DNA of 39,650 nucleotides, from contig JAPZAP010000111.1 of assembly GCA_027460585.1 (NCBI GenBank), forward strand, positions 1 through 39,650, written 5' to 3'. This stretch comes from Candidatus Methanoperedens sp. (GTDB lineage: Archaea > Halobacteriota > Methanosarcinia > Methanosarcinales > Methanoperedenaceae). The notes under the pieces are model-generated. The model had not been told where the DNA came from. It ran no database searches and was given only the letters and a program-made list of their open reading frames with translations. Positions 1 to 39,650 of the stretch are shown in pieces. A program made the position numbers and the translations under genes. The stretch's first letter is position 1, and each line of letters begins with the position of its first letter.

Positions 1-1258
1 AAGCGGCGCTATCCATAAGGCGCATAAAGGAGTGTTGTTCATAGACGAGATCAATACGCTTCGGATCGAATCCCAGCAGAATCTCCTGACAGCCCTGCAG
101 GAAAAGGAATTTGCAATTACAGGACAGTCAGAACGTTCAAGCGGCGCCATGGTCAAGACCGACCCTGTACCGTGCGATTTCATAATGGTAGCGGCAGGAA
201 ACCTTGATGCAATAAAGGGTATGCATCCGGCTCTTCGCTCACGCGTCAAGGGCTATGGATATGAAGTTTATATGAGCGATACTATCGAGGATACGCCTGA
301 CAACAGGAAAAAACTTGTCCGGTTCGTAGCCCAGGAAGTAGTAAGGGATGGTAAGATCCCTCATTTCGATAGTGGCGCTGTTGAAGAGATCATTCGTGAA
401 GCGCGCCGCCGTGCGGGCAGGAAAGGACACCTGACGCTCAAACTCAGGGATCTTGGAGGTCTTGTCAGGGTCGCAGGCGATATCGCACATGGTGAGAACG
501 CACCGCTCACTACAGCCGTCCATGTCCTGAAAGCAAAGAGCATTGCCCGTTCTGTTGAACAGCAGCTTGCACACCAGTATCTTGAACGAAGAAAGGATTA
601 TAAGCTCTATATTAAGGAAGGAGCGCAGGTTGGAAGAGTGAATGGCCTGGCGGTTATGGGTGAAGATTCCGGGATTGTGCTTCCGATAATTGCAGAGGTC
701 ACGCCGACGCAATCCACATCAGAAGGTCATATTATCGCAACAGGGATGCTGAAAAATATTGCACGGGAGGCTGTGCAGAATGTTTCGGCACTTATCAAGA
801 AGACAACAGGCAAGGATATCTCAAGAATGGATGTACATATCCAGTTCGTAGGGACTTATGAAGGAGTAGAAGGCGACTCAGCGAGTGTATCCATAGCGAC
901 TGCGGTGCTTTCTGCGATCCAGGGAATTCCTGTTGACCAGACAGTGGCAATGACAGGTTCACTTTCAGTCAGGGGCGATGTGCTTCCTGTTGGCGGCGTG
1001 ACTTATAAGATTGAAGCTGCGGCCCTTGCGGGAATAAAGACCGTCCTTATTCCAAAATCAAATATGGGAGACGTGCTTATTGAAGATGAATACAAGGATA
1101 AGATAAGAATAATTCCTGTATCGAATATTGAAGAGGTATTGGAATTCAGCCTTGTGGGCGGAGAAAAGGAGGGTCTTATCGGGACTCTCAGGAAATTCGC
1201 ATCAAGAACTAAATTCAATCTTCCCATCACTGAAACAAAACCCATAGCCTTAGTGTGA
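1..1258 (+). CDS. lonB: Archaeal Lon protease (LonB), 5' truncated by window edge
   Basis: This is the C-terminal part of the membrane-anchored ATP-dependent archaeal Lon protease, which degrades unfolded and regulatory proteins. The frame is open from base 2, so the gene starts outside the window. Numbering from the GTG at 32, the Walker B motif (LFIDEI) is at the very start, followed by the rest of the AAA+ module to about residue 190. The Lon protease domain follows, with catalytic Ser in GDSASVS (about S283) and Lys in [10 protein letters not shown] (about K326), the Ser-Lys dyad. The transmembrane anchor of LonB normally lies inside the AAA+ module upstream of Walker B and is not visible. 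tldD begins 7 bases after the stop, so the two are probably co-transcribed. The family assignment is very secure. Confidence 0.96.
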
Positions 1259-1265
1259 GAATATT

Positions 1266-2594
1266 ATGGATTTTTTTGATACGCGAATACTGAAAAGCGT
1301 CAGTACATCCATTCAAATAGACAATGGGGAGATCCGCGAAATCTCAAATAATTTCTCAAGCGGGGCTGCTGTAAGGGTTCTTGATCACGGTTCATGGGGT
1401 TTTGTATCTCTTGATGGCGTTTTTGATGATCTTAAGGCTGCCAAGTCATCCGCAGGAAGGCTTGCGGAAGCTGCAAGAAATAGAAGTCCGAGGAGCCCGA
1501 TCGAACTTGCTCCCATAAATAAGCCTGACCTTAAGGATCTTCCCAAGGTAAAGGAAAATCCAAGGGATATTACAATTGAGGACAAAGTCAAATTGCTCCT
1601 GGAAATCGAGAACCACGCAAAAATAGACGGAATTAAGAGCACGAATGCGGTATATTCCGAATCACTCATAAATGTAAAATATTCAAGTTCCGAGGGGCTT
1701 GATTGTGAATATACTTTAAACCGGGTAGGGTTTGCAATAAGTGCAATAGCCCAGTCCGAAGGCGTTTACCAGATCGGGAGGGAAAGCAGGTTTGGAGTGA
1801 TGGGTTTTGAGCTCTTTAAGAAACATGATGCTTTTGAGCTTGCACAAAAAGCCGCAACTACTGCAATTGAGCTTCTATCTGCATCCACGCCAAAAGCGGG
1901 ATCATATCCTGTTATCCTTGACCAGGAACTTGCAGGTGTTTTTATCCATGAGGCGGTTGGTCATGCAGTGGAAGCAGATCACGTTCTTGAAGGAAATTCC
2001 ATACTTTCAGGTAAAATCGGCGAACAAATAGCATCTCCTCTTATTACGGTCTATGATGACCCTTCTCTTCATGAATATGGATATTATCCATTCGACGACG
2101 AAGGCGCTGAATCAAAGAGAACCACATTGATACAGGATGGCATCCTGAAAGCCTTTCTCCATTCAAGAGAAACCGCGGGCAAGCTTGGCGGTGAAAGCCG
2201 CAATTCCCGCGCCCAGGGATATGCAAGGCCGGTAATAAGGATGAGCAACACGTTCATAGCTCCCGATGGTATGAAATTTGATGAAATGCTCTCTGAACTA
2301 AAAGACGGCATATACCTGAAAGGGTCGCGCGGAGGCCAGGTTAATCCGGGTGAAGGTGTTTTCCAGTTCAATGCCGAGCGCGGGTTCATCGTGAAGAACG
2401 GAGAGCTTACAACATCTCTTCGGGATGTTTCATTATCAGGGAATACTCTGGAAATATTAAATAATGTGACTGCTGTTGGAAATGATCTTGAAATGAATTC
2501 TGGAAGATGCGGGAAAGCAGGGCAGCTTGTGCCTGTGAGCGACGGGTCGCCTCATGTGCTGGTTAATAGAGCGATGGTGGGGGGGAGCGGGTAA
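1266..2594 (+). CDS. tldD: TldD family metalloprotease
   Basis: 442 residues, matching the TldD/PmbA family in length. TldD proteins are zinc metallopeptidases that trim peptides; with PmbA/TldE they form a heterodimer acting on partly unfolded peptides in the cytosol. The motif HEAVGH lies at about 228-233 followed by an acidic residue, and the C-terminal Cys ligand is in GRCGKAGQ (about C415). The ATG lies 7 bases after the lonB stop. The PmbA/TldE partner often found next to tldD is absent: downstream are a palindromic repeat and a convergent cupin gene. The lonB-tldD pairing suggests a proteolysis operon. Confidence 0.94.
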   Translation: MDFFDTRILKSVSTSIQIDNGEIREISNNFSSGAAVRVLDHGSWGFVSLDGVFDDLKAAKSSAGRLAEAARNRSPRSPIELAPINKPDLKDLPKVKENPRDITIEDKVKLLLEIENHAKIDGIKSTNAVYSESLINVKYSSSEGLDCEYTLNRVGFAISAIAQSEGVYQIGRESRFGVMGFELFKKHDAFELAQKAATTAIELLSASTPKAGSYPVILDQELAGVFIHEAVGHAVEADHVLEGNSILSGKIGEQIASPLITVYDDPSLHEYGYYPFDDEGAESKRTTLIQDGILKAFLHSRETAGKLGGESRNSRAQGYARPVIRMSNTFIAPDGMKFDEMLSELKDGIYLKGSRGGQVNPGEGVFQFNAERGFIVKNGELTTSLRDVSLSGNTLEILNNVTAVGNDLEMNSGRCGKAGQLVPVSDGSPHVLVNRAMVGGSG

Positions 2595-2641
2595 GTCACC
2601 ACCGCGCAGAAATTATAGTTTTCCGGTAAACATGTCATAAA

Positions 2642-2718
2642 AAACAACGAACTGGTACGAACTCGAAACGAACTCTTGGTAATATGAGTTCGTCACAGTT
2701 CGTTTTAGTTCGTTGTTT
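2642..2718. repeat. Palindromic ACGAACT-repeat hairpin, copy 1
   Basis: A 77-nt near-perfect palindrome. The left arm has three ACGAACT-like units with 10-11 nt spacing (outer AAACAACGAACT) and the right arm has three matching AGTTCGT units (outer AGTTCGTTGTTT). The outer 12 bp, middle 7 bp and inner 8 bp pair perfectly, with a loop of about 10 nt. It sits 47 nt after the tldD stop, between convergent tldD and cupin genes. Two diverged copies lie at 25667-25736 and 27466-27538. It is not a classical terminator because no T-run follows. Confidence 0.85.
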
Positions 2719-2821
2719 AAAAATTGCTATGACTATGCGAAAAGCTATATTTTCCATTCATTTTTCACGAAAATGTTTTTGAGTAAACAGCTTGTTGTTA
2801 AGCCGTTTGTTCCATACTTTG

Positions 2822-3142
2822 TTATTCAGCAACATCTTCCACGAATATCATTTTCAAAACTTTTGTGAGGGCCTTGCCCTTGTGTTTATCTTTGTCGCCT
2901 GCCGGTATAAATAATCCATCACCTGTATTGAACACAACAACATTTCCATCAAAATTTACTTCCAATTTGCCCTCTAAAATATACACAATATGTCCTTTAG
3001 TACACCAATCAGTTTCGACAAACTCATCAGTGAACTCTACTAAACGAACTTGTTTGCCATTGCGTTTATAAGCTTTAAATCTTACACCATCTGCCGGATT
3101 TTCCCATGGTATCGATGTAAAATCAATTTTGCATTGTTCCAT
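2822..3142 (-). CDS. Small single-domain cupin protein
   Basis: 106 residues, a single cupin_2 beta-barrel. The central segment ETDWCTKGH...LEGKLEVNFDG and the second motif GDGLFIPAG define the two cupin motifs. The first motif has only one His (in KGH), so metal binding may be weaker than in classical HxH cupins. Such stand-alone cupins have no settled function; sugar or small-ligand binding or dioxygenase-like roles are possible. AGGAG lies about 9 nt before the ATG. It is convergent with tldD across the palindromic element and divergent from the RelA/SpoT gene. Confidence 0.85.
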   Translation of the reverse strand: MEQCKIDFTSIPWENPADGVRFKAYKRNGKQVRLVEFTDEFVETDWCTKGHIVYILEGKLEVNFDGNVVVFNTGDGLFIPAGDKDKHKGKALTKVLKMIFVEDVAE

Positions 3143-3258
3143 GTTCAGTTTCTCCTAAATGCTTAACATGCAATTGATATTGAAGTACTCTTTGAGATTT
3201 TAAATGATTCTTCTGGATTACTTCACCAAGTACAAGCATGAAACACCCATCATCCGTA

Positions 3259-3362
3259 AACCTACCGCGCAAAATCATTATTGATGTTTGAATAACTCTA
3301 GTTTACTAGAAAAACCAAGTTGTACAGCCATGGTTTACCTATAAGAACCTACCGCGCAAAAT
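3259..3362 (+). repeat. Pair of 17-bp direct repeats upstream of the alarmone synthetase gene
   Basis: The 17-mer AACCTACCGCGCAAAAT occurs exactly at 3259-3275 and again at 3346-3362. The second copy ends 5 nt before the TATA box of the RelA/SpoT gene. Between them is a small hairpin (TCTAG-TTTA-CTAGA). A weaker ACCGCGCA match occurs after tldD near 2600. This could be an operator pair or a scar of a past insertion. Confidence 0.6.
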
Positions 3363-3367
3363 TAATG

Positions 3368-3375
3368 TTTATATA
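3368..3375 (+). promoter_or_regulatory. TATA box of the RelA/SpoT gene (leaderless start)
   Basis: TTTATATA is centred 26-27 nt before the ATG at 3398. This is archaeal leaderless geometry and it decides the start codon: the earlier in-frame ATGs at 3320 and 3365 lie upstream of the predicted transcription start. Confidence 0.65.
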
Positions 3376-3397
3376 CTACCTTTGCCATATTAGACTT

Positions 3398-4462
3398 ATG
3401 TTTTGGATAAAACCCAAATACTCCAAAGCGGAGATTAATAGCGCCGGAGATATTTTAATTAGTGAGAGTGCTTCAGAAGAACAAACCAATGAAGCACTAG
3501 AAATTCTAAATAATTGGAGAGCAGTCCATAGCTATCCAATGCACGTTTTCAAAGTAAGATTAAAGAATAAGGCATTACTTGTTGACCAAAAGGCATTAAC
3601 TGTGCAACGTCTAAAACGTGTTCCTGCAATTATTAATAAATTACAAAGGAAGTATAACGGACGCCCTCCAACAATGAAGCTTTCCCAGATGCAAGATATT
3701 GGTGGGTGTAGAGCTGTTTTATCGAATGTTAATTTAGTAAATCAACTTTGTGACCAGTATTACTTAAAAGGAGATTTGAAGCATAAAAGAGTGGGGCTGA
3801 AAGACTATATCAAAAATCCGAAAAACGATGGTTATAGGAGCATTCATTTAATTTATAGATATTTTAGTGACAAAGGAAAGAAAGAATACAATGGTTTGCT
3901 TGTTGAAATTCAAATAAGGTCAAAATTGCAGCATCTTTGGGCAACTGCTATTGAAACAGTAGATTTCTATACTCGCCAAGCAATTAAATCTAGTGAAGGA
4001 GAAGAAGAGTGGATGGAATTTTTTAGATTAGTTAGTTCTGCTTTTGCCAAGTTGGAGAATTGCCCGCTGGTTCCAAATACTCCAAACGATGAAAAAGAGC
4101 TATACTTAGAAATTAAAAAAAGAGAAGCAGAACTAAAGGTTATAACAGTAATGAGAGGCTGGATGCAAGCAATTAAGGTTTTCGAACAGAAGGTCAAACA
4201 AACCCCGAAACTGCAATACTTCTTATTGGAACTGGATATCGCAGGAGAAAGACTTAGTATTACCCCTTATACAAAAGACAAAGAACAACAGGCAATACTG
4301 GATTATGCAGCCTCCGAAAAGAAAAATAGTGGTAAAAGAGAATACGATGTTGTTCTTGTTGGGGCAGATACGAGCACTGATTTGCAAAAGGCATATCCAA
4401 ATTATTTCGTAGACGGAGGAGAGTTTCTGGCAAATCTGAAAAAAATTATAGATAAATATTAG
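3398..4462 (+). CDS. Stand-alone RelA/SpoT-domain (p)ppGpp synthetase-like protein
   Basis: 354 residues from the ATG placed by the TATA box. The central RelA/SpoT nucleotidyltransferase domain shows the synthetase signatures in order: basic ATP-side segment RLKRVPAIINK (about 71-81), DIGGCRAV (Mg-binding Asp about 100), DYIKNPKNDGYRSIH (G-loop Tyr about 146) and VEIQIRSKLQHLWA (catalytic Glu about 170, His about 179). All key synthetase residues are present. There is no HD hydrolase, TGS or ACT domain. A C-terminal ~90-residue extension ends in a YDVVLVGAD...YPNYFVD segment of unknown role. It would transfer pyrophosphate from ATP to a nucleotide. Such enzymes are uncommon in archaea; the AT-rich, Lys-rich sequence suggests transfer from bacteria. 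A growth-control toxin or defence effector is possible but no antitoxin neighbour is obvious. Confidence 0.88.
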   Translation: MFWIKPKYSKAEINSAGDILISESASEEQTNEALEILNNWRAVHSYPMHVFKVRLKNKALLVDQKALTVQRLKRVPAIINKLQRKYNGRPPTMKLSQMQDIGGCRAVLSNVNLVNQLCDQYYLKGDLKHKRVGLKDYIKNPKNDGYRSIHLIYRYFSDKGKKEYNGLLVEIQIRSKLQHLWATAIETVDFYTRQAIKSSEGEEEWMEFFRLVSSAFAKLENCPLVPNTPNDEKELYLEIKKREAELKVITVMRGWMQAIKVFEQKVKQTPKLQYFLLELDIAGERLSITPYTKDKEQQAILDYAASEKKNSGKREYDVVLVGADTSTDLQKAYPNYFVDGGEFLANLKKIIDKY

Positions 4463-4523
4463 TTATCAGAAGATTTTTGATAGACCTTCTTATCAGAAGC
4501 AGAGACTTGACACAACCAAAAAA

Positions 4524-5585
4524 TTATCCTCTCATCCCAATCCTCTTAACCCCCACATACAACCCCAATGCTACCGCCGCATAAACCCCAAAATAAACAA
4601 GCACCTCTGCCCCAACCGAACCCGCTGACAGCCTTGTCGCAAGGTTAAAAGGAGAATTTGCGAATAAGTAACCTACAAGGAACAGCATTATAAGCACCAG
4701 TGAATAAAGATACTGTGATACCATTCTCTTTTTAAACCTGACCGCTATTATCGCACCCAGGATAACAACAATTGCTGCCACTATTCCTGAAAGAAGAAGC
4801 AACAAACCGATATTATTGACAATAACCCCGTTTAAGGTCACAAGAAGAAGCCATAAGAATCCCTGCGCCGGGACGATGATTATAGCTGTTATCATTTTCC
4901 CGTCCAGTATTTCAGAAAAAGAAAGAGGTGAAACAAGCAGCAGGTCAAGTGTTTTACGTTCATACTCCTCGGTCAGCATATCAATAATCATCCCGCCGGA
5001 TATGAAAACTGGCGTAAATACAAGAAGCGGGATAAGTATCCCATAAATGAATTCAAAATAAGTCGATGTCTTTTTTGGAGACCTGTCAACGATAAGTCTA
5101 ACCGGTTCAAAACCTAACCTTGAACTCCTGAGGTCCTGCGCATAGGCTTCATAGTTCTCAAGGGGCTTTTTTAGTTGCAGCATCGCAAATGTGCCTTTTA
5201 TGTCTGATTTTGGAAGATATGTCATTATCTGTATTATTCCACTACCGTTTGCATCCTCTTTCGGGATAACAATGATGGCATCGATCTCGTTATTGTAAAA
5301 ACCAGTAACTGCGGATGAAAGATTATCGTAATAGAATGGCCTGATATGGCCTTTTTCAATGAATTGCTTAAGTTCCCCTGTCCCGACTATTCCCACATTT
5401 GACCTGGGAGTGTTATACCTGTCAAGAGCCGAAGGGTCAAAGAACGACGCAAGACCAATAACAAGCAACGATGAGAAGGAAGCTATGAACAACTGAACGA
5501 TGATCGCAAGCACCAGGGTTTTCTCAAACATGAGGGATTTGAGCTCTTTTTTAACAATGATCTTCCTGTTAGCCAAGAATAACAC
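4524..5585 (-). CDS. ABC-2 type transporter permease
   Basis: About 353 residues. One N-terminal membrane segment (about 23-48) is followed by a ~120-residue extracytoplasmic domain and then five or so C-terminal membrane segments, with the cytoplasmic EYERKTLDLLLVSP motif typical of NatB/ABC-2 permeases. It would export an unknown substrate with the ATPase at 7406-8287. The start is uncertain: GAGGAG lies directly against the GTG at 5585 but six to nine bases before a TTG at 5576, so the TTG may be real. It overlaps the end of the upstream permease, so translational coupling is likely. Confidence 0.87.
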   Translation of the reverse strand: MLFLANRKIIVKKELKSLMFEKTLVLAIIVQLFIASFSSLLVIGLASFFDPSALDRYNTPRSNVGIVGTGELKQFIEKGHIRPFYYDNLSSAVTGFYNNEIDAIIVIPKEDANGSGIIQIMTYLPKSDIKGTFAMLQLKKPLENYEAYAQDLRSSRLGFEPVRLIVDRSPKKTSTYFEFIYGILIPLLVFTPVFISGGMIIDMLTEEYERKTLDLLLVSPLSFSEILDGKMITAIIIVPAQGFLWLLLVTLNGVIVNNIGLLLLLSGIVAAIVVILGAIIAVRFKKRMVSQYLYSLVLIMLFLVGYLFANSPFNLATRLSAGSVGAEVLVYFGVYAAVALGLYVGVKRIGMRG

Positions 5586-7368
5586 TCCTCACAAGATAGA
5601 GATTATAAGCTGCATGAACAACCGATGCCAGGATAACACATGCAAAATAATATCTGCTTCCTGAGTATCGGATTCCCAGTGAAGCTACTGTCGTGGAAGT
5701 GACATGCAAAAGCAGAGGGAAAATAAGAAGACCTGCTCCCATCACTGAACCAAAAGCTGAACTGGAAATACTTGCTATTACCACAAGAAGCAAAAGTTTT
5801 TCACCGGCAAAAAAACCAAGACCCGACAATATGCCGAATTTCAAAGCATTGCCAGTTGTTGCATCTGACATTTTTCTTGAAAAAACAGTATATATCCCGA
5901 CTGATTTTACCAGTTCTTCAATGAACGCAGCCACGACAATGAAAAAAACTATACCGATACGGATCGGAAAATTAAACATCAATACAATAAGCATCATCTG
6001 GATCGAAAATGCGATCGGTATAAGTACGATGCTCAGGGAAAAAAGCGGAACACGGACCCGTTTAATGAACTCCTGGATAGAATCAAGAAGTTTTCCGGAA
6101 ATAGTCTTCTGTGTGAACAGGTCTTCTTCCCTGTAGATAAAAATACCAAATATGAAAATAAGTATGGATACGAGGTAAAACGGGATAGTTGAAAACAGAT
6201 AATCACTTAATGTAACCGTTTCGTTCTCCAGGAGCCTCACAACAAGTGTCATGGGGGAAATAATGCTGATGGCGTGTACATTGGAAAACATCGCAGGAAA
6301 AAAGATATAGCCCGATAGGAAAACCGATAGGAAAATAAGCACAAAGCTGAGTTCTTTGAAGCTTCTGGCAATGATCGCTCCCAGGAATGAAGTCGAGAGA
6401 TACATGAGGGAAATGGGCAGTACTGCCAGTATTATCCAGGGGCTTCCACCCAGCCTGAAAGTCATCAAAGCCACAAGCGCGATTGAACCCAATAGATATG
6501 GCAAAAGCTTGCCGAGTACGATCTGGGTGGAACTAACAGGTGAAACCAGCAATAGTTCACCTTTTCTCTTTATTCTTTCTTCCATAATGCTTGATGAAAA
6601 AAACTGTGCTATAAAATAAATTGGGAAAATAAACAAAAAACTTAAAACGACCGATTTGAAAGGTATCGGGGGGCTTAAATGGGAAGGCGTCGAAAGTGTT
6701 TGCTCACTGATCGCTGATATTTGATTTCCTCCTGTAATTTCCTCAAGTGAAGGAACATGGGCATTATCAGCAGTTCTAATTCCTGGGGTTCCCGCATCTC
6801 CAATTCCTGCAGTTTGAGTCGAGCTAATCTGGTCGCCTTGCGATCCTGTTGAGGACTGTGTCTCAAGAGATGTTTCCATTTCCGGGAGTTTGTTCATCGA
6901 CGGTGAAATAAATGCCTGCTCCCTGGCAAGGTTGTCGATCGTGATCCACACGGGAAAAGTATTATTCAGGTCATTGTAAGTCATCAGGGAGGCTTCATTA
7001 TACCTTTTTACAGCCTTGTCTAATGAATCAAAAGCTGATATGGATTTTTCAGTATTCTGGTAGTATATCTTTTTTCCTATAATAAGAATATCAAAATTAT
7101 CATGTTGAAAAAGATATCTTGCCCTCTCTTCATCCGCGACAAAAACCTCAAATTTCGAATCGCTTCCTATGACACCAGCAAGTGACCCGTCAGTCACCAC
7201 CACTTTATAAATATTATCATTGATGTGAAGGCCTGACTGGACTGCAAAAAAAGAAGCAGTGCCTATCAGGATCAAAATAAATATTGAGAAGAATCGTATT
7301 TTAGGACTGATCGTTGAACGGGTTCTCTTTAATTCCCATTTTGATATTGTAAACAACTCTCTCATCAT
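5569..7368 (-). CDS. ABC-2 permease fused to a PrsW-like intramembrane protease domain
   Basis: 599 residues from the ATG at 7368 (605 if the upstream ATG at 7386 is used). In 605-residue numbering, residues 1-430 are an ABC-2 permease: N-terminal membrane segment, a long extracytoplasmic domain with a Ser/Thr/Gly/Gln-rich linker (about 170-240), then multiple membrane segments with ERIKRKGELLLVSPVS. The last ~120 residues match the PrsW/CPBP glutamic-protease pattern: EELVK (E490, E491), GLGFFAGE (E529), a His in a membrane helix (about H561) and HAAYN (H591). PrsW proteins cleave membrane proteins; fusion to an exporter subunit is unusual and suggests processing of the exported substrate or of a regulator. 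The ATG at 7368 lies 27 nt after a minus-strand TATA-like box at 7390-7400. Confidence 0.82.
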   Translation of the reverse strand: MMRELFTISKWELKRTRSTISPKIRFFSIFILILIGTASFFAVQSGLHINDNIYKVVVTDGSLAGVIGSDSKFEVFVADEERARYLFQHDNFDILIIGKKIYYQNTEKSISAFDSLDKAVKRYNEASLMTYNDLNNTFPVWITIDNLAREQAFISPSMNKLPEMETSLETQSSTGSQGDQISSTQTAGIGDAGTPGIRTADNAHVPSLEEITGGNQISAISEQTLSTPSHLSPPIPFKSVVLSFLFIFPIYFIAQFFSSSIMEERIKRKGELLLVSPVSSTQIVLGKLLPYLLGSIALVALMTFRLGGSPWIILAVLPISLMYLSTSFLGAIIARSFKELSFVLIFLSVFLSGYIFFPAMFSNVHAISIISPMTLVVRLLENETVTLSDYLFSTIPFYLVSILIFIFGIFIYREEDLFTQKTISGKLLDSIQEFIKRVRVPLFSLSIVLIPIAFSIQMMLIVLMFNFPIRIGIVFFIVVAAFIEELVKSVGIYTVFSRKMSDATTGNALKFGILSGLGFFAGEKLLLLVVIASISSSAFGSVMGAGLLIFPLLLHVTSTTVASLGIRYSGSRYYFACVILASVVHAAYNLYLVRSVILG

Positions 7369-7372
7369 AATG

Positions 7373-7400
7373 TTTATTATACTCATAGACTAAATAAGTA
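7373..7400. promoter_or_regulatory. Overlapping divergent promoters of the ABC exporter
   Basis: On the plus strand TTTATTATA (7373-7381) is centred about 29 nt before the ATPase ATG at 7406. On the minus strand TACTTATTTAG (7400-7390) is centred 27 nt before the permease ATG at 7368. Both transcripts would be leaderless and the two TATA boxes sit less than 20 nt apart, so expression of the two halves of the exporter may be mutually constrained. Confidence 0.5.
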
Positions 7401-7405
7401 TTTCT

Positions 7406-8287
7406 ATGAAAGAAATTGAAGTATCAGGACTATATAAAGAATATGGCGGTTTTATCGCCGTTGGAGGCCTGGATTTCGAGATCGAAAAGGGCGAGATTTT
7501 CGGAATTGTAGGTCCAAATGGCGCCGGGAAAACCACGACATTGAAAATGCTGAGCGGATTAATTATCCCCACAGGTGGCTCCATAAAAATCCAGGGGATG
7601 GACATAAAGAAGGATTCACAAAAGATCAAGCAGAAACTTGGTTTCCTGCCAGAGGAAAGCCCTCTGTATGAAGGGATGACAGCTAATGAATACCTCAAGT
7701 TCTTCGCAGAAATCTATGGGATCAAAAATGAGACTGCGTCAAACAGGATCAGGGAAATCCTGGATGCACTGAGGCTTGATGCAGGTGATAAAAAAACTGG
7801 TGAAATGTCAAAAGGTATGCAGCGAAAAGTCATGATAGCAAGAGCTTTAATAAACGACCCTGAATACCTGATAATGGATGAGATGACATCGGGTCTTGAT
7901 CCTACGACTTCAAAGTATCTGACGGATTTTGTCCTGTCATTGAAACAAAAGGACAAGACCATAATCTTTAGCGCCCATAACCTCTACCAGGTGGAAAGCA
8001 TATGCGACCGCGTTCTTATGATGAACAAAGGTAAAAAAGTCGCAATTGGAACCATGCAGGAGATAAGAAAAATGTGCGGCGGTATTGAATATGAGATCGA
8101 ATTCAATGTTAAGGATCATTTTGATTTCGACGTGGTAAAAAATAATGGGAACTTCATAGCAAGGACAAAAAACCTTGATGAATTTAACAGCATTACAGGC
8201 TGGGTGGCGGGACACAATGGGAAAATAATTAATATTAAAACCCTGGAAACATCACTTGAGGAAATATTCCTGAAATTGATGAATTAG
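7406..8287 (+). CDS. ABC transporter ATP-binding protein
   Basis: 293 residues with Walker A GPNGAGKTTT (about 33-42), Q-loop region, ABC signature MSKGMQRK, Walker B YLIMDEMTSGLD and H-loop SAHNL, followed by a ~80-residue C-terminal regulatory segment. This is the NatA/CcmA-like class that drives ABC-2 exporters. It is transcribed away from the two permease genes and its partners are almost certainly those proteins. The stop overlaps by 4 bases the end of the convergent 98-residue zinc-ribbon gene. Confidence 0.95.
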   Translation: MKEIEVSGLYKEYGGFIAVGGLDFEIEKGEIFGIVGPNGAGKTTTLKMLSGLIIPTGGSIKIQGMDIKKDSQKIKQKLGFLPEESPLYEGMTANEYLKFFAEIYGIKNETASNRIREILDALRLDAGDKKTGEMSKGMQRKVMIARALINDPEYLIMDEMTSGLDPTTSKYLTDFVLSLKQKDKTIIFSAHNLYQVESICDRVLMMNKGKKVAIGTMQEIRKMCGGIEYEIEFNVKDHFDFDVVKNNGNFIARTKNLDEFNSITGWVAGHNGKIINIKTLETSLEEIFLKLMN

Positions 8288-8580
8288 TCTTTCACGAATT
8301 TTTCAAATTTTTCTTCTTCTTTTTCGTAATCATCAATGGTTAGAGACTTTCGAAGTTCATATATCGTTTTTCTTATTCTTTCGGATACTGCTTTTTTCAA
8401 TGTGAATTCGATACGTTTGTTGCAGGTAGGGCAGGACGAATAAAAGTTATCAACTTCCCAGAATTCAAGGGTGTTGAGCAGGCAGTCGCCGTCTTTACTT
8501 TGAAAGTCATCTATCACATTGCCGCATTCACTGCATTTTATTTTGAAATTTACAGAATCAAACATTCCCATATTTGTCAC
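8284..8580 (-). CDS. Hypothetical zinc-ribbon protein
   Basis: 98 residues. Two Cys pairs (C16-x2-C19 and C50-x2-C53) flanking a short acidic segment give a zinc-ribbon pattern; a charged helix rich in Glu and Lys forms the C-terminus. No membrane segment. The start could be the first ATG or the GMFDS methionine at residue 6. I do not recognise a named family. The gene overlaps the ATPase stop tail to tail and follows the 231-residue lipoprotein gene on the same strand at 20 nt, so the two may form an operon. Confidence 0.7.
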   Translation of the reverse strand: MTNMGMFDSVNFKIKCSECGNVIDDFQSKDGDCLLNTLEFWEVDNFYSSCPTCNKRIEFTLKKAVSERIRKTIYELRKSLTIDDYEKEEEKFEKFVKD

Positions 8581-8600
8581 TGATTCGTCTTGCTTTTAAA

Positions 8601-9296
8601 TTATTTTTCTTTCAATTTCCTGATATCCTTTTCAAGCATTTTGCGTTTTTTCTGGATCGCTGAAATACTATATTTATAATATCCCCAAATGATAACTGTG
8701 CTTATCAAAAGGAACCCGACAAAATATACTAACAGCTGTGTATTTTCCTTTTGATTATATTTCACCCTGATATTTTCACTGGAAGCATTATTCCAGATGA
8801 TAACTTCTCTTCCTGACGGGTCATGGGTAATATTATCCGGTTTTGGCTGCATATATCCCAGGAACATTGTGCCCGCTGTGTAATTAACAGGGAGGATGAC
8901 ACGTATTGTCCGGTTTATAGGCGGGGAATATGTAAAATCCTGCCCCCCTGGCAGTGAATAGGCAACATATCCTGAAAAATTCGAGCTGAAATTAAAATGC
9001 GCATAATTTCTTCCAAGCATGCTTATTATTGAAACATTAAAGCTGGCATTATTTCCCGAATAATCCACAGCAACAGGATTCTTGAACGTGTTAATATTAT
9101 CTAAAATCTGGTAGTCAAAAGATGTCCTGTTATTGATATTTTCTATAACCTGTGTTGAAGAGATATTCAGGTAAAAAATAGTGGTATTATTAAATCCTGG
9201 AAGTTCATATTGTGAAGAATTGCCTGTTTTGACCTGTGGGTTTATACACCCCTCCATAAGAACCAATAGCAATAAAAGGAAGAAGACTGATCTCAT
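8601..9296 (-). CDS. Predicted archaeal lipoprotein with C-terminal membrane anchor
   Basis: 231 residues. An N-terminal hydrophobic signal ends in a lipobox-like LMEGC (Cys 17). The ~160-residue exposed domain is rich in N-x-S/T sequons (more than ten), as in heavily N-glycosylated archaeal surface proteins. A transmembrane segment (about 188-208) and a basic coiled C-terminus facing the cytoplasm follow. The layout resembles the archaeal DUF5803 family, but that name is from memory and uncertain. It could tether or sense at the cell surface. The zinc-ribbon gene follows 20 nt downstream. Confidence 0.72.
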   Translation of the reverse strand: MRSVFFLLLLLVLMEGCINPQVKTGNSSQYELPGFNNTTIFYLNISSTQVIENINNRTSFDYQILDNINTFKNPVAVDYSGNNASFNVSIISMLGRNYAHFNFSSNFSGYVAYSLPGGQDFTYSPPINRTIRVILPVNYTAGTMFLGYMQPKPDNITHDPSGREVIIWNNASSENIRVKYNQKENTQLLVYFVGFLLISTVIIWGYYKYSISAIQKKRKMLEKDIRKLKEK

Positions 9297-9362
9297 TAAT
9301 GCACCACCTTAAAATACATCGAGACAGCCCTTATAGATTATCCTTACTGAAGACTTCATTTA

Positions 9363-11825
9363 TCATCCGAGAAGCTCAAAATATTCAGAAATCGTCGGGA
9401 TCCTTCCCAGAACTGCGATTATCGCGGCAAGTTCAGCCGAACCCAAATATACCTGGGCATTTTTTCCCATGCGGTTATCGAAATTGCGCGTGGATGTTGA
9501 GAACACAACTGCATTATCGGCTACCCGTGCCTGGTTACCCATGCAAAGGCTGCATCCGGGGATCTCTATTCTTGCTCCGAGTTCTTGTAACAGTGAATAT
9601 CCGCCTTTTTCCTTAAGGCTTTTTTCAATAAGCCTCGTGGGCGGGGCGACCCATAATTTTGATGTGATATGTCCTGCTTTTTCAATTATCTTTGATGCTC
9701 TTTCAAGATGTGTTATATCTAACATGCAAGAGCCGATAAATACTTCACCGATTTTTTGTCCGGATGCCTGCGAAAGTGGTTTTATGAAGTCCGGGTCATT
9801 GGGACATGCAAGGAGTGGCTCCGGAATTTCGGATAAATTGATCTCAATTATCCCTGCATATTCCGCATCCGGATCGGCTGCCAGCAAAACAGGGTCATTA
9901 AGCCAGTCCTGCATTGCTTTTATTCGCTTTTCCAGCGCATTTGCAGCATAGCCTTCTTTGACAAGTGATCTCAATATAGATATGTTAGTTTCAATGTACC
10001 TGACAACCTGTTCTTTTGACAGCTTTATCACACTGGCTTCGGCTGATCGCTCGGCGCTTGCATCTGTAAGTTCAAAAGCCTGCTCCACCGTAAGATCCGG
10101 AAGACCTTCCATTTCCAGTATTCTGCCGTTAAATATATTTTTCTTATTCTTTTTATCAAGAGTAAGCTGCCCCTGCTTCATTGCAAAATAAGGGATCGCA
10201 TTTACAACGTCGCGAAGGTAAATCCCCTTTTTAAGTTTGCCTTTGAATCTCACAAGCACACTTTCCGGCATGTCCAGAGGCATTACCCCAAGAGCCGCTG
10301 CAAATGCCACAAGACCGCTTCCTGCAGGGAATGATATCCCGATGGGGAAACGCGTGTGGCTATCCCCTCCGGTACCTATGGTATCGGGCAGGATCATACG
10401 GTTGAGCCATGAATGGATTATGCCATCGCCGGGTTTCAGGGCGACTCCTCCCCTGCTCTTGATAAACTGCGAAAGTTCATCGTGCATGATCTTATCGGCA
10501 GGCGTCGGATAAGCGGCTGTATGGCAGAAGGATTGCATGACAAGAGGCGCCTGGAATTCAAGACAAACAAGTTCTTTTATTTCATCTGCCGTCATCGGTC
10601 CGGTCGTATCCTGTGACCCAACTGTAGTTATTGCTGGAATGCATGATTGTCCCGGACGCACGCCAGGAATTCCGCATGCCTTGCCCACGATTTTCTGTGC
10701 AAGAGTATATCCGCGATCTGAATATTGAGGCCGCGCGACCTTTAAAAATATATCATAATTTACACCAAGCGCTTCCTGCGATTTTCGTGTGAGTTCTTTT
10801 CCTATGATGAGTGAAAGCCTTCCACCTGCCCTGTATTCATCAGGAAGAGTTTCCGGTTCGATGCCAAATGTCGTGATCTCTTCCCCGTTTTCGCCAGTTA
10901 TGCATCCCTGTTTGAAATCCAGGGTAACTACCATTCCTGACCGCAACGCTGAAACATCACATTTTACAGGAAGCGCTCCGCTATCGCGCGCTGTGTTAAA
11001 GAAAATTGGCGCTATCTGGCTTCCCAGGATCACTCCGCCCTTTCGCTTATTAGGAACACCGGGTATGTCTTCGCCTATCCACCAGATAAGGGAATTGGCT
11101 GCGGATTTTCTGCTGCTTCCTGTTCCCACGACATCAGCGGCAAAAGCTATCGGATATCCATTCTTTTTCAGTTCTCTTATTTCATCAAGCGCTCCAGGAT
11201 ATCGGTTCTCAAGCATGGAAAGGGCATGAAGGGGAATATCGGCGCGTGACCCTGCGCGTGAGGCAGGGGAAAGATCATCGGTGTTGACTTCTCCGGAGAC
11301 TTTGAAAATTGTCACGTTCAGGGTTTCGGGGATTTCCTGTCCTCTCGTGAACCATTCTGCTTTTGCCCAGCTTTCAAGGACTTTCCGTGCATTGGGATTT
11401 GTGGCAGAAAGTTTTTTTATCCGGTCAAAGAACCCGAATATCAGGATCGTGTTGGAAAGAGCATGAACAGCTTTATCTGAAAATTCATTATCATCGAGTA
11501 ATTCAATAAGCGTTTCGATGTTATATCCGCCTTTCATAAGCCCTAGAAGGGAGATGGCCTGCGCCGGCGTGAGTAATTTTGAACTTTTTTCCTTCAGGGC
11601 GATCTTTCTTAAGATATTTGCCTTTTCAAGAGCTGCCGGGTCAACTCCAGGTGGGATATGTTCCTTAAGGAATTTAAGAATAAGATCTTCATATCCGGCC
11701 GGGGGGTCAAAAACCAGAGCGCTGAGGGCTTTAACCAGTTGTGCATTAAGAGGAAGAGGTGGAATACCGGATTTTTGTCGATCTTCGATGTGAGCTTGAT
11801 ATGATTTCAGGATTTCAGGGATCAT
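9363..11825 (-). CDS. acnB: Aconitate hydratase B (AcnB type)
   Basis: 820 residues. The order is that of AcnB, not AcnA: an N-terminal HEAT-like helical domain (about 1-155), the swivel domain (about 165-340), then the Fe-S catalytic domains. The 4Fe-4S ligands are C700 (GSCMLD) and C758/C761 (IPGCSLCMGNQ); GGDSHTRFPIG and GSQDTTGPM are active-site segments. It interconverts citrate and isocitrate and can also hydrate 2-methyl-cis-aconitate in bacteria. It stands alone, with no citrate synthase or isocitrate dehydrogenase beside it, and would supply 2-oxoglutarate for biosynthesis in the incomplete TCA cycle of such archaea. A good Shine-Dalgarno is not seen before the ATG. Confidence 0.96.
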   Translation of the reverse strand: MIPEILKSYQAHIEDRQKSGIPPLPLNAQLVKALSALVFDPPAGYEDLILKFLKEHIPPGVDPAALEKANILRKIALKEKSSKLLTPAQAISLLGLMKGGYNIETLIELLDDNEFSDKAVHALSNTILIFGFFDRIKKLSATNPNARKVLESWAKAEWFTRGQEIPETLNVTIFKVSGEVNTDDLSPASRAGSRADIPLHALSMLENRYPGALDEIRELKKNGYPIAFAADVVGTGSSRKSAANSLIWWIGEDIPGVPNKRKGGVILGSQIAPIFFNTARDSGALPVKCDVSALRSGMVVTLDFKQGCITGENGEEITTFGIEPETLPDEYRAGGRLSLIIGKELTRKSQEALGVNYDIFLKVARPQYSDRGYTLAQKIVGKACGIPGVRPGQSCIPAITTVGSQDTTGPMTADEIKELVCLEFQAPLVMQSFCHTAAYPTPADKIMHDELSQFIKSRGGVALKPGDGIIHSWLNRMILPDTIGTGGDSHTRFPIGISFPAGSGLVAFAAALGVMPLDMPESVLVRFKGKLKKGIYLRDVVNAIPYFAMKQGQLTLDKKNKKNIFNGRILEMEGLPDLTVEQAFELTDASAERSAEASVIKLSKEQVVRYIETNISILRSLVKEGYAANALEKRIKAMQDWLNDPVLLAADPDAEYAGIIEINLSEIPEPLLACPNDPDFIKPLSQASGQKIGEVFIGSCMLDITHLERASKIIEKAGHITSKLWVAPPTRLIEKSLKEKGGYSLLQELGARIEIPGCSLCMGNQARVADNAVVFSTSTRNFDNRMGKNAQVYLGSAELAAIIAVLGRIPTISEYFELLG

Positions 11826-11957
11826 CCGGGTGTCTAATGGTGGTTATGGCTATTAATTTTACGATTAAAACTGGAAAATAATTCTGGTTATTTGCCGTAA
11901 CCAGAAATAAATCCAATCCTTGAAAGAATATACAAAAAAAAAGCGAGAAAAATTATA

Positions 11958-12086
11958 TTATTCCGAGCAATCCATACAGATGTATTTATCCATTAAGGAA
12001 TAATCACAAAATTCGAAATTAGCTTCCCCGCAATTCTCACATACCATTCTTTTCATTTCAAGTTCTGGCTGAGTTAAAGTTTCCAT
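11958..12086 (-). CDS. 42-residue zinc-ribbon microprotein
   Basis: A short gene easily missed by length cut-offs. It encodes 42 residues with two CxxC knuckles (C16/C19 and C37/C40) separated by 17 residues, the pattern of a single zinc ribbon. Support for it being real: a Shine-Dalgarno GGGTGAT (12091-12097) 4-5 nt before the ATG and a TATA-like CCTTAAATACT (12129-12119) about 38 nt upstream, giving a short leader. It lies between the acnB promoter region and comDE. Function is unknown; archaeal ribbons of this size often bind RNA polymerase, ribosomes or nucleic acid. Confidence 0.7.
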   Translation of the reverse strand: METLTQPELEMKRMVCENCGEANFEFCDYSLMDKYICMDCSE

Positions 12087-12210
12087 TCTAATCACCCAGT
12101 CTATAATGATTATTCATAGTATTTAAGGATTATTATAGTCATTATGATGAATTGTTGTGAGCATACATTTTTGAAAAACGAAATTATTGTATATGAAATG
12201 GGACACGCAT

Positions 12211-12226
12211 GGCACGGATCCGTGCC
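12211..12226. repeat. Perfect 16-bp palindrome downstream of comDE
   Basis: GGCACGGATCCGTGCC is a perfect inverted repeat; with a one-base bulge the arms extend to ATGG...CCAT (12208-12229). It lies 130 nt beyond the comDE stop and about 125 nt upstream of the zinc microprotein start. It may be an operator or a 3' RNA hairpin. No T-run follows in either direction. Confidence 0.6.
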
Positions 12227-12352
12227 CATCAAAATTATGAACACAATCTGTATTATTTTTTGCGTGTTTGTCGCTTTATCGATGACTAATGAGATATAAG
12301 GGGTCAATAAGTGATCTTAAATGCTCGTGCAAGACTTGAATTTTCATATATT

Positions 12353-13468
12353 TCATTTCCTCATTGCTTCTATGAACCTGTCCCTGATCTCCTTCGCCGA
12401 AAGAGGGATCTCCGGACATTTAGCATTTACCGGCCTTGCTATCACATGAATAAAACCAGTCTTTCTTTCCAAAGCTTTTCCCAATTCATCAGCAGTATGC
12501 ACTTTTACAGTATCCAAAATTCCACAACCTTTTGCAAGGAGTTCAAGGTCAACCTGGCTTTGTGTGCATGTTTCCTGGTTTCCTGTAGAACCATATGCAG
12601 CATTGTCTATCGCAATAATTGTCAGGTTTCGGGGATCCAAGGCGCCCATGCTGATAATCGCATTAGGATTCATAAGCAGGCTTCCGTCTCCATCAATGAC
12701 ATAAACATGCTTTTTTTGCACGAGCGCCAGGCCAAGTCCGATGGATGAAGCAAGCCCCATTGAACCAAGCATGTAAAAATTAAGCTTCCTGTCCTTTATT
12801 TCAAATAATTCCTTTGAAGGAATACCAAGGTTTGCGACGATGAGATCATCCGCAATATTTTCAGCGATCACCTTAATTGCATCATATCTTGTCAGAACCG
12901 GCTTCAGAATAGTACCACTGAATGTCAAATCGACATTCCTGGCGCATATCTCCACAGGCTTTGGAACTTCAGATGTTGAGCCTTCCCAGACAGCAGGAGA
13001 AATCAGGATAACATGGGGATGGGAGCAAACAAATGATTCTTTGATGGCTTCATCCAGTTTATCTATCTCTATTAGCGATTCAATGACCGTGAAATTTATC
13101 CCGGAAGCTTCAAGTATCGCGGGCAATTTTTTTCCAAACTGCCACTGGGCTTCAATAGATTCTTTATAAACGCCGCGCCAGCTTGCGATAATAGGCAGCG
13201 GGATACCATATGTGAGATTGAGAGAAAGAAGAGCATTTATCATGTTCCCGATCCCGGTGCTCTGGATAACCATGACCGGACGCCCCCCGCCAAGATAAGC
13301 CCCTGCGCAAATCCCGATGCCATTCTCTTCACGGGTGAGCGGGATGGTCTTTATGTTCCTGGCGATAATCGGTAGCAGCGCCTTGATCCTGTCACATGGC
13401 AAAGTCGCTGCAATATCAATTCGGTTATTTTTAAGGATATCAACGACTTTTTCTTCGGGAGTTTGCAT
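12353..13468 (-). CDS. comDE: Sulfopyruvate decarboxylase, fused alpha and beta subunits
   Basis: 371 residues: an N-terminal ThDP pyrimidine-binding half (about 1-165, ComD-like, with TREENGIGICAGAYLGG) joined to a C-terminal ThDP pyrophosphate-binding half (about 185-371, ComE-like, GDGSLLMNPNAI...IDNAAYGSTGNQ). It decarboxylates sulfopyruvate to sulfoacetaldehyde in coenzyme M synthesis. A ComDE fusion is the form known from Methanosarcinales, whereas Methanocaldococcus has two genes. It starts 15 nt after the cysteate synthase stop, forming a two-gene CoM operon. Confidence 0.94.
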   Translation of the reverse strand: MQTPEEKVVDILKNNRIDIAATLPCDRIKALLPIIARNIKTIPLTREENGIGICAGAYLGGGRPVMVIQSTGIGNMINALLSLNLTYGIPLPIIASWRGVYKESIEAQWQFGKKLPAILEASGINFTVIESLIEIDKLDEAIKESFVCSHPHVILISPAVWEGSTSEVPKPVEICARNVDLTFSGTILKPVLTRYDAIKVIAENIADDLIVANLGIPSKELFEIKDRKLNFYMLGSMGLASSIGLGLALVQKKHVYVIDGDGSLLMNPNAIISMGALDPRNLTIIAIDNAAYGSTGNQETCTQSQVDLELLAKGCGILDTVKVHTADELGKALERKTGFIHVIARPVNAKCPEIPLSAKEIRDRFIEAMRK

Positions 13469-13483
13469 TGATCAAAAACCGCT

Positions 13484-14794
13484 TTAGATTATTTCTTCAA
13501 GAGGAACATTTGCATTCTCGGCATACGCAGTTGGCTCTATCTTATGAAGATGATAATCACGCTCAACCCGTTTTACCCCGCCGCCCGTAATATTTAATAC
13601 AATATGATCATCCGGCTTGACTTTTCCTGCATCCACCGCTTCAATCAATGAAGCGACTGCGACGCCTGCCGGCGGGAAGATGTCAATGCCTTCCATTTCC
13701 TCGAAAAGATCCACGCCTTTCTTTGCATCGTTATTTGATATCGCATACATTATGCCATTCGTTGCACACATGGCATCATAGACGCCGCCGGGGACTGAAT
13801 ATGGCGGCTCCCGGTTGGAGAGAATGTCGGCATACATCTCATGAATGAGTTTCTTGGGCTCAGGCATATCTATATCTTTAATTATTTCACGCCGGCCTGC
13901 CTTCCATGCATTAAACATTGGCACAAATGGGAGGTTTTGTGAAAGATGAAGCTGTGGCAGGCCTTTACCGAACTTCCCATCGTCAACCAGGCGCATTGCG
14001 GCTTCCCATGCTGCAATTCCTCCTGTGCCGCTTCCGATGGCCTGGAAATAATGATCTGGCATCCTTTTCATAAAAACCGATGCATCAAGCATCACGGTTC
14101 CCATACCATCTCTTCGCGCCACGTTCCTTGCCCCGCCTTCCGCCTGCATACCGGGTGCGGCAGAAAGTCTTTCGGCAAGGTGTATTGAATCCGTATAATC
14201 ACATTTATTACCCATTTGTATAAAATGAATTGAATCTCTCGGCTTTTCAGGCAGCCACATCCTTGATGTGCCGCTTCCTGGCACGACTATATATACATCC
14301 ACGCCCGTCATCGCAGACACATGGGCAAAAGCCCGCGCCGTATTTCCTGCAGAAGCAAGAACCAGCGTTTTACCTGAGTTCCTGGATTTTGCAAGTGTCG
14401 GGAACGCCTCAAGCTCTTTAAAACTGCATGTTTTTATAAAGGCTCCTTTTTCAGGCCAGTAACCATTGAACCCGATAAAAAGATTCTTCAATCCCAGATG
14501 ATCGGCAAGTTCAGTGCTCCTGTAAGTGACCGGTCCCGCATCCGTGGTGATCAAATCATTGACAGGCAGCCAGTCATGGAACTTCCCTATGCCGGGTACG
14601 TTTTTCAATTCAAGTTTCTTAGTCCTGTAATTTGCTCTCAAAAGTCCATTATCTGAATCGCACTTGAGTCGGTTGTCAAAATAATTGGTTTTGCAGCTTG
14701 TACAGGTAAGCTCATACTTGAGATTCCCGGGTATTGAAATTGATGAGGGATGATTTGAAATGTTTCCGCAGCATACGGTTTCTCTTATTGTCAT
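13484..14794 (-). CDS. Cysteate synthase
   Basis: 436 residues, PLP fold type II and related to threonine synthase. A zinc-ribbon-like N-terminus (TCTSCKTNYFDNRLKC) precedes the PLP-lysine segment IKTCSFKELEAF; SAGNTARAF and GSGTGGIAAWE are substrate- and phosphate-binding loops. Cysteate synthase converts O-phosphoserine and sulfite to L-cysteate, which after transamination gives sulfopyruvate for ComDE. This route marks Methanosarcinales and Methanomicrobiales rather than the ComABC route. It is first in an operon with comDE. A TATA box 27 nt upstream predicts a leaderless mRNA. The aspartate-aminotransferase-like enzyme that completes the route is not adjacent; the one at 36.6 kb could in principle serve. 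Confidence 0.92.
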   Translation of the reverse strand: MTIRETVCCGNISNHPSSISIPGNLKYELTCTSCKTNYFDNRLKCDSDNGLLRANYRTKKLELKNVPGIGKFHDWLPVNDLITTDAGPVTYRSTELADHLGLKNLFIGFNGYWPEKGAFIKTCSFKELEAFPTLAKSRNSGKTLVLASAGNTARAFAHVSAMTGVDVYIVVPGSGTSRMWLPEKPRDSIHFIQMGNKCDYTDSIHLAERLSAAPGMQAEGGARNVARRDGMGTVMLDASVFMKRMPDHYFQAIGSGTGGIAAWEAAMRLVDDGKFGKGLPQLHLSQNLPFVPMFNAWKAGRREIIKDIDMPEPKKLIHEMYADILSNREPPYSVPGGVYDAMCATNGIMYAISNNDAKKGVDLFEEMEGIDIFPPAGVAVASLIEAVDAGKVKPDDHIVLNITGGGVKRVERDYHLHKIEPTAYAENANVPLEEII

Positions 14795-14816
14795 AATTAA
14801 TAGTTCCAGTTGATGA

Positions 14817-14825
14817 GTATATAGG
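14817..14825 (-). promoter_or_regulatory. TATA box of the coenzyme M operon
   Basis: Read on the minus strand, CCTATATAC is centred 27 nt before the ATG at 14794, the spacing of a leaderless archaeal promoter. The 300-bp region between this and the papain-like protease gene on the other strand holds no credible gene; it is AT-rich and contains the two divergent promoters. Confidence 0.6.
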
Positions 14826-15063
14826 TTTTTTCATTAGATGCATTAAATTGCCCTTTATGGGATATTTTGATATAAAAAAAATACAATTGTCCAATAGTTG
14901 TTGATTTTATATTGTCTTTCATTTCTGGGTTCCGTTAAACAAATCCAAAGGTGCGGTTCCAGTTCCAAAATCTATAAATAATAACAGAACATTTTTACAT
15001 GATGAGATGCTGGGTTTTTAATTAAAATTTAACAATGGTAACTGGAGAAAAAAACTAAACACC

Positions 15064-15108
15064 TATAAAATCAAAATAATTCATCTTAAATAGATAAATT
15101 AAAAGGAG
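15064..15108 (+). promoter_or_regulatory. TATA box and Shine-Dalgarno of the C1 protease gene
   Basis: TATAAAA at 15064-15070 predicts transcription start near 15092-15095. AAGGAG at 15103-15108 lies 8 nt before the ATG at 15117. Unlike many neighbours this gene has a leadered message. Confidence 0.55.
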
Positions 15109-15116
15109 AAAAAGAT

Positions 15117-15917
15117 ATGCCCGAACAAAAAAAAGTAACACCATCAACGAAAAGTGAGACGAAAAAATCAGGTTACGGCTGGGTTCCCGATTTGCCCGAC
15201 CATCGTGACATAATGTACGGTGCAGTGGTTAAGAAACCTGCCAAACTGCCGTCGTCTGTGGATCTGCGTCCCACGTGCTCAAAAGTAGAAGACCAGGGAC
15301 AGCTTGGAAGTTGTACAGGTAATGCCCTTGTTGGTGCATTGGAATTCCTGGAAAAGAAAGACAAAGTTACTTACATCGAATTGAGCAGATTGTTCATATA
15401 TTACAATGAACGCGTCATTGAACATTCAGTGGCATCGGATTCAGGGGCAATGATCCGTGACGGGATAAAAACTCTTAACAAACAGGGCGTATGTTCAGAA
15501 AAATGCTGGGCATATGATATCTCAAAGTTTACAGTGAAGCCATCTGCCACCTGTTACACAGAAGCTGCAAAACATAAGATTACATCCTACCAACGCATCC
15601 AGACAGTCGATGAAATGCGAACCTGTCTTGCTGATGGATATCCCTTCGTATTTGGTTTTTCGGTGTACGAAAGCTTTGAGTCACAGGAAGTCGCAAAGAC
15701 CGGAGTGGTTCCGATGCCGCAGTCCGGCGAGAAGCAGCTGGGAGGTCATGCTGTGGTAGGCGTAGGTTATGATGATTCCAAGAAAAGATTTATAGTACGC
15801 AATTCATGGGGAGTAGATTGGGGAATGAAAGGCTATTTCACAATTCCTTATGACTATCTTGCAGATAGGAACCTGTCCGACGATTTCTGGACAATCAGGC
15901 GGGGTGCAGGGATATAG
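15117..15917 (+). CDS. Papain-family (C1A) cysteine protease
   Basis: 266 residues with no signal peptide, so probably cytoplasmic. It starts with a short Lys-rich tail and the YGWVPDLPDHRD motif seen in many prokaryotic C1 peptidases. The catalytic set is complete: oxyanion-hole Gln60, nucleophile Cys66 (EDQGQLGSCTGNA), His211 (LGGHAVVGVGY) and Asn229 (VRNSWG). The stop (TAG, 15915) falls at the end of the catalytic domain, and a chagasin-like inhibitor domain follows immediately in another frame. One extra G in the GGG at 15909-15911 would join them into one protein, so this may be the first part of a frameshifted two-domain gene. Confidence 0.93.
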   Translation: MPEQKKVTPSTKSETKKSGYGWVPDLPDHRDIMYGAVVKKPAKLPSSVDLRPTCSKVEDQGQLGSCTGNALVGALEFLEKKDKVTYIELSRLFIYYNERVIEHSVASDSGAMIRDGIKTLNKQGVCSEKCWAYDISKFTVKPSATCYTEAAKHKITSYQRIQTVDEMRTCLADGYPFVFGFSVYESFESQEVAKTGVVPMPQSGEKQLGGHAVVGVGYDDSKKRFIVRNSWGVDWGMKGYFTIPYDYLADRNLSDDFWTIRRGAGI

Positions 15918-16249
15918 ATCCGATCCAATTTCGTGATGTACCCTCAAAGATCGAACTGATTGTCGGAGAAAAGTACAGATTAAGGTTAAAAGGACTTGGG
16001 GCGGCAGGCTACAATTGGGAATACCAAATTAAAGAAACTGAGAAAGTAGTATCCGTATCATCAGAATTTATAGATGATGGAACTAAGATCAGACCCATGC
16101 CCCCGGGTTATAGTCTGGATGTACTTATCACGATACAGGCTCTGGAACCGGGTCATGCAACAATTCACATTGTACAGCGCAGGGTGTGGGAAAAGGATAA
16201 ACTTCCTTTGAAAGAACATGTTATTGAAATCTTTGTAAAATCAGGATAA
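15918..16249 (+). pseudogene. Chagasin-like (I42) protease-inhibitor domain, frame-displaced from the C1 protease
   Basis: The -1/+2 frame is open from 15869 to the TAA at 16247-16249 and encodes about 110 residues after the protease stop. They match the I42 (chagasin) cysteine-protease inhibitor fold: IELIVGEKYRLRL strand, the GAAGYNWEY loop in place of NPTTGFxW, MPPGYSLDV in place of the GxGG loop, and QRRVWEKD in place of RPW, ending in EHVIEIFVKSG. There is no ATG, GTG or TTG near its beginning, so it cannot easily be translated alone. It is therefore a single-base indel, a true disruption, or a product of ribosomal frameshifting. It overlaps the end of the convergent CbiA/CfbB gene by 9 nt. 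Confidence 0.72.
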
Positions 16250-17593
16250 TCCTGATCTGTATTTACTGCATTGCTGCAGGAATTCATCAAATGAATTCGA
16301 AGCAGGATGGGTATGCATGTAACTTGCCATAGTATTATACTCCATCAGCCCATCCCGTCCTTCAAATATCCCTTTTCCCCTCTGTAATCGATATACAAAG
16401 CGCGCATCCCTGTCGCATTCTGTCGTGGAATAATGGAACTCATGCCCCCTTATTATCATGCCTTTTTTCGCGATCGGTGAATCCATAACGCTCTGTGCCT
16501 CAGTATATCCAAGAGCCTGGAGCTTCCCGGTCATCCGGGAACTTGCGCCAAGGACTCCTGCCATCCTGTAAGTACTATCGGTTTTGAGACTAGCACCCAG
16601 ATACAGGAGCGCGCCACATTCGCCATATATGGGCATCCCGTCTTGCGCTGCTCTTTTTATCTGATGGCGGGTGTTTGATGCTTCAAGTTCCTTTGCATAA
16701 AGCTCAGGATACCCTCCTCCAAGGTATATACCATCTACCTGCGGCAGCTTATCGCTCATGGGACTGAAAAAAACAAGCTCTGCTCCTGACCTTTTAAGTG
16801 AGTCAAATGTATCCTGATAATAGAAACAGAATGCGCTGTCATTTGCGATGCCTATTTTTACATTAAATTGCTCATGTTGCTCCTCAAAATTAAGTTCAGG
16901 TGCTTTAAAATTTCCTGCTATGCTTTTCAGTGCATCTATATCGATATGCTGTTCCATGAAATTTGCTAATTCCGCAATTTCACTGTTATTTTCATGTGCC
17001 ATCTCAAGACCCAGATGACGTGATGGGATCGAGAAAGTATTTTTTTTCGGGACTGCTCCAATGATGGGAATATCTATGCCAGCGCTGGTTAGCGAATCCC
17101 TGATAAGTTTAAAATGCCGGTCGCTGCCGATGTTATTGAGGATGATCCCCTGGATATTGACACCGCTGTCAAATTCAATATATCCTTTTACCATAGCGGC
17201 AGCACTTCTAGAAACACCGTGCGTATTAATTACAAGAATGACAGGAACCTTCAGGATCTTAGCAATATGCGCCGAACTTGCGATCTCGGTGGCATCAAGC
17301 CCGTCAAAAAGACCCATCACCCCTTCAATTATGCAAAAATCAGCGCCACTGGAACCTCGCACAAATGTTTCTATCACGCCCTTTTCACCCATAATGAAAC
17401 TATCAAGATTCCTTGATGGGAGGCCGCAAATTCGTGTATGGTGGGTCGGGTCGATGAAATCAGGTCCGACTTTAAATGGCTGTACCTTGAATTTCCTGGA
17501 AAGGGCGGCCATAAGTCCCATCGCTATAGTTGTTTTTCCAACGCCGCTGCCTGTTCCAGCGATCAGGAGAGCTTTTGTTTTAGAAATGGGCAT
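16241..17593 (-). CDS. cfbB: Cobyrinate / Ni-sirohydrochlorin a,c-diamide synthase (CbiA/CfbB family)
   Basis: 450 residues. The N-terminal dethiobiotin-synthetase-like ATPase has P-loop GTGSGVGKTT (about 13-22) and KVGPDFIDP; a C-terminal class I glutamine amidotransferase domain has the nucleophile in GECGALLYLG and RGHEFHYS. The family amidates the a and c acetate side chains of a corrinoid (CbiA) or of Ni-sirohydrochlorin in F430 synthesis (CfbB). The methane-metabolism context favours CfbB or a dual role, but sequence alone does not separate them and no other cfb or cbi gene is adjacent. It is convergent with the protease-inhibitor gene. Confidence 0.9.
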   Translation of the reverse strand: MPISKTKALLIAGTGSGVGKTTIAMGLMAALSRKFKVQPFKVGPDFIDPTHHTRICGLPSRNLDSFIMGEKGVIETFVRGSSGADFCIIEGVMGLFDGLDATEIASSAHIAKILKVPVILVINTHGVSRSAAAMVKGYIEFDSGVNIQGIILNNIGSDRHFKLIRDSLTSAGIDIPIIGAVPKKNTFSIPSRHLGLEMAHENNSEIAELANFMEQHIDIDALKSIAGNFKAPELNFEEQHEQFNVKIGIANDSAFCFYYQDTFDSLKRSGAELVFFSPMSDKLPQVDGIYLGGGYPELYAKELEASNTRHQIKRAAQDGMPIYGECGALLYLGASLKTDSTYRMAGVLGASSRMTGKLQALGYTEAQSVMDSPIAKKGMIIRGHEFHYSTTECDRDARFVYRLQRGKGIFEGRDGLMEYNTMASYMHTHPASNSFDEFLQQCSKYRSGLS

Positions 17594-17632
17594 GATTTTA
17601 AGGGTAACGAGTTAAATGCATATAAAATCATA

Positions 17633-18994
17633 TCATATCACCAGTAAGAAAAGCCATATCGGAATAAACAAGACCTGGCGGCCTCCAAATTCCCACTTCC
17701 TGAGAGTGTCTTTTGTCACGACTATTCCGATGCCTAGCTCTTCCATCTCCATAAATTCTATAAGTCCTTTCAGATCGGCATTTGTGGGATTCTCCCTATA
17801 CTTAACTTCGATGGGGATTATTTTTTTCGAGTCATCGTATACAAAATCAACCTCGTATTTATTCTTCCAGTAGTAAGGCTCAAAGAACGCCTTTGAGTCA
17901 CGACCCTTCTTGATTAGGTGCCATGCCACTATATTTTCTGCCGCTTTACCGTCATCCTTGTCCAGAGTAAGGGCTCTCCTTAGTCCTTCTTCCCAGAAAT
18001 ACAGCTTTTTTGCCCTCTTCTCAACTGCTTTTTTAGAGGGTGCAAAAACATCTGCTACGAACACCATCATGGAACTTTGCAGGTAATAAAGGTAAAGTTT
18101 CACAGTCTCACGGTCAATATCAAGCCTTTCAGATAATCCTTTGTAAGTGAACCTGTTAGTGGAAACGGTTGCGATATCTCGTACCATCTTTTCAAGGAGT
18201 ATGGGATCTTTGACTTTAAACACGCTTACTATGTCCCTGAACAGTATCAGGGCGAAATAATCCTCAACAATAGTCCTGTGCCACTGCTCTATATCTTTGA
18301 TCTTAAACCATTCAGGATACCCTCCCGTATCGAAGTACTTGCTCAGTAAATGCAAAAGGCTCTGCTTATGTGCTATAATGCTGTTATGTGCTTTTTCAAT
18401 CTCTTCAAAATTCTCAAGGTCAGGTTTTTGTGGAAGCAAAAGATCAGTATTATTGAATTCCAGGAATTCCCGGAACGTCAGGGGAAAAACGTCAAGGAAT
18501 CTTATCCGCCCCGCCAGGCTTTCTGAAGCATCCAGATACAGCAGGGTTTTTGATGACCCCGATATTATGAACTTGCATTTTGCATGGGCATCTATGTAAT
18601 ATTTCAATTGCAACTGCCATTCCTTCATGACATATATCTCATCAAGCAAGAAGTATGTGGATCCTATGGATGGATCTATACCTGTGACTTCATAATAAGT
18701 GTTCAAAATATCGTGGAGGCTGTCAATTTTTCCGATGAGGTCATCTATTCTCACATAGACGATCTCTTCGGGTTTTTTTTCTTTGAGAAGAAGGTCTATG
18801 TACTGGTATAGAATTGTTGTTTTTCCGCTTCGCCTTATCCCTGAGAGACAGATGATCCTTTCAAGTCTATCTGCTTCTTTTATCTTGTTGAGATAATCCT
18901 TTCTTTGAGTTCCTTTGTCCGAAGGTGCGATCTTTTTTGTTTGCCACCAGTAGTTTCTTTTTTTGAGATAGCTTATCAGGAACTCTTTATCCAT
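17633..18994 (-). CDS. AAA ATPase with DUF4143 (AAA_14 family)
   Basis: 453 residues from the ATG at 18994 (two codons after an upstream ATG); a TATA-like TTTATATTTATAG is centred about 26 nt before it. P-loop GIRRSGKTT, Walker B YFLLDEI, sensor IISGSS and the long FPLTFREFLEF segment define the AAA_14 module. The C-terminal DUF4143 part ends in a restriction-endonuclease-like core, EVDFVYDD...IPIEVKYRE. These ATPases are common in archaea and often linked to mobile or toxin loci, but their role is undefined. No partner gene adjoins it. Confidence 0.88.
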   Translation of the reverse strand: MDKEFLISYLKKRNYWWQTKKIAPSDKGTQRKDYLNKIKEADRLERIICLSGIRRSGKTTILYQYIDLLLKEKKPEEIVYVRIDDLIGKIDSLHDILNTYYEVTGIDPSIGSTYFLLDEIYVMKEWQLQLKYYIDAHAKCKFIISGSSKTLLYLDASESLAGRIRFLDVFPLTFREFLEFNNTDLLLPQKPDLENFEEIEKAHNSIIAHKQSLLHLLSKYFDTGGYPEWFKIKDIEQWHRTIVEDYFALILFRDIVSVFKVKDPILLEKMVRDIATVSTNRFTYKGLSERLDIDRETVKLYLYYLQSSMMVFVADVFAPSKKAVEKRAKKLYFWEEGLRRALTLDKDDGKAAENIVAWHLIKKGRDSKAFFEPYYWKNKYEVDFVYDDSKKIIPIEVKYRENPTNADLKGLIEFMEMEELGIGIVVTKDTLRKWEFGGRQVLFIPIWLFLLVI

Positions 18995-19062
18995 GTGCAA
19001 GTATAACCCACACTATAAATATAAATGTTGCGGTTTATGTTTGCATTAATCTTTTCATGAAA

Positions 19063-19386
19063 TTATATTTCATCTTGACAGCTCACGGAATCGTTTATCC
19101 ATTCCAGATATTCTAAAGAACCTTCATCGATCTTGAATGATACCACACATGGCACTTCATAACTGTGGATATCCTTCACTCTTTTTTCGATAACTTTAAC
19201 TTTCTCAGTTCTTGTTTTTACCATGATCCCGAACTCGCTGGCTTCTTCAATATTCCCCTTCCACCTGAAAATAGAAGTGATAGGAAAAATGTTCGCACAG
19301 GCAGCAAGACGCTCCTCGACAAGTATGCGTCCCAGCTTACGCGCTCCTGGCAAATCCCCGGCGGTTATATATATTATTGAGAACAT
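19063..19386 (-). CDS. cutA: CutA divalent-cation tolerance protein
   Basis: 107 residues from the ATG at 19386 (a TTG four codons upstream is less likely). The sequence follows CutA1 throughout: ITAGDLPGARKLGRILVEERLAACANI, FRWKGNIEEASEFGIMVKTR and HSYEVPCVVSFKIDEG. CutA forms very stable trimers with a ferredoxin-like fold and binds divalent metal; its physiological role is unsettled. It is divergent from the site-2 protease gene, with a shared 70-nt promoter region. Confidence 0.93.
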   Translation of the reverse strand: MFSIIYITAGDLPGARKLGRILVEERLAACANIFPITSIFRWKGNIEEASEFGIMVKTRTEKVKVIEKRVKDIHSYEVPCVVSFKIDEGSLEYLEWINDSVSCQDEI

Positions 19387-19456
19387 TGAGAAATCCAAAG
19401 CTTAATATGTTTAATGTGTTTAATAACTTACTGATAATGCTCCTGGAGACAAATTT

Positions 19457-21160
19457 TTGAATTACACAGATCTTCTTCTGCCTCTTTTCTTATTGTACTG
19501 GCTCATCGTCATGATCCTTGACAGGCGCGGGACATTAGCGAAATATAATATTACTGCATTCGGTCCAATAATGATGCTTCGCACCACTAAAGGACAGGAA
19601 TTCCTGGACAGGCTGGCCATGCATAAAAGATTCTGGAGGACTTTTGCAAATATAGGGCTGCCTGCAATGCTTATTGGCATGTTCATAATGTTCCTGCTGA
19701 TACTGTCCATGGATTACTTTTATATTAAATCATTTATGACCCAGACGGTACATGAGCCGACAAAATTCAATGAAGCAAGAAATATTTTCCTTATACCGGG
19801 TATAAATGAGTTCATACCTCTTTACTGGGGCGCTATAGCATTATTAGTGACTCTGGTAGTACATGAATTTTCACATGCCATTCTCTGTAAAGTGGAAGGC
19901 ATCAAAGTAAAATCAATGGGCTTGTTGCTTGCTCCTATTCCCATAGGCGGTTTTGCCGAACCTGATGATGAACAGCTCCTTGGAAAAAAAGAGGAGAACG
20001 TTCCTGAAAATGGCTTGCCTCCGGAGGAGCCTTCGCAACCCAAGAAACTTGCTACCCGAAGCGAGCGCGTCCGCGTTCTTACAGCTGGAGTGATGGCTAA
20101 TTTTACTACCGCATTAATTGCTTTTGTCCTCTTTTTCCTGTTGCTCGGATCTATTACCTCAGTGGGAGATGTGATGGTCACAAATGTCATCCCGGACTCT
20201 CCGGCTCAACTAAATGGCGTGAAACCAAATATGATATTGACGGGAATAAATGATATTAAAATAACAAATGCCACCGAATTTCTATCTTACGCGAATAGTA
20301 TTACGCCGGGGAGTACTGTCAAACTCGATGTTATTGAAAATGGTGTACGGAAAGAAATACTACTTAATGCAACAGTTGGTAACATTTCACGCTCAGGCGT
20401 AACAATATCTACAGTGATAGAAGGTTCGGCTGCCCAGAAAGCCGGGATCAGGGAAAGCATGATCATTGTCCGGATAGATGGCACCGAAATAAAAGACGTC
20501 AGCGACTTTGTCAATTTTATGAATTCCACAAAAGAAGAACAGATAATAGATGTTTATCTTTTAAGCAACAGTTCCCTTAATGCTTCCACAGAAGTGTTCA
20601 AAGGAATTAAACTGGGAAAAAATCCAGACCCCCTGGGTGTAAAAAAGGGATTCCTGGGCTTATCATATTCACCTGAACAGGGAGTAAGTCACTCCATCGG
20701 GATAGGTATTGGTCAATTCCCGGCTAAATCTTACCTCAATTTGTTGAAGAGTATTCCTTCGTTAATGACAGGCATCACAGGATGGGTAATAATATTTGGA
20801 TTGCCGATAGCTGGTTTCGCAGGTGAGGGATTCCCTGGTTTTAGCGGACTCCTTATGAATTTTTACGAGCCTACAGGCTGGGTTGCAGTACTTGGTATCG
20901 GAGTATTCTGGATATTGAATTCCCTTTTATGGATTGGCTGGATGAATCTGTATGCAGGGCTTTTCAATTGCCTGCCGGCTGTACCGCTTGACGGTGGGCA
21001 TGTGTTTCGCGATGTTATGACCTCATCACTGACACGAATTTTCGGGGATGGCGAGAGGGTAGAGAAAATATCGAATGCGATCGTGATCTTATTTGCGGTA
21101 ATGATTCTACTGTCATTTGTATTCGTGATGATCGCGCCATATGCAGCTCATGGGTTTTAA
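19457..21160 (+). CDS. Site-2 protease-like membrane metallopeptidase (M50) with PDZ domains
   Basis: 567 residues starting at TTG, supported by GGAG 8 nt upstream. N-terminal membrane segments are followed by the zinc motif HEFSH (in VVHEFSHAILCKVEG, about 137-141), a cytoplasmic linker, two PDZ-like modules (about 235-300 and 305-370, GVKPNMILTGIND and GIRESMIIVRIDG), and the third zinc ligand region LPAVPLDGGHVF near residue 515. It cleaves transmembrane substrates inside the membrane, probably releasing regulators or clearing signal peptides. It stands alone on the plus strand, divergent from cutA. Confidence 0.92.
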   Translation: MNYTDLLLPLFLLYWLIVMILDRRGTLAKYNITAFGPIMMLRTTKGQEFLDRLAMHKRFWRTFANIGLPAMLIGMFIMFLLILSMDYFYIKSFMTQTVHEPTKFNEARNIFLIPGINEFIPLYWGAIALLVTLVVHEFSHAILCKVEGIKVKSMGLLLAPIPIGGFAEPDDEQLLGKKEENVPENGLPPEEPSQPKKLATRSERVRVLTAGVMANFTTALIAFVLFFLLLGSITSVGDVMVTNVIPDSPAQLNGVKPNMILTGINDIKITNATEFLSYANSITPGSTVKLDVIENGVRKEILLNATVGNISRSGVTISTVIEGSAAQKAGIRESMIIVRIDGTEIKDVSDFVNFMNSTKEEQIIDVYLLSNSSLNASTEVFKGIKLGKNPDPLGVKKGFLGLSYSPEQGVSHSIGIGIGQFPAKSYLNLLKSIPSLMTGITGWVIIFGLPIAGFAGEGFPGFSGLLMNFYEPTGWVAVLGIGVFWILNSLLWIGWMNLYAGLFNCLPAVPLDGGHVFRDVMTSSLTRIFGDGERVEKISNAIVILFAVMILLSFVFVMIAPYAAHGF

Positions 21161-21597
21161 AATTTTTTGGGAATATCAATCAAAATAGTATTCATCCAGA
21201 CGAATAGAACACGGATGACGCGGATTGCGCGGATACGCACGGATTCGCCACCATGGTATTAATGTTCAAATGTAGTCGCGCACGTTGTCTGGCGCGATTG
21301 TTAAATTGGCGTTCTATACGAAATAATAGACCATTTCGCGCTGGGCTTCCCTTTCGTTTCCCGTTTCGACGAAAGGCGCTCGTCCGTTTCGCAGCGAAGC
21401 GCGAAACGGTTGCGTTCGTCCGGCGTGTTTGTTTATTATTAAGACTAGAACAATTCAACAACGTCCACCGTGTAACCTCCCAGGGTCTTCCGTCGTTTTG
21501 TCCTACGTATTACTAAAAATTATCCGAATAATGTCTAAATTGTACGCTTAAGTTCCAATTAATTAAAAAAATAAATTGTGATATTAACAGTCTTAAA
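21161..21597. other. Gene-free GC-rich hairpin island
   Basis: No credible gene. It opens with a short-period repeat (21207-21247, CACGGAT-like units) also present at 33271-33310. A GC-rich stretch then holds two strong hairpins: CCTTTCGT/ACGAAAGG (21350-21376, loop 11) and CCGTTTCGC/GCGAAACGG (21384-21409, 9 bp, loop 8). The minus-strand 89-codon open frame across it is Arg-rich low-information sequence and is rejected as a protein. It may encode a structured RNA or be a relic of an element. Confidence 0.5.
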
Positions 21598-22362
21598 TTA
21601 TTTTGCTATATCGGTTGTAAAGAAATTATGCAGCATATTAGCCAAATCCCTCAATATTATATAAAACATTCCTATAAATAATCCTACAAGTGGCATTTTA
21701 ATATATTTCCAGTAGTTAAAAAATATCAGATAGTTATCATTTGAAAAATTAATGTGGTTGAAAGCTATGGGAATCATAAATATAAATATTCCACAAATGG
21801 CAAATATAAAGTAATCTTTATACGGATTAAAATGGGCGTCTAAATTTAAATTATTATTAATTAATTCCAACGTGTAATCAATTTCTTTCAGTATATTGCG
21901 CTCTTTAGGTATGATTTCTAATGCTTGTTTTTGGAAGTCATTTGGTGGAGAATCAAGATTGTTGACTAAATGTTTAAATTCATTATCAAAATCAGTAATT
22001 TGCCTTTTAATATCGCTTTGTGTACTTTTAATTATTTCAGGTTTTTCATATTGGATAATTAAGATAGTGGCTCTTTTCAGGTCACCTTTTAATTTATCAA
22101 CTTTCCCAATATAAAATTTTCTTAGTTCAAAAATATTTTGTATACGATATGAAACAAATATCCCAATGAATCCAATCAAAGTAGAAATTATAGTAGCTGT
22201 TGCATTAAATAAAGATAAAGATGATTCCTTATCGAGGTCAAATCCAATAATTGCAAAAAAAAATCCTAATAATAAAAAAATAAGAAATGTGAACCAATTT
22301 TCCTTGCATTTTTTTATTACTAAATTAATTATTGTTCCTTGAAGATCTTTATTTTCGTTCAT
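21598..22362 (-). CDS. Four-helix membrane protein of unknown function
   Basis: 254 residues. Membrane segments lie near 22-42, 52-75, 184-205 and 222-243; a ~110-residue hydrophilic, helical middle region (about 76-180) is rich in Lys, Glu and Asn and likely cytoplasmic. The coding region is clearly more AT-rich than its neighbours and Asn/Ile/Lys-rich, suggesting recent acquisition. I recognise no family. It sits alone between the hairpin-rich island and tatC, and could be an accessory or defence-related membrane component, but no partner is seen. Confidence 0.7.
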   Translation of the reverse strand: MNENKDLQGTIINLVIKKCKENWFTFLIFLLLGFFFAIIGFDLDKESSLSLFNATATIISTLIGFIGIFVSYRIQNIFELRKFYIGKVDKLKGDLKRATILIIQYEKPEIIKSTQSDIKRQITDFDNEFKHLVNNLDSPPNDFQKQALEIIPKERNILKEIDYTLELINNNLNLDAHFNPYKDYFIFAICGIFIFMIPIAFNHINFSNDNYLIFFNYWKYIKMPLVGLFIGMFYIILRDLANMLHNFFTTDIAK

Positions 22363-22567
22363 ATAATTTTCCTTATGACTTAAACGTAAAATAGATTATG
22401 TTTTGATAAATCTATTCCAAAAAGATTAACATAATTTCAATATATCATAACTCTGTATTAAATTATTTTGGGTAAGTAAGAAGTGTTGCACATTGACAAC
22501 ACTACCAACACATATTGTAACGGTTTCGTCATGCGGAGATTTATATATCTGTGTTTCTCGATAGATT

Positions 22568-23452
22568 CTACTTCCCCGTCAATCTCATCACTACGAGGCT
22601 TGCCTCATAAAGCGCAATAAATGGCAGAGCTACCATGATCTGCATGAACATCGTGGGGTCTGGAGTAACCCATGCAGCGATGATCAATAAGACGATATAT
22701 GCATGCCTCCTGTAATAGGTAAGTGTTTTCCTTGATGTTACTCCAAGGTGGACAAGGAATGTGAGTACCAGGGGAAGTTCAAAAGCTGCACCCAGAATCA
22801 CTGTGGTCGTTACGACAAAAGAAATGAATTCATATACTGAAAAATTGGCATTTACACCAATATTGTATGCATCCTGGTAAATGAAACCCAGGAAAAAAGG
22901 AAGCATATAAAAATAAGCATATCCTGCGCCTATCAAAAACAGGGCTATTGATGAAAAAATAGTTACAACGATCAAACCTTTTTTTTCACGTATGAATGGA
23001 ACGCTGGAAAGCTTGCCTCTTAATCCGCGATATGCATAGAAAAGTATGAGAGGAGATACGATAAGTGCGCCGAACACAAGAGACATCTTGAACTCAAGCA
23101 TCAGCACTTCCATAGGCGTCAGGAATACAATATTGGGTCTGTATATATTTAAATTCTGGGATATATTTATTACTTCCCCGGAAAGCCTTGAAAGGTTCTG
23201 GGCAATAATCGAATTATTATCTGCCAGCTGGTTCGACATCGATGTGAGGTTATTTGAAATATCTAACAATTGGTTTGATGCATCCGGCCTGCCAAGAATG
23301 TTCAGGCGCCAGAACATGTCATTTTCTATTTTCTTAATTACATCTCCCATGTACGCAAAAGAGATGATGGCTCCTGCGCCGAAAACTGCGACGATATAAA
23401 TCAGCTTCTTTTTCAATTCAGCAACAGCTATAAAAATCCCTTCGAAATCCAT
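22568..23452 (-). CDS. tatC: Twin-arginine translocase subunit TatC
   Basis: 294 residues. The C-terminal two thirds follow TatC: PMEVLMLEFKMS loop after helix 1, helices 2 to 6, AFELPLVLTFLV, TYYRRHAYIVLL and AAWVTPDPTMFMQ. It is the receptor of the Tat system for folded proteins. The first extracytoplasmic loop (about 36-110) is roughly twice the usual length, with an Asn/Ser-rich heptad-like segment containing three N-glycosylation sequons. No tatA is adjacent. It begins 1 base after the nadX stop, so it is likely read through from nadX. Confidence 0.93.
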   Translation of the reverse strand: MDFEGIFIAVAELKKKLIYIVAVFGAGAIISFAYMGDVIKKIENDMFWRLNILGRPDASNQLLDISNNLTSMSNQLADNNSIIAQNLSRLSGEVINISQNLNIYRPNIVFLTPMEVLMLEFKMSLVFGALIVSPLILFYAYRGLRGKLSSVPFIREKKGLIVVTIFSSIALFLIGAGYAYFYMLPFFLGFIYQDAYNIGVNANFSVYEFISFVVTTTVILGAAFELPLVLTFLVHLGVTSRKTLTYYRRHAYIVLLIIAAWVTPDPTMFMQIMVALPFIALYEASLVVMRLTGK

Positions 23453-23453
23453 T

Positions 23454-24266
23454 TTAAGTTCCTATCTGGAGCGGTTCTGTTATCTTTTTCAATGTGGCGA
23501 TAGCCGACAGTGCAGCTAGAAGACTTGTCCTGGGATTGTCCGGTGAGGGAACATTTTCGATGCGGCATGTGAAATTCCCGAAATCCCCTTCCACTTTGAT
23601 CTCATGTATGTTCCTCGAAGCTTCGGGATCAACAAAAACTTTCACGCGCGTATCCTCAGAACCGATCCCGGCAAGACTGAGGGATGCAGCGACATTGACA
23701 TTTGCGGGAAATGCCCTTACAGCCTTTTTTGCATTACCCTCAAAAATCAGTGTTTTCTCATGAAAAGAATAAACGTCAATATTATTTTCGATTATAAAAG
23801 GCGCGCCTTCCAGGCCTTTTGGGTTTTTTGTGGTTGAGATTTCAACCCTGTCGATTGAGGCTACCTTAGCTGATCTTAAACCGTCGATCCCTGCTATGGC
23901 TCCTGATGGGACATATATCTTACAATCATTTTTCCTGGCGGCACGAACAAGATTCTCCAGCAGTTTTTCATCCATAAATGCGCCGACGCTCATGACCATA
24001 AGATCTTTTCCACCCTCCAGAACCAGAAGCCCATGTTCGCGCACTGCCGCCTGGGAGGCGCACTCCACGACGATATCCGCTTTCTTAATTAAATCCGCAG
24101 GCGAAGAAATGACTGGTTTATTATGGAGTGACTCTAGCAGCCTTTCGCAATGCTGTGCACTCCTGTCATAAATTGCTGCGAGCTTCGCATTTATGGATCC
24201 GCTATCTATCGCCCTGCATATCTGGGCTCCTATTGCGCCGCAGCCAATAACTCCGATTTTAAGCAT
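23454..24266 (-). CDS. nadX: L-aspartate dehydrogenase
   Basis: 270 residues: N-terminal Rossmann domain (MLKIGVIGCGAIGAQI) and the NadX catalytic segment MSVGAFMD...VPSGAIAGIDGLRSA, FPANVNVAASLSLAG and DPEASRNIHEI. It oxidises aspartate to iminoaspartate for quinolinate synthesis, an oxygen-independent replacement for NadB. It is divergent from nadC, which shares its promoter region; nadA is not in the window. tatC follows immediately on the same strand. Confidence 0.95.
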   Translation of the reverse strand: MLKIGVIGCGAIGAQICRAIDSGSINAKLAAIYDRSAQHCERLLESLHNKPVISSPADLIKKADIVVECASQAAVREHGLLVLEGGKDLMVMSVGAFMDEKLLENLVRAARKNDCKIYVPSGAIAGIDGLRSAKVASIDRVEISTTKNPKGLEGAPFIIENNIDVYSFHEKTLIFEGNAKKAVRAFPANVNVAASLSLAGIGSEDTRVKVFVDPEASRNIHEIKVEGDFGNFTCRIENVPSPDNPRTSLLAALSAIATLKKITEPLQIGT

Positions 24267-24344
24267 ATATTTCCTGATATGTTTTTTAATAATTTAACAG
24301 TAGCTTATAAGTAACTACCGGATAATCAAATATAGGGATTGATT

Positions 24345-25166
24345 ATGCTAATTACAGAACTGGAGCGTTTTATTGAAGAAGATATAGGCTATGATGATGT
24401 TTCATGCAATATTATCCCGGATTGTAAAGTCCAGGCAGAAGTTGTTGCCAGGGAGTTTGGCATCGTAGCGGGTCTTTCTGAAGCCACACAAATTTTTGAA
24501 TATTTTGATATACTCCCGACCACTGATCTGACGGACGGGGATCTTATGAAAGAAAACGATGTAATCTTCAACCTGGACGGAGGCGCAAGATCAATACTCA
24601 AAGCTGAAAGGCTGGCATTGAATTTCCTGGGAAGGATGAGTGGCATCGCGACCCTGACGCGACAGTATGTGGAAAGGGCAGCAGGCCCCAGAATTGCATG
24701 CACCAGGAAAACCACCCCGGGATTTCGTAAATTTGAAAAAAAAGCTGTTATTGCAGGAGGTGGAGACCCGCACAGGTTCAATCTTTCTGACGCCATTATG
24801 ATAAAAGATAATCACATTGAAGTTATCGGCCTTGAAAAAGCCATCAATGCAGCTAAAAAAGCGGCAAGTTTTACGCGAAAGATCGAAGTTGAAGTAGAAA
24901 CGGCTGCTGATGCGGTCCGCGCTGCGCAAATGGGCGTGGATATCATAATGTTCGATAACATGACAGTTAATAACATACAAAGAGCAGTGAAATCGCTTGA
25001 AGAAAAAGGGCTGAGGGATAATATTATCCTTGAAGCATCAGGAGGCATAACCATCGAAAATGTTGACAAATATGCGGGAACGGGAGTTGATATCATCTCT
25101 ATCGGGGCGCTCATACATTCTTCGAACTGGCTTGATATCAGCCTCCGTATAATTCCAAAAACATGA
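24345..25166 (+). CDS. nadC: Nicotinate-nucleotide pyrophosphorylase (quinolinate phosphoribosyltransferase)
   Basis: 273 residues from the ATG at 24345 (a TTG two codons earlier is less likely). NadC landmarks: EEDIGYDDVSC, LNFLGRMSGIATLT, CTRKTTPGFRKFEKKAV (substrate-binding Arg/Lys), GGGDPHRFNLSDAIMIKDNH and the C-terminal EASGGI...DIISIGALIHS. It converts quinolinate and PRPP to nicotinate mononucleotide. It forms a divergent NAD-synthesis pair with nadX. Confidence 0.96.
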   Translation: MLITELERFIEEDIGYDDVSCNIIPDCKVQAEVVAREFGIVAGLSEATQIFEYFDILPTTDLTDGDLMKENDVIFNLDGGARSILKAERLALNFLGRMSGIATLTRQYVERAAGPRIACTRKTTPGFRKFEKKAVIAGGGDPHRFNLSDAIMIKDNHIEVIGLEKAINAAKKAASFTRKIEVEVETAADAVRAAQMGVDIIMFDNMTVNNIQRAVKSLEEKGLRDNIILEASGGITIENVDKYAGTGVDIISIGALIHSSNWLDISLRIIPKT

Positions 25167-25228
25167 AATCCAGGGAGTTCATAGGAAAGAATAAAATACC
25201 CGGACGGTATTTAAGGCTGTACCCCCAA

Positions 25229-25303
25229 GGGGTCGTAGGGTAGCCTGGTCCATCCTTCATGCTTGGGGTGCATGAGACCTGAGTTCAAATCTCAGCGACC
25301 CCA
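25229..25303 (+). tRNA. tRNA-Pro (GGG)
   Basis: A full cloverleaf can be drawn: acceptor GGGGTCG (25229-25235) with CGACCCC (25296-25302) and discriminator A; anticodon stem CATGC/GCATG with loop TTGGGGT, giving anticodon GGG at 25265-25267; T arm CTGAG-TTCAAAT-CTCAG. CCA is not encoded. It reads CCC and CCU. AT-rich promoter-like bases lie about 30-40 nt upstream. Confidence 0.94.
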
Positions 25304-25368
25304 TTATTTGAGCAAATATTGCCTCATGAATAACTCATTTATTATCGAAAAATTATAGGAGGATGAAA

Positions 25369-25617
25369 ATGACGACGGTTGAACTTTATTATTCAGATAC
25401 ATGCCAAACCTGCCACCAAATAAGGGCTCTTTTAATTGAAAATCTTCCAAAGAACATGAAATTCAAGGAAATAAATATATCATATCCAGAAGGAAAGAGC
25501 CGGGCATCCGAGCTGAATATTATGTCAGTGCCTACGGTTGCCATTGATGGGGATGTGGTATTTATGGGCAGGGTTTCAAAGGAAGAACTACTGAAAGAAA
25601 TAAACCTCAGAAAATAG
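25369..25617 (+). CDS. Small thioredoxin-like / glutaredoxin-like protein
   Basis: 82 residues. The ATG at 25369 is chosen because AGGAGG lies 6 nt before it; the ATG two codons earlier abuts the Shine-Dalgarno. A thioredoxin fold with redox motif CQTC near the N-terminus (YYSDTCQTCHQIR) and the cis-Pro in MSVPTVAIDG; length and VPTVAIDG resemble archaeal glutaredoxin-like or redox-disulfide proteins. It would reduce disulfides in the cytosol. The gene is convergent with mtxX across palindromic element copy 2. Confidence 0.85.
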   Translation: MTTVELYYSDTCQTCHQIRALLIENLPKNMKFKEINISYPEGKSRASELNIMSVPTVAIDGDVVFMGRVSKEELLKEINLRK

Positions 25618-25666
25618 AGCGTGCCTTCATATCGCTCTTCGTTCCGGTGAGTGATGGAGAAATTAG

Positions 25667-25736
25667 CAACGAACTAAACTAACTCGATATGAACTCACGA
25701 AACCTGTAGTTTGTTCCAGTTCGTACAGGTTCGTTG
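25667..25736. repeat. Palindromic ACGAACT-repeat hairpin, copy 2
   Basis: A diverged member of the element at 2642-2718. Outer arms CAACGAAC/GTTCGTTG pair perfectly; the middle units ACTAACT/AGTTCGT have one mismatch; the inner ATGAACT/AGTTTGT pair fully if two G-U pairs are allowed. It sits 50 nt after the thioredoxin-like gene stop and 7 nt from the mtxX stop, between convergent genes, the same placement as copy 1. Confidence 0.75.
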
Positions 25737-25742
25737 TTTATG

Positions 25743-26561
25743 TTATTTTTTTTGAACTGGCTGACTTACAAGCGCGCTTGCAAGCATTATCGCCCTTGTA
25801 TAATGCCCGCCGACGCGCGAAGTATCCACAAACACCTTATCCATCAATACAGGCGCGCCATGACCGTAACCGCCGCCCAGGAACACAAGTGTCCGGAAGA
25901 TCAGGTTCCCTGAAATGCCATCGGGCGCAAGGATGAAATTTGCCTCTTCTATCGCATCTTCAATCAAAATGGAATAATTCTTTGCATCAATTCCAATCTC
26001 GCATAATTTATTTGTGACAATTTGGGCTTCCTCCAGCGTCCTGTCCACAATTTCACCCCTTCCTTTATCTTCAAAACGCCCGCCTGAGAGGATACCCACT
26101 TTCATTTTCACACCAAGGCGTTTAAAGTGCCCTGCTGCACGTTTTACAAGCTCCACTTTATCATCGATGGAATTTCCTTCGTCAATCCCGACAGGCGCAA
26201 GGAAAAACGGTTTACCGCCTGCTGTTTCCAACAACGCGACCCGGTAAAGTTTCTTGATGTTCAATGATCTTTTTAATTCTGAAAGCGTTTTTGTTGCGCT
26301 GAGCGTTCCCCTGACGGCTCCATCTATCTTCCCGGAAATCAGTAATTCGACAAGTTTCTTTGGCGCCTCATCTGAATGGAATATTTCCAGGTTTGTGCCC
26401 ACCGCTTTTATCTCTTTTTCATCGCCAACCAGCACAACATCAGCATATTCGCTTGCAGCTTCCGCGCTCCTTATGAGCTTTTCCGATATCTTCCCGATCC
26501 CAAGCCCTATACGAGCGTGATTATTTTTTGCTTTTTTCTCAATATCAGATAGTAGTGACAT
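25743..26561 (-). CDS. mtxX: MtxX, methanogenesis marker protein 4
   Basis: 272 residues from the ATG at 26561; a longer frame from 26621 would overlap proC and is less likely. The protein resembles the phosphate acetyl/butyryl-transferase fold: ARIGLGIGKISEKLIRSAEAASEYADVVLVGD, GKIDGAVRGTLSATKTL, LAPVGIDEG and a C-terminal LAPDGISGNLIFRTLVFLGGGYGHGAPV. MtxX is found in methanogens and relatives and has been linked to methyltransferases, but its reaction is not known. It begins 16 nt after the proC stop, so it is likely co-transcribed with proC. Confidence 0.9.
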   Translation of the reverse strand: MSLLSDIEKKAKNNHARIGLGIGKISEKLIRSAEAASEYADVVLVGDEKEIKAVGTNLEIFHSDEAPKKLVELLISGKIDGAVRGTLSATKTLSELKRSLNIKKLYRVALLETAGGKPFFLAPVGIDEGNSIDDKVELVKRAAGHFKRLGVKMKVGILSGGRFEDKGRGEIVDRTLEEAQIVTNKLCEIGIDAKNYSILIEDAIEEANFILAPDGISGNLIFRTLVFLGGGYGHGAPVLMDKVFVDTSRVGGHYTRAIMLASALVSQPVQKK

Positions 26562-26577
26562 ATATAGTCTCAGTTTT

Positions 26578-27405
26578 TCAGTTTTTCTTTCCAAGTTCTT
26601 TTGAACGCTCACAAGCCGCAATCACAGCATTCATCATGGCGATCCGCACTCCCTGTTCTTCCATGACACGAAGCCCCCTTATGGTCGTTCCTCCCGGTGA
26701 TGTTACCATATCCTTTAATTCCCCTGTATGACTTGCGCCATCAAGCACCATCTTTGCGGCTCCAAGGACGGTCTGGGCTGCCAGCAATTTTGCTGTGTTC
26801 CTGTCAAGCCCTTCATGTACGCCGCCATCTGCAAGCGCTTCGATTATCATGAAAATGTAGGCTGGGCCGCTGCCTGATAATCCGGTTACGGCATCCATCA
26901 GAAGTTCCTGTAACTGAACTGTCTTTCCGATTGCATTAAATATACTTGCGGCAATTGCAGTGTCCTCTTTCGATACCGAACTTCCGGGACTGATAGCAGA
27001 AGCCGCTTCTTCCACTGTTGCTGCAATATTTGGCATCACTCTCACGACTTTTGTTTTTGGCGGAAGGTTTTTCTCGAATGTTTCTATTGTAACGCCTGCT
27101 GCTATTGATATTATAAGCTGGTTCTTTATTGAGCTTTTGATCTCGGAAAGGACTGCCGGAACTATCTGCGGCTTGACCGCGATGATGAGCACATCTGAAT
27201 TGATAACTGCGTCGCAATTACCTTTACAGATATTGATCTTTAACTCCTTTTCAAGTATCTGCAATTTTGCAAGATCCATATCACTGGCATAGATATTTCC
27301 GGAAGGAACAAGCTTTGCATGAATTATTCCTTTGATAAGGGCTTCACCCATTTTTCCTGTGCCGATAAATCCGATTTTTTTATTTGCCATGCCTGTTGTT
27401 GTCAT
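26578..27405 (-). CDS. proC: Pyrroline-5-carboxylate reductase
   Basis: 275 residues: Rossmann motif KIGFIGTGKMGEALI at the N-terminus, AVKPQ segment, VRVMPNIAATVEEAA, and C-terminal dimerisation domain with GLSGSGPAYIFMIIEALADGG and MVTSPGGTTIRGL. It makes proline from pyrroline-5-carboxylate with NAD(P)H. Met1 or Met6 could be the start; a GGTAGA lies upstream of Met1. No proA or proB is nearby. mtxX follows in the same direction. Confidence 0.95.
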   Translation of the reverse strand: MTTTGMANKKIGFIGTGKMGEALIKGIIHAKLVPSGNIYASDMDLAKLQILEKELKINICKGNCDAVINSDVLIIAVKPQIVPAVLSEIKSSIKNQLIISIAAGVTIETFEKNLPPKTKVVRVMPNIAATVEEAASAISPGSSVSKEDTAIAASIFNAIGKTVQLQELLMDAVTGLSGSGPAYIFMIIEALADGGVHEGLDRNTAKLLAAQTVLGAAKMVLDGASHTGELKDMVTSPGGTTIRGLRVMEEQGVRIAMMNAVIAACERSKELGKKN

Positions 27406-27465
27406 TCTAATCTACCACAATAAAGAGATGATGCGATAAAAGGATTATCATGGAATAATATAGTA

Positions 27466-27538
27466 AACAATAAACTTAGCGAACTGAAACGAACTCCGGT
27501 GGGGTGAGTTCGTATGGAGTTCGTCGGAGTTAGTTGTT
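27466..27538. repeat. Palindromic ACGAACT-repeat hairpin, copy 3
   Basis: Third member of the family. Inner arms ACGAACTC/GAGTTCGT pair perfectly (8 bp, loop 9); middle GCGAACT/AGTTCGT pairs with one G-T; outer AACAATAAACT/AGTTAGTTGTT keeps 9 Watson-Crick pairs plus one wobble. It lies about 85 nt beyond the asnB stop and 60 nt upstream of proC, again on the 3' side of a gene. Confidence 0.78.
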
Positions 27539-27622
27539 AATTTTTCATATATGAGGCAAAGCTCGCAAAGAGTATTGCTTCTATACCTTGCGAATTTTGC
27601 GGTGATTTAGTAACAACCCAAT

Positions 27623-28981
27623 TCAATTAGTAGTCTTTTCCATAAAGTCCGACAGATAATTTTTCATGGCTCTACCATATCCGTTTTTCCTGGCAAGCTT
27701 CTCCATCGCCGAATAAATCCCACTGCTGTACTGGGCTGCTTTTTTCTCTTTCCATGCAAGCTCATCCGGCAGGATTTTTGATGCCGCCAGGCGCAGGATA
27801 TATTTCCGTATTCCGTTATGGATCTTAAGTTCCGGAGAAATGCTTAAGGCAAGTTCAATGACTTTCTTATCCAGATACGGCACCCTGAGTTCAACAGAAT
27901 TTGCCATCGTAACAGCGTCATCCCGTTCAAGATTGTTCTGTGCGATATTGTCAAGGTCTGTTCTTAATGCTTTTTCGAGGTCTTTATGATTCAGGGATTC
28001 ATATCTTTTATACCCTGCAAACAGTTCATCTGCACCCTGTCCTGACAGAATGACACGGAGTCCATCGCTGTTAGCATATTTTGATGCCAAATATAGCGGC
28101 AGGGCAATGCTTACCATAAGCGGGTCCGGTGATTCTATGGCTTTTATCACATTGGGAATTGCAGATTCCAATTCCTCCATAGTGATCTCATGCAGGTGCA
28201 GGTTATCCAGGAGTCCAAGGAGCTGGGCGGCATATCTCGTTTGTTTAATATCATGGGAGCCTGCCATGCCCACTGAATATAATTTCGCATCTTTGCACAT
28301 GGCGGCAAGAAGAGAACTGTCAAGACCCCCGGAAAATGCGATTGCACAGGGCTTATAATAACGTTTTCTGATGGATTGTTCAAGCTCTTCATAAAGCATA
28401 TCTCTGGCTTCATTTTCATTGGTCATCAATTTTCCAGGCGAAAAAGATGACACTTTTTTTTCAGTTATGCTTCCAGCACTGTAATTCAGCATGTATCCGG
28501 GTTTTAAGACATGGAGCTCCTTTTTTCCTATTCCGGATAATGCTTTTTTCTCAGATGCAAATGCAAATACTTCGCCTTTAGCATAATACAGGGGCTTGAC
28601 ACCTGCAGGGTCGCGAACAAGGGTCATTTCTCCATTTTCATAATATGCGAATGCATAATCACCTTCTAATTCCTGGATCGCCGATTCAATACCTCTGGAT
28701 CTGATCAGGGCAAAAAGGGTTTCACTATCCGAATCAGTGTTAATACCAAGCTTTTTCCCGATCTCCCTGAAATTGTATATTTCCCCATTGTAAGTGAGCG
28801 CTCCACCGTTAGAGATCGGCTGGTTTTTTTCTCCTGTTATCTTGAGCAGGACATTGCCAAAAGTTTTCTCGCCATCCGAAAAAGTGCCGCTGACATCTGG
28901 CCCCCTGTGTTTTAGCTCTTCAAGCATGTTCAGGACAAGTACTTTTGCATTTTTTCCGGCAGCACCTGCTATTCCACACAT
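27623..28981 (-). CDS. asnB: Asparagine synthetase (glutamine-hydrolysing)
   Basis: 452 residues, shorter than bacterial AsnB (over 500). The mature N-terminal Cys2 (MCGIAGAAG) is the glutaminase nucleophile; HRGPD, TYNGEIYNFRE and DPAGVKPLYY complete the class II amidotransferase domain. The synthetase domain has PP-loop SGGLDSS (about 216-222) and LSGQGADELFAGYKRY. It converts aspartate to asparagine with ATP and glutamine. A TATA box 27 nt upstream predicts a leaderless mRNA. Confidence 0.94.
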   Translation of the reverse strand: MCGIAGAAGKNAKVLVLNMLEELKHRGPDVSGTFSDGEKTFGNVLLKITGEKNQPISNGGALTYNGEIYNFREIGKKLGINTDSDSETLFALIRSRGIESAIQELEGDYAFAYYENGEMTLVRDPAGVKPLYYAKGEVFAFASEKKALSGIGKKELHVLKPGYMLNYSAGSITEKKVSSFSPGKLMTNENEARDMLYEELEQSIRKRYYKPCAIAFSGGLDSSLLAAMCKDAKLYSVGMAGSHDIKQTRYAAQLLGLLDNLHLHEITMEELESAIPNVIKAIESPDPLMVSIALPLYLASKYANSDGLRVILSGQGADELFAGYKRYESLNHKDLEKALRTDLDNIAQNNLERDDAVTMANSVELRVPYLDKKVIELALSISPELKIHNGIRKYILRLAASKILPDELAWKEKKAAQYSSGIYSAMEKLARKNGYGRAMKNYLSDFMEKTTN

Positions 28982-29002
28982 GAAGTCTTAAATCACGGGT
29001 TG

Positions 29003-29013
29003 GTTTAAAAAAG
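29003..29013 (-). promoter_or_regulatory. TATA box of asnB
   Basis: On the minus strand a T-rich TTTTTTAAACC box is centred 27 nt before the asnB ATG at 28981, giving a leaderless transcript. Confidence 0.55.
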
Positions 29014-29052
29014 GTTCTGTTGATTATTATGTTCCACAAGAGTATTCTTTTA

Positions 29053-29127
29053 TAGCGGGGAATGGATTCGAACCATTGATCTACGGGTTATGAGCCCGTC
29101 GGGATATCCTGACTACCCTACCCCGCT
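29053..29127 (-). tRNA. Initiator tRNA-Met (CAT)
   Basis: Minus-strand cloverleaf: acceptor AGCGGGG (29127-29121) with CCCCGCT (29060-29054), discriminator A at 29053; anticodon stem ACGGG/CCCGT, loop CTCATAA, anticodon CAT; T loop TTCGAAT. The A1-U72 pair and three G-C pairs at the base of the anticodon stem are archaeal initiator marks. A TTAAG-containing promoter-like box lies about 25 nt upstream. Confidence 0.95.
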
Positions 29128-29341
29128 TTTGAGGTAAAAATAGTATTCCCCTTAAGTAGATGATGAATGATAAAGTCTTCGGTTTATGAGTAGTATCTCC
29201 GAATGAGAAATCAAACCATATAAATTCTGCATTTTTTATGTTCTTAAAAAAATATATGTTTATCATTTAGGATTAGAACTCTATGATGTACATTCATTAA
29301 AACAAGTCATTTATCTTAAGAAGTAAAATATAGAGTATACC

Positions 29342-30625
29342 ATGAAAGTTCTTGTAGTTAATGACAATAAAAAAGACAGGCTACATATTTCAAAGATAGT
29401 GCTCACTCATGGGTTTGATGTTTCGGAGGCAGGGAATGGGTATGAAGCCCTTGAAAAGGTGGAAACAGAACCTCCCGACATCATAATATCCGATATAATG
29501 ATGCCGGAGATGGACGGGTTCATGCTGATCCGGAAAATTAAGGGAAAAGAGAAAACAAAAGATATACCTTTTATATTCTACACAAAAAGCTTCGTTTGCG
29601 ATGAGGATAGGAAGCTTGGATTTTCACTTGGAGCGGCAAGATTCATCGTGAAGCCGTTAAAGCCAGAGGGGTTACTTTGCGAGATCGATTTAGTTTTGAA
29701 TGAACACAAAACTGGAAAACTAAAGTCAGCAGGACCTGAGATTACCGACACGGAATACCTGCAAAAGTACAGCGCTCAATTATCTTTGAAACTTGAATCA
29801 AGGGTAAGAATGCTGGAACAGGAAATCGAAAAGCGAAAAAAGATCGAAGCTGAGCTTAGAAATAGCGAAAAGAAACTAATCCTAGCCAAAGATGAAGCAC
29901 TGCGCGCAAGCAGCGTAAAATCTGATTTCCTCATGAAGATGAGCCATGAACTCAGGACGCCGTTGAATTCTGTTTTGGGTTTCTCCCAGATCCTGAAGAT
30001 GAAACAACATGGGGAATTAAATGAAAAACAAGAGAAACATGTTGATAATATTTTCTATAGCGCGACACGCCTGCTTGGAATGATCAATGACATGCTTGAT
30101 CTTGTCAAAGTTGAATCAGGTGAAGGACTTCATCTTTCGATCAGATCGTTCCAGGCGCCTGAGGCAATAGATGAAGCATTGATCTTCATAAGTGACAGGG
30201 CTGAACAGAAAAAAATAGTTGTCCAGAAAGAGATCGATCCCGGACTCGGTATCATAGAAGCGGATACACTTAGGTTCAAGCAAATCCTGATAAACCTCAT
30301 TGATAATGCCATAAAATTCAGCAAACCGGATGGAGGTACAGTAAATATCACGGCAGGAAAAAACGGTAATATGGTGCAGTTTTCGATCTCTGATACAGGT
30401 ATAGGCATCAAAGAAAAGGAGATGAGCAAGCTCTTTGATCCGTTCTATCAGGCAGATTCGGGTATAAACAGGAGATATGGCGGCGCTGGCGCAGGACTTG
30501 CTGTTACAAAAAAACTTGTGGAACAGCATGGAGGCAGGATATGGGTAGAGAGTATATACAGTAAAGGTAGTACATTCTCGTTCACACTGCCATTGAAGCA
30601 AAAAAACAGGTCAATACTAAAATGA
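29342..30625 (+). CDS. Receiver domain-histidine kinase hybrid (cytoplasmic)
   Basis: 427 residues with no membrane segment. An N-terminal receiver domain (1-120; phospho-acceptor Asp51 in SDIMMPEMDG, Lys104 in VKP) leads through a coiled coil (about 145-190) to HisKA with His202 (MSHELRTPLNS), then an ATPase domain with N box (NLIDNAIKFS, about 318-327), G1 (DTGIGI, Asp351) and F box FDPFYQAD. The G2 box reads GGAGAGLAV rather than GGTGLGL, a mild deviation. One of the usual two N-terminal receiver acids is Asn7. Typical of abundant Methanosarcinales cytoplasmic sensors. Its stop overlaps the nob1 ATG by 4 nt. Confidence 0.93.
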   Translation: MKVLVVNDNKKDRLHISKIVLTHGFDVSEAGNGYEALEKVETEPPDIIISDIMMPEMDGFMLIRKIKGKEKTKDIPFIFYTKSFVCDEDRKLGFSLGAARFIVKPLKPEGLLCEIDLVLNEHKTGKLKSAGPEITDTEYLQKYSAQLSLKLESRVRMLEQEIEKRKKIEAELRNSEKKLILAKDEALRASSVKSDFLMKMSHELRTPLNSVLGFSQILKMKQHGELNEKQEKHVDNIFYSATRLLGMINDMLDLVKVESGEGLHLSIRSFQAPEAIDEALIFISDRAEQKKIVVQKEIDPGLGIIEADTLRFKQILINLIDNAIKFSKPDGGTVNITAGKNGNMVQFSISDTGIGIKEKEMSKLFDPFYQADSGINRRYGGAGAGLAVTKKLVEQHGGRIWVESIYSKGSTFSFTLPLKQKNRSILK

Positions 30626-31095
30626 TATATATCGCAGATTCGTCCCTTTTCATTATCGGGAAAAGGATTGAAGGAAATATTATAACGGTGCCATCTGTCG
30701 GGGAGGAACTCAGGGATGAAACATCACGAACCACAATGGAATTGATGAATGTAAGGATCGAGCCACCACTTAAAAGTTTCATCCGCGAAGTGACATTAAA
30801 GGCAGGTTTGACTAAGGACAGTGAAGAACTTTCAAAAACTGATATTGACATCCTGGCAAAAGCGCTGGAATATTCAAGAAAAGAAGATGTTGTCCTGATT
30901 TCTGATGATTATGCCGTCCAGAACACTGCCATTCACCTGGGAATAAAGGTGATGCCTGCAGGCCAAAAAAAGATCAGGGATGTCCTTCTATGGGAGAAAT
31001 TCTGCTTTGGGTGCAAGCGCCGGTTCCCGCAGGGAGATGAGTGTCCTGTATGCGGCACGGCTCTTAAGAAAATAAGGAAAAAGAACCGCAATTAA
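30622..31095 (+). CDS. nob1: rRNA maturation endonuclease Nob1
   Basis: 157 residues: a PIN nuclease domain with acidic residues Asp6, Glu28/29, Asp74/76 and Asp95/96, then a zinc ribbon with C128, C131, C141 and C144, then a basic tail. Nob1 cleaves the 3' end of pre-16S rRNA at site D. The length and domain order are those of archaeal Nob1. Its ATG overlaps the stop of the histidine kinase gene (ATGA), so a ribosome-assembly nuclease is translationally coupled to a sensor kinase here. Confidence 0.94.
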   Translation: MIYIADSSLFIIGKRIEGNIITVPSVGEELRDETSRTTMELMNVRIEPPLKSFIREVTLKAGLTKDSEELSKTDIDILAKALEYSRKEDVVLISDDYAVQNTAIHLGIKVMPAGQKKIRDVLLWEKFCFGCKRRFPQGDECPVCGTALKKIRKKNRN

Positions 31096-31242
31096 ATATT
31101 ATGTAAATGTTAGTTATCCTGACGTAAATCAAAGTGTTAATGGTACGCTATATATCGATTTATCAGAGGTTATTCCTCATAAGCGCTATTAAATTGGTAA
31201 AAAAATGTGTTATAGCTGAGGTTGCTTTGATCTATAACAATG

Positions 31243-31250
31243 CTTAAATA
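31243..31250 (+). promoter_or_regulatory. TATA box of the vapB-vapC unit
   Basis: CTTAAATA is centred 28 nt before the vapB ATG at 31275. No Shine-Dalgarno is seen, consistent with a leaderless message. Confidence 0.55.
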
Positions 31251-31274
31251 AGAAAATATCAAAATATAATATAT

Positions 31275-31505
31275 ATGGCTGAATTGAAAGTAATCATTCC
31301 AGAAGAACTCTGGAGAAAAATGGCAAGCTTTGAAATGGACTGGCATGCGATAACCAGAGACCTTCTTAAAAAGAAAGTCGATGAACTGAGTGATTTGAAA
31401 TCCATTGTTTCCAAAAGCAAGATGACAGACGAGGATGCATTAGAACTTGGTAGAAAGGTTAATAAATCACTTGCAAAAAAATTCAAAAATTCAGCGATGG
31501 GGTAA
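31275..31505 (+). CDS. vapB: VapB-type antitoxin
   Basis: 76 residues. A short beta strand and helix at the N-terminus (ELKVIIPEELWRKMASFEM) fit a ribbon-helix-helix/AbrB-size DNA-binding part, followed by a charged helical tail that would wrap the toxin. The toxin frame begins immediately (TAA then ATG), the usual vapBC order. The antitoxin frame is intact whereas the toxin is frameshifted. The VapB label rests largely on the adjacent PIN domain. Confidence 0.75.
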   Translation: MAELKVIIPEELWRKMASFEMDWHAITRDLLKKKVDELSDLKSIVSKSKMTDEDALELGRKVNKSLAKKFKNSAMG

Positions 31506-31927
31506 ATGCTCCTCATTGTTGTGCCAACGTTGTTTTTTCTGTTCTTATTAAAAGTGGGAAAACATTAGACCTTTTTATTTTGAATAGGGCTAAAAAAAGA
31601 TACCATTTTGTAGCTCCTGAATTTCTTATGGTGGAAGTTGAAAAACACACCAGTGAGATCATTAAGAAAACTGGACTTTCAATTGAAGAGTTTGGAAAAG
31701 TGCTTGATTTTCTTGAAAAAGAAATTGAATTTGTTTCATTTGAAGAGTTTGAAGAATTCTACAAAGAAGCAGAGCAAATATCTCCGGATCCCAATGATGT
31801 TCAATATTTTGCGCTTGCTTTGAAATTAAACGGGGCTATTTGGTCTAATGACAAAGCATTAAAAAAGCAGTTTGTAGTTGAAGTGCTATCTACAGGGGAA
31901 ATAATAAAATTAATGGAATTTGAATAG
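31506..31927 (+). pseudogene. vapC: VapC-like PIN-domain toxin, frameshifted in the first catalytic Asp codon
   Basis: The ATG at 31506 follows the vapB stop directly. Codons 1-5 read MLLIV; inserting a single A between 31521 and 31522 turns GT into GAT and restores a full PIN protein of about 140 residues: MLLIVDANVVFSVLIKSGK continuing in the frame open to 31927. The later acidic PIN residues are kept (Glu in FLMVEVEKH, Asp in DPNDVQYFALAL and SNDKALK). As sequenced, translation from 31506 stops after 20 residues. Either a real inactivating deletion or a sequencing error. Confidence 0.82.
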
Positions 31928-31949
31928 TTTTATGACTCTTTTTGACCTT

Positions 31950-31992
31950 TATGGGGTCTGAAGAAAAGGAACCGCAGATAAACGAAGATTAA
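31950..31992 (+). repeat. Dispersed repeat (ACCGCAGATAAACG type), left inverted copy
   Basis: 43 nt matching 38 of 43 positions with the reverse complement of 32958-33000. The core is GAACCGCAGATAAACG. The two copies point toward each other and flank the YkgJ-like gene and the hairpin cassette. Confidence 0.7.
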
Positions 31993-32032
31993 ATGCTTCG
32001 TTTACAGGGTTATGCTTTGCTCCCCCAATGCC

Positions 32033-32500
32033 CTAAATATCCGCTAAAACACCCTTCTTTCCCTTTGTCTTTATATCCCTTATCAGCTTCTGGTTTTCAT
32101 GGAGGAATTTTGAAGCATCCGACTCGATCTTTTTCTTATCGATCTTTTTGCCCTGCCCGATTCCCGGACAATCCACTACTGGTTTGAGCCGCAATAAGGG
32201 TTCATCGGAATATGAGACCTCAACTATCCTGAATGGAAGTAAACGGCAAACGAGCGGCTCATTATCGCGAATTGTGCATTCAAGTTTCTTTCCGGTGAAA
32301 AAGCACTTTCCTTCCTTTCCTTTTATTTTGAAAACATTGGCAGTTTCATCAAGCTCCAGGAAATCATCGGGAGAATATCCCAGGTCTTTTATCCTCTTTA
32401 TGTCTTCGATCGTAAGCTGGATACCTTCAGAACAGCACTGTGCGCCGCATTTTTTGTATTCGCATTTCCACTTATCGATATTTTCAAGGATATGAATCAT
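32033..32500 (-). CDS. YkgJ-family cysteine-cluster protein
   Basis: 155 residues from the ATG at 32500, chosen because a TATA-like TTAAATTATATG lies about 28 nt upstream. Cysteines cluster as in the YkgJ/CxxCxxCC zinc- or iron-binding family: WKCEYKKCGAQCC near the N-terminus, GKCFF, LECTIRDNEPLVCRLLPFR in the middle and VDCPGIG. The family is widespread, probably metal-binding; function is not established. A Lys-rich C-terminus follows. It sits between inverted dispersed repeats with no operon partner. Confidence 0.83.
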   Translation of the reverse strand: MIHILENIDKWKCEYKKCGAQCCSEGIQLTIEDIKRIKDLGYSPDDFLELDETANVFKIKGKEGKCFFTGKKLECTIRDNEPLVCRLLPFRIVEVSYSDEPLLRLKPVVDCPGIGQGKKIDKKKIESDASKFLHENQKLIRDIKTKGKKGVLADI

Positions 32501-32694
32501 AATACTAAAATGGTATTCATATAATTTAAGCATACCCATATCTGGCGAGCATAAAAGGATGAACAAATAATTACAGGCATGAATTATAGTTTTCCGCAAA
32601 TCATATAAAAAAAACGTCATCTACGATTATGGACGCGGCGCAATTGAGCGTATGCAAGAATTACTATGTTCAGATTTTGAAAAAATTAGCCGCA

Positions 32695-32794
32695 GATGAT
32701 GGCGCCCAGAGTCACGCCTCTGGAGGGCGTATACACGTATGCCTGCAGGCATACGTGGGTGCGGAGTCGAGAACCCGCAGGGTTTCGGCACGAT
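32695..32794. repeat. Three-hairpin cassette inserted in a dispersed repeat
   Basis: Hairpins in order: CCAGAG/CTCTGG (32706-32723), a perfect 24-nt palindrome CACGTATGCCTG/CAGGCATACGTG (32734-32757), and CGAGAACCC/GGGTTTCG with a GCA loop (32768-32787). The cassette is bounded by GAT on both sides; removing it leaves CCGCAGATAAACGCAGAT, the canonical dispersed repeat. It is GC-rich in AT-rich surroundings. Confidence 0.6.
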
Positions 32795-32957
32795 AAACGC
32801 AGATTTAATGCTACGGTTTTTGAAAAATAATAACAACAAACCCTTATTCTCCCCACGCGCCGAATCGTTCACGAAGCAAATACATATGAGAAACTTAATA
32901 CAGTGCTAAATCCCACGAACCGATAAGATGAACTTGATTTGATGCAACAAATCTGCG

Positions 32958-33000
32958 TTCATCTGCGTTTATCTGCGGTTCGTTTTCTTTAGACTCCATA
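32958..33000 (-). repeat. Dispersed repeat (ATCTGCG type), right inverted copy
   Basis: Reverse complement matches 31950-31992 at 38 of 43 positions. On the plus strand it reads as tandem ATCTGCGTT units with a 10-nt period starting at 32950, ending in TCGTTTTCTTTAGACTCCATA. Confidence 0.7.
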
Positions 33001-33270
33001 GCAATCAACAGAATCTTTTTTCGGATATACCATTGTATTTTCTTCAGGCAACGCAATTCTACATTTTTCAGAAGTTTGGCGGAAGACTATATTTGCTTGC
33101 CTTGGGGTTCAGGTTTGACTGGTTCGATATTTATTGTTATCAGGAAAAGCTGTGAATATAGACAGGATTTACAGGATCGACAGGAGTGGATTGAAACCAT
33201 AAAATTGATTAAAGAACAGGCTGGGTTATGATCGTTTTGGGTTGAAGAAATAGAATTCAATAAATCAAGC

Positions 33271-33310
33271 GAACACGGATGTCACGGATCGCGCGGATAC
33301 CCACGGATTT
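33271..33310. repeat. CACGGAT-type short-period repeat
   Basis: CACGGAT-like units at 9-10 nt spacing. The 39-nt core matches 21207-21245 at 35 positions with no gaps, so it is a second copy of the same dispersed element about 12 kb away. Confidence 0.6.
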
Positions 33311-33655
33311 GGGGGTTCTGATTCAAATATCTTTTAGACAAATACACAGAGAAAAATGTCAATGCTCTTTGCTCTCTGTGGACTCTTGATTATAGTCAAG
33401 AACATTAATTTATTGTACTTATATGCTAAAACTTTGCGTTCTTTGCGGTGCATGATTTTTTTCACCGCAAAGGCAAAGATAGTTTCAATTGTTTGGTATT
33501 CAACTATAATTATCCTTGTTATCAAATATTTCCCATAAAAAGTTAAAACATCTCTTCAAACTATCCGTAAGCTTTAAATACATTATAATCATAATGATAC
33601 TTATAAGAAGGGCATATGGTATCAAAGACTGTGCCTTTTCTTGAAGGAGAATATA

Positions 33656-34421
<766 letters not shown>

Positions 34422-34432
34422 ACCCATATTTT

Positions 34433-34463
34433 CCCCCCAATTAAGGGGGATTTTCTTTTTTTT
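34433..34463 (+). terminator. Hairpin plus T-run between the two pilin genes
   Basis: CCCCC-CAATTAA-GGGGG (stem 5 bp) is followed by TTTTCTTTTTTTT. It is an intrinsic-terminator-like structure 12 nt after pilin 1 and 13 nt before pilin 2, so it may lower expression of the second pilin. Confidence 0.7.
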
Positions 34464-34475
34464 GGTTCAAACACA

Positions 34476-34952
34476 ATGAAACAAAATGACGATGCAGTAT
34501 CACCTGTGATAGGTGTAGTTTTGACAGTCGCCATTACTGTAATCCTGGCAACAGTCATTGCGGCATTTGTGTTTGGTTTTTCTGCAGATAGACCAATAAA
34601 CCGACCTACTTCAGCAATCAAAGTGGAAGATCTTCATGAAACTATAGGAATAGCGGATATAAGGATACAGCATGCTGGTGGAGACAGGCTTGTTAACGGA
34701 TCCTGGAAGCTATCGATTGTTCCTGTTGGAAATTCACCGGTTTTCAGGGATTCAAGTGCTGATTTCAGTGTCGGTGACCAGATAATAACTACTAACCTGA
34801 CAAGCGGCACAGGGAATTACACGGTAACAAATAATAGAGTTTATACTGATGGCATTGCCGGAAACATGACATCGGGCGGGAAATATGATGTCAAGATCAT
34901 CGTTTATCCATTAAAGGCATTGATACTCGATACTGTTGTTGAAGTGAGATAG
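34476..34952 (+). CDS. Type IV pilin-like protein 2
   Basis: 158 residues. Same N-terminal architecture as the preceding gene ([31 protein letters not shown]) and a similar but shorter exposed domain; the end [10 protein letters not shown] matches [10 protein letters not shown] of pilin 1, indicating tandem duplication. Likely a minor or alternative pilin. The intervening terminator-like hairpin suggests it is made in smaller amounts. Confidence 0.87.
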   Translation: MKQNDDAVSPVIGVVLTVAITVILATVIAAFVFGFSADRPINRPTSAIKVEDLHETIGIADIRIQHAGGDRLVNGSWKLSIVPVGNSPVFRDSSADFSVGDQIITTNLTSGTGNYTVTNNRVYTDGIAGNMTSGGKYDVKIIVYPLKALILDTVVEVR

Positions 34953-35025
34953 TTTGGTGTTTTAATCGGCAATGAATAAAAAGCCCTAATTTGCTTATTT
35001 CGAAGTTTGAAATTGGTTATACGCA

Positions 35026-35267
35026 ATTTTCAGAAAAAGAATTATTTATTGGTTAATTTTTCAAGGATTGCTTCGAGGCGCGTATTATGTTCATACATCA
35101 TTGTGGTTAGGTTATTTAATCCAGTCTTTATATCAGTCAATCCAGTCTTTACATCAGTCAAACCCATGTTTAAGTTATCAAATCCACCCTTCAATAACAA
35201 ATTGGCTCGATCCAGCTTTCTTCCGATATCTATTTCATCATCTGAGGATACCTTTGAGAAATCATCC
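35026..35267 (-). pseudogene. Partial C-terminal duplicate of the acylphosphatase/coiled-coil gene
   Basis: The minus-strand reading DDFSKVSSDDEIDIGRKLD...NTRLEAILEKLTNK is homologous to the C-terminal part of the gene at 35804-36454. The distal 67 nt (35026-35092) match 35788-35854 at 65 positions. There is no own N-terminus: homology stops at about 35267, inside the end of the antitoxin gene, whose Gly and stop codons lie in the duplicated segment. The middle heptad region has a different number of repeats (21-bp units here). Confidence 0.75.
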
Positions 35268-35486
35268 CTCAATCTCACTGATGACCACTTTCCCTTGATC
35301 GAATGAAGCAAACAAATGATTTCCCATCTTTTTGGCAATGTCTTCGGGAAGGACAATTGTCAAGGTATTATTTTTCCGTTCTATTTTATAACCAAACTTT
35401 GCATGTAGTCCCTCTGGTACTTCCACCCATTCATCTTCAGGGAGCGATTCCAAATCGTCTATATTTTCGATTTTTGCTTTTCTCAT
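35262..35486 (-). CDS. Putative antitoxin of a BrnT-like module
   Basis: 74 residues. An acidic N-terminus (DDLESLPEDEWVEVPEG) is followed by an AbrB-like beta-hairpin segment (NNTLTIVLPEDIAKKMGNHL...GKVVISEIEG). It lies 7 nt after the toxin-like gene on the same strand, the toxin-first order of BrnT-BrnA pairs. The Gly and TGA end lie in sequence shared with the neighbouring duplicated gene, so the native C-terminus may be altered. The antitoxin role is inferred from position and size. Confidence 0.62.
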   Translation of the reverse strand: MRKAKIENIDDLESLPEDEWVEVPEGLHAKFGYKIERKNNTLTIVLPEDIAKKMGNHLFASFDQGKVVISEIEG

Positions 35487-35493
35487 ATTTGTA

Positions 35494-35769
35494 TTATTTT
35501 CCCCTTTTCATATATAATTTCTTCTCTGCTTGTGTTGCATCCCTTGCAGTAATAACTTTGTATTTGTCTCCATCAAATTTCAAAATCACGAATAAAACCT
35601 TTCCATATGATTCTCCTATCACTTCCTTTAACTTTTCTCCATTCCGTGAGGTATTCCTTATTAGAATTATCCCATTCATAGCGATCTCCACTTCCTTTTC
35701 AGAGACGTTATGTAGGGATATGTGGTCCAATGTTTTTTCGTCCCACTCGATTAAAATCTCTCGTTTCAT
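35494..35769 (-). CDS. BrnT-like toxin
   Basis: 91 residues. The family pattern is visible: IEWDEKTLDHISLHNVSEKEVEIAM at the N-terminus, a central strand region YGKVLFVILKFDGDKYKVIT, and the closing ARDATQAEKKLYMKRGK, close to the BrnT ARxAT...R..Y signature. BrnT is an RNase-fold toxin neutralised by BrnA. Together with the 74-residue neighbour it forms a probable toxin-antitoxin pair. Confidence 0.76.
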   Translation of the reverse strand: MKREILIEWDEKTLDHISLHNVSEKEVEIAMNGIILIRNTSRNGEKLKEVIGESYGKVLFVILKFDGDKYKVITARDATQAEKKLYMKRGK

Positions 35770-35787
35770 GCTTTTATTTATACATGC

Positions 35788-35854
35788 ATTTTCAGAAAAA
35801 GAATTATTTATCGGCTAATTTTTCAAGGATTGCTTCGAGGCGCGTATTATGTTC
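35788..35854. repeat. 67-bp direct repeat (copy B of the duplication end)
   Basis: Matches 35026-35092 with 2 mismatches in 67. The two copies flank the toxin-antitoxin pair and mark the 3' ends of the full and partial duplicated genes. Confidence 0.85.
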
Positions 35855-36454
35855 TCGCTGTCCTGTGTTATGCTCTTTCTGCATCGTTTCGAGGCGGATG
35901 TTATGGGCTTCGAGTAGGGTGTTATGTTCTTTTTGATCTTGGCTATGTTCCATCATGCGCTTGTTCTGTTCCAGCATGATTGTATTCATATTATTTATCC
36001 CGATCTTGATATCATTGAATCCCGTGTTTAAGTCTGAGTTTAAGCACTCGAATCTTGTGTTTAGGTTATTGAATCCCGTGTTTAAGTCTGAGTTTAAGTT
36101 CTCGAATCCTGTCTTTAATAAAATATTAGCTTTATCGAACTTTCTTCCAAGATCGAACTCATCATCCGAGGACACCTTTGAGAAATCATCTGGCAGATCA
36201 ATATTTATAGATAAGGTTTGTTCTTTGATTTTTGCAATTTCAGTGCCGTTTTCCGCACCTCGTACCTTTATTGCTTGTGTGAAATTGTCTAATACACTAT
36301 CCTCACAAGAACAAAGGATCTTAACACTGCCATCTTTTGCATTAAAAACCAGCCCTGGAATACCAAATGATCTTCCGATATGTTCTACAACAGACCTGAA
36401 GCCTAGGTCCTGAACTTTTCCAGTTACGATTATGCTATGACATTTTTGCATCAA
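35804..36454 (-). CDS. Acylphosphatase-like domain with long heptad-repeat tail
   Basis: 216 residues. Residues 1-90 form an acylphosphatase domain: GKVQDLGFRSVVEHI keeps the catalytic Arg (about 20) and GLVFNAKDGSVKI the catalytic Asn (about 38). The tail from about 110 carries repeats of NLNSDLNTGF (a 54-bp, 18-residue tandem unit at about 36014-36121) and later EHNT-type heptads, predicting a coiled-coil oligomer. Such fusions are seen in methanogens; the substrate is unknown. The C-terminal part is duplicated downstream around the toxin-antitoxin genes. Confidence 0.82.
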   Translation of the reverse strand: MMQKCHSIIVTGKVQDLGFRSVVEHIGRSFGIPGLVFNAKDGSVKILCSCEDSVLDNFTQAIKVRGAENGTEIAKIKEQTLSINIDLPDDFSKVSSDDEFDLGRKFDKANILLKTGFENLNSDLNTGFNNLNTRFECLNSDLNTGFNDIKIGINNMNTIMLEQNKRMMEHSQDQKEHNTLLEAHNIRLETMQKEHNTGQREHNTRLEAILEKLADK

Positions 36455-36567
36455 TTATCTATACAGAACACTAATATATAAATATAATTCGGGTTTTCCC
36501 TTTTCTGGCATTGGAAAATGTTCCTGAGACCATGAGGAAGAGGGGTGAATTCTGAAACAAAATGGTT

Positions 36568-37716
36568 TTATCGGGAGGTTTTGAGATATCTCTCAATCCT
36601 GTCCATTCCTTCCCTGATATTCTCAATGCTGTTAGCATATGAAAACCGCAAATAACCCTTAGCTCCATCCCCAAAATCAATCCCAGGAGTCACTGCCACC
36701 CCTGCTTCTTCAAGGAGCCTGCCGCTTAACTCCAGTGAATCCGGGCTGAACGACTTTGCATTTGCAAGGACATAATAAGCGCCTTCAGGTTCATAATTTA
36801 TCCCAAAACCGATGTCCCTGAGCCTCTTCAGGATAAACTTCCTGCGCTTATCATAAATATCTAACATTTCCCTTACATGTTCCTGCGGGCCTTCCAGTGC
36901 TGCAATCCCGGCATGCTGGACAAAGCTGTTGGCGCAGATGAAAAAATTCTGCTGGAGCTTCTGGAGTGGCCGAATATACTCTTCCGGAGCTATGAGATAA
37001 CCCAATCTCCATCCGGTCATAGCGTATAACTTGGAGAAGCCATTCAGGACAAATGCATTGTCCGTGAATTCAAGAATAGAATGATCCTTTCCATTATAGA
37101 TCAATCCCTGGTAAATCTCATCTGAAATCACGGGAATGTCCCCCGCTGATTCAGCTATTCCCCGTATACTTTCGGGCGGCATCACATGTCCTGTAGGATT
37201 GCATGGGGAATTGATCAAAATTGCTTTTGTTCGTGATGATATGGCTCCTGCCACTGCATACGGTTCAAGGTTGAATCCGCAGGCTTCGTAAGTATGTACG
37301 AATACCGGTTTTCCGCCTGAGTATTCTACAAAATTGGGATAGCAGGCATAATGCGGATTTGACATAATGACCTCGTCACCCTGTTCCAGGAGACTCATAA
37401 AAACAAGAAGCAACGCAGGACTTGTTCCTGAAGTTACTATTATTTGCCCTGGTTTTAAATCAAGTTTGAACTTAGAATTGTAATTATCTGCTATAGCTTC
37501 CCTGAGACGGGCAAGTCCAAGGCTGTGCGTGTATTTTGTCTCACCTGACCAAAGAGCGCTTGCTGCGGCAGCGCATATATGCGGCGCTGTTGGAAAATCA
37601 GGTTCCCCTATCTCAAGATGTATGATATTTCTTCCATTACGTTCAAGTTCCTGCGCTCTTTCAAGGACTTCCATTACGTGAAATGGCGGGATTTTTTTTG
37701 CTTTCTGGCAAATCAT
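36568..37716 (-). CDS. PLP-dependent class I/II aminotransferase
   Basis: 382 residues, AspC-like fold type I: HLEIGEPDFPTAP at the N-terminus, SPCNPTGHVMP, ISDEIYQGL and the PLP lysine in NGFSKLYAMTGWRLGY. It probably acts on aspartate, aromatic or other amino acids; an aspartate/cysteate transaminase role in coenzyme M synthesis is possible but not shown. Its ATG overlaps the stop of the membrane-protein gene by 4 nt in the aIF2-alpha operon. Confidence 0.9.
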   Translation of the reverse strand: MICQKAKKIPPFHVMEVLERAQELERNGRNIIHLEIGEPDFPTAPHICAAAASALWSGETKYTHSLGLARLREAIADNYNSKFKLDLKPGQIIVTSGTSPALLLVFMSLLEQGDEVIMSNPHYACYPNFVEYSGGKPVFVHTYEACGFNLEPYAVAGAISSRTKAILINSPCNPTGHVMPPESIRGIAESAGDIPVISDEIYQGLIYNGKDHSILEFTDNAFVLNGFSKLYAMTGWRLGYLIAPEEYIRPLQKLQQNFFICANSFVQHAGIAALEGPQEHVREMLDIYDKRRKFILKRLRDIGFGINYEPEGAYYVLANAKSFSPDSLELSGRLLEEAGVAVTPGIDFGDGAKGYLRFSYANSIENIREGMDRIERYLKTSR

Positions 37717-38123
37717 AGATAGGTCTTGATGTAAATATGCAGCCCAAGAATAAAAGTAAACGTCCAGATGATATATGCTGACTTCATACTATTTCTTAAG
37801 TCACCTCGCGATCGAATCTTTCCGGCAACTACAAGATTGATATATATCCATAATAAGATCAACAAAATTCCCAGGGAATGATGTATTAACAGTTCCATGT
37901 TGAATAATTGGTCCTTTGCATCACTTCCCAGGTAGCCAAGCAATGATTCCCACATAACTGTAACTATCGCCGCTATTTGGATACCTATTCCAATCCGGAT
38001 AATATTGCAATGCTTAAGCAGATCCCTTTTTTTCACATAGAATGCCGCATAATTAAGGAGTAAAATAAGGAAAATCTGAACTGAAAGATTGATTAATGCA
38101 AGGGTTTTGAAATTGAATACCAT
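37713..38123 (-). CDS. Four-helix membrane protein, DUF420-like
   Basis: 136 residues, almost entirely four hydrophobic segments with short loops (about 8-27, 43-63, 83-104, 116-134). Histidines near segment ends (H38, H86/87, H129) could bind heme or metal as in DUF420/cytochrome b561-like proteins, but this is a guess. It follows PAC2 by 14 nt and overlaps the aminotransferase, so it is part of the same operon. Confidence 0.72.
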   Translation of the reverse strand: MVFNFKTLALINLSVQIFLILLLNYAAFYVKKRDLLKHCNIIRIGIGIQIAAIVTVMWESLLGYLGSDAKDQLFNMELLIHHSLGILLILLWIYINLVVAGKIRSRGDLRNSMKSAYIIWTFTFILGLHIYIKTYL

Positions 38124-38137
38124 TCTTCAACTTAATA

Positions 38138-38902
38138 TTACCCTATATACCTTAAATCTTCATCTGTTGAAGCGGGCATTTGTCCCTGTTCCATTTCACG
38201 AAGTTTTGCAACTATCTTTTCCATCTCGGACGCCCGCTCTTCAAGAGCTGCCATATCAACTTCTATCTCCAGGATCTTGCACAAAACCTTAAGCACAGCC
38301 TGCGCGCTCTTTGGGTCAACGAGATATCCTGACGTGACGCCCATGAGGCATGCTGCATCAATACCGCGCAGTTCTCCCAGGCCAAGAAGCAATCCGGATG
38401 CTCCGACAATGCCGCCTCCGGGTTCATTCGGCCTGAATTCCACGCCGTATCCCTTTAATTCCTTCACAAGTTTAATATTATTCGCAGCTCCAAGGACCGT
38501 CTCTGTTTCGACAAGCTGCCCAACCCCATATCCACCCAGCGCATAGATCCTCTCTACTTTGAATTCTTCAGCGATATCAAGGAATACGCCGGTCAATTCA
38601 TAATGGCCTTCGTTCGTAGTGCTCTGGTGGTCTCCTACAAGGATCAAAATGTCATTCTTGCCTTTTTTTGATTTATAGGCATACAACTCGTTCCTTACAA
38701 GCCTCGTCGTCCCGTCTTCTAATACGATTACCTGGGGAGGCAAATGGGGAGAATAGATTTCCATTATCTTTTTAGCGCCAAGTTCATCGACCATATGCTC
38801 TGCCACGAGCTTCCCAACATGTCCGACACCTGGAAGTCCTTCAATAAGTATAGGATTTTTCAATCTGGGTTTCTTTGATCTTAAGATAGTTGTCTTTATC
38901 AT
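38138..38902 (-). CDS. PAC2 family proteasome-assembly-chaperone-like protein
   Basis: 254 residues. The PAC2 fold is shown by PILIEGLPGVGHVGKLVAEHMVDELGAKKI, LILVGDHQ, ALGGYGVGQLVE and GLLLGLGEL; a Glu/Met-rich helical tail follows. Archaeal PAC2 proteins are related to eukaryotic proteasome assembly chaperones but their role is not proven. The ATG overlaps the nop10 stop (ATGA); the aIF2-alpha-nop10-PAC2 order is conserved among euryarchaea. Confidence 0.92.
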   Translation of the reverse strand: MIKTTILRSKKPRLKNPILIEGLPGVGHVGKLVAEHMVDELGAKKIMEIYSPHLPPQVIVLEDGTTRLVRNELYAYKSKKGKNDILILVGDHQSTTNEGHYELTGVFLDIAEEFKVERIYALGGYGVGQLVETETVLGAANNIKLVKELKGYGVEFRPNEPGGGIVGASGLLLGLGELRGIDAACLMGVTSGYLVDPKSAQAVLKVLCKILEIEVDMAALEERASEMEKIVAKLREMEQGQMPASTDEDLRYIG

Positions 38903-39057
38903 GATACTGTTTTCCTGGTAATACGCCTGTATTTTCCGTATCGGTCTTCAAGAGAAAATCGTGCAGGACGTGAATATCTGGTCGGTGAGCCGCATAAAGG
39001 GCAGATTTCCTTTAGCGTATATCTCCCACAGGTGCATTTTCTGATCTTTGAAACCAT
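38899..39057 (-). CDS. nop10: H/ACA RNP protein Nop10
   Basis: 52 residues, too short for many gene callers. MVSKIRKC, GRYTLKEICPLCG and the C-terminal PARFSLEDRYGKYRR match archaeal Nop10, which binds Cbf5 in H/ACA pseudouridylation complexes. The first zinc knuckle is CxC (C8, C10) rather than the usual CxxC, while the second is C19-x2-C22. Its stop overlaps the PAC2 ATG and it starts 8 nt after the aIF2-alpha stop. Confidence 0.9.
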   Translation of the reverse strand: MVSKIRKCTCGRYTLKEICPLCGSPTRYSRPARFSLEDRYGKYRRITRKTVS

Positions 39058-39065
39058 AGGTTTAA

Positions 39066-39650
39066 TTATCCGGCTTTGTGTTCATTATGCCTGAAGAATT
39101 CACCATTTCCGCCATCTTTTTCTATGATATTTATGGCAGTTTGCGCCGCTTTCTTAAGAACAGCTTCGGCTTTCTTATAATCAGGAGCTATTACATGTAT
39201 CCGGTATCTTGGCGCGCCAACATAGGAAATGTCCACATTTATATCCCCGCCGTCAACTTTATTTGCTGCGGCCAAGGCTTCGCGTATATGATCTATACCA
39301 TCTGGAAGGTAGCAGTTGAGGTCTATATAACCCGATATATCGACCTGCGGTTTTTTCAGGTTTTCGTTCGCAACTTTTATCAGGGCATCTGCAATGTCAT
39401 TAGGCACGCCGATCTTTGTAAGTACGGATTTGTCTTCAAATCTTGATTTTTGAAATGCAGCATAGACACTGCCGAATTTCTCATAGAACAGGTCGGTTAA
39501 TTTGGGAAGATCTTCTGGTTTCATTTTAGTGGTTTTTGCCACATATTCGATCCATTTCTCTGCTTTTTGCTCGTTCTTCCATTCCTGGATCTTTTCACGG
39601 CGCTGATGTTCATTGACATCCTTGAGAGAAAGGTCGATATGGTGCTTGGC
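39066..39650 (-). CDS. Translation initiation factor aIF2 alpha subunit, 5' truncated by window edge
   Basis: The frame is open to the window end, so the gene starts beyond 39650. The visible 194 codons cover IDLSLKDVNEHQRREKIQEW (end of the S1 domain and start of the helical domain), the helical domain, and the C-terminal alpha/beta domain ending in KDGGNGEFFRHN. aIF2 brings initiator Met-tRNA to the ribosome. It heads the minus-strand aIF2-alpha/nop10/PAC2 operon seen across archaea. Confidence 0.95.
   Translation of the reverse strand, partial: AKHHIDLSLKDVNEHQRREKIQEWKNEQKAEKWIEYVAKTTKMKPEDLPKLTDLFYEKFGSVYAAFQKSRFEDKSVLTKIGVPNDIADALIKVANENLKKPQVDISGYIDLNCYLPDGIDHIREALAAANKVDGGDINVDISYVGAPRYRIHVIAPDYKKAEAVLKKAAQTAINIIEKDGGNGEFFRHNEHKAG

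Follow-up and report, generated by a model that had tools for sequence, protein, structure and literature searches.

Heptad-built palindromes of a Methanoperedens genome probably form a MITE/REP-like family of mobile repeats

Three long palindromes, all beside gene ends, occur in the 39,650-nt stretch of archaeal DNA analysed here (the window), and they raise the question of whether such hairpins are control signals fixed to their neighbouring genes or copies of something that moves. Its source is a draft Candidatus Methanoperedens genome (153 contigs, 2.47 Mb) that has mtxX, LonB and TldD genes. An earlier note on this DNA had described the palindromes as hairpins of mirrored ACGAACT and AGTTCGT units, and each is indeed built with three heptads per arm. 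Copy 1 (2642-2718), which had been called nearly perfect, lives up to that description in sequence and in folding; it reads AAACA-ACGAACT-GGT-ACGAACT-CGAA-ACGAACT-loop-AGTTCGT-CAC-AGTTCGT-TTT-AGTTCGT-TGTTT. Its left arm (2647-2674, plus strand) has heptads at 2647, 2657 and 2668 (spacing 10 and 11), and its right arm (2687-2713, minus strand) has inverted heptads at 2687, 2697 and 2707 (spacing 10 and 10). The gene tldD (plus strand) lies on one side and a convergent minus-strand ORF (2822-3142) on the other, and an A6/T6 tract (six A on the plus strand) stands at the left foot.

The other two palindromes are present, with ends shifted from those first assigned and with damage to their heptads. 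Copy 2 (25667 to about 25739) is degenerate and lies between a convergent thioredoxin-like gene and mtxX, followed within a few nucleotides by a T8 tract (25746-25753, plus strand) that is terminator-like for that strand. Copy 3 (27466 to about 27539) lies between the asnB 3' end and the proC 5' end; its outermost left heptad is degenerate, a T5 tract follows on the right, and the sequence flanking it on that side, AATTTTTCATATATGAGGCAAAGCTCGCAAAG, is similar to TTTTTCATACCAG-GCGCAAAG, an outer module that other copies have. Predicted folding of copies 1, 2 and 3 as RNA gives energies of -37.6, -19.8 and -30.2 kcal/mol, with z scores against dinucleotide shuffles of -7.3 (the strongest), -2.9 (the weakest) and -5.0. 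Exact heptads in the window number six for ACGAACT and seven for AGTTCGT where about one of each is expected, and 11 of these 13 fall within the three elements. A chance origin of the palindromes is excluded. In an Rfam scan of the window only two tRNAs passed threshold and the hairpins matched no family; we likewise found no published description of an ACGAACT hairpin family in a literature search of incomplete coverage.

The earlier note had staked its idea of a family on further copies being found, and they are plentiful. A 28-base three-heptad pattern, allowing up to three mismatches, finds at least 21 copies in the genome of the window, and its reversed control finds none. A first search of relatives matched the pattern in all 23 same-genus genomes. 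A class-wide scan of 238 genomes with a two-plus-one heptad pattern, whose control pattern gave no matches, detected the motif in 31/31 Methanoperedens genomes, in 3/3 genomes of sister genera and in only 3/204 outside Methanoperedenaceae (G036, G052 and G056, all from one other family). Matches in named genomes are nearly all from Candidatus Methanoperedens or Methanoperedenaceae. Copy number varies from a few to at least 40 between related species and is highest in M. nitroreducens (G015) and G013. Two non-archaeal records, one labelled Klebsiella (L092) and one Flavobacteriales (L141), are without the full structure and look like chance matches. The same is true of two IMG/VR hits, one of them in phage coding sequence, which a second viral scan returned again; a plasmid search gave no match to the element.

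Copies occupy different places in different species. Comparison of tldD and mtxX loci with orthologues in up to 29 genomes found no element 3' of tldD in 26 other genomes and none at the site corresponding to that beside mtxX. In the closest relative (G002), the interval between the same thioredoxin and mtxX genes, with one conserved mtxX sequence as end point in both genomes, is 57 nt as opposed to 152 nt here, 95 nt shorter and without the element. The exact case of insertion comes from another copy (G000:C110:4130-4211), where about 138 bp reading CTGGTATGAAAA..hairpin..GTTCATAGTCGACTTTG interrupts a pseudogene that is uninterrupted in six relatives. That gene appears geranylgeranyl-reductase-like on our reading of its sequence, with no profile match. 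No target-site duplication is obvious at this single exact empty site. Empty sites for other copies could not be established because gene order is too scrambled between relatives.

The family shows recent amplification as well as decay. A 190-bp repeat with the hairpin at its centre occupies about 41 places in M. nitroreducens (83-100% identity), and a tandem dimer points to the same ends for this unit. Old copies common to several species (in the IscU-SufS, nif and hsdM regions) have lost or damaged heptads. Hairpins near fwdB coincide in two species but have different flanks, and we read them as probable separate insertions. Short, non-coding, dispersed in many copies, restricted to a lineage and inserted at sites that relatives have empty, the hairpins bear out the suggestion that they are MITE-like. 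The proposal that they serve mRNA 3' processing or stability, in a role tied to tldD, mtxX or asnB, finds no support, since the sites are not conserved and old copies decay. Seen across genomes, the family does not look like a set of fixed control signals of neighbouring genes.

Placement nonetheless has a pattern. The 128 usable copies fall in 31 convergent, 76 tandem and 21 divergent gaps, where 22, 66 and 40 are expected from intergenic bases (p = 0.0008; p = 0.004 by gap count), both p values being approximate, since gene calling followed a simple ORF rule and the copies are partly interdependent. Of 128 copies 127 count as intergenic; one further copy, outside the gap tally, lies in an ORF beside masked sequence. 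Within tandem gaps, 47 of the 76 copies are nearer the upstream stop, a slight excess. Placement at random is not what the tabulation shows, but the link to 3' ends is only a tendency: the claim that all copies sit at gene 3' sides reduces to a mild, real bias, as 21 copies lie in divergent gaps and copy 3, whose neighbours asnB and proC are minus-strand genes, is 3' of the one and also 5' of the other. The 3' placement most likely reflects tolerance. A 3' bias, a convergent excess and a divergent deficit are what would be expected if selection acts against insertions in promoters.

A first rival holds that the hairpins are double-sided transcription terminators or mRNA 3'-end stability elements, in which transcripts from either strand would be ended or protected by the stem and its outward U-tract. 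The earlier note had set termination aside for lack of a T-run. This is untrue of the family: an outward run of at least five T within 35 nt occurs on at least one side of 83% of 127 copies and on both sides of 21%, against a background of 9% per side, and all three window copies have such tracts. Both element flanks share the consensus TGTTAATNTTTTTT, read outward. Together with the strong folds of the window copies and the excess near convergent ends and upstream stops, these tracts favour termination; the lack of site conservation between species, the copies in divergent gaps and the uncompensated changes described below weigh against it. Archaeal termination, moreover, requires a U-tract and not a hairpin. 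We regard this rival as unlikely, and terminator activity is more likely a co-opted side effect than the reason for the family's existence.

Alignment of 120 distinct cores separates heptad from stem. Heptad positions are 80-100% conserved, most above 90%, with positions 2, 4, 5 and 6 at 97-100%; the spacers are variable (2-4 nt), and heptads lie 9-11, mostly 10-11, bp apart. Among 360 heptad pairs, 144 are changed and none of the 144 is compensated. Spacers pair between arms less often than in shuffles (0.389 vs 0.484 +/- 0.022 with duplicate spacer sets removed), a deficit also seen before duplicates were removed. Perfect palindromes are unstable in cells, and avoidance of a perfect palindrome may explain this deficit. 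We reject selection on an RNA structure, given the absence of compensated changes and spacer pairing below chance. As judged from these cores, what is kept is the heptad sequence and not the stem, a pattern to be expected of sites that a protein binds at intervals of one helical turn. Uncompensated changes also arise by neutral decay; they speak against stem selection and are not in themselves proof that a protein binds. What argues for binding is the constancy of the heptads between subfamilies that have diverged in their spacers. These features lend indirect support to the earlier suggestion of an array of protein binding sites.

Conserved heptads, free spacers and 10-11 bp spacing would suit a second rival, in which the host maintains the hairpins as sites where a nucleoid or regulatory protein binds across the chromosome, like a dispersed operator family, and the motif is present in every genus genome checked. 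Copy numbers ranging so widely between related species, sites that species do not have in common, and the decay of those copies that are shared, unlike a needed host site, make this quite improbable.

No transposase for the hairpins was found in a non-exhaustive search, and no protein family recurs beside them; the recurrent neighbours are just translated repeats plus a few unrelated housekeeping or restriction genes. No autonomous transposon with matching ends emerged from the neighbour families, Y1 genes and DUF1670 genes checked, again not exhaustively. DUF1670 genes are absent from most hairpin-bearing genomes and unlinked to the element, the M. nitroreducens case being an insertion into a hairpin. 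A REP/REPIN-type element spread by a Y1 (RAYT) transposase is very improbable: the hairpins are palindromic, intergenic, high in copy, mosaic with other repeats and targeted by other insertions, and Y1 genes occur in 22/24 genus genomes, but a hairpin is near only 1 of 30 Y1 loci, no Y1 gene was detected in hairpin-bearing G002 and G016, the unit is longer than REP, and no tag tetranucleotide was seen.

The core often lies within a larger mosaic unit of 138-230 bp with ends CTGGTATGAA...GTTCATAGYCGACTTTGCG. These outer ends (CTGGTATGAA and TTCATAGYCGA) are imperfectly inverted, the core itself being palindromic, and unit boundaries differ between subfamilies. The outer unit is often embedded in CGCAAAG/CACAGAG arrays; it occurs without a hairpin in L304 and L319, and in L316 its centre holds another inverted array, of CACGGAT type. 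Several repeat families of these genomes therefore share an inverted-tandem-array design. In M. nitroreducens (L292-L321) the other inverted arrays nested with hairpins have CGCAAAG, CACAGAG and CACGGAT as their short tandem units.

Hairpins are in turn targets of other insertions. A group II intron, identified by RT and maturase domains and Rfam intron models, lies inside two M. nitroreducens hairpins at independent loci (L352 348-1610 and 2502-2637; L357 998-1133), both times at AGTTCG^T within a heptad. Another M. nitroreducens heptad is immediately followed by a 1.9-kb element that carries two DUF1670 genes, and in L083 an ORF with a 14-bp duplication interrupts a hairpin. As observations in their own right, the hairpins of L099 and L162 are interrupted at the same position by AAAGCGACACCTCGCTTT, a small stem-loop element, and tandem DUF1670 genes (L353 281-1908; L383) lie within a unit of about 1.9 kb in G015 and G062. 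These gene pairs look like part of a transposon because the unit has CCATTTGACCTCT-like inverted ends.

The hairpins of the window are, in our judgement, probably copies of a short non-autonomous mobile palindromic repeat of Methanoperedenaceae, a new MITE/REP-like family whose heptads are putatively contacted by a transposase or other spread factor. What was demonstrated carries this reading: the copies are dispersed, confined to a lineage and recently amplified, one was inserted at an exact empty site, old ones have decayed, and heptads rather than pairing are conserved. Unit boundaries that vary between subfamilies, unlike those of a simple MITE, count against it, as do the searches above that found no transposase, no recurrent neighbour family and no clear target-site duplication. 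The core (about 75-100 bp) would be organised as AAAAAATTAACA-[ACGAACT x3]-C..G-[AGTTCGT x3]-TGTTAATTTTTT. Its six heptads would be contact sites of a DNA-binding protein that recognises each arm from one face, at three sites, most simply a transposase or another factor that spread requires; binding itself we infer from sequence. Copies would persist mainly where they are harmless, between genes and away from promoters, and outward T-tracts may turn them into double-sided terminators that soften insertion damage. A bolder version, which we hold tentatively and think doubtful, has a dedicated Methanoperedenaceae protein on the six phased heptads drive spread through the double-stranded array, not the hairpin, with the arrays also docking group II introns and transposons. 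In these archaea one repeat family would then organise how other mobile DNA inserts.

The tldD locus carries a further observation. The last 25-32 tldD codons are duplicated 0.3-1.8 kb downstream in six Methanoperedens genomes (L203, L205, L206, L207, L210 and G010:C221:2668-2763), a pattern such as might be left by an integrative element whose attachment site is the 3' end of tldD. On the 3' side of tldD, gene order varies between species.

Methanoperedens consumes methane, is not in pure culture, harbours Borgs and has a fast-changing gene order. A genus-wide mobile palindrome targeted by introns and transposons provides a natural strain-typing marker as well as a concrete handle on how this genome changes. 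Its heptads, phased and without compensating changes, are unusual in design, and from them a specific binding protein that should be findable is predicted.

Among known systems, intrinsic terminators share the stem-loop and, with most copies, the T-tracts, but the hairpins are not fixed to genes and conserve heptad sequence rather than pairing. Borg tandem repeats are also short repeated units linked to Methanoperedens, but those are perfect direct repeats that have been reported to be virtually missing from the host (PMC9879509), whereas the hairpin elements are inverted arrays in the host chromosome. Bacterial REP, BIME and REPIN elements are similarly short, many-copy intergenic palindromes, mosaic with other repeats and used as insertion-element targets (PMC3116915, PMC2817692, PMC1525189). 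The Methanoperedens element differs in its core, which is 75-100 bp long and has three phased heptads in each arm and unpaired spacers, in having no Y1 linkage found, and in being archaeal, of one family with rare outside cases. From MITEs it departs in its modular boundaries and in that no end-sharing parent transposon or target duplication was found; like archaeal and bacterial MITEs (reviewed in PMC10969869), it is non-coding, palindromic and dispersed, with subfamily amplification and a demonstrated empty site.
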